DNA of 64,000 nt, taken from Ponticoccus alexandrii (GTDB lineage Bacteria; Pseudomonadota; Alphaproteobacteria; Rhodobacterales; Rhodobacteraceae). Positions 1 through 64,000 of this stretch are shown piece after piece (positions within the stretch are counted from its first letter, which is position 1; each line of letters opens with the position of its first letter). The stretch is from assembly GCF_016806125.1 (NCBI RefSeq), contig NZ_CP047166.1, positions 1,984,001 through 2,048,000 on the forward strand, read 5' to 3'. Both the position numbers and the translations under genes were made by a program. The notes under the pieces were generated by a model, which worked only from the letters and a program-made list of their open reading frames with translations, was not told the DNA's origin and ran no database searches.

Positions 1-747
1 TTCCTGGAAATCAAGGCCGGCGCGGGCGGCACCGAGGCCTGCGACTGGGCGCAGATGCTGGCGCGCATGTACGTCCGCTGGGCCGAGAAGCGTGGTTTCG
101 AGGTGGATCTGCAGGAAGAACAGGCGGGGGCCGAGGCGGGCATCAAGTCCGCGACCTATCAGATCAAGGGGCCGAACGCCTATGGCTGGCTGAAGTCGGA
201 GTCCGGGACGCACCGGCTGGTGCGGATCTCGCCCTTCGGCAAGGGCACGCGCGAGACCTCTTTCGCCGCCGTGGGCGCCTATCCGGTGATCGACGACAAT
301 ATCGAGATCGAGGTGAATCCCGCCGACATCCGCATTGACACCTTCCGGTCGTCCGGCGCGGGCGGGCAGCACGTCAACACCACCGACTCGGCGGTGCGGA
401 TCACCCACCACCCCACCGGCATCGTGGTGACAAGTTCCGAGAAGTCGCAGCACCAGAACCGCGACATCGCCATGAAGGCGCTGAAATCGCGGCTGTACCA
501 GCTGGAGCTGGACCGCCGGAATGCCGAGGTGAACGCCCTGCATGAGGCCAAGGGCGACGCGGGCTGGGGTAACCAGATCCGGTCCTACGTTTTGCAACCA
601 TACCAGATGGTGAAGGACCTGCGCACCAGCTACGAGACGGCGGACACGCAGGGCACGCTCGACGGCAACCTCGACCCCTTCATGGAAGCGACACTGGCGC
701 TTCAGGTGTCTGGAAAGAGCCGGGCCGACGCCCGCGCCGAGGACTGA
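1..747 (+). CDS. prfB: Peptide chain release factor 2 (5' truncated)
   Basis: Releases the finished peptide from the ribosome at UGA and UAA stops. Only about the last 249 residues are in the window; the frame is open from base 1, so the start lies upstream. The class-I release-factor GGQ motif that reaches the peptidyl-transferase centre is at 361-369, inside [16 protein letters not shown]. The stop-recognition tripeptide is SPF (229-237), which marks RF2 rather than RF1 (PxT). Any frameshift site in the 5' part cannot be seen. The next gene is convergent and unrelated. Confidence 0.96.
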
Positions 748-861
748 CGGCGCCGCGGCGGGGAAATCCTCTGGAAAGGATTTGAAAATTCCATCCATGG
801 AATTTGCCCGTGCCCATGGCCTCTGTGTGTCGGAAATCGCCACCGGCGCGGGGCACAGCCG

Positions 862-1209
862 TCAGGTGAGTGACGCGTAAAACCCCTCCCAATCCGCAGG
901 CTCCGGGTAGCGAGTGCAGAAGGCCAGTCGCTCCTGCGCCGTCAGTGCCAGAAACCATGTTTCGAAGGCGTCCAGAAGATCCTCGCCGCCGCCCATCCGC
1001 CAGCCGAGGCTGTCGCGCGGCATGTCCGGACGCAGCAGCCATGGTGGCTGATCGAACTGCTCCGGCAGGTTCGGCAGTCCCGAGCGGATTTCCAGCAAGG
1101 CCGCGCGCAGCGCGCCGAAACCGTTCGGTCTGTCCAGCAGCGCCTTGACGTCGATATGCTGGATCCTGCCATCCGGACCGCGCCGGATGGGGGTCTTGTC
1201 CTGTGGCAT
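862..1209 (-). CDS. Conserved hypothetical protein, 115 aa
   Basis: I do not recognise the family. The ATG at 1209 is preceded by a strong GGAGGA ribosome site, and codon usage matches the neighbours, so the gene looks real. The product is soluble, with no signal peptide or membrane segment. It opens with a charged stretch (MPQDKTPIRRGPDGRIQHID) and the rest is rich in Leu, Trp and Pro. It is a single gene between convergent prfB and a divergent DUF2189 gene. No function is proposed. Confidence 0.6.
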   Translation of the reverse strand: MPQDKTPIRRGPDGRIQHIDVKALLDRPNGFGALRAALLEIRSGLPNLPEQFDQPPWLLRPDMPRDSLGWRMGGGEDLLDAFETWFLALTAQERLAFCTRYPEPADWEGFYASLT

Positions 1210-1343
1210 GGCCAGTCCTCCTACATCCTATGGTAGAGACTGTGTGTGACAGGTAAACATCTGCGCACCATCGGGCTTGCGGAATGACCCTGTCCGCCTT
1301 TTACTGCCCCAGGTGATGAAAATTCGTGCAGGGACGAGGCCTG

Positions 1344-2144
1344 ATGCCCGATACGCCCAAACCCGGAGTGCCCGAACTGGGGCCCGTATCGCCCGCGCTT
1401 CTGCGCGAAGCTCTGAGCCGTGGCTGGCGCAATCTGGTCCGGGCGCCGGGCTATGCGGTTCTCTTCGCGGGATTCTACGTTGCGGCGGGCTGGCTCATGA
1501 CACTGGTGACATGGGCAACGGGGCAAAGCTACTGGCTGATCTTCGCGGCCATCGGCTTTCCGCTTTTCGCCCCCTTCGCCGCCGTGGGATTCTATGACAT
1601 CAGCCGCAGGCTGGAACAGGGATGCCCGCTGGAGCCGGGCCAGATCCTGTCTGTCGTGGCGCGCCAGTCGAAGCGGCAACTGCCCTCGATCAGCGCCATC
1701 ATCATCGTGGTCTTTCTGTTCTGGTTCTTCCTTGCCCACATGATTTTTGCGCTTTTCCTCGGACTGTCGGTGATGACCAACGTCTCCAGCAGCTTCCAGA
1801 TCTACCTGACCGCAAACGGCCTGACGATGCTGACGGTCGGAACCGCTGTGGGCGCGGGCTTTTCCGTTCTGCTCTACATGATCACGGTGCTGTCCCTGCC
1901 GCTGCTTCTGGACCGCGAGGTCGATTTCGTCACCGCGATGGTGACTTCGTTCCAATACGTGCAGGCTCATCCCGTCACCATGCTGGGCTGGGGAGCCTTC
2001 ATCGCCGTGGTGACGCTGGTGTCGATGTTGCCGGGCTTCCTGGGGCTGTTCCTGACGCTGCCGCTGTTTGGGCACGCGACATGGCACGTCTACGGCATGC
2101 TGGCCTATGGCACGGCGCCCGCACCCGCCGGAGTGACCGTCTGA
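1344..2144 (+). CDS. DUF2189-family integral membrane protein
   Basis: Inner-membrane protein of unknown function with about six hydrophobic segments. The early segment around [18 protein letters not shown], followed by [23 protein letters not shown], matches the DUF2189 pattern found widely in Rhodobacteraceae. The ATG at 1344 follows GACGAGGC and is preferred over a GTG at 1326. The gene ends 4 bp from the convergent XRE regulator, so the two share no room for a conventional terminator. The family assignment comes from the membrane pattern and the GWRN near the N-terminus. Confidence 0.8.
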
Positions 2145-2148
2145 GGCC

Positions 2149-2970
2149 TCAGGCGAAGGGCTCGCCGACCTTCAGCAGTGTGCGGTGGTAGGGCAACAGA
2201 TCCGAGGCGGCACAGAATCCGGCGGTGCGAGCGACGGGCAGCACATCGGCCATGGCGCGCCCGAGATACTCGTAGACCAGCCGTTCGACGCGGCGTCCGG
2301 CGACGTTTTCTCGCACCGTGCGGGCGACGTAGCCGACCCAGAAATTGTTTTCGAAGCTGGGCACACGGGCGAGGTAGTTGAAGGTGGTCGTGGCCGCTCC
2401 CCTGCGGCTGACCAGCGCCGCCACACCTTCTTCCTGCACCAGCACGGCCCCGCGGAACTCTCGTGTGGCGAGGGCGGTGGGCAGGCCCTGCTGCGCCATG
2501 GCGTCCCGCGCCTCGAAGCCCTTCAGGAAGGTGTGGCCCTTGTTGCGGTAGACAGAGATCACGCCCTGCACGTAGAGCGTTTCGTTCGAGAAGCTGCGCC
2601 GCGAAAAGCGATAGAACCCCGAGGGCAGTTCCTTTTCGGGCACGTCACCGGCGGCCGGGCCCATGAAATCGATAACCGAGGGGTTGCGCAACACGTTGTC
2701 GCCGCGAGCGGTCACATCGTTCACCGGCTCCAGCAGGATACGGGCGTCGACGCCGAAATAGGTGCAGATACGGTGCAGCACGTCGGGGCGCGGAAAGCTC
2801 TCGCCAGATAGGTAGCGATTGTACTGTGTCCGATTGATGCCGAGTTCACGACACAGCGCCGATATCGATGCTGCCTGTCTTGAAAGCTGACGCAGATTCG
2901 CACCAAGCATAGAGCGGAGTTCCGCCGGACTGGGTCTTCTGCTTTGAGAGCCTGTAGCATTCGCCTGCAT
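2149..2970 (-). CDS. XRE-type helix-turn-helix regulator
   Basis: DNA-binding regulator of about 273 residues. An N-terminal lambda-repressor-type HTH covers about residues 20-75 (ANLRQLSRQAASISALCRELGINRTQYNRYLSG, read in two parts). It is followed by a roughly 200-residue C-terminal domain that I cannot name and which may sense a ligand. The start at 2970 is chosen because AAAGGG lies about 10 bases upstream; a longer form would start at 3021. The gene stands alone, divergent from the small gene at 3199. Target genes cannot be read from the sequence. Confidence 0.8.
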   Translation of the reverse strand: MQANATGSQSRRPSPAELRSMLGANLRQLSRQAASISALCRELGINRTQYNRYLSGESFPRPDVLHRICTYFGVDARILLEPVNDVTARGDNVLRNPSVIDFMGPAAGDVPEKELPSGFYRFSRRSFSNETLYVQGVISVYRNKGHTFLKGFEARDAMAQQGLPTALATREFRGAVLVQEEGVAALVSRRGAATTTFNYLARVPSFENNFWVGYVARTVRENVAGRRVERLVYEYLGRAMADVLPVARTAGFCAASDLLPYHRTLLKVGEPFA

Positions 2971-3198
2971 AAGGTGTACCCTTTTTGATTGTGGAGTCAC
3001 AGGCCTACACAGCCTATACACTCCTTTCGCTCGCGTAGAGGTAATACCTGTCTCTGATTGGCGTCACTGGTGATGCTTACTGGCGCCAGTTTTGCGCATC
3101 AGAGACACAAAAATCAATAACTCGACGCGGAAAAAGTCATACACAGCGATCAGGAATTCATTCACCTTGATCGAACAACCTTTTGGAACGGGTGCAAA

Positions 3199-3519
3199 AT
3201 GTCGGACCAAATGATCGGCGTCGTTCTCTGGGCGGACGCCCGCGACCGCAAGGCCGTGATCTGGTGCGAGGATCACGGGAATCTGGCCTATTATACCGCA
3301 CCGAACCAGACTGAACATGAGGGTGAGTGCCTCGACGCGGGCGACCTGATTGCCTTCGAGATCAGGGAAGAGCACGATTGCCGCCTGGCGCGGAACCCGC
3401 GCCGTGTAAACGCGGGCTTCGCGCCCTATCTGGCGCATAATCTTTCGGGCGCCCGTCGGACCAGACCGGATATCACACGGGGCGGCAATGTCCTGCCGTT
3501 CGAGAAACGCGCAGGCTGA
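3199..3519 (+). CDS. Small conserved hypothetical protein, 106 aa
   Basis: Acidic soluble protein beginning MSDQMIGVVLWADARDRKA. The first half is compact and beta-rich by eye (VVLW, AVIWCED, LAYYT), and the tail is basic (NPRRVNAGF). I do not recognise a named family, though a short single-domain protein of this kind seems to recur in roseobacters. AACGGGTG lies shortly upstream of the ATG. Its base composition matches the neighbours better than the overlapping reverse-strand frame does. No function is proposed. Confidence 0.6.
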   Translation: MSDQMIGVVLWADARDRKAVIWCEDHGNLAYYTAPNQTEHEGECLDAGDLIAFEIREEHDCRLARNPRRVNAGFAPYLAHNLSGARRTRPDITRGGNVLPFEKRAG

Positions 3520-3624
3520 GCCGGGCAGGGGCAAGGTCGCAGCAGCGCGCGCAAGGGAACGTCCCTGGGGGACACCTGCCACGCGCGGACGCATGCCACA
3601 CCCGGTGCCCGGATGAGAAATGGC

Positions 3625-4146
3625 TTAGAGCGCCGTCAGGCTTTCGGCGAATTGTGCCGCCTTCGCGCGGTATGACGCGGCGGAGCCGCGGAGCCCTTCT
3701 ATAGCGGCCTCGTCCAGCTGCCGGACAACCTTGCCCGGCATGCCCATGACAAGCGAGCCGTCCGGGATCTCGCGCCCCTCGGGGATCAGTGCGCCCGCGC
3801 CGATCAGACAGTTGCGCCCGATCTTCGCGCCGTTCAGAACCGTCGCGCCCATGCCGATCAGGCTGTTCTCTCCGATGGTGCAGCCGTGCAGCATCGCCTT
3901 GTGGCCGATGGTGCAGCCCGCGCCGATCACCAGCGGAAAGCCCATGTCGGTGTGGCAGACCACGTTTTCCTGAAGGTTCGTGCCTTCTCCGACGCGGATT
4001 TCCTCGTTGTCACCGCGCAGTACCGCACCGAACCAGACCGAGGCGCCGGCCTCCAGCACCACGCGGCCCATGACATGGCTGCCGGGTGCCACCCAAGCGT
4101 CCGCGGCGACCTGCGGCGAGACGCCGTCGAAAGCATATAAAGTCAT
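3625..4146 (-). CDS. Gamma-class carbonic anhydrase-like hexapeptide protein
   Basis: Left-handed beta-helix protein of 173 residues, in the PaaY/YrdA/CaiE branch of gamma-carbonic anhydrases, predicted to interconvert CO2 and bicarbonate as a trimer. Hexapeptide repeats run through most of the chain ([20 protein letters not shown] and similar). The three expected zinc-ligand histidines are visible: one in VVCHTDMG and two in [10 protein letters not shown]. It overlaps gmk by 4 bp (ATGA), so the two are translationally coupled. Bacterial members are often inactive in vitro, so the catalytic role is inferred from the family. Confidence 0.88.
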
Positions 4147-4787
4147 TGATCCCCCTCCTCGAATTCCGCCTGCAGGCCCCGGACGTGATCCAGAAGCCCC
4201 GGTTGCTGTGTCCGCCGTAGCCGCGCCGCCGTCACGATGCTTTTCAGCCGCTCTTCGGTGCGGTCGAGATCCTCGTTCACCAGCACGAAGTCGTAGGACC
4301 CCCAGTGGCTGATCTCGTCCCAGCTCTTCTGCATCCGCCGCTCGATCACCTCGGCGTCGTCCTGCGCGCGCGCCTCCAGCCGCCGCTTCAGTTCGGCGAT
4401 GGAGGGCGGCAGCAGGAAGATCGACAACGTGTGGAGCGCCAGTTCCGAATTCGTCATCTGCTGCGCGCCCTGCCAGTCGATGTCAAAAAGCACGTCCTTG
4501 CCCGCGATGATCGCATCGCGCACCGGCCCCTTGGGCGAGCCGTAGAAATTGCCGAAGACATGGGCGTGTTCCAGCATCTCGCCGTGACTGACCGCCTTCT
4601 TGAAGGCGCTCTCGGACATGAAATGGTAATCTTCGCCGTCCACCTCGCCGGGGCGCGGCTGGCGGGTGGTGGCCGAGACCGAGAAGTTGATCGACGGATC
4701 CCATGTCCGCAGGCGCCGGGCCAGCGTGGACTTCCCAGCGCCCGAGGGCGAGGACAGGATGATCAGAAGGCCGCGACGCGACGCCAT
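4143..4787 (-). CDS. gmk: Guanylate kinase
   Basis: Phosphorylates GMP to GDP with ATP, in the cytoplasm. The P-loop [10 protein letters not shown] is at residues 12-21. The GMP-binding region has [19 protein letters not shown]. The 214-residue length is typical. It lies between yicC (4-bp gap) and the carbonic-anhydrase gene (4-bp overlap), and the yicC-gmk order is the usual bacterial one. The three genes read as one transcript. Confidence 0.96.
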
Positions 4788-4791
4788 GGGC

Positions 4792-5682
4792 TTACTCCAC
4801 GTTTTGGACCTGCTCGCGCATCTGGTCGATGACCGTCTTCAGCGCCAGCCCGGTCGAGGTCAAGGCCGGATCGCCGCTCTTGGAGCACAGGGTATTGGCC
4901 TCACGGTTGAATTCCTGACAGAGGAAATCCAGCTTGCGCCCGACCGCGCCATCCTCGGCCAGCAGGGCGCGGGCGCGGTCGACATGCGCGCGCAGGCGGT
5001 CGATTTCCTCGGTCACGTCGGCCTTGACGGCGATCAGCGCCAGTTCCTGCGCCAGCCGCGCGGGGTCGACACCCTCGGTATTCTCCATCACCCGGGCCAG
5101 TTGCGCACGCAGGCGTTCGCGGGCCTGCGGGATACGAGCCTCGGCGGTCTCTGCCGCTTCGTTTACCAGTCGCGCGATTTCGTCGAACTGGCCTTGCAGG
5201 ATCGTCGTCAATGCGGCGCCCTCGGCCCGGCGGGCGGCGATGAAATCCGCCAGCGCCGCCTCGAAATCCGACAAGAGCAGGGCGCGGATCCGGGCCACAT
5301 CGACCTCGGCGGATTCGCTGGTCAGAACCCCGCGCAACGCGACGATATCCGCAGAGGTTGAGGGCGCCAGCGACAGGCCCCGGTCCATTGCGGCCTCTTC
5401 GATCTCATGCATGGCGGTCAGCAAAGAGTCCAGCTGCACGGCGTCCAGACGTTGCGCGCCCTCGGTCCCGTCAGAGGCCAGTTTCAGCCCGATCTGCACA
5501 TTGCCGCGATCAAGGGCTTTCGTCGCCATCGCACGCACCTGCGGCTCCAGCCCTTCGACCCAGTCGGGCAGGCGCAGGCGCAGGTCCAGCCCCTTGCCGT
5601 TGACGCCGCGCATCTCCCAGGTCCAGGTCAGGCCAAGGCCCTGACCCTGCCGGCTGGCGAAGCCCGTCATGGATTGCCGCAT
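4792..5682 (-). CDS. yicC: YicC-family endoribonuclease
   Basis: Protein of 296 residues starting [20 protein letters not shown], the standard YicC opening. It ends in the conserved DUF1732 tail ([20 protein letters not shown], then [14 protein letters not shown]). E. coli YicC is an RNase that targets the small RNA RyhB; whether this orthologue has an equivalent target is unknown. It is the first gene of the yicC-gmk-carbonic anhydrase run. Confidence 0.93.
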
Positions 5683-5873
5683 CTTGTCTCCTTCGTTGCG
5701 GATGGGCCTAGCGGCTCTGCAATCTCAAGACAAGTCCATGAAGAAGGCGTTAACCTCGTCGGAACAAATGAGGCGAAAACTTGGCGCAAATCTGGTAGTA
5801 ATGATTTCGTAACGAAGTTTAAGCAGGTTGGTGGCAGTGGGGCCCGCCGACCCGCACCCAAGAGGAGCGGATC

Positions 5874-6587
5874 GTGTTGGGCAAAGGTGGAAACGATCAT
5901 GGGATCGTCTCGATGACAGAGCGCGAAAAGATGCGGCGGCTGGCACCGCTGCGGCAGGTCGAGGCCTATTGGCACGGCCTGAGCGCCGGTGACAGGGTGC
6001 CGCTGCGGTCGCAGATCGATCCGCGCGGTATGGAAGACGCACTGGAGTACGCCTTCCTGATGGAACGGATTGCGCCGACCATGGCCAAGGTGCGTGTCGC
6101 CGGTTCCCATCTGAATAACCTTATCGGCATGCAGATCGCCGGGATGCCGCTGTCGTCGCTGATCGCCCCGTCAGAACGGGAGCGCTTCGGGCAGGCGGTG
6201 CAGCATCTCTTTGGTGATCCGGCCATCGTGCACCTGACACTGACCGCCGAGGACGGCTTCGGCAAGCCCGACATGGAGGCCAATATGGTGCTGCTGCCGC
6301 TGCGTTCGGATTTCGGCGACCTGTCGCGGGCGCTTGGCGCGCTGATCACCCATGGCCGGATTGGGCGCACACCGCGCCGTTTCCTGATCACCGGGATCGA
6401 GGTGCTGCCGGTGATGGGGCAGGGGGCGGCAGTCTCTGCGCCGGTCGGGACGGATGTGGCAAAGCCCGCCCCCGCCTTCCGGGAAGAGGGCACACCCTTC
6501 CGGCACCGGGATCCTGCCGCGATGGAAACCAAATCCTTCGCGCCCCGCCGGGATCATCTGCGGTTGGTCGTGGACAACGACGACTGA
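5874..6587 (+). CDS. PAS_5 (DUF1457) domain protein
   Basis: Single PAS-like sensory protein of 237 residues. The PAS_5 core is roughly residues 25-165 ([20 protein letters not shown] ... IDPRGMEDALEYAFLMERIAP ... AGSHLNNLIGMQIAGMPLSS). A disordered, proline-rich tail follows. The start is GTG at 5874, preceded by AGAGGAGC at 5861-5868; an internal ATG at 5913 has no good ribosome site. No output domain is attached. The ligand is unknown. It is a single gene divergent from yicC. Confidence 0.8.
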   Translation: MLGKGGNDHGIVSMTEREKMRRLAPLRQVEAYWHGLSAGDRVPLRSQIDPRGMEDALEYAFLMERIAPTMAKVRVAGSHLNNLIGMQIAGMPLSSLIAPSERERFGQAVQHLFGDPAIVHLTLTAEDGFGKPDMEANMVLLPLRSDFGDLSRALGALITHGRIGRTPRRFLITGIEVLPVMGQGAAVSAPVGTDVAKPAPAFREEGTPFRHRDPAAMETKSFAPRRDHLRLVVDNDD

Positions 6588-6787
6588 GGGCGCGACCCGT
6601 TTCCATGACCCGGTTCAGGGCCGCCCTCGGGTTGGCCCCGATCCTCGGTCGGGCGCTCCGCGAACGCCGGTATCCGGCTGGTCGCGCTTGCACAGCGGTG
6701 CCGTCTGGATATCCGGCAGATACAAGCAGATACAAAAAGGGCGCCGGGTTTCCCCCGCGCCCCGGCACTGCTTCCTTGTCAGCGTGC

Positions 6788-7006
6788 TTACAGTCGGACG
6801 CCGACCTTCGCGGCCTCCGGACAAGCGGCAAGTTGCGTCAGCAGGGTGGCGGGCATCACCCGCGCCTCATGTTCGATGTCCGGCTCGTTGTCGGCCAGGT
6901 CAGAGGCGTGTGGCACCCCGCCCAAAGCCGCGGCCAGACCGATCAGCGCGACCAGAGCCGCCGCCTTGCAAAGCGTGAAATCGCGATAGAATAGATTGCG
7001 TGCCAT
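6788..7006 (-). CDS. Small exported or membrane-anchored protein, 72 aa
   Basis: Begins MARNLFYRDFTLCKAAALVALIGLAAALGG (in parts), with a hydrophobic segment at about residues 14-30. A polar tail follows, ending in LAACPEAAKVGVRL. GGGAGG lies 8 bases before the ATG at 7006, which decides this start over a longer frame at 7057. It may be a signal peptide or an anchor. No family is recognised. It is divergent from the ilvB leader region. Confidence 0.5.
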   Translation of the reverse strand: MARNLFYRDFTLCKAAALVALIGLAAALGGVPHASDLADNEPDIEHEARVMPATLLTQLAACPEAAKVGVRL

Positions 7007-7300
7007 CCCTGGCCCTCCCGGGGTCCCTTGCCCCAACTGCTCTTGGGTGCAAATCACCCTGTTCCTGTGTCATCAGGATCACAAATCCGACCCTTTCTGG
7101 CAATTCACAAACTTGAGCGCATTGTTGCAATTGACACTGTGCGCACAGGGTGACGCGCAGTGGTGCACGCTGCCTGTAAAATCCCGCGCAATAATCGCAA
7201 AGAAAAAACGCCGCGCGGGACAGATTTTTCGGGCTCGCCCGGTTGACCTGCCCGAACCCCCGCCATAATGTCTCGGCGCGGAGTATAGGAGCCTGAACAG

Positions 7301-7348
7301 GTGATCACGCTAGTCGTAATCGTAGGGAACGCGCGCATGGGCCGGTAA
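7301..7348 (+). CDS. ilv attenuator leader peptide, 15 aa
   Basis: Short frame GTG...TAA encoding MITLVVIVGNARMGR. It is preceded by TAGGAG at 7286-7291. Residues 2-8 contain Ile, Leu, three Val and Ile, the end products of the pathway started by the following gene ilvB. Some codons (CTA, GTA, GTA) are unusual for this GC-rich genome, which would sharpen ribosome stalling. It ends 27 bases before the attenuator terminator stem. The role is inferred from position and composition, as in the enteric ilv leaders. Confidence 0.8.
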   Translation: MITLVVIVGNARMGR

Positions 7349-7376
7349 CGGTTTCCCAGATGAGGACCCCATGCGC
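7333..7376 (+). promoter_or_regulatory. Antiterminator pairing of the ilvB leader
   Basis: GCGCATGGG (7333-7341, inside the end of the leader peptide) is exactly complementary to CCCATGCGC (7368-7376). The second arm shares 7375-7376 with the left arm of the terminator hairpin, so the two structures exclude each other. A ribosome stalled on the Ile/Val/Leu codons (7304-7324) leaves the first arm free and allows antitermination. A ribosome at the stop codon covers it. Seen directly as complementarity; the mechanism is inferred. Confidence 0.75.
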
Positions 7377-7404
7377 CCCCGCCAACCCGGACGGGGGCTT
7401 TTTT
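7375..7404 (+). terminator. ilvB attenuator terminator
   Basis: Stem GCCCCCG (7375-7381) pairs with CGGGGGC (7392-7398), with a 10-base loop, followed at once by six T (7399-7404). It stands 39 bases before the ilvB start and after a leader peptide, so it acts as a conditional terminator. Confidence 0.88.
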
Positions 7405-7443
7405 ATACCCGCTTAACGCAGTGTCGGAGATGGAGATGAACCG

Positions 7444-9198
7444 ATGACACGTCAGATGACCGGAGCGAAAATGGTGGTTCAGGCCCTGAAGGATCAGGGT
7501 GTGGACACGGTATTCGGCTATCCCGGCGGCGCCGTTCTACCCATCTACGACGAGATCTTTCAGCAGAACGACATCCAACACGTCCTCGTCCGTCACGAAC
7601 AGGGCGCGGTCCATGCCGCCGAGGGCTACGCCCGCTCGACCGGGAAGCCGGGTGTCTGCCTCGTGACCTCGGGTCCCGGCGCCACGAACGCCGTCACCGG
7701 CCTGACCGATGCGCTGATGGACTCGATCCCAATCGTCGTCCTGACCGGGCAGGTGCCCACCTTCATGATCGGCTCCGACGCCTTTCAGGAGGCGGACACC
7801 GTCGGCATCACGCGCCCCTGCACGAAACACAACTGGCTGGTGAAAGAGACCGACAAGCTGTCGGGCACCATCCACGAGGCCTTTCATGTCGCCACCTCGG
7901 GTCGTCCCGGGCCGGTGCTGATCGACATTCCCAAGGACGTGCAGTTCGCCAGCGGCCAGTACACGCAGAAGGCCAAGGCCAAGACCTCGCATTACATGCC
8001 GCAGGTCAAGGGCGACCCCGAGATGATCCAGGCCCTAGTCGAGGCGCTGGAAGTGGCCGAGAAGCCGGTCTTCTACACCGGCGGCGGCGTGATCAACTCG
8101 GGCCCGGCGGCCAGCCAGCTGCTGCGCGAACTGGTCGAGGCGACGGGCTTTCCGATCACCTCCACGCTGATGGGCCTCGGCGCCTATCCGGCGTCGGGCA
8201 AGGCGTGGCTGGGCATGCTGGGGATGCACGGTCTCTACGAGGCCAACCTCGCCATGCACGCCTGCGACCTGATGATCAACGTGGGCGCGCGCTTCGACGA
8301 CCGGATCACCGGGCGCATCGACGCCTTCAGCCCGAACTCGAAGAAGGCCCATATCGACATCGACCCCTCGTCGATCAACAAGGTGGTCAAGACCGACTAC
8401 CCGATCGTCGGCGACGTCGCCCATGTGCTGGAAGACGTGCTGCACCTGTGGAAGGCGCGGGGCCGCAAGGTCAACCGCGAGGCGCTGGCCAAGTGGTGGA
8501 CCCAGATCGAGAAGTGGAAGAAGGTCGACTGCCTGAAGTACAAGCCGTCCGAGGGCGCGATCCGTCCGCAGCACGCGCTGGCGCGGCTCGAGGCGCTGAC
8601 CAAGGGCCGTGACCGCTACATCTGCACCGAGGTCGGCCAGCACCAGATGTGGGCCGCGCAGTACCTCGGCTTCGAGGACCCGAACCGCTGGATGACCTCG
8701 GGCGGTCTGGGGACGATGGGCTACGGCTTCCCGGCTTCCATCGGCGTGCAGATGGCGCACCCGGACGCGCTGGTCATCAACGTGGCGGGTGAGGCCTCGT
8801 GGCTGATGAACATGCAAGAGATGGGCACGGCGATCCAGTACCGCCTGCCGGTCAAGCAGTTCATCATGAACAACGAGCGTCTGGGCATGGTGCGCCAGTG
8901 GCAGCAGCTTCTGCACGGCGAGCGCTACTCGCAAAGCTGGTCCGAAGCGCTGCCGGACTTCGTCAAGCTGGCCGAGGCCTTCGGCGCCAAGGGCATCCAG
9001 TGCTCGGACCCGGCGGATCTGGACGACGCGCTGATGGAGATGATCGAGTACGACGGCCCGGTGATCATGGACTGCCTCGTCGAGAAGCACGAAAACTGCT
9101 TCCCGATGATCCCGTCGGGCGAGCCGCACAACAAGATGCTGCTCGGCGACGCCAAGGCGACAAACGCCATCGCCGGCAAGGGCGCTGTGCTGGTCTGA
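7444..9198 (+). CDS. ilvB: Acetolactate synthase large (catalytic) subunit
   Basis: ThDP-dependent enzyme joining two pyruvates (valine/leucine branch) or pyruvate and 2-oxobutyrate (isoleucine branch). 584 residues, full length. The N-terminal pyrimidine-binding domain has GYPGGAVLPIYDE and the cofactor-activating glutamate (VRHEQGAVHAAEGYAR, Glu-52). The middle FAD/DHAP-synthase-like domain has GARFDDRITG. The C-terminal ThDP domain has VAGEASWLMNMQEMGTA and NNERLGMVRQWQ. Its regulatory partner ilvN is not next door but 5 kb away on the other strand. Expression is probably controlled by the attenuator upstream. Confidence 0.96.
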   Translation: MTRQMTGAKMVVQALKDQGVDTVFGYPGGAVLPIYDEIFQQNDIQHVLVRHEQGAVHAAEGYARSTGKPGVCLVTSGPGATNAVTGLTDALMDSIPIVVLTGQVPTFMIGSDAFQEADTVGITRPCTKHNWLVKETDKLSGTIHEAFHVATSGRPGPVLIDIPKDVQFASGQYTQKAKAKTSHYMPQVKGDPEMIQALVEALEVAEKPVFYTGGGVINSGPAASQLLRELVEATGFPITSTLMGLGAYPASGKAWLGMLGMHGLYEANLAMHACDLMINVGARFDDRITGRIDAFSPNSKKAHIDIDPSSINKVVKTDYPIVGDVAHVLEDVLHLWKARGRKVNREALAKWWTQIEKWKKVDCLKYKPSEGAIRPQHALARLEALTKGRDRYICTEVGQHQMWAAQYLGFEDPNRWMTSGGLGTMGYGFPASIGVQMAHPDALVINVAGEASWLMNMQEMGTAIQYRLPVKQFIMNNERLGMVRQWQQLLHGERYSQSWSEALPDFVKLAEAFGAKGIQCSDPADLDDALMEMIEYDGPVIMDCLVEKHENCFPMIPSGEPHNKMLLGDAKATNAIAGKGAVLV

Positions 9199-9217
9199 TC
9201 GGGTTGGCATGAGGGAT

Positions 9218-9245
9218 AAACGCCCGGGCTTCGGCCCGGGCGTTT
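9218..9245 (+). terminator. Rho-independent terminator of ilvB
   Basis: AAACGCCCGGGC (9218-9229), a TTCG tetraloop, then GCCCGGGCGTTT (9234-9245): a 12-bp stem ending in a short T run, 20 bp after the ilvB stop. It closes ilvB as a single-gene transcript. Confidence 0.85.
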
Positions 9246-9393
9246 TCATATGCAGGGGTCCGGTTGGTCCGGCCCTTTGTCCGGGTCCGGTATCGACAGT
9301 CAGGGACTGGGCGGCGAGGGACCGCTGCCCATTGGATGCGTCCACTTTGATGTAAGGGCGTCCACGCGGACTTGCGCAGCAAGCGATGCGGCC

Positions 9394-9969
9394 TCAGCCC
9401 GGGCAGAGCCAGGCCTTCAGCTGCGTTTCCAGCCTGTTCTCCACATTTTGGTCGCTGTGAAGTGCACAAAAGCCGAGGGCGATCGAGCTGATGCAGAAGG
9501 CCTGAATGCCCTCAGACAACAACTCGGGCGAAACATCCTGTCTGAACCGGTCTCTGTCCAGCTTCTCGATCACGATGCGATCCAGCCTGACCAGCGACTC
9601 CGCGATTTCGCCGATTTCCTCGACCTTCAGCGCCCCGGACAGGCGCAGGTAGAGGTCAAAAACATACCGCTCGCTGGACACGAAGCCCAAATAGGGCATC
9701 AAGCCCGCAACCAGCTCGTCGACACTCTGAAACTTCGGGGCCTTTTCCATACCGTCAAGCAGCGCGTTCAGGCGCTCGGCGATCAGGATGTCCATCAGGG
9801 CGTCTTTGTCTTTGAAATGAGAAAAGAACGTTCCCTTGGCGACGCCCGCCGCCGCGACGATGTCTTCGACGCGCAGCGCGCCATAGCCGACGGCAGAGGC
9901 TTTTTCCCGCGCCAGGCTTAAAAGCGTCTCTCTTGTTCGAATGCTTCTGGCTTGCCTGGCACGCGTCAT
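9394..9969 (-). CDS. TetR-family repressor
   Basis: 191 residues. The N-terminal TetR HTH covers about residues 12-58 (IRTRETLLSLAREKASAVGY, then VEDIVAAAGVAKGTFFSHFKDKDAL). A helical ligand domain follows. The start is placed at the ATG at 9969; an upstream TTG frame would run into the operator. It is divergent from an NAD(P)H oxidoreductase gene, with two matching palindromes between them, so it very probably represses both itself and the oxidoreductase. The inducer is unknown; a quinone or electrophile would fit the neighbour. Confidence 0.9.
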   Translation of the reverse strand: MTRARQARSIRTRETLLSLAREKASAVGYGALRVEDIVAAAGVAKGTFFSHFKDKDALMDILIAERLNALLDGMEKAPKFQSVDELVAGLMPYLGFVSSERYVFDLYLRLSGALKVEEIGEIAESLVRLDRIVIEKLDRDRFRQDVSPELLSEGIQAFCISSIALGFCALHSDQNVENRLETQLKAWLCPG

Positions 9970-9987
9970 GGAATTTTCACTAATGCA

Positions 9988-10009
9988 AATATTGACCGTG
10001 GTCAATATT
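9988..10009. promoter_or_regulatory. TetR operator 1
   Basis: Palindrome with 10-bp arms AATATTGACC and GGTCAATATT around GT. It lies 19 bp upstream of the tetR start codon, where a bound repressor would block tetR transcription. It shares the TGACC/GGTCA core with operator 2. Confidence 0.75.
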
Positions 10010-10020
10010 GTCCGTATGAA

Positions 10021-10038
10021 AAGTGACCACGGTCACTT
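10021..10038. promoter_or_regulatory. TetR operator 2
   Basis: Palindrome AAGTGACC-AC-GGTCACTT, 16 bp before the oxidoreductase start. It has the same TGACC..GGTCA core as operator 1. The dyad centres are about 31 bp apart, close to three helix turns, which would allow two repressor dimers on one DNA face. Confidence 0.75.
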
Positions 10039-10053
10039 ATTGGATCATCATCG

Positions 10054-10641
10054 ATGAAGAAACGAATATACGTCCTGAACGGGCACCCGGGCGGGACGTC
10101 GCTGTCAAAGCGGCTGTCCGAGGTTTACGCGCAGGCCGCGATCAAGGCAGGTCACGACGTGCGGCTGACCCATCTGCACGATCTCACTTTCGATCCCGAC
10201 TTTGGCGAGGGCAGCTACAAGACCCTGAAACCGCTGGAGGATGACCTGAAGGCGGTCGTCGCCAACCTTGGGTGGAGCGAACATGTCGTCCTGTTGACCC
10301 CGATGTGGTGGGGCGGTGTTCCGGCCAAGCTGAAAGGCCTGTTCGACCGGGTTCTTCTGCCGGGCTTCGCCTTTGATCCGCGCCAGAAACGGCTGGGGCT
10401 GCCCAAGCCGCTTCTGGCCGGTCGGACCGCGCGGCTGATCATGACATCCGACACCCCGGACTGGTTCTTCCGGCTTGCCTATGGGCGGGCGATGGTGCGC
10501 CAGCTGCGCGGGCAGGTTTTCGGCTTCGTCGGCATAAAGCCTTTGCGCGTCACGCATTTTGCAGCCGCCAGCCATCCGGCGCCGAAAGACGTCGAGAGAT
10601 GGTCGGAAGCGGTGGCCGTACTGGGACGCGCCGCCCGCTAA
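10054..10641 (+). CDS. NAD(P)H-dependent flavodoxin-fold oxidoreductase
   Basis: 195 residues of the MdaB/KefF/NQO1 family, FMN- or FAD-dependent two-electron reductases of quinones or nitro compounds. It begins KKRIYVLNGHPGGTSLSKRL, the flavodoxin-like nucleotide loop. The conserved LLTPMWWGGVPAKLKGLFDRVLLPGFAF (in parts) matches the family's PLYWFGMPAILKGWFDRV-type signature. It is controlled by the divergent TetR repressor and followed by a DUF2306 membrane protein. The substrate is not evident. Confidence 0.88.
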   Translation: MKKRIYVLNGHPGGTSLSKRLSEVYAQAAIKAGHDVRLTHLHDLTFDPDFGEGSYKTLKPLEDDLKAVVANLGWSEHVVLLTPMWWGGVPAKLKGLFDRVLLPGFAFDPRQKRLGLPKPLLAGRTARLIMTSDTPDWFFRLAYGRAMVRQLRGQVFGFVGIKPLRVTHFAAASHPAPKDVERWSEAVAVLGRAAR

Positions 10642-10701
10642 CCTTTTGGAAATGTTCCGGGTTTGCGCGCCGGTGCCCTCCAGGCCCGCGCGCCCTGCAC
10701 A

Positions 10702-11424
10702 ATGGAGAGACGCCTCTTGGCAAAAATTGTAAAACGACTCCTGCTTTGGCTCACAGGCACCTTGGCGGCGCTGATTGCGGTCTATTCCCTGCGCTATTTG
10801 TTTCAGGGGGCCGATGCGGTGGACGCACTGGCCGAAACAGATGCGTTCCTCAACAGTCTGTCCGGGCAAATGGGCAGTTTCTGGACCGAGTTCGCCGCCC
10901 ATCAGAAACCGCTTTACCATCAGCATGAGTTTGCGCTTGTCGGGCATATTGCAGGGGCGTCGATCGCCCTGTTGGTCGGGATGGTTCAGTTTGTGCCGTA
11001 TATCCGGAACAACGCGCCGCTGCTCCACCGCGCTTCGGGATACCTTTATACGTTTACGGCGGTACTCGGCTTGGGACTTGGGGCCTATGTTTCTGCCGCA
11101 TTGCCCATGGAGGGTGGCGCCAAGGCCATTGTGGCCAACATCCTTGGCGGATGCCTGGGCATTGTCTTCATCGTGATCGCCTTTGTCGCCATCTGGCGAG
11201 GGCAGTATGAAAAGCACGGCCAGTGGATGCTGAGAAGCTACGCGATCCTGATGGCAATTCTGACGGTCTACCTTCTGGTTACGCTATTTGCAGTGATTGG
11301 CATGGAGCCCGTGCTTGGCCTCACGCTGGCGCATATGGTGTGTTTCCCGATCAACCTCGCCATCGCCGAGATGATCATCAGAACATCCCCCCAGAGCTTC
11401 CGTACAGGGGCGCAACCCGCGTAA
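10702..11424 (+). CDS. DUF2306 membrane protein
   Basis: Integral membrane protein of about 240 residues with six or seven hydrophobic segments. The DUF2306 hallmark is visible: HEFALVGHIAGASIALLVG, then PLLHRASGYLYTFTAVLG, then a segment ending HGQWMLRSYAILMA. Conserved His residues in these segments suggest heme or quinone contact, but this is not established. The ATG at 10702 is used; a TTG at 10717, spaced 7 bases from GGAGAG, is an alternative start. It probably shares the TetR-controlled transcript with the oxidoreductase 60 bp upstream. Confidence 0.78.
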   Translation: MERRLLAKIVKRLLLWLTGTLAALIAVYSLRYLFQGADAVDALAETDAFLNSLSGQMGSFWTEFAAHQKPLYHQHEFALVGHIAGASIALLVGMVQFVPYIRNNAPLLHRASGYLYTFTAVLGLGLGAYVSAALPMEGGAKAIVANILGGCLGIVFIVIAFVAIWRGQYEKHGQWMLRSYAILMAILTVYLLVTLFAVIGMEPVLGLTLAHMVCFPINLAIAEMIIRTSPQSFRTGAQPA

Positions 11425-11480
11425 AACGGCGAGAATCTTAGGACCGCAACGATCTAACAGGCTTGAAGTGAGACCCCTCA

Positions 11481-11519
11481 GCAGGGGCCGCGCGTTCAAA
11501 CGCTAAGCAAAGCCCCTGC
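11481..11519. repeat. Inverted repeat between convergent genes
   Basis: GCAGGGGC (11481-11488) and GCCCCTGC (11512-11519), 23 bp apart, in the gap between the DUF2306 gene and convergent phoR. It could act as a two-way transcription barrier, although no clear T run follows. Confidence 0.4.
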
Positions 11520-11598
11520 GCGAAGCATGCCTCTTTCGGATCGGGGCCGGTCAGCGCCTGGCAGGAAAGGCGCGGGTTTGCCGGGTCCGGCGCGGCGG

Positions 11599-12636
11599 TC
11601 ACTCCAGCGGCAGCAGGATGGTGACCGTCGTGCCTTCGCCTCGTGTGCTGTCCACCCGCAGCCGCCCGCGGTGGCGGTTGACGATATGTTTCACGATGGC
11701 GAGCCCAAGCCCCGTGCCGCCCTGCTGGCGAGAGCGGTGGCTGTCCACGCGGTAAAAGCGTTCCGTCAGGCGGGGCAGGTGGATCGCGTCGATCCCCTGT
11801 CCGGTGTCCGCCACCACCAGCCGGACCCCGCGTCCACGCAGGCGCGGCTCGTAATCCGGGGCGCTCAGCCGCACGGTGACAGAGGCATCGCCACCGGCGT
11901 ATTTGATGCCGTTCTCCACGAGGTTCGTCAGCACCTGCCGCAACTGGTCCGGATCCCCGGGCACGCGCACCGGCTCGTCGGGCAGCTCCTGCACCAGCGT
12001 GACTCCGGCGTCAGAGGCGATTGTCGTCAGGCCGTGCAGCGTCGCGCGCACCAGATCGCCAAGGTCGACCGGGTCAGAGGGGCGCACGCGCTCTTCGGCC
12101 TCTACCCGGCTCAGCGACAGCAGGTCGGCGACCAGCCGCACCATGCGCTGCGCCTCGCCCTCCATGATGTCCAGAAACCGCGCCTGTCCGGCCGGGTCGT
12201 TCCGGGCCGGGCCCTTGATCGTCTCGATGAAACCGATCAGCGCGGTCAGCGGCGTGCGCAGCTCGTGGCTGACGTTGGCAACAAAGTCGCGGCGCATCTG
12301 CACGGTCTGTTCGAGATGCGAGACATCCTCGAAGCTGACGACCACGCCGGTGCCGCTGGCCAGCTGAAGCGGCACCACCAGCACCCGGTAGGTCATTTCC
12401 TGCCGCGCGTTCAGACTCAGGAAATCGGTGCGCCGCGCGGTGCCGTCGCGCAGGCAGCCTTCTATGGCATCCAGCAGGTCGGGCTGCCGCAGGGCGGTGA
12501 TGAAGTGGCGATCAACGATCTCGCGGCCCAGAAGCGCCCGGGCCGGCGCGTTCGCGGCGCCGATGCGTTCGTCCCGGCGGATGATCAGCGCTGGCAGCGG
12601 CATGGCTTCAAGCATCTGGTCGGCGGGGACCTGCAT
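11599..12636 (-). CDS. phoR: Phosphate-regulon sensor histidine kinase PhoR
   Basis: 345 residues. A PAS-like domain (about 10-105) is followed by HisKA with the phospho-acceptor in FVANVSHELRTPLTALIGF (His-124) and a HATPase domain (NLVENGIKYA, VVADTGQGID, QQGGTGLGLAIVKHI). There is no N-terminal membrane segment, unlike E. coli PhoR. It is the expected partner of PhoB (21016) and PstSCAB-PhoU, yet it lies on the opposite strand about 3 kb upstream of pstS. It starts 5 bp after the PLP-enzyme gene ends and probably shares its transcript. The PhoR name rests on the PhoR-like PAS-kinase architecture and the nearby pho genes. Confidence 0.87.
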   Translation of the reverse strand: MQVPADQMLEAMPLPALIIRRDERIGAANAPARALLGREIVDRHFITALRQPDLLDAIEGCLRDGTARRTDFLSLNARQEMTYRVLVVPLQLASGTGVVVSFEDVSHLEQTVQMRRDFVANVSHELRTPLTALIGFIETIKGPARNDPAGQARFLDIMEGEAQRMVRLVADLLSLSRVEAEERVRPSDPVDLGDLVRATLHGLTTIASDAGVTLVQELPDEPVRVPGDPDQLRQVLTNLVENGIKYAGGDASVTVRLSAPDYEPRLRGRGVRLVVADTGQGIDAIHLPRLTERFYRVDSHRSRQQGGTGLGLAIVKHIVNRHRGRLRVDSTRGEGTTVTILLPLE

Positions 12637-12641
12637 CGGCG

Positions 12642-13823
12642 TCAGCCTGCCACAGCCCGCGCCGCGGCGAGGCCGTCGGCGAAGGTGGCCAGAAGCGCCT
12701 CGGGATCCTCAAGACCGACCGACACCCGGAAGAACCCTTCGGAGATGCCCAGCGCGGCCCGGCCTTCGGGGGTCAGGCCCCTGTGCGAGGACGAAGCCGG
12801 GTGCGAGAGCGTCGTGCCCACGTCGCCCAGCGTCGGCGCGAAGGCGATGCCCTGCGCCGCGGTCGTCAGCGCGTTGGCGGCGGCGCGGCCGCCTGCGATC
12901 TCGAAGCTGACCATATTGCAGCCGCGCCCTTTCAGCAGGGACTGGGCGCGCGCGGCCTCGGGGTGGTCGGCACGGGTGGGATACAGAACGCGGGTCACAC
13001 CGGGGGTTTCGGCCAGCATGTCGGCAAGCCGCTGCGCGGTGTCCTGTGCGCGGGTAAAGCGCAGGTCGAAGGTGGCAAGACCGCGTTCGGCCAGCCAGCA
13101 GTCGAAGGGGCTGGCGGTCATCCCGGTGGTGACGGCAAAGACACGCAGGCGCTCGTTCAGGGCGCTGTCCTTTGCCGCGACCCAGCCCAGCGTCGCGTCA
13201 GAGTGCCCGGCCAGCAGCTTCGTGACCGAATGCAGGACGATGTCGGCGCCGTGCTCGAAGGGCTTCACGGCGCTGGGGGTGGTAAAGGTGTTGTCCACCA
13301 CCAGCAGCACACCCTTTTCGTTGCAGACGGTGGCGATGCCGTCGAGGTCGGCGATCCGCAGGCTCGGGTTCGAGACAACCTCGATCATCACCATGCGGGT
13401 TTCCGGGCGGATCGCCTCGGCCACCGCTTCGGCGCGGGTGACGTCGACGAGGGTGGTTGTGACCCCCATGCGCGGCAGGTCCTCGGCCATCATCCGCAAA
13501 GAGCGCCCGTACAACCCGTTGCCGCCGATTACATGGTCGCCGGTCTGCGTCAGACCCAGCAGGACGGCGGCGACGGCGGCCATGCCAGAGCCGGTGACGA
13601 TACCGTTTTCGGCGCCTTCCATGGCGTCGATGCGGCGGGCCAGCATCTCGGCGTTGGGGTGGCCTTCGCGGGCATAGGTGAAGCCCTGCGTGGTGCCTTC
13701 GTATTGCGCATCAAGGCTGTCGGGCGTGTCAGAGGCGTAGACGACCGAGGGCATGATGCCGGGCACCACCGGGGAGGAGACACCGGCCAGCGGAGTGACG
13801 GGGCGTTGCAGGGTCTTCTTCAT
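12642..13823 (-). CDS. Cys/Met-metabolism PLP enzyme (trans-sulfuration family)
   Basis: 393 residues, fold-type I PLP enzyme of the cystathionine gamma-synthase/gamma-lyase/O-succinylhomoserine sulfhydrylase family. Substrate loop YAREGHPNAEMLARRIDAMEG; PLP-stacking region GSGMAAVAAVLL; VVDNTFTTP with the PLP-nitrogen aspartate; the Schiff-base lysine is in SVTKLLAGHSDATLG (Lys-202). SSSHRGLTPEGRAALGI near the end is typical. Which member it is (synthase, lyase or sulfhydrylase) cannot be settled by eye. It is followed 5 bp later by phoR. Confidence 0.85.
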   Translation of the reverse strand: MKKTLQRPVTPLAGVSSPVVPGIMPSVVYASDTPDSLDAQYEGTTQGFTYAREGHPNAEMLARRIDAMEGAENGIVTGSGMAAVAAVLLGLTQTGDHVIGGNGLYGRSLRMMAEDLPRMGVTTTLVDVTRAEAVAEAIRPETRMVMIEVVSNPSLRIADLDGIATVCNEKGVLLVVDNTFTTPSAVKPFEHGADIVLHSVTKLLAGHSDATLGWVAAKDSALNERLRVFAVTTGMTASPFDCWLAERGLATFDLRFTRAQDTAQRLADMLAETPGVTRVLYPTRADHPEAARAQSLLKGRGCNMVSFEIAGGRAAANALTTAAQGIAFAPTLGDVGTTLSHPASSSHRGLTPEGRAALGISEGFFRVSVGLEDPEALLATFADGLAAARAVAG

Positions 13824-14256
13824 GGGCGGCTTTCCTTCGTACGTGTTGGCGCATTGCTGCCGCGTCGGGGCGGCGGGCGCAAGAGGGATGCGGCAACGGC
13901 TGACCCAGAGGAGCGGAAAGGGCTGTGACGGTCAGAGGAAAAGATAAGGGCTGTGTAGGCCTGCGGGGGGCGCAGCCCGGCGTGCCTTGGGGCAAGAGGG
14001 AACGGGTCTCGCGGTCCCAGAGTGCGGCATCCATCCGCCAAGGTCTTTGTGACGGGCTGTGTTGACATGCGCAGCGCAAGAGGGTTTCGCCCGACGGCAC
14101 GTCGGGCAGCGCCGTCCCGCCCCCCTGGGTCGGCGCTTGTGCTCCACCCCGCGGGAAAGCGCTGCCCTTGTCGCCGATCGGCGAGGTACGGAGTGCGGTA
14201 GATTTTGTGGTGCGCCTCGTGGCCCGCTTGGGCGCCGCGGCTCAGCGCGTCCTGCT
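13824..14256. other. Gap between the PLP-enzyme gene and ilvN
   Basis: No convincing gene. It contains a perfect inverted repeat GCCCGACG-gca-CGTCGGGC (14089-14107) with a 3-base centre, in the same arrangement as other short palindromes in this window. The promoter of the PLP-enzyme/phoR transcript should lie in the part next to 13823, but no clear -35/-10 is visible. Confidence 0.5.
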
Positions 14257-14817
14257 TTACGCGCCGCGGCTCAGCGCGGCGACGCCTGTCCGGGCCACTT
14301 CCATCAGGCCCAGCGGCCGCATCAGATCGGCAAAGGCATCGATCTTGTCCGGCGTGCCGGTCAGTTGGAAGACAAAGCTCTCCAGCGTCGAATCGACGAC
14401 ATTGGCGCGGAAGATATCCGCCAGCCGCAGCGCCTCGACGCGTTTTTCGCCCCCGCCCTTGACCTTGAACAGCGCCAGTTCGCGCTCGACAGAGCCACCC
14501 TCGACCGTCAGATCGTGCACGTCGTGGACAGAGACGATCCGGCCAAGCTGTGCCTTGATCTGCTCGATCACCTGCGGGGTGCCGCTGGTGACGATGGTGA
14601 TGCGGCTCAGGTGGCCCTCGTGGTCGACCTCGGCCACGGTGAGGCTGTCAATGTTGTAGCCACGCCCCGAGAACAGGCCAATCACCCGCGCCAGCACGCC
14701 GGGCTCGTTTTCCACCAGAACGGCGATGGTGTGTGTTTCGGTCACGTCCGAGAAGCTGGGCCGCAGGTTATAGGCGGAATGCTTCGACGATCCCTTCTTG
14801 ATGTTCAGTGCGGACAT
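14257..14817 (-). CDS. ilvN: Acetolactate synthase small (regulatory) subunit
   Basis: 186 residues. An N-terminal ACT domain (about 28-100: THTIAVLVENEPGVLARVIG, LFSGRGYNIDSLTVAEVDHE) binds valine for feedback control. The C-terminal ALS_ss domain follows (ERELALFKVKG ... ANVVDSTLESFVFQLTGTP). It forms the holoenzyme with IlvB. In most relatives ilvN directly follows ilvB; here it is 5 kb away in reverse orientation and outside the attenuator's reach, so the subunits are probably not co-transcribed. Confidence 0.95.
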   Translation of the reverse strand: MSALNIKKGSSKHSAYNLRPSFSDVTETHTIAVLVENEPGVLARVIGLFSGRGYNIDSLTVAEVDHEGHLSRITIVTSGTPQVIEQIKAQLGRIVSVHDVHDLTVEGGSVERELALFKVKGGGEKRVEALRLADIFRANVVDSTLESFVFQLTGTPDKIDAFADLMRPLGLMEVARTGVAALSRGA

Positions 14818-15293
14818 GTCCCGGCCCCTTCTCGATACTGGCCGGGTCCTGCGCCGCCCGGCGCCCCGGCGATGGCCTGCTTAGACCGGATCATGCGTGA
14901 AGGCCAGTCTTTAAGGGTGTCGAAGAGGGTGCTTTCCCCGGATTCACGGGGTCTGCCGGTATCGCCCGACCATGCCCCCTCGCATGGGGCGGGGATGAGC
15001 GGTCTTGGCCGGAACAGGCGAAGCCGCTGCGGTATCCTGTTTTCGTGGCGAGCCGCGGACCTGCCTGTTGCCCGTGCCGCGCCGGTCTTGGCTTTCCTTG
15101 CAGGCACGGACTGCTGCAAAGCCGTCGGATTTGCGCCGGGGCGCGTTCCGGGTCGGGGCAGGGCGCCGCAGTGTCGTCCATTCTCAGCCAGTGCCGCCCG
15201 GGTGCCGATGCGGTGGTGCAGTCCCGACCGCAGACACAGCCGCCGGGTGCACCGCCTGCGACGTGACCGGCGATGCGGGCCGCCAATCTGACG
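14818..15293. other. Gap between ilvN and the Pho box
   Basis: About 475 bp without a convincing gene. Frames exist on both strands but have poor codon usage and no family resemblance. It separates two divergent transcripts and is one candidate junction for the inversion proposed for this region. Confidence 0.5.
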
Positions 15294-15322
15294 CTGTCAT
15301 AAAACTGTTACGCAAGTGTCAC
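15294..15322 (+). promoter_or_regulatory. Pho box (PhoB binding) upstream of pstS
   Basis: Three 7-bp heptamers at exact 11-bp steps: CTGTCAT (15294), CTGTTAC (15305) and GTGTCAC (15316), separated by AAAA and GCAA. This is the PhoB direct-repeat pattern. A possible -10, TCTAGG, is at 15342-15347. It puts the pst operon under phosphate starvation control. Confidence 0.9.
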
Positions 15323-15413
15323 AAAAGCTTGGTTCGCCGGGTCTAGGCGTCACACCCGGAGATCACTGGATCGGTGATCGATTCCGAAAAGATACCTGGA
15401 TGGAGTTTTCCAC

Positions 15414-16451
15414 ATGTCTGTCAAACTGACCGCCTCCGCTCTGGCGATTGCCGCCGTCGCAGCAACCTCTGCCGCTGCCCGCGACAACGTGCAGGTCGCC
15501 GGTTCTTCGACCGTGCTGCCCTATGCCTCGATCGTGGCCGAAGCCTTCGGCGAGAACACCGACTTCCCGACGCCGGTCGTCGAATCGGGCGGCTCCTCCG
15601 CCGGTCTGAAGCGCTTCTGCGAAGGCGTGGGCGAGAACACCATCGACGTCGCCAACGCGTCGCGCAAGATCCGCGAAAAGGAAATCGAAGCCTGCGCGGC
15701 CAACGGCGTGACCGACATCATCGAAGTCCGCATCGGCTATGACGGCATCGTCTTCGCCAGCCAGCAGTCTGGCCCCGCCTTCACCGCGTTCGAACCGGCC
15801 GACATCTACAACGCCATCGGCTCCAAGGTCATGAAAGACGGCGAACTGGTCGACAACGCCAACACCACCTGGGACGAGTTCAACGGCGACCTGCCCGCCG
15901 TCGAGATCGCCATGTTCATCCCCGGCACCAAGCACGGCACGCGTGAAGTCTTCGAAGAGAAGGTTCTGCTGCCCGGCTGTGAAGCAACCGGCGCCATGCA
16001 GGCGATGATCGACGGCGGCATGTCCGAAGACGACGCCGAGGACGCCTGCCTGGCCGTGCGCACCGACGGCAAATCGGTCGACATCGACGGCGACTACACC
16101 GAGACGCTGGCGCGCATCGACAGCAACACCAACGGCATCGGCGTCTTCGGCCTGGCGTTCTACGAGAACAACACCGACAAGCTGAAGGTCGCGACCATGT
16201 CCGGCGTCGAGCCCACCACCGAGACCATCTCGACCGGCGAATATCCCGTGTCGCGCCCGCTGTTCTTCTACGTGAAGAAAGCCCACATCGGCGTGATCCC
16301 GGGCCTGAAAGAGTACGCTCAGTTCTTCGTCGCTGACGAGCTGGCAGGCCCCTCCGGCCCGCTGGCCAACTACGGCCTCGTGTCCGACCCCGAGCTGGCA
16401 GCCACCCAGGCCGCCGTCGAAGCAGAAGAGACCATGTCCTCGGGCATGTAA
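15414..16451 (+). CDS. pstS: Phosphate ABC transporter, periplasmic binding protein
   Basis: 345 residues. A signal peptide covers about the first 22 residues (MSVKLTASALAIAAVAATSA). The mature protein starts RDNVQVAGSSTVLPYASIVA. Phosphate-contact motifs are GSSTVLP, ESGGSSAGLKRFCEG and the loop PGTKHGTREVFEE. First gene of pstSCAB-phoU-phoB, directly behind a Pho box. Captures inorganic phosphate in the periplasm for PstCA. The hairpin after the gene should keep PstS in excess over the permeases. Confidence 0.95.
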   Translation: MSVKLTASALAIAAVAATSAAARDNVQVAGSSTVLPYASIVAEAFGENTDFPTPVVESGGSSAGLKRFCEGVGENTIDVANASRKIREKEIEACAANGVTDIIEVRIGYDGIVFASQQSGPAFTAFEPADIYNAIGSKVMKDGELVDNANTTWDEFNGDLPAVEIAMFIPGTKHGTREVFEEKVLLPGCEATGAMQAMIDGGMSEDDAEDACLAVRTDGKSVDIDGDYTETLARIDSNTNGIGVFGLAFYENNTDKLKVATMSGVEPTTETISTGEYPVSRPLFFYVKKAHIGVIPGLKEYAQFFVADELAGPSGPLANYGLVSDPELAATQAAVEAEETMSSGM

Positions 16452-16468
16452 TCCGGTCTGACGACCAC

Positions 16469-16493
16469 GGGGGCGGCGCATTCCGCCGCCCCC
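16469..16493 (+). repeat. Stem-loop between pstS and pstC
   Basis: GGGGGCGGCG (16469-16478) pairs perfectly with CGCCGCCCCC (16484-16493) around a 5-base loop. There is no T run after it, so it is more likely an mRNA-stabilising or partial-termination structure than a full terminator. It would favour pstS over downstream genes. Confidence 0.6.
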
Positions 16494-16537
16494 AGTTTCC
16501 GTTACAGACCGTTACCGAAAAGGATTACGGGGGGCAT

Positions 16538-18010
16538 ATGCCGATTTTCTGGCTCATCTTAATCGTGCTCGCGATCGCCGCGACCGGCTTTGTCATCGGG
16601 CGCAAGCGCGCCCTGCAAAGCGCCGGGGGCGACGGGCGCCGCCTGCATTCCCTGCCGGGCTATTACGGCTACAACGTCGTGCTCAAGGCCATCGTGCCGG
16701 CCTTCCTGCTGATGATCGTCTGGCTGCTGGTGCAGCCGCTGGTCGTGAACAACAGCGTGTCAGGCATGATCCCCGAAGAGGCCGCGCAGACCGCCGGCAG
16801 CCAGAGCCTGGTGATGTCCGAGATCCGCCGCCTGTCGAGCGGGCTGGACGCGGTGACCGGCATGGGGCTTCTGTCCGAAGAGGCCGCCCGCGACCCCGGG
16901 GCCGATCCCGCCGCCATCGCGCAGACGCTGCGGGACGCGGGCCAGATCGTGACCTCCGAGGTTACGACGCCGATCCTCAACGCGGCCCAGCGGTTCCGCG
17001 GGCTGAATGCGACCGGCAACCTTGCCATGACCGCGCTTGTCATCCTTGTGGCGCTGGCGGGGGCGTTGCTGGCGATCCGCGAGACAAACCCCGAGTTCCG
17101 CGCCCGCAACACTGTCGAGCAGGGCGTCAAGGCGCTGCTGATCGGGGCCGCCTCCATCGCCATCCTGACCACCATCGGCATCGTGCTGTCGCTGGTCTTC
17201 AACACCGTCGAGTTCTTCCGGCTGTACCCCGCGACCGATTTCTTCTTCGGCACCGAATGGGCGCCCAGCTTCTCGGGCCGGGGTGGGTCGTCCCAGCTTG
17301 GCATTATCGCGCTGCTCTGGGGCACCTTCTACATTTCCATCGTCGCGCTGGCGGTGGCTGTGCCCGTCGGCCTGTTCGCGGCGGTCTATCTGTCGGAATA
17401 CGCCTCGCCGCGCGTGCGGTCCTTTGCCAAGCCCATGCTCGAAGTGCTGGCCGGTATCCCGACCATCGTTTACGGCCTCTTCGCCCTACTGACGGTCGGT
17501 CCGCTGCTGATGAGCGTCTTCGGTCGCGAGGGTTTTGGCTGGATGCAGTCCGGCACCGCCGTCATGACCGCCGGTCTGGTCATGGGCATCATGCTGATCC
17601 CCTTCGTGTCCTCGCTGTCCGACGACATCATCAACGCCGTGCCGCAGGCCATGCGGGATGGCAGCTATGGCCTGGGCGCCACCAAGTCCGAGACCATCAA
17701 GCAGGTTGTCCTGCCCGCCGCCCTGCCGGGCATCGTGGGTGCCGTCCTGCTGGCCGCAAGCCGTGCCATCGGTGAGACCATGATCGTGGTGCTGGGGGCA
17801 GGGGCCGCGGCCCGTCTGTCGCTCAACCCCTTCGAGGCCATGACCACCGTCACCGCCAAGATCGTCAGCCAGCTGACCGGCGACGCCGACTTCGCCTCGC
17901 CCGAGGCGCTGGTGGCCTTCGCGCTTGGCATGACCCTCTTCGTGATCACGCTGGGGCTGAACGTCTTCGCCCTTTATATCGTGCGCAAATACCGGGAGCA
18001 GTACGACTGA
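16538..18010 (+). CDS. pstC: Phosphate ABC transporter permease PstC
   Basis: 490 residues, much longer than the roughly 320 of E. coli PstC. The extra N-terminal half has two or three membrane segments and a periplasmic loop (about residues 85-140). This long form is usual in alphaproteobacteria. The BPD permease domain is C-terminal, with the EAA-type loop MRDGSYGLGATKSETIKQVVLPAALPG (in parts). Its TGA overlaps the start of pstA (ATGA), so the two are coupled. Confidence 0.93.
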   Translation: MPIFWLILIVLAIAATGFVIGRKRALQSAGGDGRRLHSLPGYYGYNVVLKAIVPAFLLMIVWLLVQPLVVNNSVSGMIPEEAAQTAGSQSLVMSEIRRLSSGLDAVTGMGLLSEEAARDPGADPAAIAQTLRDAGQIVTSEVTTPILNAAQRFRGLNATGNLAMTALVILVALAGALLAIRETNPEFRARNTVEQGVKALLIGAASIAILTTIGIVLSLVFNTVEFFRLYPATDFFFGTEWAPSFSGRGGSSQLGIIALLWGTFYISIVALAVAVPVGLFAAVYLSEYASPRVRSFAKPMLEVLAGIPTIVYGLFALLTVGPLLMSVFGREGFGWMQSGTAVMTAGLVMGIMLIPFVSSLSDDIINAVPQAMRDGSYGLGATKSETIKQVVLPAALPGIVGAVLLAASRAIGETMIVVLGAGAAARLSLNPFEAMTTVTAKIVSQLTGDADFASPEALVAFALGMTLFVITLGLNVFALYIVRKYREQYD

Positions 18011-19341
18011 TGTCCGATCTCAGCCTTCACGACGGCGGCAGCGCTCCGCGCCGCTCTTCGATCCACTCTGTCAACGCCCGCACGAAGAAGCGCAACGCCT
18101 CGGAAAAGCGGTTCAAGGCCTATGGTATTGCCGCAATCTGCGTGGGCCTGTTCTTCCTGGTGGTGCTCGCCGCATCGATCCTGTCGAACGGAACGCGGGC
18201 CTTCACCCGCACCGTGGTCTCTGTCGACTTCACCCTGACGCAGGAACAGTTCGATGCCGCCGAGGGCACGCTTTTCAAGACCAAGGCCTATTCTGACTAC
18301 TTCATCGCCGCCGTGCAGCAGAAGCTGCAGGAGGACGGGGTTCAGATCGCCTTTGACGAGGCCACCATCGAGCGCATGATGGGCAAGGTCGGCTCTGCCA
18401 TCCGCGAGCATTACACCGCGAACCCGGGCGACCTCGGGCAGGCGGTGGCCTTCAGCCTGCCGACCTCCAGCCGCGTCGACGGCTACTTCAACGGCCGCGT
18501 GACCCGCGAGACGATGGAAGACAGCCGTTTTCTGATGGCCGCCGACCTCGACCTTGCGGACGCGCTGTCCGAGGCGGGCGTGATCACGTCAGAGTTCAAC
18601 TGGCCCTTCATCACCGGCGCGGACTCGGGTGTGGACAACCCCGGCGGCGCGGGCATCGGCGCCTCTGTCATCGGCTCGTTCTTCATGATGCTGGTGGTGC
18701 TCTTCCTGTCGCTGCCCATCGGCGTCGCGGCCTCGATCTACCTCGAGGAATTCGCGCCGCAGAACAAGTGGACCGACCTGATCGAGGTGAACATATCGAA
18801 CCTTGCCGCCGTGCCCTCGATCGTCTTCGGTATCCTCGGCCTTGCGGTGTTCATCCAGTTCATGCACCTGCCGCAGTCTGCGCCTCTGGTCGGTGGCCTC
18901 GTGCTGACCCTGATGACGCTGCCCACGATCATCATCTCCACCCGCGCCTCGCTGAAGTCGGTCCCGCCGTCGATCCGCGACGCGGCGCTGGGGGTCGGGG
19001 CCTCGAAGATGCAGGCGGTCTTCCACCACGTCCTGCCGCTGGCCATGCCGGGCATCCTGACCGGCACCATCATCGGCCTCGCGCAGGCGCTGGGGGAAAC
19101 CGCGCCGCTCCTGCTGATCGGCATGGTGGGCTTCGTGGCGCGCGGCTATCCCGACGGCTTCCTGCAGGGCTTCGTGGAACCCAACTCCGCCATGCCCGCG
19201 CAGATCTACACATGGGCGGCGCGCTCTGACGCGGCCTTCTACGACAAGGCATGGGGCGGCATCATCATCCTGCTGCTCTTCCTGCTCAGCATGAACATCA
19301 TCGCCATCATCCTGCGCCGCCGCTTCGAGCGCCGCTGGTAA
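18010..19341 (+). CDS. pstA: Phosphate ABC transporter permease PstA
   Basis: 443 residues. The N-terminal extension has one membrane segment (YGIAAICVGLFFLVVLAASI) and a periplasmic domain. The permease domain follows from about residue 215, with the EAA loop IRDAALGVGASKMQAVFHHV. Forms the channel with PstC. Overlaps pstC at ATGA. Confidence 0.93.
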   Translation: MSDLSLHDGGSAPRRSSIHSVNARTKKRNASEKRFKAYGIAAICVGLFFLVVLAASILSNGTRAFTRTVVSVDFTLTQEQFDAAEGTLFKTKAYSDYFIAAVQQKLQEDGVQIAFDEATIERMMGKVGSAIREHYTANPGDLGQAVAFSLPTSSRVDGYFNGRVTRETMEDSRFLMAADLDLADALSEAGVITSEFNWPFITGADSGVDNPGGAGIGASVIGSFFMMLVVLFLSLPIGVAASIYLEEFAPQNKWTDLIEVNISNLAAVPSIVFGILGLAVFIQFMHLPQSAPLVGGLVLTLMTLPTIIISTRASLKSVPPSIRDAALGVGASKMQAVFHHVLPLAMPGILTGTIIGLAQALGETAPLLLIGMVGFVARGYPDGFLQGFVEPNSAMPAQIYTWAARSDAAFYDKAWGGIIILLLFLLSMNIIAIILRRRFERRW

Positions 19342-19352
19342 GGCCCCCCTCC

Positions 19353-19370
19353 GGCGGCGCCCGCGCCGCC
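19353..19370 (+). repeat. Stem-loop between pstA and pstB
   Basis: GGCGGCG-cccg-CGCCGCC in the 132-bp gap. GC-rich hairpin without a T run; a processing or attenuation element is possible. Confidence 0.4.
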
Positions 19371-19473
19371 GCCCCCTGACCGCCGAAGGCGCGCCCCGCC
19401 GCGCCACCGGCCCCCACATCGCCCAACCGACCGCGCCGCATGCGCCGTTGGTAACCCGAACCGGGAGAGGTAT

Positions 19474-20280
19474 ATGAACATGTACGACGCACCGCATACG
19501 ACGGAGAGAGACGTGACGCAGACCGACGTTAAGATCGCCGCGAAGGGCGTGCAGGTCTATTACGGCGACACCCACGCCATCAAGGACGTGGACGTCCAGA
19601 TCGAGGACAAGACCGTCACCGCCTTCATCGGCCCCTCGGGCTGCGGCAAGTCGACCTTCCTGCGCTGCATCAACCGGATGAACGACACCATCGACATCTG
19701 CCGCGTCGAGGGTGACATTCTGATCGACGGCGAGGACATCTACGACAAGCGCGTCGACCCGGTGCAACTGCGCGCCAAGGTCGGCATGGTCTTCCAGAAG
19801 CCGAACCCCTTCCCGAAGTCGATCTACGACAACATCGCCTACGGCCCCCGCATCCACGGGCTGGCCCGCAACAAGGCCGAACTGGACGAGATCGTCGAGA
19901 AGTCGCTCCGCCGCGGCGCCATCTGGGACGAGGTCAAGGACCGTCTGGACAAGCCTGGCACCGGCCTGTCCGGCGGCCAGCAGCAGCGCCTGTGCATCGC
20001 CCGCGCCGTTGCGACCGAACCCGAGGTCCTGCTGATGGACGAGCCCTGCTCGGCGCTCGACCCCATTGCCACGGCGCAGGTCGAAGAACTGATCGACGAG
20101 CTGCGCAGCCAGTATTCGGTGGTCATCGTGACCCACTCGATGCAGCAGGCCGCGCGCGTCAGCCAGAAGACCGCCTTTTTCCACCTCGGCAACCTCGTCG
20201 AGTTTGGCGAAACCGGGAAGATCTTCACCAACCCCGAAGATCCCCGCACCGAAAGCTACATCACGGGACGGATCGGATAA
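19474..20280 (+). CDS. pstB: Phosphate ABC transporter ATPase PstB
   Basis: 268 residues. Walker [10 protein letters not shown] (53-61); the Pst-specific [10 protein letters not shown] follows; Q-loop [20 protein letters not shown]; signature [14 protein letters not shown]; Walker [15 protein letters not shown]-loop VTHSMQQA. Energises PstCA and is part of the phosphate signal to PhoR. Ribosome site GGGAGAGG lies before the ATG at 19474. Its stop overlaps the phoU start. Confidence 0.96.
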
Positions 20281-21011
20281 TGAGCGAGCTGAAGCAGCAC
20301 ATCTCCAGCGCCTTCGACCGCGACCTCGAAGGCATACAGGCGCAGATCATGAAGATGGGGGGCCTCGTGGAGGCGGCCATTCAGGGCGCCGCCAAGTCGC
20401 TGGACACCCGCGACCAGGAACTGGCCGAAAAGGTGCGTCAGGGCGATGCGGCCATCGACGCGCTCGAAGAAGCTCTGCAGGATGAGGCCGCCCGCGTGAT
20501 CGCGCTGCGCGCGCCCTCTGCCATCGATCTGCGCGTGGTGCTTTCTGTCATGCGCATGTCGGCGAACCTTGAACGCATTGGCGATCTGTCGAAGAACATG
20601 GCCAAGCGCACCGGCGTGCTGGTGCAGCTGCATCAGGTCGGCGGCACCGCCACGTCGCTGCGCCGCATGGCGCGCGAGGTCGAGTTGATGCTCAAGGACG
20701 CGCTCGACAGCTACATCCAGCGCGACACCGCACTGGCGGCGGACGTGATCGAGCGCGACCGCGACGTCGACCAGATGTACAACACCCTGTTCCGCGAGTT
20801 CCTGACCTTCATGATGGAGGACCCGCGCAACATCACCGCCTGCATGCACCTGCATTTCATCGCCAAGAACATCGAGCGTATGGGCGACCATGTCACCGCG
20901 ATCGCCGAGCAGGTGATCTTCCTGACCACCGGCGAAAAGCCCGACGAACAGCGCCAGAAGGCAGACCTGACCTCGTCGGACCTCAGCCTTTCGCCGCAGC
21001 ACGAGGCCTGA
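20280..21011 (+). CDS. phoU: Phosphate signalling protein PhoU
   Basis: 243 residues, two three-helix PhoU repeats. Metal-binding motifs are visible in each half: LERIGDLSKNMAKR in the first and IERMGDHVTAIAEQ in the second. Links PstB to PhoR and keeps the regulon off when phosphate is high. The ATG at 20280 overlaps the pstB stop (TAATG), which decides this start over a longer upstream frame. Confidence 0.95.
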   Translation: MSELKQHISSAFDRDLEGIQAQIMKMGGLVEAAIQGAAKSLDTRDQELAEKVRQGDAAIDALEEALQDEAARVIALRAPSAIDLRVVLSVMRMSANLERIGDLSKNMAKRTGVLVQLHQVGGTATSLRRMAREVELMLKDALDSYIQRDTALAADVIERDRDVDQMYNTLFREFLTFMMEDPRNITACMHLHFIAKNIERMGDHVTAIAEQVIFLTTGEKPDEQRQKADLTSSDLSLSPQHEA

Positions 21012-21015
21012 CGCC

Positions 21016-21705
21016 TTGAGCAACGACCAACCCACGGTCCTCGTCGTCGAGGACGAACCGGCGCAGCGCGAAGTCCTGTCCTACAACCTCGAGGCAGAGG
21101 GCTTTCGCGTGGCCCGCGCCGAAAACGGCGAGGAGGCGATGGTCCTGCTTGCCGAGGAAAGCCCGGACATCATCGTTCTGGACTGGATGCTGCCGAACGT
21201 CTCGGGAATCGAGGTCTGCCGCCGCATCAAGACGCGGCCCGAAACCCGCAACGTGCCGATCATCATGCTGTCGGCGCGTTCGGAAGAGGTGGACCGCGTG
21301 CGCGGGCTGGAAACCGGCGCCGACGATTATGTGGTCAAGCCCTACTCGGTGGTCGAGTTGATGGCGCGGGTGCGCGCCCAGCTGCGCCGCACCCGCCCTG
21401 CGGCGGCGGGGCTGAGGTTGGAATACGAAGACATCGTGCTGGATGCCGAAACCCACCGGGTGACCCGCCGGGGCAAGGAGCTGAAGCTTGGCCCGACCGA
21501 GTTCCGGCTGCTGTCCACCTTCATGGAGAAGCCGGGCCGCGTCTGGTCGCGCGAGCAACTGCTGGACCGAGTCTGGGGCCGCGACATTTATGTCGACACC
21601 CGAACCGTCGACGTCCACATCGGACGGTTGCGCAAGGCGCTTGGCCAGCACGGTGGCGAGGATCCCCTGCGCACCGTCCGCGGCGCGGGCTATGCACTGG
21701 GGTGA
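21016..21705 (+). CDS. phoB: Phosphate-regulon response regulator PhoB
   Basis: 229 residues, OmpR/PhoB type. Receiver domain with acidic pocket VVEDEP and phospho-acceptor Asp-56 in IIVLDWMLPN; LSARSEE and the KPYSVVEL lysine follow. The C-terminal winged helix contains LGPTEFRLLSTFMEKPGRVW and TVDVHIGRLRKAL. The only start in a sensible place is TTG at 21016, four bases after phoU. Binds the Pho box at 15294. Confidence 0.95.
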   Translation: MSNDQPTVLVVEDEPAQREVLSYNLEAEGFRVARAENGEEAMVLLAEESPDIIVLDWMLPNVSGIEVCRRIKTRPETRNVPIIMLSARSEEVDRVRGLETGADDYVVKPYSVVELMARVRAQLRRTRPAAAGLRLEYEDIVLDAETHRVTRRGKELKLGPTEFRLLSTFMEKPGRVWSREQLLDRVWGRDIYVDTRTVDVHIGRLRKALGQHGGEDPLRTVRGAGYALG

Positions 21706-21707
21706 GC

Positions 21708-21791
21708 ATCGGGTCGCGCCTGCGGCGCGATGAAAGGTCCGGGGGACCTTTCACGATGCGAACGGGCGGAGCCCGGGATCGGGTCGCGCCT
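21708..21791. repeat. 14-bp direct repeat enclosing a palindrome
   Basis: ATCGGGTCGCGCCT occurs at 21708-21721 and again at 21778-21791, exactly 70 bp apart. Between them is a perfect inverted repeat TGAAAGGTCC-ggg-GGACCTTTCA (21731-21753). The palindrome centre TCC-NNN-GGA matches that of segments inserted in the IS3 transposases at 50988 and 54485. It starts 3 bp after the phoB stop and might end that transcript. Confidence 0.7.
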
Positions 21792-21813
21792 CTGTGCTAC
21801 GGTTGAGGTGCGG

Positions 21814-21837
21814 GGAAGGCGCTTCGAAGCGCCTTCC
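21814..21837. repeat. Perfect 24-bp palindrome
   Basis: GGAAGGCGCTTC followed immediately by GAAGCGCCTTCC, with no spacer. It could be a dimeric operator or a hairpin; no gene starts close by (the next begins at 22163). Confidence 0.65.
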
Positions 21838-23464
<1,627 letters not shown>

Positions 23465-23489
23465 CGCCGAACGCGGCCCTCTTCGTGCA

Positions 23490-23560
23490 GGGGGCAGGGC
23501 GGAGGGGGCTCTGCCCCCGCTGCGCTCCCCCAAGGGTATTTGAGAGACCAGAGAAGCACG
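23490..23560 (+). repeat. Rhodobacteraceae-type intergenic repeat, copy 1
   Basis: GC-rich block with hairpin GGGGGC-tct-GCCCCC (23504-23518), then CGCTCCCCC, then a GGGTATTT and CAGAGAAGCAC tail. Copy 2, at 39245-39312 on the other strand, has the same module order. Both copies sit just after the 3' end of a gene in the same direction, here the HupE/UreJ gene. Confidence 0.65.
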
Positions 23561-23784
23561 CGGAGAGCGGGACCGCTGACCTTGCGCGAGGTCTTTTCAG
23601 TGACCTGGCTTCCGGGAGTTGCGCTGGTTTAGTGCTTGCGTCCGGGCGCGCGGTGTTCTAATGGCGCGCTCACGAACCCCGCAGGCGGGGGCGGGCCCAT
23701 TGGACAGACATCCCCAGGGGTCCACCGGTTGAGGCATAGACCTTGATCCCCCGCCGAGGCATGAAACCGGAAAGGATAGAAGGC

Positions 23785-24555
23785 ATGGCTCTTCCCGAGT
23801 TCACCATGCGCCAGCTGCTTGAAGCAGGCGTGCACTTTGGCCACCAGACGCAGCGCTGGAACCCCCGCATGGGCGAGTTCATCTACGGTGCGCGCAACGG
23901 CATCCACATCATGGACCTGACGCAGACCGTCCCGATGCTGGACGCCGCTCTGAACGCGATCCGCGATTGCGTCGCCAAGAACGGCCGCGTGCTGTTTGTC
24001 GGCACCAAGCGGCAGGCCGCGCAGCCGATCGCCGAGGCGGCCGAGAAATGCGCGCAGTACTACATGAACCACCGCTGGCTGGGCGGCACGCTGACCAACT
24101 GGCAGACCGTGTCGCAGTCGATCAACCGCCTGCGTCAGATCGACGAGACGATGGAAGGTGGCGCCGAGGGCCTCACCAAGAAAGAGCGTCTGAACATGGA
24201 ACGCGACCAGGGTAAGCTTCAGGCTTCGCTAGGCGGCATCCGTGAAATGGGCGGCGTGCCGGACATGCTGTTCGTCATCGACGTCAAGAAAGAGGCGCTG
24301 GCCGTCGCCGAAGCCAACAAGCTGGGCATCCCGGTCGTCGCCATCGTCGACACCAACTGCTCGCCCGAGGGTGTGGATTACATCATCCCCGGCAACGACG
24401 ACGCGGCCCGCGCGATCGCGCTGTACTGCGACCTCGTGTCCCGCGCGGCCCTGGACGGCATGACCGGCCAGATGGAAGCCGCCGGCGTGGACATCGGCGC
24501 CTTCGAAGAGGCCCCGGTCGAGGAAACCCTCGCCGAGACCGGCGAGACCGCCTGA
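23785..24555 (+). CDS. rpsB: 30S ribosomal protein S2
   Basis: 256 residues. Opens [21 protein letters not shown], the S2 signature; a second signature is [24 protein letters not shown] (in parts). Needed for small-subunit assembly and S1 binding. The start at 23785 is set by the S2 N-terminus and AAGGATAGAAGG upstream. The preceding 320 bp hold the repeat and probably a structured leader, but I cannot assign a known S2-leader RNA. Confidence 0.97.
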
Positions 24556-24591
24556 TCCCGCTGTCGCGAAAGCGACACATCTGCGTGACAA

Positions 24592-24618
24592 GGCAAGGGG
24601 GCCCGGGGCCCCTTTGCC
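24592..24618 (+). repeat. Hairpin in the rpsB-tsf gap
   Basis: GGCAAGGGGGCCC against GGGGCCCCTTTGCC, complementary over about 13 bp with one G-U pair. A smaller GTCGC-gaaa-GCGAC hairpin lies just upstream. Together they may tune the ratio of Tsf to S2. Confidence 0.5.
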
Positions 24619-24651
24619 ACCCCGCAAGACAGACATGAGGAGAGCCAGCAC

Positions 24652-25527
24652 ATGGCAATCACCGCATCCCAGGTGAAAGAACTGCGCGAGATGACCGGCG
24701 CAGGCATGATGGACGCCAAGAAGGCACTGGTCGAGAACGACGGCAACATGGACGCCGCGGTCGACTGGCTGCGCACCAAGGGCCTCGCCAAGGCCGCCAA
24801 GAAGTCCGGCCGTACCGCGGCAGAGGGCCTTGTGGCCGTGGCCATCGACGGTGGCACCGGCGTCGCCGTCGAAGTGAACTCGGAAACCGACTTCGTTGCC
24901 AAGAACGCGGGCTTCCAGGAAATGGTCGGGGGCATCGCCCAGGCCGCTCTGGGTGTCGACTCGGTCGAGGCTCTGGCCGATGCCAAGGTGAACGGCAAGC
25001 CCGTGAGCGAGACCATCACCGACGCGGTCGCCAAGATCGGCGAGAACATGACCCTGCGCCGGATGGCCAAGGTCTCTGGTGAAGTGGTCGCGTCCTACGT
25101 CCACAACGCCGCCACCGATGGCATGGGCCAGATCGGCGTGCTGGTCGCGATGAAGGGCGGCTCGGAAGAGTTTGGCCGTCAGGTCGCCATGCACATCGCC
25201 GCCGCGAACCCGGCCGCTCTGAACGAATCCGAGCTCGACGCATCGGTCGTCGAGAAGGAGCGTCAGGTGCAGATCGACATCGCGCGCGAGTCCGGCAAGC
25301 CCGAGCAGGTCATCGAGAAGATGATCGAAGGCCGCATGAAGAAGTTCCTCGCCGAGATCACCCTTGTCGGCCAGCCTTTCGCGCTGAACCCCGATGTGAC
25401 CGTCGAGCAGGCCGCCAAGGACGCCGGCGCCGAGATCACCGGTTTCGTCCGCATGCAGGTCGGCGAAGGCATCGAGGTCGAGAAGGAAGACTTCGCAGCC
25501 GAGGTGGCGAAGGCCGCTCAGGGCTGA
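24652..25527 (+). CDS. tsf: Translation elongation factor Ts
   Basis: 291 residues. Starts [20 protein letters not shown] and has the N-terminal UBA-like domain with the [12 protein letters not shown] signature. The core domains follow ([12 protein letters not shown]). It exchanges GDP for GTP on EF-Tu. Standard rpsB-tsf pair; a strong terminator lies 26 bp after the stop. Confidence 0.97.
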
Positions 25528-25552
25528 CACCGGTCCGACACCACGTATGACC

Positions 25553-25584
25553 AAAGGCGCGGGGGAAACCTCGCGCCTTTTTTT
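25553..25584 (+). terminator. Terminator of rpsB-tsf
   Basis: AAAGGCGCG (25553-25561) pairs with CGCGCCTTT (25572-25580), and the T run continues to 25584. Classic Rho-independent form. Confidence 0.9.
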
Positions 25585-26119
25585 GTGGTGAAGGGGCAGG
25601 GGGTGCGCGCCCCGCAACCGAGGGACAGGAGCATCACCCGCCCCGCAATAGGATGTTTGGAGCGGCTCTCGCGTGTTTCCGCCGGAGTTTCGGCAGCTGT
25701 AAGCGAAAACGTGCCGTGACCGGGCTGCCGGTCTGGTCGGGTGGATGTGGCCTGTGCAAGGATCGGGGTCCCCGGAACGAGACATTGGGGATGATGTCCA
25801 GGGACCCCGAGGGGATGCTGGCTGGTGGTGCGGTAATTGCACCACCAAACCAGCCCGGCTTGCACCGATAATGAGACTCCAGGGCCCGGAAATATCGCGG
25901 GTTGGCGCCCCTTCGTTCCATGGCCAAAGCCACCACTCACGGAACAGCCTCAGATTGACCGTTTCCGCGATTCAAAGGAAGTCTGGATTTCCTGACCAAC
26001 TGGCAAAAGAGGTGAATTCACGGGGGATTAACGGGGATTCTCCAGTAAGACCTGTCATAATTAGCAGGTCATCCGGAGAACCAGAGCGGGCCGCGATGGG
26101 TCGTGTGTGCCGGGGCGAT
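25585..26119. other. 535-bp gap with a lux-box-like site
   Basis: Lies between convergent tsf and the luxR-type gene. Short frames on the minus strand exist but show no family resemblance. The right end holds the lux-box-like palindrome at 26050-26069. An unannotated small RNA here is possible. Confidence 0.4.
26050..26069. promoter_or_regulatory. lux-box-like palindrome
   Basis: ACCTGT-N8-GCAGGT (N8 = CATAATTA), one base from the Vibrio-type ACCTGT-N8-ACAGGT lux box. It lies 51 bp beyond the 3' end of the only LuxR-type gene here, not in front of a visible gene. A chance match is possible. Confidence 0.35.
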
Positions 26120-26884
26120 TCACGCCTCGATGATGAACATCTGATTGTGGAACGCGGCCTTGGCCACGGCCTGCGCGGTGGTTTCCACGTTCAGCGTTTC
26201 CCGGGCAAGGCGCAGGTGCTTTTCGATCGTGGCCTGCGTCAGGCCCATGATCTGCGCAATGTCCTGCATGGTCTTGCCGTCTCCGACCCATTCCAGTGCC
26301 TCGCGCTGGCGCGGGGTCAGGTTCTGGTTCGGCAGCGGAACGGGCAGGGTGAGGATCTTCAGATGGGCAAGGTTGTTGCAAAGCACGATATCCTGCCCGT
26401 GCTCCTTCCAGATGGCATCCGCCTGATCCTGGTTCATCTCGGCCCGGGTGGTCAGCGAGATCGCGCCCTTGGTGCGGTGCGATACGGATTTGAAGCTGAT
26501 GGTATAGCCCGCGTGAACCTTGTGGGTGAGGTTGAAGGCCACAACCTGCTGCGCACGCTCGTCCAGCGTGCCCTTGTTGATCTGCTCGGCCAGCGCACGC
26601 CAGCTGCAATGACCCTCGTTCTCCAGCGCCCAGCGGACCATGGGCGCATATTTATAAAGCCCGTCCTCGACAAAACCTTTGCGATAGGCCGCCGTGTGGT
26701 TCGTCAGCACGACAAAGTCGTTGGGATCCCCGAAGGAGGTCGCGGTCATAAAGCGCGTGAAGCCGTAGATGAGCCGGTCGAAGCCGTAGTCATCCATGCG
26801 CTTGCAGTGCATGGCCCACAGGTCTTCCACCGTGGCGGCATTGGTGAGCGCAATCAGGTATTCCCTGAGATCCTCGTTCATCAC
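26120..26884 (-). CDS. LuxR-family autoinducer-domain regulator (orphan)
   Basis: 254 residues. The N-terminal autoinducer-binding domain covers about residues 15-165 (DDYGFDRLIYGFTRF, MVRWALENEGHCSW, GYTISFKS). The C-terminal GerE HTH covers about 188-250 (LTPRQREALEWVGDGKTMQDI, then TIEKHLRLARETLNV). No luxI synthase gene is in the window, so it may answer to a signal made elsewhere or to none. The start overlaps the aroQ stop by 4 bp, indicating coupling. The ligand is unknown. Confidence 0.88.
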   Translation of the reverse strand: MMNEDLREYLIALTNAATVEDLWAMHCKRMDDYGFDRLIYGFTRFMTATSFGDPNDFVVLTNHTAAYRKGFVEDGLYKYAPMVRWALENEGHCSWRALAEQINKGTLDERAQQVVAFNLTHKVHAGYTISFKSVSHRTKGAISLTTRAEMNQDQADAIWKEHGQDIVLCNNLAHLKILTLPVPLPNQNLTPRQREALEWVGDGKTMQDIAQIMGLTQATIEKHLRLARETLNVETTAQAVAKAAFHNQMFIIEA

Positions 26885-27321
26885 GCCACTCCGAGATGTG
26901 CGGCCAGCGCGTCGATGGCCAGGATATAGCCCTGTGCGCCAAAGCCCGCGATGACCCCAATCGCCACCGGAGAGATGAAGGACCGGTGCCGGAATTCCTC
27001 GCGCGCATGGACGTTTGAGAGGTGAAGCTCAACCACCTTTGCCTCGGCGCCCTTGATGGCATCCATCAGCGCGATCGAGGTGTGGGTATAGGCGCCGGCG
27101 TTGAAGACGATGCCGTCATGGGTACCGCGCGCCTCCTGGATGGCGGTCACCAGAGCGCCTTCGTGGTTGGACTGGGCGCAGGCGATGTCGATTCCACGGC
27201 TCTTGCCATGCTTGCGGCACATCTCTTCGACATCGGCGAGCGTGGTGTGGCCGTAAATTTCGGGCTGGCGCGTGCCGAGCAGGTTGAGGTTCGGCCCGTT
27301 GAGGATAAGGATGGACGTCAT
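26881..27321 (-). CDS. aroQ: 3-Dehydroquinate dehydratase, type II
   Basis: 146 residues, dodecameric type II enzyme of the shikimate pathway. The start ILILNGPNLNLLGTRQPEIYG carries the catalytic tyrosine. NAGAYTHTSIALMDAI and VELHLSNVHAREEFRHRS carry the catalytic histidine and substrate contacts. First gene of the aroQ-luxR pair. Confidence 0.96.
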   Translation of the reverse strand: MTSILILNGPNLNLLGTRQPEIYGHTTLADVEEMCRKHGKSRGIDIACAQSNHEGALVTAIQEARGTHDGIVFNAGAYTHTSIALMDAIKGAEAKVVELHLSNVHAREEFRHRSFISPVAIGVIAGFGAQGYILAIDALAAHLGVA

Positions 27322-28021
27322 TGGAGGCTCCGGAAAAGTTGACTGGACGGTAAAGGTGGGATCACGGCACTGTCCAGCATCTAATACCGGTCGGCTGCGG
27401 ACGGTGACCCTTCAGACACGAAGACGCTGCGGTCTGCGATCCACGCGGGGCGCCTGTCATTGGTGCGCCGCTGGGGCGCCTGAGAGACCGGAGCATGCTG
27501 ATGCGCGGTGAGGTGCGAAGACGGGGCCTTGGCAGTATGGGCTTGCATCGTATAATTACATAATACTGATTATAGGATATATTCTGTGGTTGGTTGCGGG
27601 TTCACGTTGAGGAATCTTGTTCCCTATGAAAGCAACCTCTTACAGGGTTTAATTGAACCTCTGTCACGACCCTCGGAAAGTTGTCGCAGAGCGCCGGACG
27701 AAGGCAACGTGCCGCGAAGCCAGGTTTCCGCTCCCGGAGATTATGGATCGGCCTTCTGCTCCGATATGGGATCAGCGTTATAGACGAAAAGACATCCCCA
27801 TGCGGCGCCACTGCCTTTAACTTTTGCATGTGTCCGGCGACGCGTGCCTGCCGCCGGAATACTGCCGGTAGTCCATCACCGCGCTGCGGCCAAGGATGCA
27901 GCCGCGCCGACACGGTCCCGGGACATTCGGGACAGTCCAGCTGTTCCAGCGGCTGGAGCCGATCACCATGCTCGACGCCAAGGTGGCGCCCACTGGCGAT
28001 CCCATCCGGCGGGCGCCTGTT
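27322..28021. other. 700-bp gap with an AT-rich patch
   Basis: No gene that I can support. Bases about 27548-27585 are strikingly AT-rich (ATAATTACATAATACTGATT and following) compared with the flanks. It could be a promoter or a junction of acquired DNA. The aroQ promoter should lie at its left end. Confidence 0.45.
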
Positions 28022-29065
28022 TCATGTCATCATCGAAACTGTCTCGTGACGGGGGGCGATCCGCTGGCCCGTGGCGCTGTCGAAGACATGGGCGCGGGAC
28101 AGGTCGGGCCGCAGGCCGACGGTCTCTTCCATACCCTCGACCGAGTGGCGTGGCGCGGTGACCACAAGGCGGCCCGCGTCGGTATCGACGTGCAGGGTCA
28201 CGTCCGAACCGGTCATCTCTGACAGGATCACCCGTCCCGGCAGCCCCTGCCCCGCTGGCGCTAGCGCGATCATGTCGGGCCGCAGGCCCAGCGTCACGTC
28301 CCGCGCACCCCGCCAGCCCGGCATGTCACCGGCGAGCAGGAAGTTCATCGGCGGCTGGCCGAGGAACCCGGCGACAAAGCGGTTCGCGGGCCGGTCGTAG
28401 ATCGCGGCGGGCGTGTCGAACTGTTGCAGGTAGCCCCCGTGCATGACGGCAACCCGGTCGGCCATGGACAGTGCCTCTGTCTGGTCGTGGGTCACATAAA
28501 CCAGCGTCGCACCGACCGTGCGGTGCAGCGCCTTGATCTCGGACCGCATCTCGACCCGCAGCGCATTGTCGAGGTTCGACAGCGGCTCGTCCATCAGGAA
28601 GACACCCGCGTCCCGCGCCATGGCCCGTCCCATGGCCACCCGCTGCCGCTGGCCGCCCGAGAGCGCGCCGGGCTTGCGGTCAAGGTACGGATCCAGGTGC
28701 AGCATCCGCGCCACATCTTCGGCGCGGGCAGTGCGAGCGGCGCGTTTCATCCCGCGCAACTCGAGCCCGAAGGCGATGTTCTCGCGCACCGTCATATGAG
28801 GATAGAGCGCGTAGTTCTGGAAGATCATGGCGATGTCGCGGTCGCGCGGTGCGACCTCGTTCACGCGGCGCCCGCCGATGGCGATTTCGCCCTCTTCGCA
28901 GGTCTCCAGCCCGGCGATCATCCGAAGAAGCGTGGACTTGCCGCAGCCCGAGGGGCCGACGATAACCACGAATTCTTCGGCGCGGATGTCCATCGACACG
29001 CCGTGCAGCACCGGGGCGCCTCCGGCATAGGTTTTGCGGATGTCGCTGAGCGTGATGCCGGTCAT
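28022..29065 (-). CDS. ugpC: sn-Glycerol-3-phosphate-type ABC transporter ATPase
   Basis: 347 residues. Walker [10 protein letters not shown]; signature LSGGQRQRVAMGRAMARD; Walker B VFLMDEPLSNLD; H-loop VYVTHDQTEA. The C-terminal TOBE/regulatory domain includes LGLRPDMIAL. Belongs to the MalK/UgpC group. Starts 4 bp inside the end of ugpQ. Gene order ugpB-A-E-Q-C fixes its role as the energy subunit. A C-terminal phosphodiesterase interaction, as in E. coli, is possible. Confidence 0.88.
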   Translation of the reverse strand: MTGITLSDIRKTYAGGAPVLHGVSMDIRAEEFVVIVGPSGCGKSTLLRMIAGLETCEEGEIAIGGRRVNEVAPRDRDIAMIFQNYALYPHMTVRENIAFGLELRGMKRAARTARAEDVARMLHLDPYLDRKPGALSGGQRQRVAMGRAMARDAGVFLMDEPLSNLDNALRVEMRSEIKALHRTVGATLVYVTHDQTEALSMADRVAVMHGGYLQQFDTPAAIYDRPANRFVAGFLGQPPMNFLLAGDMPGWRGARDVTLGLRPDMIALAPAGQGLPGRVILSEMTGSDVTLHVDTDAGRLVVTAPRHSVEGMEETVGLRPDLSRAHVFDSATGQRIAPRHETVSMMT

Positions 29066-29808
29066 GCCGCCGCCCCCCGGTTCAGGGCGCGGCGCGCGAT
29101 GGCAAGGCTGGGCCGGTCGGTGGTGAAGACCTTGACCCCAAGCGCCAGAGCGTGGTCGATCTGCGCCGCCGTATGCGCGGCGAAACAGCCGAAATCCAGC
29201 CCGGCTTCGCGGATCTGGTGCATCAGCGCGGCATCGGCACAATCGATCGGCACGGCGATCTCGGGAATGGCATGGGACTGCGCCAGTTCGATCACCCCGG
29301 CCGTCCCGACCTGCCGCAGCACGGCGGGGCTGACCAGCCACAGCCGCGGCCGGTCGGTCAGGCGCGCCAGTTCGTCCTGTGTCTCGATCAGGAAGGACGA
29401 GAAGGTGGTGCGGTGCAGCATCCCCTCGGCCTTCAGCACCGCCAGCGCCGGTTCGATCACGTCCCGGTAGGCACGCCCCTGTGCATCGGGCTTGAACTCG
29501 CAGCGGAAATCCACGCGGCTGTCGCGGTAGAGCGCGCAGAGCTCGGCCAGCGTCAGCGGGTGGCCACCCGCACCGAAATCGATCACCGCGGCGCGGACCT
29601 GGGCCTCTGTCAGCTCGGCGATGGCGCCGCGGGTGTCGGTGGTGCGGTCCAGCGTGGCGTCGTGGTGCACGATGATCGCCCCGTCACGCGTCGGGTGCAG
29701 GTCGAATTCGACCTCGTCCACGGCCATCGCGGCGGTGGCGCGAAAGCCCTGCGGGGTGCTGTCGCCGAATTCCAGCGTGCCGCCGCGATGCGAAGCGATG
29801 CGGGTCAT
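29062..29808 (-). CDS. ugpQ: Glycerophosphodiester phosphodiesterase
   Basis: 248 residues, TIM-barrel GDPD family. Catalytic and metal residues are visible: SHRGG near the N-terminus, VEFDLHPTRDGAIIVHHDATLDRTT, and FRCEFKP. Releases glycerol-3-phosphate from deacylated phospholipids in the cytoplasm. The start at 29808 matches the family N-terminus (TRIASHRGG). Lies between ugpE and ugpC. Confidence 0.92.
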   Translation of the reverse strand: MTRIASHRGGTLEFGDSTPQGFRATAAMAVDEVEFDLHPTRDGAIIVHHDATLDRTTDTRGAIAELTEAQVRAAVIDFGAGGHPLTLAELCALYRDSRVDFRCEFKPDAQGRAYRDVIEPALAVLKAEGMLHRTTFSSFLIETQDELARLTDRPRLWLVSPAVLRQVGTAGVIELAQSHAIPEIAVPIDCADAALMHQIREAGLDFGCFAAHTAAQIDHALALGVKVFTTDRPSLAIARRALNRGAAA

Positions 29809-29828
29809 GCTCTGCCCTTTCTCTTGGT

Positions 29829-30635
29829 TCATTTGACCGCTCCCATGGTGATGCCGCGCACCAGGTGGCGCTCGACCGCAAGGAAGCCGATCAGGATGGG
29901 AAGGATGGTGATGGTCGAAGCGGCCATGACGAGCGGCCAGTTGATGACGTCCTCGCCGGGGTTCTCGCGGTAGAGCTTGGCCAGACCGATCTGAAGCGTG
30001 TAGAGATCGCTGTCGCTGATCGCCACCAGCGGCCAGATGTAGTTGTTCCATTCGGTGATGAAGATATAGAGCCCCATCGACAGGATCGCCGGGCGCGCCA
30101 GCGGCACGATCACCCGCCAGAGTACCTGTAGCGGCGTGGCGCCGTCCATATAGGCGGCCTCGTCCAGCGCGCGCGGGATGCCCCGGATGTACTGGCGCAG
30201 GAAGAAGGCCGCGAAGCCGTTCGAAATGGCGGGCAAGATCAGGCCTGCGTAGGTGTCCAGCAGGCCCACGCGGGCCAACGTCAGGTAGTTCGGGATCAGC
30301 GTGATGTGGCCGGGGATCATCAGCGTCGCGACAACAGCGGCAAACAGGAAATCCCCGCCGGGAAAGTCGAAGCGCGCAAAGGCGAAGGCCGCCATGACCG
30401 CCAGCGCCAGACCGCCCAGCGTCACCACACCCGACACCAGAAGAGAGTTCAGCAGGTAGCGCAGGAAGTCGTATTGCCCGAAGGCGGTGCGGTAGTTGTC
30501 CAGCGTCAGTACGGGGTCGCCGGCATAGTAGCTGTCGACCGTCAGGACCGACATCCAGATGGTGTACAGCACCGGCGAGAGGAACAGCAGACCCGCCACC
30601 AGCGCGGCGCCGGTCCAGAGCGTCTCAGGCTTCAT
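29829..30635 (-). CDS. ugpE: ABC transporter permease (UgpE-like)
   Basis: 268 residues, MalG-type permease with six membrane segments and the EAA loop IPRALDEAAYMDGATPLQVL. Forms the channel with UgpA. Overlaps the upstream ugpA by 11 bp. Confidence 0.88.
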   Translation of the reverse strand: MKPETLWTGAALVAGLLFLSPVLYTIWMSVLTVDSYYAGDPVLTLDNYRTAFGQYDFLRYLLNSLLVSGVVTLGGLALAVMAAFAFARFDFPGGDFLFAAVVATLMIPGHITLIPNYLTLARVGLLDTYAGLILPAISNGFAAFFLRQYIRGIPRALDEAAYMDGATPLQVLWRVIVPLARPAILSMGLYIFITEWNNYIWPLVAISDSDLYTLQIGLAKLYRENPGEDVINWPLVMAASTITILPILIGFLAVERHLVRGITMGAVK

Positions 30636-31494
30636 AATGAACCCTCCGGCCCAGAACCCGGGCCTTGAAGATGGCCAGCGCGATCAGCAGCACGAAGAGC
30701 AGCACGGCGATGGCCGACCCCTGCCCGATGTCGAACAGCGTAAAGCCGACGCGGTAGAGCATATTGACGATCATGTCGGTGGCGCCCGCCGGGCCGCCCC
30801 GGGTCATGACATCGACGACGGTGAAGACCTGAAAGGCCTCGATGACAGAGATCACCAGCAGGAAATAGGTGGTCGGCATGACCAGCGGCACGGTCACGCG
30901 GCGGAAGACGTGGAAGCGCCCGCCTCCGTCGATTTCTGCCGCGTCATACAGATCTTTCGAAATCGCCTGAAGCCCGGCGATGTAGAGCACGATGTCGTAG
31001 CCCAGTTGCTTCCAGGTGTTGACCAGCACGATCACCCAAAGCGCCAGTTGCGGGTTTTGCAGCCAGTAGACCTTGGGGATGCCGAAGGTCGCGAGAGCGG
31101 CATTGATGACCCCGTAGTCGGTGGCGAAGAGCCACGAGAAGACCACCGCGATGGCCACGGTCGAGGTGACCGAGGGCAGGAACAGCGCGCCGCGCAGCAG
31201 GCGTTGCGGCAGGGCCTCGCGCACGAGGTAACTGGCGATGGCCAGCGCCAGTGCCAGCCGCAGCGGCACCGAGATCAGCGCGAAGATCCCCGTCACCCGG
31301 ACGGCGTTCCAGAACTCGGACGAGGACAGCACCAGCCGGTAGTTTTCCATCCCGACCCAGGGCTTGCCATCGGTCAGGAAATCCCACTCGCGGAACGACA
31401 GGTTCACGCTGGACAGGATCGGCAGGTAGGTGAAGACCGCGATGAAGGCCAGAAGCGGCGCGATCAGTAGGTAGGGCGTCAGGCGGCGGGACAT
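30625..31494 (-). CDS. ugpA: ABC transporter permease (UgpA-like)
   Basis: 289 residues, MalF-type permease. Six membrane segments; EAA loop ISKDLYDAAEIDGGGRFHVF. Starts 59 bp after ugpB. Confidence 0.88.
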   Translation of the reverse strand: MSRRLTPYLLIAPLLAFIAVFTYLPILSSVNLSFREWDFLTDGKPWVGMENYRLVLSSSEFWNAVRVTGIFALISVPLRLALALAIASYLVREALPQRLLRGALFLPSVTSTVAIAVVFSWLFATDYGVINAALATFGIPKVYWLQNPQLALWVIVLVNTWKQLGYDIVLYIAGLQAISKDLYDAAEIDGGGRFHVFRRVTVPLVMPTTYFLLVISVIEAFQVFTVVDVMTRGGPAGATDMIVNMLYRVGFTLFDIGQGSAIAVLLFVLLIALAIFKARVLGRRVHYEA

Positions 31495-31553
31495 CGAAGG
31501 CTCCGGTCAGGGGCCGAACCCGGGGCGCGGGTCCGGCAAGGGGCGCTGTGGCC

Positions 31554-32804
31554 TCAGTTGGTGCGGGCGGCTTCGTTGCGGGTGCGCGTGGCGAAGTCGG
31601 TCAGCGCCTCTTCCGCGTCTCGCTGGCCCAGCGAAATCGCCTGCCAGATGTCGTATTCGCTGGCCCGCATCCATGTGACCACCGGCGGACGCGGACGACC
31701 CCGGGCGACGTCCAGCTGCTCGATTGCCACGGTGATGCCCGGCTCGCCTTCCAGCGCCTTGGCGGCGAGGGGTTGGTCGGCGGTGTTGCGGTTGATCGGC
31801 ATGTAGCCGGTGCCCGCGAACCACTTGGCGTTGGATTCTGCACCGGCGGCGAAGCTGATGAACTGGTAGGCCGCGTCTTTGACCGCGTCCTCCGAGGTCG
31901 ACAGGATGCCGATCCCGGCCCCGCCGATGGGGGCCGCGCAGGTCTTGTTGCAGGGCATCGGCAGCACCAGCAGGTCATCCCCCAGCGCGTCCTTCGACCG
32001 GCGGTAGTTGCCGGTGGAGTTCATCATCATCGCGGCCTTGCCCGCGAGGAAGGCATCGCGGCCGTTGTTTTCCTTGGATACGCCGTCGACAGAGGCAACC
32101 TTGTGTTCGTGCACCAGCGAGGCCATCCATTCATAGGCTTCGATGGTATTGGGCGCGTCGATCAGGATCTCGCCCGAAACGCTGTCGATCAGGTCGCTGT
32201 CGTTTGCCATGATCAGGCCCCAGCGGGCGAACTGGCCCGGTGCGGCGATGCCGAAGATGCCGTCGCCGCCCAGCTCTGCCTGCACGGTCTGCGCGGCGGT
32301 CAGGATCTCGTCGAAATCGGTCAGCGGCGGGATTTCTTCCATACCGGCCTCTGCGAACAGGGCGGTGTTCACGTAGAGAACCGGCGTCGAAGAGTTGAAG
32401 GGCACGATGAAATTCTTGCCCTCATAGACGCCGACCTCGCGGGCGAAGTCGAACAGGTCGTCCTTCAGCGGATCCGCGTCGAGGTAGCCGGTCAGGTCGG
32501 TCAGCACGCCGCGATCCGCGAACAGGCCGTAGCGCGTGACCTCCATGATCACCGCGTCGGGGGCGCGGCGGGCCGGGATGGCGGCCTGAAGCTTCGTCAC
32601 GATGTCGTTGTAGTTGCCGATGTGCTGGGCATCGATCTCGATGCCGGGGTTCGCGGCCTCGAAGTCGGCGACGATCTCGTCGAGGACAGCGCCGCTTTCG
32701 CTGGAGAAGCTGTGCCAGAACTCGACGGTCACATCGGCTGTGGCGGTGCCCGCCGTCAGGGCCAGCAGGCTGGTGGCAAGGGCGGTCTTGAGCGTATCGA
32801 ACAT
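31554..32804 (-). CDS. ugpB: Periplasmic glycerol-3-phosphate-type binding protein
   Basis: 416 residues. Signal peptide MFDTLKTALATSLLALTAGT followed by DVTVEFWHSFSSESGAVLDE, the UgpB/SBP_bac_1 opening. TGYMPINRNTA and similar family blocks follow. The start at 32804 is set by the signal peptide. Captures glycerol-3-phosphate or glycerophosphodiesters; the exact ligand is inferred from the UgpQ neighbour. Only a weak Pho-heptamer-like CCGTCAT lies upstream, so Pho control is uncertain. Confidence 0.9.
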   Translation of the reverse strand: MFDTLKTALATSLLALTAGTATADVTVEFWHSFSSESGAVLDEIVADFEAANPGIEIDAQHIGNYNDIVTKLQAAIPARRAPDAVIMEVTRYGLFADRGVLTDLTGYLDADPLKDDLFDFAREVGVYEGKNFIVPFNSSTPVLYVNTALFAEAGMEEIPPLTDFDEILTAAQTVQAELGGDGIFGIAAPGQFARWGLIMANDSDLIDSVSGEILIDAPNTIEAYEWMASLVHEHKVASVDGVSKENNGRDAFLAGKAAMMMNSTGNYRRSKDALGDDLLVLPMPCNKTCAAPIGGAGIGILSTSEDAVKDAAYQFISFAAGAESNAKWFAGTGYMPINRNTADQPLAAKALEGEPGITVAIEQLDVARGRPRPPVVTWMRASEYDIWQAISLGQRDAEEALTDFATRTRNEAARTN

Positions 32805-32868
32805 GGGGGTCTTCCTTTTGTTCGCTGCGTTGGGGGTGGGTCGTTTCTTGTTGTTATGACGGGTGCGC

Positions 32869-33743
32869 CTACTGCCATTCGGGCGGCAGCGCGGCGCGGA
32901 ATTTGCGGTGATCCTCAAGCGCGGCCAGCGAGCGCCCGCCGTCGATCCGCGCAAGGTCGAGGATCACGGCATTGGCCACGGCCATGGGCACCGTCAGCGA
33001 CTGGGTCTCGCCGATGCGCCCGCGCGAGGCGGCGATGGTATGGTCCGGGACCGGGCGGATCGGGGTGCCGCCGTCGTCGGTCAGCGCCAGCACGGTGGCG
33101 CCCCGGCTGCGGGCGATCCCGGCAAGGGTCAGCGTGGTGGCATGGGGCTTGCGGAACGAAAACAGCCAGAGGGCATCCCCCTGCCCCAGCCCGTGCAGCG
33201 CCAGCGCCATGCCCTCACGTTCAGCGCCAAGATCGCGGGCGTCATAGCCAGAGCGGCCCAGCCGCAGCGCCGCCAGTTTCGACAGGCTGGCGGCGTGGCC
33301 CTGTCCGAACAGGAAGACCCGGCGCGCGTCGCGAAGGACCTCGGCGTTGGCGCGAATCCGGGTGTCGGTGACGGTGTCTCGCAGAGCCTCAAGCGCCGCG
33401 ATCTCGCCTTCGACGAAGAGGCCAGAAGCCCCTCTTCCGCCCGCACCAGCCGCGCCGCCATCCGGGCCGAGGCGGTGCCGAAGTCGCGCCCGCCCTCTGT
33501 CAGGTTGGCGCGCAGGAAGGCGCGGAACGCCGGGTAGCCGTCGAAGCCCAGCCGCTGCGCCAGCCGAACGGCAGAGGCCGGGTGCACGCCCGCCCGGTCC
33601 GAGATTTCCTTGCCGTTCTCCAGCGCCGCGCGCACCGGGTCCTGCAAGAGCACGTCCAGCAGGCGCCCGTCGGTGGCGGTCAGCCTTTCGGCGTTGCGGG
33701 TCAGAAGCGCGTTCAGCGCGGATTGCGAAGCGGCATGGGTCAT
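32869..33743 (-). pseudogene. MurR/RpiR-family regulator, frameshifted
   Basis: Two frames together make one full RpiR protein. The N-terminal HTH_6 part starts at 33743 (MTHAASQSALNALLTRNAER ... ISDRAGVHPASAVRLAQRLG ... RAEEGLLA). The C-terminal SIS sugar-phosphate domain is in the +1 frame (LFVEGEIAALEALRDTVTD ... VFLFGQGHAASLSKLAALRLG), ending at 32869. The frames meet at about 33420-33421, where one lost base (GGG read as GG on the plus strand) would explain the break. It would be the expected regulator of the adjacent ugp operon. A sequencing error cannot be excluded. Confidence 0.8.
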
Positions 33744-33983
33744 GGCAATGGCAATTGCATCCGCAATGTAAATTGCGGGCGTCGCTTCGCTGAAGGTTTT
33801 GTGACGTGTGATGGGACGCCTTGGCTGGGTCAGCCCCTGCGCCCTGCGCCCGCCTCGGGCGGCAGGCCACCGCAGCGTAACGGGTGCGGCGCCGTCAATG
33901 GCGCCGGGGCTGCGTGCTGTGGGTGGTGGCCCTGTGGGGTCAGGCGGCGCCGCGGTGAAGGCGGGGCGCCTGTGCCCGGGGCC

Positions 33984-35216
33984 TCAGAAGAAGGCCTGAA
34001 GCCCGGTCTGCGCGCGGCCAAGGATCAGCGCGTGCACGTCATGCGTACCCTCGTAGGTGTTCACCGTCTCAAGGTTCAACATGTGGCGGATCACCTGGAA
34101 TTCCGCCGAGATGCCATTGCCGCCGTGCATGTCGCGGGCCATGCGCGCGATATCCAGCGCCTTGCCGCAGTTGTTGCGCTTGATGATGGAAATCATCTCG
34201 GGGGCGGCCTGCGCCTCGTCCATCAGCCGCCCGACCCGCAGCGCGGCCTGAAGGCCCAGCGAGATTTCGGTTTGCATCTCGGCCAGCTTGCGCTGGAAAA
34301 GCTGGGTCTGGGCGATGGGCTTGCCGAACTGCTTGCGGTCCAGCCCGTAATTGCGCGCCGCGTGCCAGCAGAACTCTGCCGCGCCCATGGCGCCCCATGC
34401 GATGCCGTAGCGCGCCCGGTTGAGACAGCCGAAGGGCCCCTTCAGCCCCGAGACATGCGGCAAGAGCGCGTCCTCGCCCACCTCGACACCGTCCAGCACG
34501 ATTTCCCCGGTGACGGAGGCGCGCAAGGACAGCTTGTTGCCGATCTTGGGCGCGGAAAGGCCCTTGGTGCCCTTGTCCAGAACGAAGCCGCGGATCTTGC
34601 CGTCATGCGCATCGGACTTGGCCCAGACCACGAAGACATCGGCGATGGGCGCGTTGGAAATCCACATCTTGGAGCCCGACAGACGGTAGCCGCCGTCGAT
34701 CTTGGTGGCGCGGGTCTTCATCCCGCCCGGGTCGGAGCCCGCGTCCGGCTCGGTCAGGCCGAAACAACCGATCCACTCGCCCGAGGCCAGCTTCGGCAGG
34801 TACTTCTGCCGCTGCGGTTCGCTGCCGTAGGCGTAGATCGGGTACATCACCAGCGAGGACTGCACCGACATCATCGAGCGATAGCCCGAATCCACCCGCT
34901 CAACCTCGCGCGCGACCAGCCCGTAGGACACGTAGCCCGCGCCGATGCCGCCGTATTCCTCGGGAACCGTGACGCCCAAGAGACCCATCTGGCCCATCTC
35001 GACGAAGATTTCCGGCTCAACGGTCTCGTTCTCGAAGGCCTCGGTGACGCGCGGCGCCAGCTTTTCCTGCGCGAAGGCCCGGGCGCCCTCGGCGAGCATG
35101 CGCTCTTCCTCGGACAGCTGGTCGTTCAGGCGGAACGGATCATCCCATGTGAAGGCGCCAAGGTCCGGGGCATCCTTCGGCTTCAGGGCGGGTTTCGCGG
35201 CGCTCATCTCGTTCAT
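33984..35216 (-). CDS. gcdH: Glutaryl-CoA dehydrogenase-type acyl-CoA dehydrogenase
   Basis: 410 residues, FAD-dependent. Oxidises and decarboxylates glutaryl-CoA to crotonyl-CoA in lysine/tryptophan breakdown. Motifs: [51 protein letters not shown], and the catalytic glutamate in [18 protein letters not shown], the GcdH form. The ATG at 35216 follows AGGAG. It is divergent from psuK. The GCDH identity is strong from the [11 protein letters not shown] block. Confidence 0.93.
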
Positions 35217-35362
35217 GACGACTCCTCCGGGCTTTTGCTTGCGCGCCAGCATAGCGCCGCTGCGCGCGGGCGAAAGGGGGCGCGCGCCCTGCCCCATGGC
35301 TGCGCCGCCGCGTCAGGGCCACCGGCTCTTGCGCGGCGGGCGCGGGCGCGGCATGAGAAGAC

Positions 35363-36256
35363 ATGACCCGCACGCCCGACATCCTCTGCATCGGCTCCGT
35401 CCTCTGGGACGTGATCGGCCGCTCCCCCAGCGCCATGGCCTTCGGCGCCGACGTGCCCGGACGCATCACGCGCATCCCCGGCGGCGTGGCGCTGAACATC
35501 GCCATGGGGCTGGCGCGCTTCGATCTGCGCGTGGCGCTTCTCTCGGCACTGGGCACCGACCCAGAGGGCGAGGAACTGGCCGCCGAGTGTCGGCGCATGG
35601 GGCTGGACACGGATTTCCTCTACCGCTCCGAGGACTTGCCCACCGACCGTTACATGGCGGTCGAAGGGGCCAACGGGCTGATCGCGGCCATCGCTGACGC
35701 CCATTCGCTCGAGGCTTCGGGGGACAAGATCCTGCGCCCGCTGACGGACGGCAGGCTCGGGACGGCGCAGACGCCCTACCCCGGCGCCGTGGCGCTGGAC
35801 GGCAACCTGACGGCGACGCTGTTGCAGACCATCGCCGAGGGCGCGGCCTTTGCCGCCGCCGACCTGCGCATCGCACCCGCCAGCCCCGGCAAGGCCGAGC
35901 GGCTTTTGCCCTTCGTCGCCTCGGGGCGCGGCACGCTTTACGTCAACCTCGAAGAGGCGGGCCTGCTTTGCCACACCCGGTTCGACTCGGCGCCCGATGC
36001 GGCACGCGCCCTCGTGGCGCGCGGCGCGTTGCGGGCGCTGGTGACCAACGGCGGCAAGCCCTGCGCCGATGCGGACGCCTCGGGCGCCGTGTCCGCCTGC
36101 CCGCCCGAGGTGCTGGTGACGCGGGTCACCGGCGCGGGCGACACCTTCATGGCGGCGCATATCGCCGCCGAACTGGGCGGCGCTGCCCGCGAGGCCGCGC
36201 TTGAAGCGGCCCTGCGCGCCGCCGCCATCCACGTATCCGGAGAGCACCCGGCATGA
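35363..36256 (+). CDS. psuK: Pseudouridine kinase (PfkB family)
   Basis: 297 residues, ribokinase fold. GGVALNIAMGLARF near the N-terminus and the anion hole VTRVTGAGDTFMAAHIAAEL carry the catalytic aspartate. It overlaps psuG by 4 bp; this pairing identifies it as the kinase making pseudouridine 5'-phosphate. The sequence alone gives only PfkB. Confidence 0.88.
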   Translation: MTRTPDILCIGSVLWDVIGRSPSAMAFGADVPGRITRIPGGVALNIAMGLARFDLRVALLSALGTDPEGEELAAECRRMGLDTDFLYRSEDLPTDRYMAVEGANGLIAAIADAHSLEASGDKILRPLTDGRLGTAQTPYPGAVALDGNLTATLLQTIAEGAAFAAADLRIAPASPGKAERLLPFVASGRGTLYVNLEEAGLLCHTRFDSAPDAARALVARGALRALVTNGGKPCADADASGAVSACPPEVLVTRVTGAGDTFMAAHIAAELGGAAREAALEAALRAAAIHVSGEHPA

Positions 36257-37170
36257 GCCTGAACCTGAAGATCGCCCCCGAAGTCTCTGACGCACTGTCG
36301 GAAAACCGCCCCGTGGTGGCGCTTGAATCGACCATCATCACGCATGGGATGCCCTGGCCGCAGAACCTTGAAATGGCCCGTGAGGTCGAGGCAACGGTCC
36401 GCGAGGCCGGCGCCGTGCCCGCCACGATCGCGGTGATCGACGGCGCGCTGCATGTGGGGCTGGAAAGCGGCCGGCTGGAGGCACTGGCGCAGGCAAAGCG
36501 CGTCGCCAAGCTGTCGCGTGCCGACATGGCCGCCTGCATGGCGCGCGGCGGCACCGGCGCCACGACGGTGGCCGCGACGATGATCGGCGCGCGGCTGGCG
36601 GGTATCTCTGTCTTCGCCACCGGCGGCATCGGCGGCGTCCATCAGGGCGCAGAGAGCAGTTTCGACATCTCCGCCGACCTGCACGAACTGGCACAGACCG
36701 CCGTGACGGTCGTGGCCGCCGGCGCCAAGGCCATCCTCGACCTGCCCAAGACGTTCGAAGTGCTCGAGACGCTGGGCGTTCCGGTCATCACCTACGGACA
36801 GGACCACCTGCCCGCCTTCTGGTCGCGCGATGCGGGCCTTGCCTCGCCGCTGCGGATGGACACCGCCGCAGAGATCGCCGCCGCCCACGCCATGCGCGCC
36901 GCCATGGGAATCCCCGGCGGCCAGCTGGTCGCGAACCCGATCCCGCCCGAGGCCGAGATCGCCCGGGACGAGATGCTGCCGGTGATCACCCGCGCGACCG
37001 AGGATGCCACGCGCCACGGAATCAGCGGCAAGGCCCTGACCCCCTATCTGTTGCAGCGCATCTACGACCTGACCGAGGGCCGCTCCCTGACCGCCAATAT
37101 CGCGCTAGTCCTGAACAATGCGCGCCTTGCCGCTGGAATTGCACAGGAACTGAGCGTCACCCGGGTCTGA
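36253..37170 (+). CDS. psuG: Pseudouridine-5'-phosphate glycosidase
   Basis: 305 residues. Splits pseudouridine 5'-phosphate to uracil and ribose 5-phosphate. Conserved VVALESTIITHGMPWPQNLE, FATGGIGGVHQGAESSFDIS, CAKAILDLPKTFEVLETLGV-like and FWSRDAG blocks are present; the catalytic lysine lies in the AKAILDLPKT block. Works with PsuK to salvage modified nucleosides from RNA turnover. Confidence 0.95.
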   Translation: MSLNLKIAPEVSDALSENRPVVALESTIITHGMPWPQNLEMAREVEATVREAGAVPATIAVIDGALHVGLESGRLEALAQAKRVAKLSRADMAACMARGGTGATTVAATMIGARLAGISVFATGGIGGVHQGAESSFDISADLHELAQTAVTVVAAGAKAILDLPKTFEVLETLGVPVITYGQDHLPAFWSRDAGLASPLRMDTAAEIAAAHAMRAAMGIPGGQLVANPIPPEAEIARDEMLPVITRATEDATRHGISGKALTPYLLQRIYDLTEGRSLTANIALVLNNARLAAGIAQELSVTRV

Positions 37171-37248
37171 ACGCCTCTTTGGTGAACACACGTATTGTAG
37201 ACCACGCGGGCAATGCCTAGTTTCGATTGGGCTGCCCGTGGAAAGATC

Positions 37249-37995
37249 ATGACGACCCCCAATCCCTCTCCGTTCCAACCGGAACCCAAGAAACGCTCCG
37301 GCCTCTTTGCCCGGCTGCGCACGTCTTTCCTGACCGGCATCGTGGTCATCGCGCCCGTCGGCCTGACGGTCTGGCTGATCTGGACCGTGATCGGGTGGGT
37401 GGACGGCTTCGTTTGGCCCTTCGTGCCGGGCGCCTACCACCCGACGGAATTGCTGAACCGATTCCTTGGCCTGACCGGGGAAGACCGCGTAGAGGTCAAT
37501 GTGCGCGGCCTTGGGGTGGTGGTCTTCCTGATCTTCACCATCGCCGTCGGCTGGATCGCCAAGGGCCTCATCGGGCGTTCCCTGATCAGCTTCGGCGAAA
37601 GCCTCGTGGACCGGACGCCGGTGGTGCGCTCGATCTATTCCGGGATCAAGCAGCTGGCCGAGACGGTCTTTGCCCAGACGGAGCGCAGCTTCGAAAAGGC
37701 CTGCCTGATCGAATACCCGCGCAAGGGCATCTGGGCGGTGGCCTTCATCTCGACCGACACGCGCGGCGAGGTGGCCGAAAAGGCGCATGCGATGGGCGGA
37801 CTGGTCTCTGTCTTCGTGCCGACGACGCCCAACCCGACCTCGGGCTTCCTGCTGTTCTTCCCCAAGGAAGACGTGATCGAATTGGACATGACGCTGGAGG
37901 ATGCGGCCAAGCTGGTGATCTCGGCGGGGCTTGTCTACCCGAACGGCACGGACGCCAAGCAAGCCGCCGAGGCGCGCTTCCGCAAGGCGTCCTGA
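37249..37995 (+). CDS. DUF502 membrane protein
   Basis: 248 residues, two membrane segments in the first 110 residues (LTGIVVIAPVGLTVWLIWTV and VVVFLIFTIAVGWIAKGLIG). The conserved PVVRSIYSGIKQLAETVF and VFVPTTPNPTSGFLLFFPKED mark DUF502. Function unknown. The start at 37249 follows GGAAAG. Confidence 0.9.
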   Translation: MTTPNPSPFQPEPKKRSGLFARLRTSFLTGIVVIAPVGLTVWLIWTVIGWVDGFVWPFVPGAYHPTELLNRFLGLTGEDRVEVNVRGLGVVVFLIFTIAVGWIAKGLIGRSLISFGESLVDRTPVVRSIYSGIKQLAETVFAQTERSFEKACLIEYPRKGIWAVAFISTDTRGEVAEKAHAMGGLVSVFVPTTPNPTSGFLLFFPKEDVIELDMTLEDAAKLVISAGLVYPNGTDAKQAAEARFRKAS

Positions 37996-38146
37996 CGCAC
38001 TGCCACACAAGGCATCGCTTCGGACGACCTGTGTGGAAAATGCATCGCGCAAGCGAATTTCCTCTTTCTATCCGCCACGGACGGATTATGTAGGAAGTGA
38101 AGGCGCCAGTCCCTCGGCGCTTGTGTTCAAGGCCTGCCAAAGGTCG

Positions 38147-38185
38147 CGCGCCGCACCGTTTCCCCGGTGCGGCGCGTTTCGTTTT
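38147..38185 (+). terminator. Terminator between DUF502 gene and patatin gene
   Basis: CGCGCCGCACCG (38147-38158) pairs with CGGTGCGGCGCG (38165-38176) around a 6-base loop, followed by TTTCGTTTT. A 12-bp stem between convergent genes; it may serve both directions. Confidence 0.85.
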
Positions 38186-38192
38186 CAACGGC

Positions 38193-39233
38193 TCAGTCGA
38201 ACATCTCGCGCAGATCGACCGTCTGGCGCTTGCCCAGATCGCGCCGGTGCTGGCGCAGGAACTCTCCCGCCGCGCGGCGCCCGGCCTCTTTCAGCTGGGC
38301 GATGACCGTGGGAACGGCAACCATCTTCGTTGCCACGGACAGCGCGTTCATTAGCCCGTCGTCGGCGATCATGTGCACCAGTACGTTCTTCATCGCGCCC
38401 TCGACGACAGAGCCTTCGGCAATCAGGCGCTGGACGAAGTTGATCGCCCGCAGGTCGCGCAGCAGCGAGGCGTTGAAGCTGATCTCGTTGATCCGATTCT
38501 GGATCTCGGGCGGGGTGACGGGCAGCGTCTCGCGGTAGATCGGGTTGATGTTCACGATCACGATGTCGTCGGGCAGATGCATCGCGTACAAGGGGAACAG
38601 CGCCGGGTTGCCCGAAAAGCCGCCGTCCCAGAAGGCCTCTGTCACACCGGTGTCCGGGTCTTCCATCTCGACCGCCTGGAACAGCGTCGGCAGGCAGGCC
38701 GAGGCCATGACCGCCTGCCCCGAAATCCTGTCGCCGGTGAAGGTGCGTACCTTGCCGGTCCGCACGTTGGTAGCGCAAAGATGCAGCTCGGGCCCGACAT
38801 CGGAACAGACGTGATCGAAATCGAGCTCTGCGACGATGGGCTCCAGCGGGTTGCGGTAGAACGGACCCAGCCCGTAGGGCGACAGCATCCGCGTCACCGT
38901 GTCGGCCCAGAGATAGCCCGGAGAGGTCTCGATCGCGCGGCTGACCATGCCCGGGTGTGGCAGCCAGGGCATCATCCAGGCGGGCAGCGCCTGATCGTTC
39001 AGCCGCGTCACCTGCCCCCAAAGCCAGGACAGCCGCGCCCGCGCGCCCGCGCGCCCGTCCTCGTGCCACCCGGCCTTCAGCGCCGCGCCATTCAGCGCCC
39101 CCGCCGAAGTCCCGCAGATGGCGGCGATCTCAAGATCCTCCTCCTCAAGCAGTCGGTCCAGCACACCCCATGTATAGGCGCCATGCGCGCCGCCGCCCTG
39201 CAGGGCAAGATTGATCCGTACGGGCTGCGCCAT
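38193..39233 (-). CDS. Patatin-like phospholipase/acyl hydrolase
   Basis: 346 residues. Oxyanion loop LALQGGGAHGAYTWGVLDRL; nucleophile serine in ICGTSAGALNGAAL (GxSxG); catalytic aspartate in FWDGGFSGNPALFPL (DG motif). No signal peptide, so probably cytoplasmic. The C-terminal DUF3734-like tail includes INPIYRETLPVTPPEIQNRI. It lies 81 bp downstream of bdhA, so a link to PHB or lipid turnover is possible. Confidence 0.9.
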   Translation of the reverse strand: MAQPVRINLALQGGGAHGAYTWGVLDRLLEEEDLEIAAICGTSAGALNGAALKAGWHEDGRAGARARLSWLWGQVTRLNDQALPAWMMPWLPHPGMVSRAIETSPGYLWADTVTRMLSPYGLGPFYRNPLEPIVAELDFDHVCSDVGPELHLCATNVRTGKVRTFTGDRISGQAVMASACLPTLFQAVEMEDPDTGVTEAFWDGGFSGNPALFPLYAMHLPDDIVIVNINPIYRETLPVTPPEIQNRINEISFNASLLRDLRAINFVQRLIAEGSVVEGAMKNVLVHMIADDGLMNALSVATKMVAVPTVIAQLKEAGRRAAGEFLRQHRRDLGKRQTVDLREMFD

Positions 39234-39244
39234 CACGGCCCCTC

Positions 39245-39312
39245 TGTTTCTTCTGTCCAAAAATATCCCGGGGGGAGCCGAAGGCGGGGGGCCGCGCCCC
39301 CTGCCCGGCCGA
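39245..39312 (-). repeat. Rhodobacteraceae-type intergenic repeat, copy 2
   Basis: Minus-strand reading: GGGGGCGCGGCCCCCC hairpin, GGCTCCCCCC, then GGGATATTTTTGG and ACAGAAGAAACAG. It has the same module order as copy 1 at 23490-23560. It begins just after the 3' end of bdhA, again in the direction of transcription. Confidence 0.65.
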
Positions 39313-39314
39313 CC

Positions 39315-40088
39315 TCAAAGCGCCGTCCAGCCGCCGTCGACAGAGATCGTGGTGCCGGTGATCTGCGCCGCCGCGTCCGAGCACAGGAAGACCGCTGTAC
39401 CGCCCAGTTGCTCGACGGTGGCGAATTCCTTCGAGGGCTGGCGCTCCAACATGACCTTCTCGATCACCTCGTCGCGGCCCATGCCGTATTTCTCCATGGT
39501 GTCGGGGATCTGCGCCTCGACCAGCGGCGTCAACACATATCCCGGACAGATGGCATTCGCGGTGATCGGCTCCTTCGCCGTTTCCAGCGCCACGACCTTG
39601 GTCATGCCGACGATGCCGTGCTTGGCGGCGACATAGGCGCTTTTATAGGGCGAGGCGGTCAGCCCGTGCGCCGAGGCGATGTTGACCACCCGACCCCAGC
39701 CCGCCTTGCGCATCATCGGCAGCGCGGCGGCGGTGGTGTGGAAGGCAGAGCTGAGGTTGATCGCGATGATCGCGTTCCACTTGTCCACCGGGAATTCGTC
39801 GATGGGCGCGACGTGCTGGATGCCCGCGTTGTTTACCAGGATGTCGCAGGCGCCCGCCTTCTCGATCAGCGCGCGGCACTGGTCCTCTTTGGACATATCG
39901 GCCTGGATATAGCGCGCTTCGACGCCGTGGGTCTCGGCGATCTCCTTCACGACGGCGTGGTCTTCGTCGGTGTCGGAGAAGGAGTTGATGACGATCGACG
40001 CCCCGGCCCTGGCCAGTTCGTGGGCAATCCCCAGCCCGATACCCGAGGTCGATCCGGTGATGACGGCGGTTTTGCCCTTGAGCGACAT
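39315..40088 (-). CDS. bdhA: D-3-hydroxybutyrate dehydrogenase
   Basis: 257 residues, short-chain dehydrogenase. NAD loop TGSTSGIGLGIA; NNAGIQHVAPIDEFP; catalytic Ser and YxxxK in SAYVAAKHGIVGMTK; ANAICPGYVLTPLVEAQIPD matches hydroxybutyrate dehydrogenases. Interconverts 3-hydroxybutyrate and acetoacetate during polyhydroxybutyrate use. The start at 40088 has AGGAG upstream. A PhaR-type operator precedes it. Confidence 0.93.
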   Translation of the reverse strand: MSLKGKTAVITGSTSGIGLGIAHELARAGASIVINSFSDTDEDHAVVKEIAETHGVEARYIQADMSKEDQCRALIEKAGACDILVNNAGIQHVAPIDEFPVDKWNAIIAINLSSAFHTTAAALPMMRKAGWGRVVNIASAHGLTASPYKSAYVAAKHGIVGMTKVVALETAKEPITANAICPGYVLTPLVEAQIPDTMEKYGMGRDEVIEKVMLERQPSKEFATVEQLGGTAVFLCSDAAAQITGTTISVDGGWTAL

Positions 40089-40113
40089 GGTCTCTACTCC
40101 TGCTGATGCATAG

Positions 40114-40161
40114 TGCTGGTGCAGCATATATGAGCATTCAGGCCGCATTGCTGCAATGCAG
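40114..40161. promoter_or_regulatory. PhaR-type operators upstream of bdhA
   Basis: CTGC-AAT-GCAG at 40151-40161 fits the CTGC-N3/4-GCAG site reported for PhaR, the polyhydroxybutyrate repressor of Paracoccus and relatives. A near copy, CTGC-ACCA-GCAC on the minus strand, is at 40114-40125. They lie 26-73 bp before bdhA, where repression would act. Confidence 0.55.
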
Positions 40162-40269
40162 AATAAAAACTTCGGTGCACTACCGCAGCCCGCGGGGGCG
40201 CTCCTGCACGGAACTCATTTGTGATTTGATACATCGCGCGCGATCGGCCAAAGCCCTGTCGGCAGGGCC

Positions 40270-40375
40270 AAAAAAAACCCCGGCCGAAGCCGGGGTTAAG
40301 TCATTGAGGCAGGTTTCATACAGGCAAGAAACCTATCGAGCAGTGCCCCCGTTATAGGCGCTTTCGCGCCCGAGT
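40270..40375 (-). ncRNA. Candidate small RNA with terminator
   Basis: Read on the minus strand, three hairpins follow in order: GGCGC-gaaa-GCGCC (40370-40357), AGGTTTC-N10-GAAACCT (40334-40311), and AACCCCGGC-ttcg-GCCGGGGTT (40297-40276) with an eight-base T run (to 40270). No frame here resembles a protein. The 5' end is uncertain. It could instead be an attenuated leader of bdhA, whose start is 182 bp further on. Confidence 0.55.
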
Positions 40376-40457
40376 CCAAGCTAAAAGTTTGAAAAGGCGT
40401 AAAAGCGCAGGTAATCATAGGCCAACAAAACAAGGGCAGTGCGGGGCGAACTTCAGA

Positions 40458-42275
40458 ATGCGCATCAAATCTTCCATGTCCGGGGTATTTTCTTGCGCGA
40501 TCCCGGCGCTGATTCTTTCTGCTGTGCAGGGATTCGCTGAACCGCAGCATGGCATAGCCATGTATGGCGACCCGGCGCTGCCTGCGGATTTTGCGTCCTT
40601 CCCCTATGCCAACCCTGATGCGCCCAAGGGCGGAAAGATCGTTCTGGGCGAGGTCGGAACCTTCGACAGCCTCAACCCCCATATCCTCAAGGGCACCACG
40701 CCCTGGCAGCTGCGCTTCCTCGCCTACGAGAGCCTGCTCGAGCGGAATTATGACGAGCCCTTCGCGCTTTACGGGCTGCTGGCCGAATCGTTCGAGACCG
40801 GGCCGGACCGCAAGTGGGTGGAATTCACCCTGCGCCCGGAAGCCAGATTCAGCGATGGCAGCCCGGTCACCGTCGAGGACGTGATGTGGTCCTACGAGAC
40901 GCTCGGAACCGAGGGCCATCCGCGCTACCTGGGTGTCTGGAAAAGCGTCGAAAGCATGGAACAGACCGGCGAGCGGTCGGTGCGCTTCACCTTCAGCGAG
41001 GACAACCGAGAGCTGGCGCTGGTCATTGGGATGCGCCCGATCCTGAAGAAGGGCCAGTGGCAGGACAAGGATTTCACCGAGTCCGGGCTCGACACCATCC
41101 CGGTCTCCTCCGCGCCCTACACCATCACCAGCGTCGATCCGGGCCGCTTCGTCGAACTGACGCGCAACCCCGATTACTGGGGCAAGGACGTGCCCGCGCG
41201 GCAGGGGTTCCACAACCTCGACACCATCCGCATGGAGTTCTTCGCCGACAGCACCGCCATGTTCGAGGCCTTCAAGGGTGGCGTCCTGAATTCGAACCGC
41301 GAAACGGATGTCGAGAAGTGGCGCACCCAGTACGACTTTCCCGCCGTGCAGTCGGGCGAGATCGTGAAGTCCGAGATCGGGCACGAACGGCCCTACGGCA
41401 TGTACGGCTTTGCCATGAACACCCGGCGGGACAAGTTCAGCGACTGGCGCGTGCGCGAGGCGATGCTGAACGCCTTCAACTTCGAATATATCAACGACGT
41501 GCAGACTGGCGGCAGCCAGCCGCGCATCACCTCGTATTACGGCAACTCGGTGCTGGGCATGCAGGACGGTCCCGCGACGGGCCGCGTGCGCGAGATGCTG
41601 GAGCCCTTCGCCAGCGATCTGCCCCCCGGTGTTATTGAGGGCTATGCCCTGCCCGTCTCGGACGGCTCGGTGCGCAACCGTGCGAACCTGCGCCGGGCCA
41701 TGGACCTGATGGCCGAGGCCGGCTGGACCGTCGAGGACGGCGTGATGCAGAAGGACGGCCAGCCCTTCACCTTCGACATCCTGATCCGTCAGGGCAAGGG
41801 CGAGGACGAGGCCATCGCGCTGATGTTCACCACCGCGCTGGAGCGCATGGGCATCCGCGCCACCGTGAACATGACCGATTCCGCGCAATTCGAAGCGCGG
41901 TCCAAAAGCTTCGACTTCGACATGGTCTATTACGAGCGCGGCCTCTCGCTGTCGCCGGGCAACGAGCAGCGGCTCTACTTCGGCTCCGAACAGGCCGACG
42001 AACCGGGGTCGCGCAACCTGATGGGCGCGAAATCCGCCGCGGCGGACGCGATGATCGACACCATGCTCAACGCCGAAAGCCAGGAGGATTTCGTGGCCGC
42101 CGCCCGCGCGCTGGACCGCGTGCTGACGGCGGGGCGCTATGTGATCCCGATCATGTACCGCTACGACCTCAGCCGGATCGCCCATGCCAAGGAACTGACC
42201 TATTCCTCCGACACGCCGATCTATGGCGACTGGCTGGGCTTCCAGCCTGATGTCTGGTGGTGGGAAGAGAAATAA
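40458..42275 (+). CDS. Oligopeptide-type ABC binding protein (SBP_bac_5, YejA-like)
   Basis: 605 residues. A signal peptide covers about the first 28 residues (MSGVFSCAIPALILSAVQGF). The mature region has YGDPALPADFASFPYANPDAP, TFDSLNPHILKGTTPWQ and the family block TLRPEARFSDGSPVTVEDV. The YejA-like C-terminus ends in W-rich DVWWWEEK. Binds peptides or similar in the periplasm. No permease or ATPase genes follow, so it must use a transporter encoded elsewhere. The ATG at 40458 is preferred over a longer frame because it starts the signal peptide. Confidence 0.9.
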   Translation: MRIKSSMSGVFSCAIPALILSAVQGFAEPQHGIAMYGDPALPADFASFPYANPDAPKGGKIVLGEVGTFDSLNPHILKGTTPWQLRFLAYESLLERNYDEPFALYGLLAESFETGPDRKWVEFTLRPEARFSDGSPVTVEDVMWSYETLGTEGHPRYLGVWKSVESMEQTGERSVRFTFSEDNRELALVIGMRPILKKGQWQDKDFTESGLDTIPVSSAPYTITSVDPGRFVELTRNPDYWGKDVPARQGFHNLDTIRMEFFADSTAMFEAFKGGVLNSNRETDVEKWRTQYDFPAVQSGEIVKSEIGHERPYGMYGFAMNTRRDKFSDWRVREAMLNAFNFEYINDVQTGGSQPRITSYYGNSVLGMQDGPATGRVREMLEPFASDLPPGVIEGYALPVSDGSVRNRANLRRAMDLMAEAGWTVEDGVMQKDGQPFTFDILIRQGKGEDEAIALMFTTALERMGIRATVNMTDSAQFEARSKSFDFDMVYYERGLSLSPGNEQRLYFGSEQADEPGSRNLMGAKSAAADAMIDTMLNAESQEDFVAAARALDRVLTAGRYVIPIMYRYDLSRIAHAKELTYSSDTPIYGDWLGFQPDVWWWEEK

Positions 42276-42328
42276 CCAACCGGCGGGACGTCCCGAAGAG
42301 GCCGCCCGCCCCCAAACAGAGCAGAGAC

Positions 42329-42442
42329 ATGAAACAGGCACTTCTTCTGACACTGGCCCTGATGCTGGCCGGCTGCGGCACGGTGGATGGCATCGGACAG
42401 GACATTTCGGACGGTTCGCGCATGGTGCGGGGCTGGTTCTAG
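42329..42442 (+). CDS. Entericidin-like lipopeptide, 37 aa
   Basis: MKQALLLTLALMLAGCGTVD then GIGQDISDGSRMVRGWF. Lipobox LAGC with the lipidated cysteine at residue 16; the short polar tail with GIGQDI is the EcnA/EcnB pattern. Probably a lipoprotein in the cell envelope. In E. coli these small lipoproteins are a toxin/antidote pair; here only one is seen. Confidence 0.8.
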   Translation: MKQALLLTLALMLAGCGTVDGIGQDISDGSRMVRGWF

Positions 42443-42650
42443 GGCGCCGTCCCCGGCCCGCGTGCCGGAGGCTTCTTCGTCAGTCTGGGCCGCGCGTTCC
42501 TGGCTCTCTGGGCTGTCCCGGGCCGGGCGCCTTGCCGCGCCCGCCGGGGCCGACTTCGCTGCGGGTGGGACGCGCGACCCTAGACCTTTGGGCAAGAGAC
42601 CGCAGGATCATTGCCGCCTATGCTGGATGGACCGAAAGACAGGCGTGACC

Positions 42651-43349
42651 ATGATTGAGAAAGCTCAGGACAGGACCCTCTGCACCGACCGGCCCGGCAC
42701 CGCGCTGGTGGTAGACGACCACCCGCTGTTTTGCGACGCGCTGACGCTGACGCTGCAATCCATCGCCGACTTCGACGAGATCCGCACTGCCGGGACGCTT
42801 GAAAAGGCACTGGACGTGGTTACGCAGGAACCGGAGGTCGGGCTGATCGTGCTCGACCTCAACCTGCCCGACGTGAACGGCCTTGATGGGCTGGTGCGGC
42901 TCAGGAATGCCGCGCCGCGCGCCGCCATACTGATCGCCTCGTCCATGGCCGAGAACCGCATGATCAGCCACGCCATGAAGGCCGGGGCCAACGGTTTCGT
43001 GCCCAAGCACTCGCAGCGCTCGGTCTTTCGCCGCGCCTTCGAGGCGGTTTCGGCCGGACAGCCTTTCGTGCCCGATGGCTACATCGACCCCAAGGGCGGC
43101 GAAGGCGCCGAACCGGACGACGCGCTGTCCCGGCTGGCCTCACTGACCAACCAGCAGGCGCGCATCCTGCACCTGATCTGCGAAGGCAAGCTGAACAAGC
43201 AGATCGCCTTTGACCTGTCGATCGCGGAAACCACGGTGAAAGCCCATGTGACCGCGATCATGCGCAAGCTGGGTGTCCACAGCCGCACGCAGGCGGTGCT
43301 TGTCGCGCAAGAGGCGCGTTTCACCAACGTCTTGCCAAGCGAGGGATAG
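42651..43349 (+). CDS. LuxR-type response regulator
   Basis: 232 residues. Receiver with VVDDHPLF, Asp-69 in LIVLDLNLPDVNG and the switch lysine in GFVPKHSQ. GerE HTH at about 160-220 (LTNQQARILHLICEGKLNKQ, then TTVKAHVTAIMRKLGVHSRT). NarL/FixJ family. Followed 37 bp later by the FIST gene and then the hybrid kinase, its likely phosphate donor. Confidence 0.9.
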   Translation: MIEKAQDRTLCTDRPGTALVVDDHPLFCDALTLTLQSIADFDEIRTAGTLEKALDVVTQEPEVGLIVLDLNLPDVNGLDGLVRLRNAAPRAAILIASSMAENRMISHAMKAGANGFVPKHSQRSVFRRAFEAVSAGQPFVPDGYIDPKGGEGAEPDDALSRLASLTNQQARILHLICEGKLNKQIAFDLSIAETTVKAHVTAIMRKLGVHSRTQAVLVAQEARFTNVLPSEG

Positions 43350-43386
43350 GCGCCCTATCCTGCCGCCCACCGTGGAGGGGATGGAC

Positions 43387-44559
43387 ATGGACGGGGCGAA
43401 TACCGGCTCCGCCGGAGAGGAAAAACTGGCCGAAACCGCCCTGCGGGTGGCACAGGTCACCGTCGACGACCCCCGGCCCGCTGAGACGTTGGCGCGGCAG
43501 CTGGGCGCCGGTCCCTTCGCAATGGTCTGCCTCTTCGCCTCGCCGGAGGCGGATTTCCAGGCCCTGACCCGCGATGCCCGACAGGTCTTTCCGGGCAGCG
43601 ACGTTCTGGCCTGCACCACCGCCGGAGAGCTGGGCCGCCATGGCTACGAGAGCGGCCAGATCATGGCGATCGGCTTTCCCGCCACGCTGTTCACGGCGGT
43701 CACCTGCGCCATCGACGATCTTGACCGGCTCGACGAACGGGCGCTGATCGACGCGCTGATCCGCCAGCGGATGCAGTTGAACCGCGACGCCGCCGACAAG
43801 GCCTACGAGTTCGCCTTCCTGATGGTCGACGGCCTGTCGCTCTGCGAAGAGCGTCTGGCCTCGGCGCTGGCCTCTGGCCTCGGGCCAATGCCCCTGTTCG
43901 GCGGCTCGTCGGGCGATGGCACCGCCTTCCGTGGCACCTGGCTGTCGCGGAACGGCGCTGTGCGGCGCAACGCGGCGCTGCTGGCGATGGTGCGCAGCCA
44001 TTGCCCCGTCCGGGTCTTCAGCCTCGACAACCTCGTGCCGACGGATGTGCGCATGGTGGTGACCCGCGCCTCGCCCGACCGGCGGGTGGTGCACGAGATC
44101 AATGCCGAACCCGCCGCGCAGGAATACGCCCGGCTGCTGGGCAAGGACCCGAACCAGCTGGGCAGCTTCACCTTCGCGGCGCATCCGGTCGTTGTGCGCG
44201 TCGGCGACAGCCACCACGTCCGCGCCATCCAGCAGATGTCCGAGAACAGCGACCTCGTGTTCTTTTCCGCCATCAACGAGGGCATGGTGCTGACGCTCGC
44301 CTCGCATCAGGATATCGCGCAGCACCTCGAGACAGGGCTGGGCGCGCTGGCAGACCAGTCCGCGCCCGAGCACATCCTTGGCTGTGACTGCCTGCTGCGC
44401 CGCATCGACGCCGAGCAGGTCCAGAAGGGACGCGAGATCTCGGACATCCTGCAGCGCCACAAGGTCGTGGGCTTTTCCACCTACGGCGAGCAGATGGGCG
44501 GGCTGCACGTCAACCAGACCTTCACCGGCGTCGCGATCTACCCGCCGCCGCGCCGCTGA
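43387..44559 (+). CDS. FIST-domain sensor protein (NosP-like)
   Basis: 390 residues, FIST_N then FIST_C. GSDVLACTTAGELGRHGYES and MPLFGGSSGDG mark FIST_N; YARLLGKDPNQLG and HKVVGFSTYGEQMGGLHVNQTF mark FIST_C. The start at 43387 is chosen because GGAGGGG ends 7 bases upstream; an ATG at 43381 is too close. In Pseudomonas and others, NosP of this family binds heme and nitric oxide and controls the co-encoded kinase NahK. The gene order here matches. Heme binding is not shown by the sequence. Confidence 0.85.
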   Translation: MDGANTGSAGEEKLAETALRVAQVTVDDPRPAETLARQLGAGPFAMVCLFASPEADFQALTRDARQVFPGSDVLACTTAGELGRHGYESGQIMAIGFPATLFTAVTCAIDDLDRLDERALIDALIRQRMQLNRDAADKAYEFAFLMVDGLSLCEERLASALASGLGPMPLFGGSSGDGTAFRGTWLSRNGAVRRNAALLAMVRSHCPVRVFSLDNLVPTDVRMVVTRASPDRRVVHEINAEPAAQEYARLLGKDPNQLGSFTFAAHPVVVRVGDSHHVRAIQQMSENSDLVFFSAINEGMVLTLASHQDIAQHLETGLGALADQSAPEHILGCDCLLRRIDAEQVQKGREISDILQRHKVVGFSTYGEQMGGLHVNQTFTGVAIYPPPRR

Positions 44560-44563
44560 GCCC

Positions 44564-46780
44564 ATGTCCCTGATCAATCCCTCCGACAGCCTGGAACGCC
44601 AGAACGAAAAGCTTCTGCGCATCGCCGAGGCGCTGATGAACCGGGTCGAATACGGGGCCGAGAACTCTGGCGATGCCTACGCCCAGTTCGAACGCGCGGC
44701 CCTGCTGGAAAAGCGCGTCCGCGAGCGTACGCTGGAGCTGGAGCGCACGCTTGACCTTCTGCACCAGTCCAACGCCCAGCTGGCCGAGGCCAACCGCGAG
44801 ACAGAGGCCGCGCGACGCAACCTCGCCGATGCCATCGAGACCGTGTCAGAGGGCTTTGCGCTGTTCGACAGCGACGACGTTCTGGTCATGTGCAATTCGC
44901 GATTCTGCCGAGACTTCAGGGACATGACGCAGCATCTTCGCCCCGGCCTGCCATTTGCCTCCTACGTCGCCAAGGTCAGCCGCTCGCGCTATCTGGCGCT
45001 GCCAGAAGACCTGACGTCGGACACATGGGCCGAACGGCGCAACCGCCGCCATCAGGACCGGCACGTGATGTTCAACGTCCAGCTGTCGCAGGGCCGCTGG
45101 TTGCAGGTCTCCGAGCATCGCACTGCCAATGGCGGCACGGTGGTCCTGCAAACCGACGTGACCGACCTGATGCGGCTGGAACGTGCGGAACGCGACCGGC
45201 TGAAGGACAAGCAGGCGCGCATGGTGCGCGCGACGCTCGACCACCTGAACCAGGGCGTGTGCATCTTCGACGATCACGGGCGGCTGGTAGGTTGGAACCA
45301 GAAGACGGGGGACCTGTTGTCCCTGCCCGCGCGCCGCCTTCAGATCGGCGCGGATTTCGCGGGCCTGATCGACCGGCTGGACGACGAGGTTCAATTCACC
45401 CGCGGGCTGACGCGCGAGGGGTTCCGTCTCTGGGCCGCCTCGCCGCAACCGCGCCAGCCGGTCTCTTTCGAGATCCGGCGCGGGCCGCAGACGGTCTTGC
45501 AGATCTTCGGGCGCGGGATGCCGGACGGCGGTTTCCTCATGGCGATCACCGACGTCACCGCCGAACGCGAAGCGGCGCAGAAGCTGGCGGAACTGAACGA
45601 GGTGCTGGAACAGCGCGTGATGGAGCGCACGCTGGAACTGGAGGACGCGCTGTCTGCCGCCGAGCGCGCCAATGCCTCGAAGTCGCGTTTCGTCGCCGCC
45701 GCCTCGCACGACCTGCTGCAACCGCTGTCGGCGGCCAAGCTCTATGTCTCATCGCTGGCCGACCGGACCCAGAACGGTGCGGATCAGGCGGTGCTGCACA
45801 AGGCCGAAAGCGCCCTGACCAGCGCCGAACAGATCATCGACGCGCTGCTGGACATCTCGAAGCTGGACGGCGACGGGCTGCATTTCGACATTCGCACGGT
45901 CGCCCTGCACGAGATCTTTCGCCCGCTGCGCGACGAGATGGCCGTTCTGGCAGAGCGCAAGGGGCTGCGGCTCGATTTCGTCGACAGCGGGCTGATGGTT
46001 CAAAGCGATGCCAGCTACCTGCGGCGCATCGTGCAGAACCTGCTGGCGAATGCCATTCGCTACACCGAGTCGGGCCGCGTCCTGGTGGGGGTGCGGCGCA
46101 ACGGCGCCTCTGCCCGGATCGAGGTCTGGGACACCGGCCCGGGCATCGCCGAAGAGGACCAGAACGCCATCTTCGAGGAGTTCCGCCGCCTCGACACCAA
46201 GGCCAGCCGGAACGAGGGGCTGGGCCTTGGCCTTGCCATCGTCGAGCGCGCCTGCGCCCGGCTGGGTCACCCGCTGGGGCTGTGGTCCGAGGTCGGGCGC
46301 GGGTCGTGCTTCATGGTCAATGTTCCGATTGCCGGGCGGGCCTCTGCCGCGGTGACGCAGAACCCGCGCAGCGCCCGGCCCGTCGGGTTGTCGCAGGCCG
46401 GGCTGATCGTGCTTCTGGTCGAGAACGACCCGCAACTCAGCCGCGCGGTCACGGTGATGCTGGAAAGCTGGGACGTCAGCGTCCTGCAAGCCGCCAGCGC
46501 GGAAGAGGCGTTGTCCCTTCTGGCCGATCTGCAAATCGAACCGGATGCCCTGCTGCTGGACTACCAGCTTGGCCCCGGCCCCACCGGGATCGGCCTCTAT
46601 CACAGCTTGAAAGAGCGCATGGGCGCCCTTCCCTGCGCGATCATCTCGGCCGACCGCAGCCCGGAGTTGCGGCAGGATTGCAAGGCGCTGGACCTGACTT
46701 TCCTGCCAAAGCCGCTGGACCGGCACCGGCTGGGCCAGTTCCTGACCGCCGCCGCCGATGCTCTTTGCCGGATGGGCTGA
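44564..46780 (+). CDS. Hybrid histidine kinase (NahK-like)
   Basis: 738 residues, no membrane segment. Coiled coil (about 20-85), PAS domain (about 87-200), second PAS (about 225-340), coiled coil, then HisKA with His-382 in RFVAAASHDLLQPLSAAKLY, the NahK-type phospho-acceptor box. HATPase: NLLANAIRYTESG, DTGPGIAEED, GLGLGLAIV. C-terminal receiver with Asp-666 in DALLLDYQLGPGPTG. Starts 5 bp after the FIST gene. Likely output is the upstream LuxR regulator. Confidence 0.9.
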   Translation: MSLINPSDSLERQNEKLLRIAEALMNRVEYGAENSGDAYAQFERAALLEKRVRERTLELERTLDLLHQSNAQLAEANRETEAARRNLADAIETVSEGFALFDSDDVLVMCNSRFCRDFRDMTQHLRPGLPFASYVAKVSRSRYLALPEDLTSDTWAERRNRRHQDRHVMFNVQLSQGRWLQVSEHRTANGGTVVLQTDVTDLMRLERAERDRLKDKQARMVRATLDHLNQGVCIFDDHGRLVGWNQKTGDLLSLPARRLQIGADFAGLIDRLDDEVQFTRGLTREGFRLWAASPQPRQPVSFEIRRGPQTVLQIFGRGMPDGGFLMAITDVTAEREAAQKLAELNEVLEQRVMERTLELEDALSAAERANASKSRFVAAASHDLLQPLSAAKLYVSSLADRTQNGADQAVLHKAESALTSAEQIIDALLDISKLDGDGLHFDIRTVALHEIFRPLRDEMAVLAERKGLRLDFVDSGLMVQSDASYLRRIVQNLLANAIRYTESGRVLVGVRRNGASARIEVWDTGPGIAEEDQNAIFEEFRRLDTKASRNEGLGLGLAIVERACARLGHPLGLWSEVGRGSCFMVNVPIAGRASAAVTQNPRSARPVGLSQAGLIVLLVENDPQLSRAVTVMLESWDVSVLQAASAEEALSLLADLQIEPDALLLDYQLGPGPTGIGLYHSLKERMGALPCAIISADRSPELRQDCKALDLTFLPKPLDRHRLGQFLTAAADALCRMG

Positions 46781-46804
46781 ACCCCTGCCGCCGTGGCGGC
46801 GGCG

Positions 46805-47083
46805 TTACATCATGCCTTTGCAACTGCGCGGAGAGTTCGGCAGGCCGATGTGCTTCGGATTCAGCACAAGGATCCAGCGCGGCGGATAGCCCGGCGCCTG
46901 CGTGCGGCGATAGGTGCAGCCCTGCGCCGTGGTCATGTAGTCGCCCTGCGGCGCGACATAGCCCTGCGTGCCGATGAAGGGCGCGGCCTGCGCAAAGATC
47001 AGGGTCTTGGGCCTCTCGGCCTCGGTTGCGGTCAGGGACACCAGCCCCAGAGAGGCGGCGGCGACGAGGGTTGTCAGGCTCAT
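46805..47083 (-). CDS. Small exported hypothetical protein, 92 aa
   Basis: Signal peptide MSLTTLVAAASLGLVSLTAT. A short periplasmic domain follows, with QGYVAPQGDYMTTAQGCTYR, APGYPPRWILVLNPKHIGLP and two cysteines that could form a disulfide. The gene is convergent with the kinase gene. I recognise no named family; it resembles a short conserved roseobacter protein. Confidence 0.65.
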   Translation of the reverse strand: MSLTTLVAAASLGLVSLTATEAERPKTLIFAQAAPFIGTQGYVAPQGDYMTTAQGCTYRRTQAPGYPPRWILVLNPKHIGLPNSPRSCKGMM

Positions 47084-47343
47084 GATGTCTTGTCTCCTGT
47101 GGCATGGGGGACGCGCGCAGGCGTCCTAGCGGGCCGCCGGGGTATCGCCGCCGACCACGGGGAAATTCGACGAGCGTGGCGGCAGAAAAGCGGCGCCATC
47201 ACGTTGGGGGTGTGTCCCAAGTCATTGATTTTAATAAAAATATATCGGGTTTGCGCATGTTCTATCGCGCCTCTGAGGCGCGTCGCGCCGACAGCGCCGA
47301 GGCCGCGCTCTGGCCGTCCTGTCCCACCGGACTGGCGGGCGGG

Positions 47344-48636
47344 TCAAAGTCCGATGACGATATCGGCGCGCAGCCCGCCCATCTCGGGGCTTTCGGACAG
47401 CCGCAGCACGCCGCCATGGGCGCGCGCGATATCCGCGGCGATGGCCAGCCCCAACCCCACGCCGGAACCCCGGTCCTGGTTGCGCGCGGGGTCCAGCCGC
47501 ACGAAGGGGCGCAGCGCCTTCTCGCGATCCTCGGGCGCGATGCCCGGGCCGTCGTCCTCGACCCGGATGCGCAGGGACTTTTCGCTGACGGTGACGGACA
47601 CCCGGCAGGTCCTGGCGTAGCGCCGCGCATTGGCCACGAGGTTCTGCACCGCCCGCCGCAAGGGTTGCGGATGCAGCCGCACTTCGCCCACGGCATCGCC
47701 GGGCGCCATGGTGACCGCCTGCCCGCCGCGCTGCGCATCCTCGACGACGCCGCGCACCAGAGCCACCGGGTCGACCGGCTCTGCCAAGCCCTTCTCGGCA
47801 TCGCCCCGGGCGAAATCCAGAAAGGCGTCGATCAGCGCCTGCATCTCTTCGACGTCCCGTTCCAGCGGTTCGCGGTCCGCATCGTCGAGCAGCGACAGCC
47901 CCAGCCGCAGCCGCGTGATCGGCGTCCGCAGGTCATGGCTGACCCCCGACAGCATCATTGTGCGCTGCTCGATATGCCGCTCGATCCGCGCCCGCATATC
48001 CAGGAAGGCATGGCCCGCCGCCCGCACCTCGACCGCCCCCGAGGGCGAATAAGGCATGGCCCGACCGCGCCCGAAGGCCTCCGCCGCCGCCGCCAGCCGG
48101 GTGATCGGGCGCAGCTGGTTGCGCAGGTACAGGAAGGCGATCAGCGTCATCAGCGCACCGAAGAAGAGCATGTTCACGAACAGCTGGTGCGGGTTCGAGG
48201 CCGAGACCCGCTCGCGCGCCGCCTCGGCCCGATAGAGGACACCGTCGCGCCGGATATACAGCGTCACGCTGTAGTCGTCCGGCAGCATCACCCGCTCCAG
48301 CCCCGGAATGCGGGCGTTCAACTCGCGGACGACCACAAGGCCGGTCAGGTCGAACCAGCGTCGCCGGTTCGTGGCGGGAAGCGCGTAGTCCTCGACCCGA
48401 TGCAGGTCGATCCCCAGCAGTCTTTCCCCGGTGTCGTCCTCGCCTTTTGCTTCCAGCGCGAAGGTCACGGCCCGCGCCAGTTCCCGGCTGAGCTGTTCCG
48501 TGACGCCTTCGAAATGGCGCTGGATGAAGACCACCGACACGACAAGCTGCAGGGTCACCACCGGCAGGATCAGGATCGCTGCGGCGCGCCCGTAAAGGCT
48601 GCGGGGCATATATCGTTTGAGCCATGCAAAGGTCAT
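47344..48636 (-). CDS. EnvZ-like sensor histidine kinase
   Basis: 430 residues. Membrane segments at about 16-38 and 158-178 flank a periplasmic domain; HAMP follows (NQLRPITRLAAAAEAFGRGR). HisKA in TMMLSGVSHDLRTPITRLRL; HATPase NLVANARRYA, DDGPGIAPED, GVGLGLAIAADIARAHGG. No response regulator is adjacent. The stimulus is unknown; EnvZ-type is judged from architecture. Confidence 0.88.
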   Translation of the reverse strand: MTFAWLKRYMPRSLYGRAAAILILPVVTLQLVVSVVFIQRHFEGVTEQLSRELARAVTFALEAKGEDDTGERLLGIDLHRVEDYALPATNRRRWFDLTGLVVVRELNARIPGLERVMLPDDYSVTLYIRRDGVLYRAEAARERVSASNPHQLFVNMLFFGALMTLIAFLYLRNQLRPITRLAAAAEAFGRGRAMPYSPSGAVEVRAAGHAFLDMRARIERHIEQRTMMLSGVSHDLRTPITRLRLGLSLLDDADREPLERDVEEMQALIDAFLDFARGDAEKGLAEPVDPVALVRGVVEDAQRGGQAVTMAPGDAVGEVRLHPQPLRRAVQNLVANARRYARTCRVSVTVSEKSLRIRVEDDGPGIAPEDREKALRPFVRLDPARNQDRGSGVGLGLAIAADIARAHGGVLRLSESPEMGGLRADIVIGL

Positions 48637-48681
48637 GGGCTACATCTACCGCGCCCGCCTCTCATCGAAAAGGTTTCCCGC

Positions 48682-49596
48682 ATGCAGGACCCCCAACCCG
48701 CGTTCCGCCCCGAACCCGGTATCCCCGAGGAACTGGAGCCCGGCCTGCGCCGGATCCTGGCGCCCAACCCCTCGGCGATGACCTTTCGCGGCACGAACAC
48801 CTATTTGCTGGGAACGCGCGGGATTTCGGTGATCGACCCCGGCCCCGACAGCCCCGGGCATCTGGAGGCGATCCTTGCGGCCCTGGGCCCCGGCCAGCAT
48901 GTCTCGCATATCGTGGTGACCCACGCGCATCTCGACCACAGCCCCCTTGCCCGACCGCTGGCGCAGCGCACCGGCGCGCCGGTTCTGGGATTCGGGCGCT
49001 ACGATGCCGGGCGCAGCGCGGTGATGCAGAGGCTGGCGGCCGAGGGCTTGGTCGGCGGCGGCGAGGGTGTGGACGCGGGCTTTGCGCCGGATATCGCGCT
49101 GGCGGATGGCGCGCTGATCGCCGGGGACGGCTGGCAGATGCGCGCGCTGCACACCCCCGGGCATATGGCCAACCACCTCTGTCTCGACTGGCAGGGCCGG
49201 CTGTTTTCGGGCGACCTGGTGATGGGCTGGGCGAGCTCGCTTGTCTCGCCCCCCGATGGGGATCTGACGGCCTTCATGGCCTCGCTTCGTCGGCTGGCTT
49301 CCGAGACCTGGCACAGCCTTTACCCGGGCCATGGCGCCCCGGTCACCGCCCCGGCGGCACGACTCGCAGATCTGCTGGCGCACCGCGAAGGCCGGGAGGC
49401 CGAGATCCTGAGCGCCCTGCGCGCCGGCCCTGACACCGCGGCAGGCCTCGCCGCGCAGATATACCGTGACGTTCCGCGCCAGCTTCTACCCGCGGCAGAA
49501 CGCAACGTCCTCGCGCATCTCATTGATCTTGTAGAAAGATCCCGGGTTCAGCCCACCGAAGACCTAAATGCGGCTGCCCGCTTTGCGCTGCTCTGA
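48682..49596 (+). CDS. MBL-fold metallo-hydrolase
   Basis: 304 residues, metallo-beta-lactamase fold. Metal motif VTHAHLDHSPLARPL, later HTPGHMANHLCL and LFSGDLVMGW. A C-terminal winged-helix-like tail (YRDVPRQLLPAAERNVLAHLIDLV, in parts) gives the LACTB2/beta-lactamase-like 2 architecture. Possibly a thioesterase or nuclease; the substrate is unknown. The start at 48682 is chosen by the family N-terminus. Confidence 0.9.
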   Translation: MQDPQPAFRPEPGIPEELEPGLRRILAPNPSAMTFRGTNTYLLGTRGISVIDPGPDSPGHLEAILAALGPGQHVSHIVVTHAHLDHSPLARPLAQRTGAPVLGFGRYDAGRSAVMQRLAAEGLVGGGEGVDAGFAPDIALADGALIAGDGWQMRALHTPGHMANHLCLDWQGRLFSGDLVMGWASSLVSPPDGDLTAFMASLRRLASETWHSLYPGHGAPVTAPAARLADLLAHREGREAEILSALRAGPDTAAGLAAQIYRDVPRQLLPAAERNVLAHLIDLVERSRVQPTEDLNAAARFALL

Positions 49597-49666
49597 GGGA
49601 AACTGAAAAATATGTGACGAAACCCTCTGGACGCCCGGAATCTTGGTTGCTATACGGCCCACGTGT

Positions 49667-49741
49667 TCCGGCGTAGCTCAGCGGTAGAGCAGTTGACTGT
49701 TAATCAATTGGTCGTAGGTTCGATCCCTACCGCCGGAGCCA
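49667..49741 (+). tRNA. tRNA-Asn (GUU)
   Basis: Acceptor stem TCCGGCG (49667-49673) pairs with CGCCGGA (49731-49737), with encoded CCA at 49739-49741. The anticodon loop CTGTTAATC carries GTT. D-arm GTAGCTCAGCGGTAGAGC and T-arm GGTTCGATCCC are intact. The block of insertion sequences begins 109 bp further on. Confidence 0.97.
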
Positions 49742-49768
49742 ATATTCCCAAGTAGATCAGAGATTTAC

Positions 49769-49791
49769 GAGACACCTCAGCGAGGTGGCTC
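49769..49791 (+). repeat. Hairpin downstream of tRNA-Asn
   Basis: GAGaCACCTC-agc-GAGGTGgCTC: 10-base arms with one mismatch and a 3-base centre. It may end the tRNA transcript. Its geometry resembles the short palindromes found inside the neighbouring transposases. Confidence 0.45.
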
Positions 49792-49876
49792 AGGGGGTGT
49801 TTGGCATTAGTAGGCAAATAGTATGCAGCAGCCGAACCACTACTTGACTGTGACCTGCCCCCCGCTGGTCCCTCGT

Positions 49877-50776
49877 TCATAACGAGAGTCTGCAGGTTGG
49901 ATCTGGGTATTCGGTTTCCCCGTTTGGCGCAAGCGCGCCGGGCGCGGAGCCCTCTAATTGCTCAAGCGCTCGGCGCGCTTGCTGTGGTGTCTGGTTGCCC
50001 AGGGAAGAGTGCGGCCTGACCGTGTTGTAGTCGTAGCGCCAGAGGGCGAGCTTTCGCCGCGCATCGTCCAGACTGTCGAATATCTCCTCGTTCAGAAGTT
50101 CGTCCCGGAGGCTTCCGTTGAAGCTTTCGATGAAAGCGTTTTGCTGGGGCTTACCCGGATCGATGTAATGCCACGGCACGGTATTCCCATCGGCCCATTT
50201 CAGGACGGCCCGACTGGTGAACTCAGTTCCATTATCACTGACAATGCAGCCGGGTTTGCCGTAGATCCGGATCAGTGCGCTGAGCTCGCGCGCGACTCGT
50301 GCGCCGGAGAGGCTGGTATCGGCAACCAAGCCCAGGCATTCCCGGGTGCAATCGTCGATCACCGCCAAAATCCGAAATTTTCGCGACGCACCGAAGCTAT
50401 CGGACACGAAGTCCAAGGACCAGCGTGCATTGGGATACGCGGCGCCAGGCATCGGTGTCCTTGTCCCGCGCGCCCGTTTCCGGCCACGTCGTCGCTTCAC
50501 GGACAAACCCTCTTCCCGGTAGATCCGGTAAAGTTTCTTGTGGTTCATGCTCATGCCCTTGCGTTCCAGCAGCACCCCGATCCGGCGGTAGCCGAACCGA
50601 CGTCGCTTGCCGGCGATCTCCTGCATCTCCTTGCGGATCTCGGCACAGTCCGGCGGGCGTTCACGCCGGACTGTCCTTGGATCGACACCAACCAGCTTGC
50701 ACGCTCTGCGCTGCGAGATGTCATGATCCCGCATCACTCGGAGCGCCGCGTCTCGCCGCTTCGTCAATGTCGTCAA
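49877..50776 (-). CDS. IS3 transposase, OrfB (DDE integrase)
   Basis: 299 residues. HTH_21 region [22 protein letters not shown] residues are in [20 protein letters not shown] and [19 protein letters not shown]. The reading frame is complete, with the ATG overlapping the orfA stop (ATGA). Normal OrfAB production needs intact OrfA, which is broken here. Confidence 0.92.
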
Positions 50777-51079
50777 CTCTTTCCCAGCAGGTCTTTCAGA
50801 ACCACGTTGTCCAGCATGGTATCGGCCAGTAGCCGCTTGAGCTTGGCATTCTCGTCTTCCAGCGCCTTCAGCCTTGCCGCCTCGGACACTTCCATCCCGC
50901 CATACTTAGCTTTCAGCTTGTAGAACGTCGCCGTGCTTAGGCCATGCCTGCGGCACACCTCGGCGGTGGGCATACCGTTCTGCGCTACGATTGATCCACT
51001 GGATCAATCGCTTAACGCTTGAACCCTGTTCCTTGATCATCCCAATGATTTGCGCCTCGGTAAAACGGCTCTTTCGCAT
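50773..51079 (-). pseudogene. IS3 OrfA, disrupted by a palindromic segment
   Basis: The ATG at 51079 begins MRKSRFTEAQIIGMIKEQ, the usual OrfA start. The usual continuation (MPTAEVCRRHGLSTATFYKL ... [16 protein letters not shown]) resumes only at 50973 in another frame. Between them are 52 bases (50974-51025) where about 9 are expected. The result is a frameshift inside the HTH-bearing region. Confidence 0.8.
50974..51025. repeat. Palindromic insert A in IS3 OrfA
   Basis: 52 bp foreign to OrfA. The core is CGATTGATCC-act-GGATCAATCG (50988-51010), a perfect 10-bp inverted repeat with a 3-base centre. The outer parts are imperfectly complementary (GTTC...GAAC). Net gain about 43 bp. Confidence 0.7.
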
Positions 51080-51215
51080 CTGTCTGCTCCTTCAAAAGGT
51101 TGAGCAAACTCTACATCAGAACGAGGGAAGTTCCGGGGGCAGGTCAAAGGCGCTCGAGGACGAGAACACCCGGCTGAAGAAGATCGTGGCTGATCTGACG
51201 CTGGATCGGGAGATG

Positions 51216-51260
51216 GCGAGCCATTGTCCGCCATTGGTCCGAGGACAATGGCGAGCGGAG
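51216..51260. repeat. Palindromic insert B at the OrfA end of IS3 element 2
   Basis: 45 bp in place of about 9 (the usual MLQDVIRRKL becomes M, 15 foreign residues, VIRRKL). Core CGCCATTG...CAATGGCG (51230-51254) around TCC-ga-GGA. The net gain is a multiple of three, so the frame survives. Confidence 0.6.
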
Positions 51261-51511
51261 GTGATCCGCCGAAAGCTCTGAAGCCTGGGCGTCTGCGAGA
51301 GATCGTGACCGGGTTGTGCGTCGACTGGGGCGTGTCGATAAGGAAGGCTTGTGGAGCCATCAGCTTCGACACGTCCAGCGACCACTACAAGTCCCGGCGG
51401 ACGCACCAGGCTGCCGTCGAAAGGCGGATCAAGGAGATCTGCGAGACCCGCGTGCGGTATGGCTATCGCCGTGTGCATGTCTTGCTTCGGCGAGAAGGTT
51501 GGATCATCAAC

Positions 51512-51555
51512 CGCTGCCCGACAGGGCATTGCAAAGCAATGTCCCGAGAGGGATG
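51512..51555. repeat. Palindromic insert C in OrfB of IS3 element 2
   Basis: 44 bp between the codons for IIN and KKARRIYNELG. Core GGGCATTGC-aaa-GCAATGTCC (51524-51544), 9-bp arms with one G-T pair and a 3-base centre. Causes a frameshift and an early stop. Confidence 0.65.
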
Positions 51556-51579
51556 AAGAAGGCCCGCAGGATTTACAAT

Positions 51580-51588
51580 GAGTTGGGG
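51580..51588. repeat. IS21 target duplication, left copy
   Basis: GAGTTGGGG directly before the IS21 left end. The same nine bases follow its right end at 54085-54093. Confidence 0.9.
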
Positions 51589-51660
51589 TGTTGGATGTCA
51601 CTGAGAACTGACCCAGCATTGTCATCGAGATTTGACCCGCCTGTCAGTATGTCTGTCGGT

Positions 51661-52452
51661 TCATGATGGGGTCAACATTGGCGTCTCCTTCCTCTTCTTT
51701 TTCGCGGTTTCCGAGCTGGCCTTGAAGCGATAGCTGTCGTTTCCGGTTTCCAGGATGTGGCAGCGGTGCGTGAGGCGATCGAGGAGCGCGGTGGTCATCT
51801 TGGCGTCGCCAAAGACGCTGGCCCATTCGCTGAAGCTCAGGTTCGTGGTGATCACGACACTGGTGCGTTCGTAGAGTTTACTGAGGAGGTGGAACAGCAA
51901 GGCGCCGCCCGAAGCGCTGAATGGCAGGTATCCGAGTTCGTCGAGGATCACCAATTCGGTTTTCACCAAGGCCTCGGCGATTTTCCCGGCCCTTCCCAGC
52001 GCTTTTTCCTGTTCCAGCGCGTTCACCAGCTCGACCGTGGAGAAGAAGCGCACACGTTTGCGGTGATGCTCGATCGCCTGGACCCCGAGGGCGGTCGCCA
52101 CATGGCTTTTCCCGGTGCCGGGCCCGCCAATCAGGACCACATTCTCGGCGGCGTCCAGGAACTCGCATCGATGAAGCTGCCGGACGAGGGCTTCGTTGAC
52201 CTCGCTGGCCGCGAAGTCGAAGCCCGACAGGTCCTTGTGGGCTGGGAACCGCGCTGCCTTCATGTGATAGGAGATGGACCGCACTTCACGTTCTGCCATT
52301 TCGGCCTTCAGCAGCTGCGACAGGATGGGGATCGCCGCGTCGAACGCAGGCGCGCCCTGTTCCATGAGGTCATGCACGGCTTGGGCCATGCCTGGCATCT
52401 TCAGACTGCGGAGCATGATAACGATGGCAGCGCCGGCGGGATCATGACGCAT
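51661..52452 (-). CDS. istB: IS21 helper ATPase IstB
   Basis: 263 residues from the ATG at 52452. AAA+ ATPase with Walker [14 protein letters not shown] and Walker [13 protein letters not shown]; sensor region [12 protein letters not shown]. Helps IstA choose and join the target. Overlaps istA by 11 bp. Confidence 0.95.
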
Positions 52453-53971
52453 GGCGTTTGCCTCCGGATGTGCGCAGCCCATCGTAGCGTGCGACATTGG
52501 CCTCGGGCTCTTTCGTCAAAACAAGCCTTGAAGGCGGCGTCACGTCGGGCTGGTCAGTCGGCGTGCCATCCACCAGCCTATGGAGCAGGTTCAACACGTG
52601 GGTCTTTGTCGGCACGCCTGCCTGCAGTGCCATGTTCACCGCGCACAGCACGACTTGCTCGTCGTGATGCAACACCAGGGACAAGATTTCCACCATCTCT
52701 CGATCGCCGCCGGGTTTGCGCAGCAGTTTGTCCTGCAACTGGCGGAATGCCTCCGGCATCTCGATAAACGGGGCGCCGTTGCGCAGCGCGCCCGGCTTGC
52801 GCTGGACCACAGCAAGGTAATGGTGCCAATCATAGATGACTCGGCCCGGTTGCCGATGCGACCTTTCAATGATGCGCTGGTGCTCGCAAACGACGTGCCC
52901 TTCGGCAACGATAACAAGCCTTTCGGGGTAGATATGCAGGCTGACGGGCTGGTTCGCAAAACTGGCAGGCACGGAGTAGCAATTACGATCAAACGTGATG
53001 AGGCAGGTTGGGGACACCCGCTTGCGTTGCTCGACATAGCCGTCGAATGCCGTGGGCAATGGCATCAACGAGGACTTCTCGGCTTCCCAGACGTCCGCGA
53101 TGCTGCCGGGCAAGGCGCCATGTGTGGTCTCGGCCCACAGCGCCTTGCACCGTTCTTCCAGCCAGCGGTTCAGCGCATCGAGATCCGAGAAAGTGGGCAT
53201 CACCTGCCACATCCGGCTGCGCGCATCGCGGACGTTCTTCTCGACCTGGCCCTTCTCCCATCCTGCAGCCGGATTGCAGAAGCCGGGTTCGAACACGTAG
53301 TGGCTGGTCATCGCCATGAAGCGCGCATTCACGTCGCGCTTCTTGCCGACGCCCACGCGGTCGACAGCAGTCCTCATGTTATCGTAGATCCCACGACCCG
53401 GCACGCCTTCGAAGACCCTGAACGCGTGCCAGTGCGCGTCGAACAGCATCTCATGTGTCTGCAGCAAATACGCCCTGACCAAGAACGCGCGGCTGTGCGA
53501 CAGCTTGATGTGTGCGACCTGCAGCTTGGTCCGTTCACCCCCGATGATCGCGTAGTCTTCGCTCCAATCGAATTGGAAAGCCTCGCCCGGCTTGAACACC
53601 AGAGGCACGAATGTCCCGCGATCCGTCGTGTTCTGCGCGCGCTGCCGGTCCGATTTCCAGGCTCGGACAAAGGCCGAGACCCGCTCGTAGGACCCGTCGA
53701 ACCCCAGCTGAACCAGATCCGCGTGCATCTGCTTCGCCGTCCGTCGCTCCTTGCGCGATTTGCGCTGTTCGGACAGCAACCAGCCCGATAGCTTCTCCGC
53801 GTACGGGTCAAGCTTGCTCGGCCTCGATGGCGCTTTGAACTTGGGCTCCACGATCCCCGCGCGCAGGTAACGCCTGATTGTATTGCGCGACAAACCAGTC
53901 CGCCGCGAAATCTCGCGGATGGGCAACTTATCCCGAAGTGCCCAACCTCGAATGACGCTCAAAATATCCAT
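52442..53971 (-). CDS. istA: IS21 transposase IstA
   Basis: 509 residues from the ATG at 53971 (a longer frame starts at 53998). N-terminal [27 protein letters not shown] catalytic residues in [25 protein letters not shown] and [14 protein letters not shown]. The C-terminal Mu-transposase-like domain follows. Intact. Confidence 0.95.
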
Positions 53972-54084
53972 GTCGATCACTCCAATGACCCCCGACAAAT
54001 CCCGTCAGGGGAAGGGTTCCACATGGGTCAATTCTCAGTGACATTTTCTATCGTGGCTGGGTCAGTTCTCAGTGACATCCAACA

Positions 54085-54093
54085 GAGTTGGGG
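54085..54093. repeat. IS21 target duplication, right copy
   Basis: GAGTTGGGG, identical to 51580-51588. Shows that IS21 entered by transposition after IS3 element 2 was already in place. Confidence 0.9.
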
Positions 54094-54474
54094 CTCCAGT
54101 TGCGCAACAAGCACCCGAAGCGCAGGGTGAAGGCAAAGCTGCGGGAAGATCGCCAGGAGGCGGTCGGTCCGAACGATGTCTGGGCAATGGATTTCGTCCA
54201 CGACCAGCTGGCCATGGGCAAGAAGCTCCGTATCCTGACCGTTGTCGATACCCATTCCCGGCTGTGCCCGGCGGCCGATCCCCGCTTCACCTACCGGGGC
54301 GAGGACGTCGTGCAAACGCTGGAGAAGGTCTGCGCCAGGCTCGGCTACCCGAAGACAATTCGGGTCGATAATGGCAGCGAGTTCATCTCGCGTGACCTGG
54401 ACCTATGGGCCTATGCCAACGACGTCACGCTGGACTTCTCACGGCCTGGAAAGCCGACGGATAACGGGTTCATC

Positions 54475-54524
54475 TTGCGTCGGGGCAAACAGTCCCCCGG
54501 ACTGTTTGCAGACCCCTCCTCACG
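54475..54524. repeat. Palindromic insert D at the catalytic Glu of IS3 element 2
   Basis: 50 bp in place of about 6: the usual GFIEAFNSKLR becomes GFI, foreign sequence, then FNSKLR-coding DNA in another frame. Core GCAAACAGTCC-ccc-GGACTGTTTGC (54485-54509), perfect 11-bp arms. It removes the third DDE residue, so the transposase cannot work. Confidence 0.7.
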
Positions 54525-54944
54525 TTCAACAGCAAGCTCCGGTCAGCATGCCTGAACGCCCACTGGTTCATGAGCCTTGCCGACGCCCGCGAAAAGTTGG
54601 AAGATTGGCGTAGACACGACAACGAGGACCGACCTCACAGCGCGATCGGATACAACGTCCCGATCGCCATGCATTATCCCGATGGCGTCACCAGCCCGTC
54701 ATCGTGAGACAGCCGGGAAAATCCAGCTTCCGGCGGTCCAAGGTTGGGGAGCAGTGCAAGTTGGCTCAGACGCTACATCACGGTGAGGAATTTCCCGAGG
54801 GGCAGGTCAACGCGACACCGCTCAGGCTACAGCGAAACGCCGCCCAGCCTGTTTTCGCGATCATATCATGAACGTGAACAGTTCGACCCGCCCAAGGGTG
54901 CCAAGGGTAGAGCACCTCGCGCTCTTCGGTCCCGTGGGCGTTCT

Positions 54945-55037
54945 GTGATTGAGTTGTACAACGACAATCACCCGCACTCAGGGCTGAAGATGCGCTCGCC
55001 TGGCGAGTTCATCTCAGCTCAAACCGCAACCGCCTGA
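54945..55037 (+). pseudogene. C-terminal remnant of a third IS3 transposase
   Basis: Only the last 30 or so residues remain: IELYNDNHPHSGLKMRSPGE, then FISAQTATA and a stop. This matches the C-terminus of IS3-family OrfB (YN..HPH..L..RSP.EF). The preceding 135 bp are not recognisable. It marks the right end of the insertion-sequence pile. Confidence 0.75.
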
Positions 55038-55087
55038 CTGTCCGGCGAAACTGGGGCAAGACCAGGAAGCGCTTCTCGAAGGACTCG

Positions 55088-55966
55088 TTATACGAGCATT
55101 CGCGCCAACTCCGCGCCCGTGGGAAACGCTCCGACGGTGCCGGGGCGCGCGACGGTGTGGGCCGCTGCTCGTGCTGCGTGTTCGAGCGCTTTGGGATCAA
55201 GGCCAGTGCCGCGCAACATGGCGGAGCCCAGTGAGACAGCCATGAAGCAATCGCCGGCTCCCGTCGTGTCGACCACAGCGCAGGGCACTCCCGGCACGGC
55301 GCGATGCCCCGCCGCATCAATCAACGCCGCGCCGCGGCTGCCGAGCGTGAGCACCACTTGGGCGACGCCCTCGGCCCGCAGATGGTCGACGCCGCCCAGG
55401 GCCTGTGCCTCGCCCTCGTTGACGAAGACCATGTCCAGCAGCGGCCAGAGATCCTGAAAATGCTCCTGCAGCGGCGACGGGTTCATCGCGGTACGCATTC
55501 TCCGGGTCCGGGCCTCGCGCAAGAGCGCGGCGGTGGTTTCTCCCGAAAGGTTGCCTTGCAGGACCAAGAGGTCTCCGGGCCCTGCCGTGTCCAGCGCGCT
55601 TCGCGCCAGATCCGGGCTCAGGCCGGCGGCGGCCTCGCGGGTGGTGATGACCGCGTTCTCGCCCTCCTCGGCCATCAGGATGATCGAGAAATCGCTGGGC
55701 ACCTCGGCCAGTTCCATCAGCCGCGCCTCTAACGGCTCTGCCGCGAGGCGCCGCGCGATATCCCGTCCTCTCGCATCGGCTCCCACTGCGGCGGTGAACC
55801 GGCAGGGCAGCCCGGTGCGGGCCAAGACGATGGCCTGATTGGCACCCTTGCCACCAAGGTCCCGCGACAGGGCGGTGCCAAAGATGGACGCTCCGGGAGT
55901 GGGGAAACCGGCGACCGAAAGGGTTTCGTCCAGTGCCACGTTTCCAACGACGAATGATTTGACCAA
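55088..55966 (-). CDS. Ribokinase-like sugar kinase (PfkB)
   Basis: 292 residues. GNVALDETLSVAGFPTPGAS, GGKGANQAIVLARTG (PfkB signature 1) and VVDTTGAGDCFMAVSLGSAM (signature 2, catalytic Asp). Close to ribokinase, phosphorylating ribose or a nucleoside. It begins the accessory catabolic block after the insertion sequences; the 3' end is 50 bp from the IS3 remnant. Confidence 0.88.
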   Translation of the reverse strand: MVKSFVVGNVALDETLSVAGFPTPGASIFGTALSRDLGGKGANQAIVLARTGLPCRFTAAVGADARGRDIARRLAAEPLEARLMELAEVPSDFSIILMAEEGENAVITTREAAAGLSPDLARSALDTAGPGDLLVLQGNLSGETTAALLREARTRRMRTAMNPSPLQEHFQDLWPLLDMVFVNEGEAQALGGVDHLRAEGVAQVVLTLGSRGAALIDAAGHRAVPGVPCAVVDTTGAGDCFMAVSLGSAMLRGTGLDPKALEHAARAAAHTVARPGTVGAFPTGAELARMLV

Positions 55967-56042
55967 AGACGCCTCTCAACATGAAGGTTATTCGGATGTG
56001 GGTTGCGGGATGACACGCGGTCGACCCACAGCAGCGGATGGC

Positions 56043-64000: not shown

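Follow-up and report, generated by a model that had tools for sequence, protein, structure and literature searches.

The locus raises the question of whether the short interval upstream of ilvB in Ponticoccus alexandrii, which holds a small frame followed by two inverted repeats, is a transcription attenuator, and how its two hairpins could act on one another. It lies in a window of 64,000 nucleotides (the whole stretch of DNA that was analysed), to which the positions below refer. The IlvB protein has all three TPP-enzyme domains and scores 780.9 bits against TIGR00118 (cut-off 538), as a biosynthetic acetolactate synthase large subunit. The sole ilvN-type small-subunit match in the genome is found at about 14263-14484 of the window, on the minus strand (G000:C1:1998263-1998484). 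Some 5 kb separate this match from ilvB, which is encoded on the other strand and is not directly followed by it, so that the gene directly served by the leader would be ilvB. The elements of the region are as follows.

7243..7269, plus strand: putative sigma-70-type promoter (TTGACC 7243-7248, CATAAT 7264-7269)
7287..7291, plus strand: Shine-Dalgarno-like AGGAG of the leader, from the sequence and the family comparison
7301..7348, plus strand: leader peptide gene, GTG start, 15 codons, translation MITLVVIVGNARMGR and stop, read from the sequence and the family comparison
7304-7324, plus strand: control codons ATC ACG CTA GTC GTA ATC GTA, inside the leader frame
7333..7341, plus strand: 5' arm of stem P1 (candidate antiterminator), GCGCATGGG, conserved with compensatory changes
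7342..7351, plus strand: small nested hairpin CCG-GTAA-CGG, which holds the stop codon (helices 2 and 3, 91-93% paired, with double changes)
7368..7376, plus strand: 3' arm of P1, CCCATGCGC, its last two bases common to the terminator
7375..7404, plus strand: intrinsic terminator, GCCCCCG / CGGGGGC plus T6
7444..9198, plus strand: ilvB, acetolactate synthase large subunit, the gene predicted to be regulated (ORF list, TIGR00118 profile, domains)

Taken singly, the P. alexandrii sequence provides weak evidence for such a device, since the fold energy of 7277-7410 is ordinary relative to shuffles (z = -0.68) and about 2.5% of the sequences obtained by dinucleotide shuffling of 7301-7404 contain a perfect 9-bp inverted repeat. 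A generic promoter and terminator scan picked up neither the ilvB leader promoter nor its terminator, a search of Rfam at the gathering threshold returned nothing at the element, and a covariance-model search for a T-box or metabolite riboswitch upstream of ilv genes gave no match. These unremarkable single-sequence figures would suit a reading in which a fortuitous small frame and an inverted repeat, or a constitutive terminator, happen to lie near a promoter. That reading is refuted by comparative data and retains practically no probability, as 87 sequences share the frame, its length, the position of its stop, its choice of codons and the two stems, the last with compensatory changes. The comparison drew on 95 genomes of the family, among them that of P. 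alexandrii, which together gave 96 regions upstream of ilvB. In 84 of the 96, the core CGCATGG is found with an in-frame leader; together with L070, L087 and L120, in which core and leader are kept with changed bases, these make up the 87 rows of alignment A1. Because conservation holds in these 87 relatives, chance is ruled out and the element is confirmed as real; what stands before ilvB across this large alphaproteobacterial family is, on comparative grounds, a firm 15-codon gene with a regulatory element. Three family members (L023, L031 and L035) were omitted from the alignment, as a clear leader was not found before their ilvB genes; L035 is AT-rich, with a 1.9-Mb genome that is 74% complete. 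In these three, attenuation has possibly been lost or replaced.

In P. alexandrii, the leader codons at 7301-7348 are GTG ATC ACG CTA GTC GTA ATC GTA GGG AAC GCG CGC ATG GGC CGG TAA. Across the family the leader is exactly 15 codons long in 76 of the 87 rows, its stop codon lies exactly 12 nt past the CGC codon in all 87, and the core that encodes RMG is unusually conserved. By codon count, 85 of the leaders contain about four or more Ile/Leu/Val codons. The first-pass annotation had read the frame at the correct coordinates and with a GTG start, which holds for the P. alexandrii leader but not as a family trait, since the start codon is ATG in 76 rows, GTG in 10 and TTG in 1. An AGGA, GGAG or AAGG motif precedes the leader in 79/87 relatives, and TTGAC is found 49-66 nt (about 58) 5' of its start in 86/87. 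The same annotation held that a transcription start downstream of 7333, or a leader frame not conserved in relatives, would speak against attenuation. The predicted promoter at 7243-7269 lies upstream of 7333, with transcription expected to start near 7277 as judged from its position, and the frame is kept across the family, as are the Ile/Val/Leu codons. The CTA and GTA codons, described there as unusual in a GC-rich genome, are indeed strongly enriched relative to ilvB. GTA accounts for 125 of the 240 Val codons in the 87 leaders (52%) as against 3.3% in 30 ilvB genes of the family, and CTA for 49 of 123 Leu codons (40%) as against 0.9%, i.e., enrichments of about 15-fold and about 40-fold, respectively. 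Rare-codon use is thus a family-wide feature, and attenuator leaders are known for codon bias (PMC1183508).

Regarding the hairpins, GCGCATGGG at 7333-7341 is the exact reverse complement of the 3' arm at 7368-7376 (9 bp), and in the terminator GCCCCCG (7375-7381) pairs with CGGGGGC (7392-7398), followed by T6 (7399-7404). The two share G7375 and C7376 only. Both structures had been proposed on first reading, with covariation named as a check, and both are borne out by the alignment. For P1 and the nested pairs, 93.1% of cells are paired and five pairs show double changes; for the terminator the figures are 99.7% and four of seven pairs. None of 500 shuffles reached the observed level in either case; in such a comparison kinship alone can beat shuffles without structure, but slid controls were here also far lower. 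In every one of the 87 relatives, the first bases of the terminator arm are the final two of P1. The proposal that the hairpins are mutually exclusive was correct as to the sharing of bases and overstated as to exclusivity, as both are present together in the predicted fold.

A clean compensatory case is provided by L087, whose P1 is GGTGCATGGG/CCCATGCACC. The stem is kept with a different sequence in the more distant L049 (GCGCACCGGGAA/TTTTCGGTGCGC), with its sequence replaced in L030 and L034, and as ACAGCCGCTG/CAGCGGCTGT in L042, which belongs to another family of the class; these distant stems were located by searching each sequence individually. The same procedure gave only candidate stems, no better than shuffles, in L018, L032 and L033. 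The core of P1 (7333-7341 with 7368-7376, columns 96-103 with 142-149 of A1) shows one double change in eight pairs among the 87 sequences, a conservation stricter than pairing needs and stricter than that of the terminator. An extension of P1 by GGG 7325-7327 with CCC 7377-7379, which was predicted by folding and would account for exclusion between the hairpins, was rejected, its percentage of paired cells and its covariation score being at the level of shuffles. Two further matches to GCGCATGG...CCATGCGC occur elsewhere in the P. alexandrii genome.

The trp and ilvBN attenuators of Escherichia coli operate through control codons, the placement of the stop codon and the logic of the terminator. 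The P. alexandrii element resembles them in these respects (for theory, see PMC1183508), but it is without their large overlap between antiterminator and terminator, and no clear separate protector hairpin was seen here. A closer precedent by description is the ilvBN operon of Caulobacter crescentus, for which attenuation by an Ile/Val leader has been published (Tarleton et al., 1994, as cited in PMC4117421). Both cases comprise an alphaproteobacterial acetolactate synthase gene, an Ile/Val leader peptide and a rho-independent terminator, whereas ilvN is found elsewhere in P. alexandrii; the likeness is one of description, not of sequence. An "ilvB leader peptide" attributed to Vitreschak et al., 2004, was also encountered in a 2005 survey of intergenic regions from alphaproteobacteria (PMC1273637). 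The gene, the bacterial class and the type of element are the same, and the element of the window is probably that leader, matched by citation and not row by row. Alphaproteobacterial ilvB attenuation is already published, to go by these citations, and the window adds a member with its small gene. In the Rhodobacterales, the order to which P. alexandrii belongs, the uORFC-8-2 motif upstream of cysS is a candidate ribosome-mediated attenuator (PMC8632094) that differs in gene, control codons and structure.

As an attenuator predicts, conservation extends from the promoter, the leader frame and its Ile/Leu/Val and rare codons to the stems and the location in front of ilvB. The element is very probably a ribosome-mediated attenuator of ilvB transcription, which would respond to the charging of branched-chain tRNAs. 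The presence of related leaders before ilvB in rhizobia and the Caulobacter ilvBN precedent also argue for this assignment. Comparison of sequences thus supports the attenuator reading of the first-pass annotation, the regulation itself being predicted. While anatomy, conservation and covariation are seen directly in the alignment, the positions of the ribosome and the switch are inferred. Transcription would begin near 7277, and a ribosome would start to translate the leader of 15 codons. Were Ile-, Leu- and Val-tRNA amply charged, it would reach the stop codon at 7346 and cover the 5' arm of P1 (7333-7341), such that P1 could not form and the terminator at 7375-7404 would stop transcription before ilvB. 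Under a shortage of charged tRNAs, chiefly of the isoacceptors for CTA and GTA, the ribosome would stall within 7304-7324 and P1 would form, taking up G7375 and C7376, i.e., the two basal pairs of the terminator beside its U-run. With those pairs lost, the polymerase would continue into ilvB. In a ribosome model with a footprint reaching 15 nt beyond the P-site, all or most of P1 can form for stalls with A-site codons at 7304-7322, while from 7325 on it forms little or not at all and the terminator is fully formed. Modelled in this way, a ribosome at the stop codon masks P1, and a stall on the control codons frees it. The least certain step is how P1 would weaken the terminator, because the two overlap by only two bases; loss of basal pairs next to the U-run could suffice. 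In the predicted equilibrium fold with a stalled ribosome, the terminator and a 7-bp P1 are found together, and both hairpins form in the predicted folds of 66 of 83 relatives.

The rhizobial relatives bear directly on this step. The best Rfam match of the window element is RF02502 (Atu_C8, a "Rhizobiales sRNA"), at 25 bits and an E of 0.003 over 151 bases, below the gathering score of 50 bits. Read as codons, the RF02502 consensus gives AUG AUU AUU CUU GUG GUG ... CGC AUG GGC, with the same stem as in the window. Both comprise a branched-chain-rich leader ending in RMG, a GCGCATGGGC/CCCATGCGC stem and a terminator, followed by ilvB, but the rhizobial forms have a longer leader end and no overlap between P1 and terminator. 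A search with RF02502 across the class gave one match above cut-off, and the weak matches look mostly like chance, although L052 does precede ilvB. Rhizobial loci were collected by scanning species genomes for the 3' half of RF02502; among the matches listed, Rhizobium, Agrobacterium, Brucella, Shinella, Phyllobacterium and others carry leaders such as MKNLNVLIVVGRRMGRMV about 100-170 nt before ilvB. At rhizobial loci including L136 and L256 (Agrobacterium genomosp. 13), ilvB is preceded by Atu_C8, which codes for a leader peptide; to judge from this coding content and position, the sRNA label of Rfam probably stands for an attenuator leader. The literature searched, of partial coverage, contained no mention of Atu_C8. 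By these comparisons, a family catalogued as an "sRNA" seems to be the leader of this attenuator, and the testable question arises of how a conserved stem could control a terminator that it barely overlaps.

Two other accounts of the element give its conserved parts a different role. The same leader-peptide attenuator might switch otherwise than by base-pair exchange. Termination could be hindered by the position of P1, whether by stacking, by folding slowly or by contacting RNA polymerase, or be permitted by a ribosome that sits on the stop codon. In the rhizobial forms P1 and the terminator are 6-8 nt apart, so simple exchange between them cannot apply there, and this zero overlap in the homologues counts against exchange, as do the two shared nucleotides here, the coexistence of both hairpins in predicted folds and the keeping of the P1 sequence beyond pairing needs. 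The terminator arm nevertheless starts precisely where competition demands, on the last two P1 bases in 87/87, and losing two basal pairs may be enough to weaken termination; a switch of another kind is possible though rather unlikely. It appears considerably less probable that the terminated leader serves mainly in trans, either as a regulatory sRNA or through a functional peptide, and that attenuation is a by-product. The trp attenuator RNA and peptide of Sinorhizobium meliloti (rnTrpL/peTrpL) do act in trans (PMC10117765), Rfam files the rhizobial relatives as an sRNA, and the constancy of the RMG-coding core would fit such a role. Yet the element precedes ilvB in the family and at most rhizobial loci, attenuation accounts for the conserved pairing and the rare pathway codons, and a trans role, for which no target is known, would add to attenuation and not exclude it.

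Attenuation of ilvB thus remains the preferred reading, and the rhizobial loci hint that the device may have been put to further use. Eight of the nine genomes checked have two copies of the leader, one before ilvB and the other before a gene related to Bcr/CflA of the MFS type or before a second ilvB; the MFS query protein passes TIGR00710. Leaders of the Atu_C8 type, branched-chain-rich and with the RMG end, the same stem and a terminator, precede the Bcr/CflA-type gene at L051, L123-L127, L141, L148, L158, L162, L177, L206 and L208, an arrangement that suggests branched-chain amino-acid control of an efflux-type gene. A tentative generalization, of low probability as it stands, is that in alphaproteobacterial ilvB leaders, Atu_C8 included, a conserved stem governs the terminator through a non-textbook switch, the two having 0 to 3 bases in common, and that the rhizobial copy places an efflux-type transporter gene under branched-chain amino-acid control. 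In Rhizobium hidalgonense (L185 / L265), a second ilvB homologue, whose product is about 60% identical to the IlvB of the window, has a leader of its own.

Follow-up and report, generated by a model that had tools for sequence, protein, structure and literature searches.

Among described repeats, the Rickettsia palindromic elements (RPEs) and the CGTC-tagged REPs are close to the sequences reported here. According to the portions of the source available to us, CGTC-REPs mainly form HH dimers between genes; they bear a CGTC tag, have AT at the foot of the stem, and end in a CCA tail (PMC3733652). For CGTC-REPs as well as RPE-4 and RPE-6, the same portions describe one stem foot as tagged with CGTC (or TGTC or CCTC), and they place AT in the first two positions of a CGTC-REP stem of 8–9 bp with a loop of 4–5 (PMC3733652). 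As far as these portions go, intragenic CGTC-REPs often lie in DNA synthesis or repair genes, not in transposase genes (PMC3733652).

Four short hairpin segments of Ponticoccus alexandrii lie within transposase genes. They were found in a window of 64,000 nucleotides (the whole stretch of DNA analyzed; positions are numbered from its first nucleotide) and are members of four repeat families, here termed A–D. These families appear to represent a previously undescribed type of very small mobile element, one residing mostly inside other mobile elements. No prior description of these Rhodobacterales families was found in the open-licence PMC literature, which was covered mostly as titles and the beginnings of abstracts.

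Four hairpin elements in two IS3 copies

An earlier note had reported four segments within IS3 transposase genes. All four are present, and comparison with relatives refined their boundaries. The features of the region are as follows.

49877–51140, minus strand: first IS3 copy, with orfB at 49877–50776 and orfA pieces to about 51080; hosts the family D element (based on ORFs and the L034 alignment)
50977–51024, strand unassigned: 48-bp hairpin element of family D, within the orfA part of the first IS3; with the ends as set, 5 bp are replaced
51139–51588, plus strand: second IS3 copy, left part (truncated); hosts the family C and A elements (homology to L002 from about 51139)
51216–51256, plus strand: 41-bp hairpin element of family C (net +36), located in the second IS3; 5 bp replaced
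51512–51552, plus strand: 41-bp hairpin element of family A, within orfB of the second IS3; clean insertion with no loss and no target duplication
51589–54084, minus strand: IS21 element (istA/istB), which splits the second IS3 copy (based on ORFs)
54085–54810, plus strand: second IS3 copy, right part; hosts the family B element (based on alignments with relatives)
54475–54523, plus strand: 49-bp hairpin element of family B, also within orfB of the second IS3; 5 bp lost (GAGGC)

At its right end, the first IS3 adjoins the truncated second one (junction compared with L002), and the IS21 element has 9-bp direct repeats, GAGTTGGGG, at 51580–51588 and 54085–54093. The hairpin elements are insertions into otherwise continuous sequence. 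For the second IS3 copy, seven relatives were aligned (L036 covers the B site only), and for the first, one. The earlier note had asked whether intact relatives carry the segments at the same places; these relatives do not, with the exception of a sequence from Antarctobacter (L029) that has B at the identical site. In this homolog, one stem pair is changed on both sides (A–T to C–G) and one pair is lost. The two B copies may be independent or inherited (support 44).

The segments had been thought to replace 3–9 bp each. This held for D, C, and B (5 bp each, although the exact number for B and D depends on where the element ends are set) and failed for A (0 bp). At the C site, relatives hold 5 bp in place of the element. 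At the D site, 5 bp are present in all six empty-site homologs displayed, and the L034 alignment agrees. The GAGGC lost at the B site takes in the GAG codon of a DNGFIEAF motif, which we take to encode the catalytic Glu of the DDE motif.

The TCC-type centers described earlier are TCC-ACT-GGA in D, TCC-CCC-GGA in B, and TCC-GA-GGA in C; A has GC-AAA-GC, without TCC. In 50901–54600, three center positions have perfect arms ≥10 bp in length with a loop no longer than 3 bp; they were assigned to the D and B hairpins, with D counted in two registers. Across 300 first-order Markov sequences, the mean number of such positions was 0.02 and the maximum 2. The D element has a DNA folding energy of −12.6 kcal/mol (z = −6.3), and the C and A elements score 73.3 and 65.8 bits with family models R2 and R1, respectively. 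Rfam gave only two weak matches in 50500–55000, both far under the gathering scores: chrB-b at 54480–54542 (E = 0.67) and an IS frameshift element (E = 0.49).

The genome contains the IS of the second IS3 copy once more (C1, at about 3262785; L002), again with segments C, A, and B, such that a sequencing artifact is very unlikely. Sequencing or assembly error was rejected as an explanation, given that the families recur across many independent genomes.

Distribution and copy numbers of the families

Families A–D occur almost solely in Rhodobacterales and represent repeated insertions, 41–49 bases in size, in transposase genes of marine and soil bacteria. The source genome contains 28 matches to family A (E ≤ 0.1), which was also found in at least 119 stretches (genome contigs) of other genomes with a pattern that fixed the feet and TCCC and left the stem and loop free. 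Family C is present in 132 of the 295 genomes from the same family as the source (E ≤ 0.001). One locus (L270) has seven C matches within about 1 kb. Plasmid records with matches (E ≤ 1) number 50 for A, 45 for C, 23 for B, and three for D. Pairs of copies were also observed in the source-genome and C-locus searches.

The arms of A copies, and likewise those of C copies, vary by paired changes, and the flanking feet are conserved. The arms of the four segments in the window differ because these belong to four separate families. The earlier view that they are not copies of one repeat is correct in this sense, but each family does have copies elsewhere. For C, one insertion in the source genome is recent: an IS (L003; IS481-like by eye) has the element, and its 98% identical paralog (L006) has an empty site with the 5 bp CCAAC.

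In a search for half-elements, which might mark an autonomous parent, exact matches to CTGCCCGGCAGG were found at 10 genomic sites, compared with three for a control pattern. Five of these sites are in known A elements, and another (L237) represents one more A copy, in degenerate form. The remaining four were without an element in the 50 bases read.

Stem pairing and junction rules

The stems of family A are 96.4% paired, compared with 75.5% after shuffling (maximum 80.7%). The number of pair types in A (11) is no more than in the shuffles (mean 9.9, maximum 12), and most copies in the source genome have a T bulge in the stem. In family C, 93.8% of the stem cells are paired (81.8% in shuffles), and changes on both sides of a pair number 141, compared with 32.4 in shuffles. 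The outermost two pairs, which form the element ends, are paired in 171 of 175 cases, whereas the shuffle maximum was 128.

Comparisons with empty-site homologs indicated that the two families follow different junction rules. In C, the loss is 5 bp of target at 16 of the 22 sites, 4 bp at four, and 3 and 6 bp once each. In A, the number of bp lost is 0 at 39 of the 73 sites, 1 at 24, −1 at eight (i.e., one extra base), and 2 and 12 once each. Other than this extra base in A, no target-site duplication was found for C or at the resolved B and D sites. Family A inserts 3′ of a BRTC motif, with T at −2 in 83%, C at −1 in 75%, and a purine at −3 in 93% of cases; adenine is absent at −4 (106 distinct flanks). 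For B and D, 5 bp are lost in the six homologs displayed at each of two sites, and for B these two sites also supplied the element ends. With the shorter B core common to L046, the loss at that locus is 0, and the value for L047 is −3 on a poor alignment. For D in L044 and L045, 2 bp are lost with the ends used.

Two trees (13 and 17 rows) were built for one IS5-type site, and in both the filled copies are interspersed with empty ones. The fewest changes are 4 and 5, of which the well supported branches force 2 and 4, with the filled state in these trees mixing hairpins (one C-like of seven in the first tree and three non-A of nine in the second).

Association with mobile-element genes

With an enlarged tblastn panel, transposase sequence was found within 350 bp of 103 of the 111 A sites, compared with 5/103 positions located 3 kb from A sites and 5/500 random positions; a match at this distance does not prove that the element is inside the gene, and the panel contains 18 pieces from 14 of the tested loci (13 backed by Pfam or NCBIfam, and L127 by eye only). 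An independent panel that holds none of the 111 loci gave 72/111. In the source genome, 24 of the 28 A matches are beside transposase sequence. For C, the corresponding counts are 26/30 among the best 30 listed and 32/40 among those picked from the list. The panels used for 72/111 and 103/111 also hold pieces of six of the 28 A and six of the 30 C loci; a first panel with none of these loci gave 10/28 for A and 16/30 for C (E ≤ 1e-4). Loci without a panel match number 8/111 and 4/28 for A, and 4/30 and 8/40 for C. Among ten C loci picked later, a loose pattern found the element in seven, of which three had a panel match and four had none.

Loci were classified by the tblastn panel together with Pfam and NCBIfam, the matches to the latter being partial and below whole-protein cut-offs. 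Longest ORF, GC3, and dicodon score gave ambiguous frames. The transposase types near A include IS3, IS5, IS21, IS66, IS110, IS256, IS481, Tn3, and others; names were taken from annotation (IS3, IS21, IS110, and IS256), Pfam (IS5 type and IS66), NCBIfam (IS481 and Tn3), or inspection by eye (IS30). Family C also interrupts a phage terminase. The elements are not strictly confined to mobile-element genes, as a C-like hairpin is present in an intergenic-looking repeat in genome G148 (four of its 13 matches read).

For A, 37 copies are in sense and 66 in antisense orientation, and all three codon phases are represented. No orientation rule was drawn because the copies are not independent. For C, 32 of the 88 distinct copies would stay in frame with the 5-bp loss, and a reading-frame constraint was rejected on this basis. 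Of the earlier idea of a process inactivating transposases, the distribution supports the focus on transposases (103/111 A sites vs. 5/103 controls), which does not make inactivation its purpose.

Proposed mode of insertion and alternative explanations

Junction rules, covariation, and a bias toward mobile-element genes were thus observed for A and C. We consider it likely that A–D are miniature mobile hairpin elements moved in trans with a bias toward mobile-element genes. The elements, 41–49 bp in size and without coding capacity, would form stem-loops with conserved foot sequences, and an enzyme acting in trans would place copies at new sites. The substrate would most likely be a folded single strand or a cruciform. 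Insertion would take place at the DNA level, cleanly 3′ of a BRTC-like motif for A and with replacement of 5 bp for C (and for B and D at the resolved sites), and its recurrence at the same sites suggests repeated independent events. The insertions would fall mostly in mobile-element genes (transposases and phage terminase) and usually break the reading frame, with a bias that probably arises at insertion and not by survival alone. A miniature mobile palindrome had been among the earlier suggestions, and it is supported in that every segment is part of a repeat family whose ends recur and whose sites are filled in some sequences and empty in others. The search for a mobilizing enzyme covered Y1 transposases, of which a PF01797 profile search detected none in the source genome.

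Survivorship may provide another explanation, to which we give a modest chance. Insertion would be random, copies in host genes would be purged, and those in IS elements would be neutral or favored through IS silencing. Most insertions do break the frame, as the C copies illustrate, and a dispensable stretch can hold many copies, as in L270. However, this explanation predicts well-populated intergenic DNA, whereas the A copies of the source genome are near transposase sequence far more often than random positions are (24/28 vs. 5/500). That family A is a non-autonomous IS200/IS605-type (Y1 HUH) element moved on single-stranded DNA seems unlikely, given that the source genome has no PF01797 match despite its 28 A matches and that five of 14 control genomes were positive. 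In addition, C replaces 5 bp, which is not known for IS200-type insertion. Nevertheless, the general lack of target duplication, the 5′ target motif, and the stem with a bulged T fit the IS608-type rules given in the available part of the source (PMC6006769).

Local template switching from neighboring sequence, raised earlier as hairpin-driven rearrangement, could account for perfect inverted arms, but the ends, feet, and junction rule are the same at unrelated sites across many species, and this origin is hardly conceivable. Mitochondrial byps are hairpin inserts of 40–50 nt within genes, and the inserts described here resemble them. Translational bypass or RNA-level splicing that leaves the transposases working is very improbable, however, since A is present in both orientations and in all three codon phases. 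Although REPs or RPEs (the CGTC-tagged REP superfamily) in an unusual location would share the size, the hairpin, and the alphaproteobacterial hosts, and B has CGTC at its stem foot, A, C, and D have neither CGTC nor GTAG at the 5′ foot. B lacks AT pairs at the start of its stem, has a loop of 3, and ends in a tail other than CCA; moreover, REPs are mostly intergenic according to the portions available (PMC3733652). We regard this assignment as improbable. The likeness to RPEs pointed out earlier extends to insertion in genes and no further.

If A–D are indeed mobile hairpin elements moved in trans, they would represent several families of bacterial mobile DNA of about 41–49 bp without a known enzyme. 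At least one of these families would follow a 5-bp replacement rule, and other mobile elements would be strongly preferred as targets. This would raise a new question on how IS elements and phages are held in check, for which the sites with empty homologs (73 for A and 22 for C) provide material at hand. It is a rather doubtful, more speculative extension that Rhodobacterales have machinery that installs hairpins into invading mobile-element genes and silences them as a defense, or that these families are a class of parasites almost confined to parasites.

Comparison with known systems

Families A–D do not conform to the tested definitions of REPs, CGTC-REPs, and MITEs, and A partly resembles IS200/IS605 elements. 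Similar to RPEs and CGTC-REPs as described in the portions available, they are short palindromes of Alphaproteobacteria located inside genes, without a known dedicated transposase (PMC3733652). The CGTC tag is found in B only and is absent from the A, C, and D copies. Family B itself has a stem starting with GGG, a loop of 3, and the tail TCCTCA, all of which differ from the CGTC-REP pattern. The transposase adjacency counts of A and C are also at odds with a predominantly intergenic location. GTAG REPs and REPINs, which are associated with RAYT, are likewise hairpins (21–65 nt, some bulged) presumed to be moved in trans, according to the parts of the sources consulted (PMC3733652, PMC6006769). 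In contrast, the A and C loci are mostly beside transposase sequence, and neither GTAG nor GTGG is present at the 5′ stem foot in the A, B, and C consensus or the D copies. The RAYT domain (Y1_Tnp, PF01797) had zero matches in the source genome and was detected in five of the 14 control genomes.

For A, the likeness to IS200/IS605 ends and their miniature derivatives lies in a short adjacent motif, the lack of duplication, and a bulged stem, as given in the available part of the source (PMC6006769). Family A combines the BRTC motif with zero loss at 39/73 sites and a loss varying by one base; C follows a different rule, with 5 bp replaced. Instead of left and right hairpin ends, one hairpin is the whole repeated unit, and the source genome has no Y1 gene. 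The GC clusters of yeast mitochondria, such as GC42, are mobile palindromes (42 nt) for which both filled and empty sites exist and whose mover is unproven; the part of the source seen gives a putative AG target duplication for them (PMC4478555). Filled and empty sites among relatives are shared by the families described here, whereas C replaces 5 bp and has no such AG duplication. TIR MITEs are also non-coding miniature elements, and their pairing ends have a counterpart in C and D. However, C lacks target-site duplication, and A–D are 41–49 bp in size compared with the 70–300 bp given for MITEs in the portions available (PMC3733652).

Insertion sites of the hairpin elements

The genome of Ponticoccus alexandrii (5.09 Mb, five contigs) carries in this window (C1:1984001-2048000) two IS3-family copies with four short inserts, after which four families of 41–49-bp hairpin elements (A–D) are named.

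Features of the IS3 region (window positions)
about 49877-51140: first IS3-family copy, one insert (alignment with a relative)
50977-51024: family D element
about 51139-54810: second IS3-family copy, three inserts, split by IS21 (alignment with relatives)
51216-51256: family C element
51512-51552: family A element
51580-51588 and 54085-54093: 9-bp direct repeat GAGTTGGGG of the IS21 that splits the palindrome-bearing IS3
54475-54523: family B element

The first copy was aligned with a Pseudosulfitobacter plasmid and the second with plasmids of Antarctobacter, Paracoccus, Sagittula, Leisingera, Phaeobacter, and Thioclava. The family B segment is the only insert present in place in any aligned relative (Antarctobacter), where C-G stands in place of one A-T pair of the stem and the pair after it no longer forms. 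Elsewhere in its sequence, the Antarctobacter copy bears a type C and a type A insert; the Leisingera relative bears a single insert of type A. Around position 3262785 of the same contig (L002), a second copy of the IS3 has the same three hairpins (98–99.7% identity); it retains the left end missing from the window copy and lacks the right end.

Junctions were read by comparison with homologous empty sites across all loci collected, with 37 family C and 139 family A loci tried. Of 22 family C loci with a result, 16 have exactly 5 bp of target replaced, four have 4 bp, and one each has 3 and 6 bp. For family A (73 loci), no base is lost at 39, one is lost at 24, and one is gained at eight, with losses of 2 and 12 bp once each. 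Families B and D each replace 5 bp at two sites (the window and L006 for B; the window and L043 for D) in the six homologues displayed per site; the element ends used for B and D were set from these same sites. Because B shows values of 0 (with a shorter core) in L046 and -3 in L047, and D loses 2 bp in L044 and L045, the 5-bp rule is firm only for C. No empty-site homologue was found for the B element in L048. Family A sits directly behind a BRTC motif, and the neighbors of C, as inspected by eye, are mostly a purine on the left and mostly G on the right. In L003, a C element occupies the place of CCAAC in the 98% identical L006 of the same genome, which shows a recent insertion.

One IS5-type site lies immediately before the aspartate codon of the motif LLIDSTGIKV. 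Two trees of this site, with 13 and 17 rows, show filled and empty copies intermingled. The fewest changes are 4 and 5, of which well supported branches force 2 and 4; these change numbers are no lower than with shuffled labels. A third site has four changes on a 13-row tree, two of them forced. A few filled rows hold non-A hairpins, one of them C-like; therefore, different families can enter one spot.

Stem structure

In families A and C, structure is conserved while sequence varies. In A, with 56 distinct 15-nt stem-loops compared, 96.4% of cells at the six stem pairs are paired vs 75.5% in shuffles (maximum 80.7%), and both-side changes number 69 vs a shuffle maximum of 36; the 11 pair types are no excess over shuffles. 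The feet are CACTGCCCGGCA (left) and GAGAGGG (right), and most own-genome copies have a bulged T. Among 88 distinct copies of C, 93.8% of cells are paired vs 81.8% when shuffled, with 141 both-side changes vs 32, in an alignment that was fitted to the model's structure and is biased toward it. The outermost two pairs, at the very ends of the element, are paired in 171 of 175 cells (shuffle maximum 128), and GC, AT, CG, and TG all occur there.

Distribution and genomic location

Among 72,556 plasmid records, A, C, B, and D are matched in 50, 45, 23, and 3, respectively, at E<=1. These are mostly from Rhodobacterales, with one D record from Roseibium (Hyphomicrobiales); some of the weakest (Moraxella, Kosakonia, Natrinema) are probably due to chance. 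Of the 28 family A matches in the own genome at E<=0.1, 20 reach 0.001 or better. A search pattern that fixed the feet and left the stem free found at least 119 family A stretches in a one-genome-per-species collection. The 80 titles listed are all Rhodobacterales or unplaced Alphaproteobacteria by name, except for two contigs titled Enemella evansiae, an actinobacterium (L148 and L151), which may be contaminated with Rhodobacterales DNA. Of 295 genomes of the same taxonomic family, 132 contain C (E<=0.001), with eight matches in the own genome. Its copies are clustered in places: seven matches fall within about 1 kb of L270, and L268 and L277 have four each.

Transposase matches lie within 350 bp of 72 of 111 family A sites with a panel holding none of the tested loci, and of 103 of 111 with a panel enlarged by 18 pieces from 14 of those loci (13 of the 14 supported by Pfam/NCBIfam). 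With the enlarged panel, 24 of 28 own-genome family A loci match. By contrast, controls taken 3 kb from the site within the same loci match at 5 of 103, and random own-genome positions at 5 of 500. Matched types are IS5, IS3, IS21, IS481, IS66, IS256, IS110, IS30, and Tn3. For family C, 26 of the 30 best-scoring loci listed and 32 of 40 further hand-chosen loci match. At 20 fixed positions in own-genome stretches, Pfam matched 26 families, and the 25 of these that were listed include no transposase. Several of the seven B and D plasmid matches inspected have IS annotation beside or under them.

Viral contigs contain two stretches with A, both adjoining IS3 sequence, and seven with C, of which one does. 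L083, L247, and L249 have C at a common position in the phage terminase gene gpA (identified by Pfam in L083, with flanks compared); in L248, as judged by eye, C interrupts another gpA-like site, at the motif FLDE..AYP, and keeps the frame. One phage gene is common to L244–L246. In genome G148, a repeated unit of about 100 bp that looks intergenic includes a C-like hairpin (as read in 4 of the 13 matches), which speaks against exclusive location in mobile-element genes.

Other hairpins were also observed. That at window 21731-21753 (TGAAAGGTCC-GGG-GGACCTTTCA, flank GAACGGGCGGAGCCC) belongs to a unit with a similar one in L004 and a likeness to the G148 repeat. Window 9988-10009, outside the IS region, holds a perfect hairpin (AATATTGACC-GT-GGTCAATATT). 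A fifth type (GAAAACGATCC-GGG-GGATCGTTTTC) lies at about 1345-1390 of L006, in an IS481-like gene that also bears a B element, and recurs in L003. In L300, a C element appears by eye to sit at the FIDE motif of an apparent IS630 transposase.

Mode of insertion

Elements are inserted in either orientation and in every phase, and the reading frame would survive in only 32 of 88 C copies; insertion is therefore a DNA event. The conserved fold with a free stem, the conserved feet, the regular junctions, and the nil coding capacity point to an enzyme acting in trans, which would recognize the folded hairpin and move the element. The 5-bp replacement is not known from any established mechanism. The bias for mobile-element genes reflects either targeting or extreme survivorship, and the rarity in other DNA makes targeting the more probable.

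Comparison with known small mobile palindromes

None of A–D matches the full definition of CGTC-REPs and RPEs, GTAG-REPs, TIR-MITEs, IS200/IS605 ends, or mitochondrial GC clusters. The REP tags are missing from A, C, and D; B carries the CGTC tag without the other defining features. Unlike TIR-MITEs, C lacks a target duplication. The insertion mode of A agrees only in part with that of IS200/IS605 elements, and the own genome has no Y1 transposase match. The families are filed as a further form of small mobile palindrome outside all those compared, with the yeast mitochondrial GC cluster as the closest working analogue.
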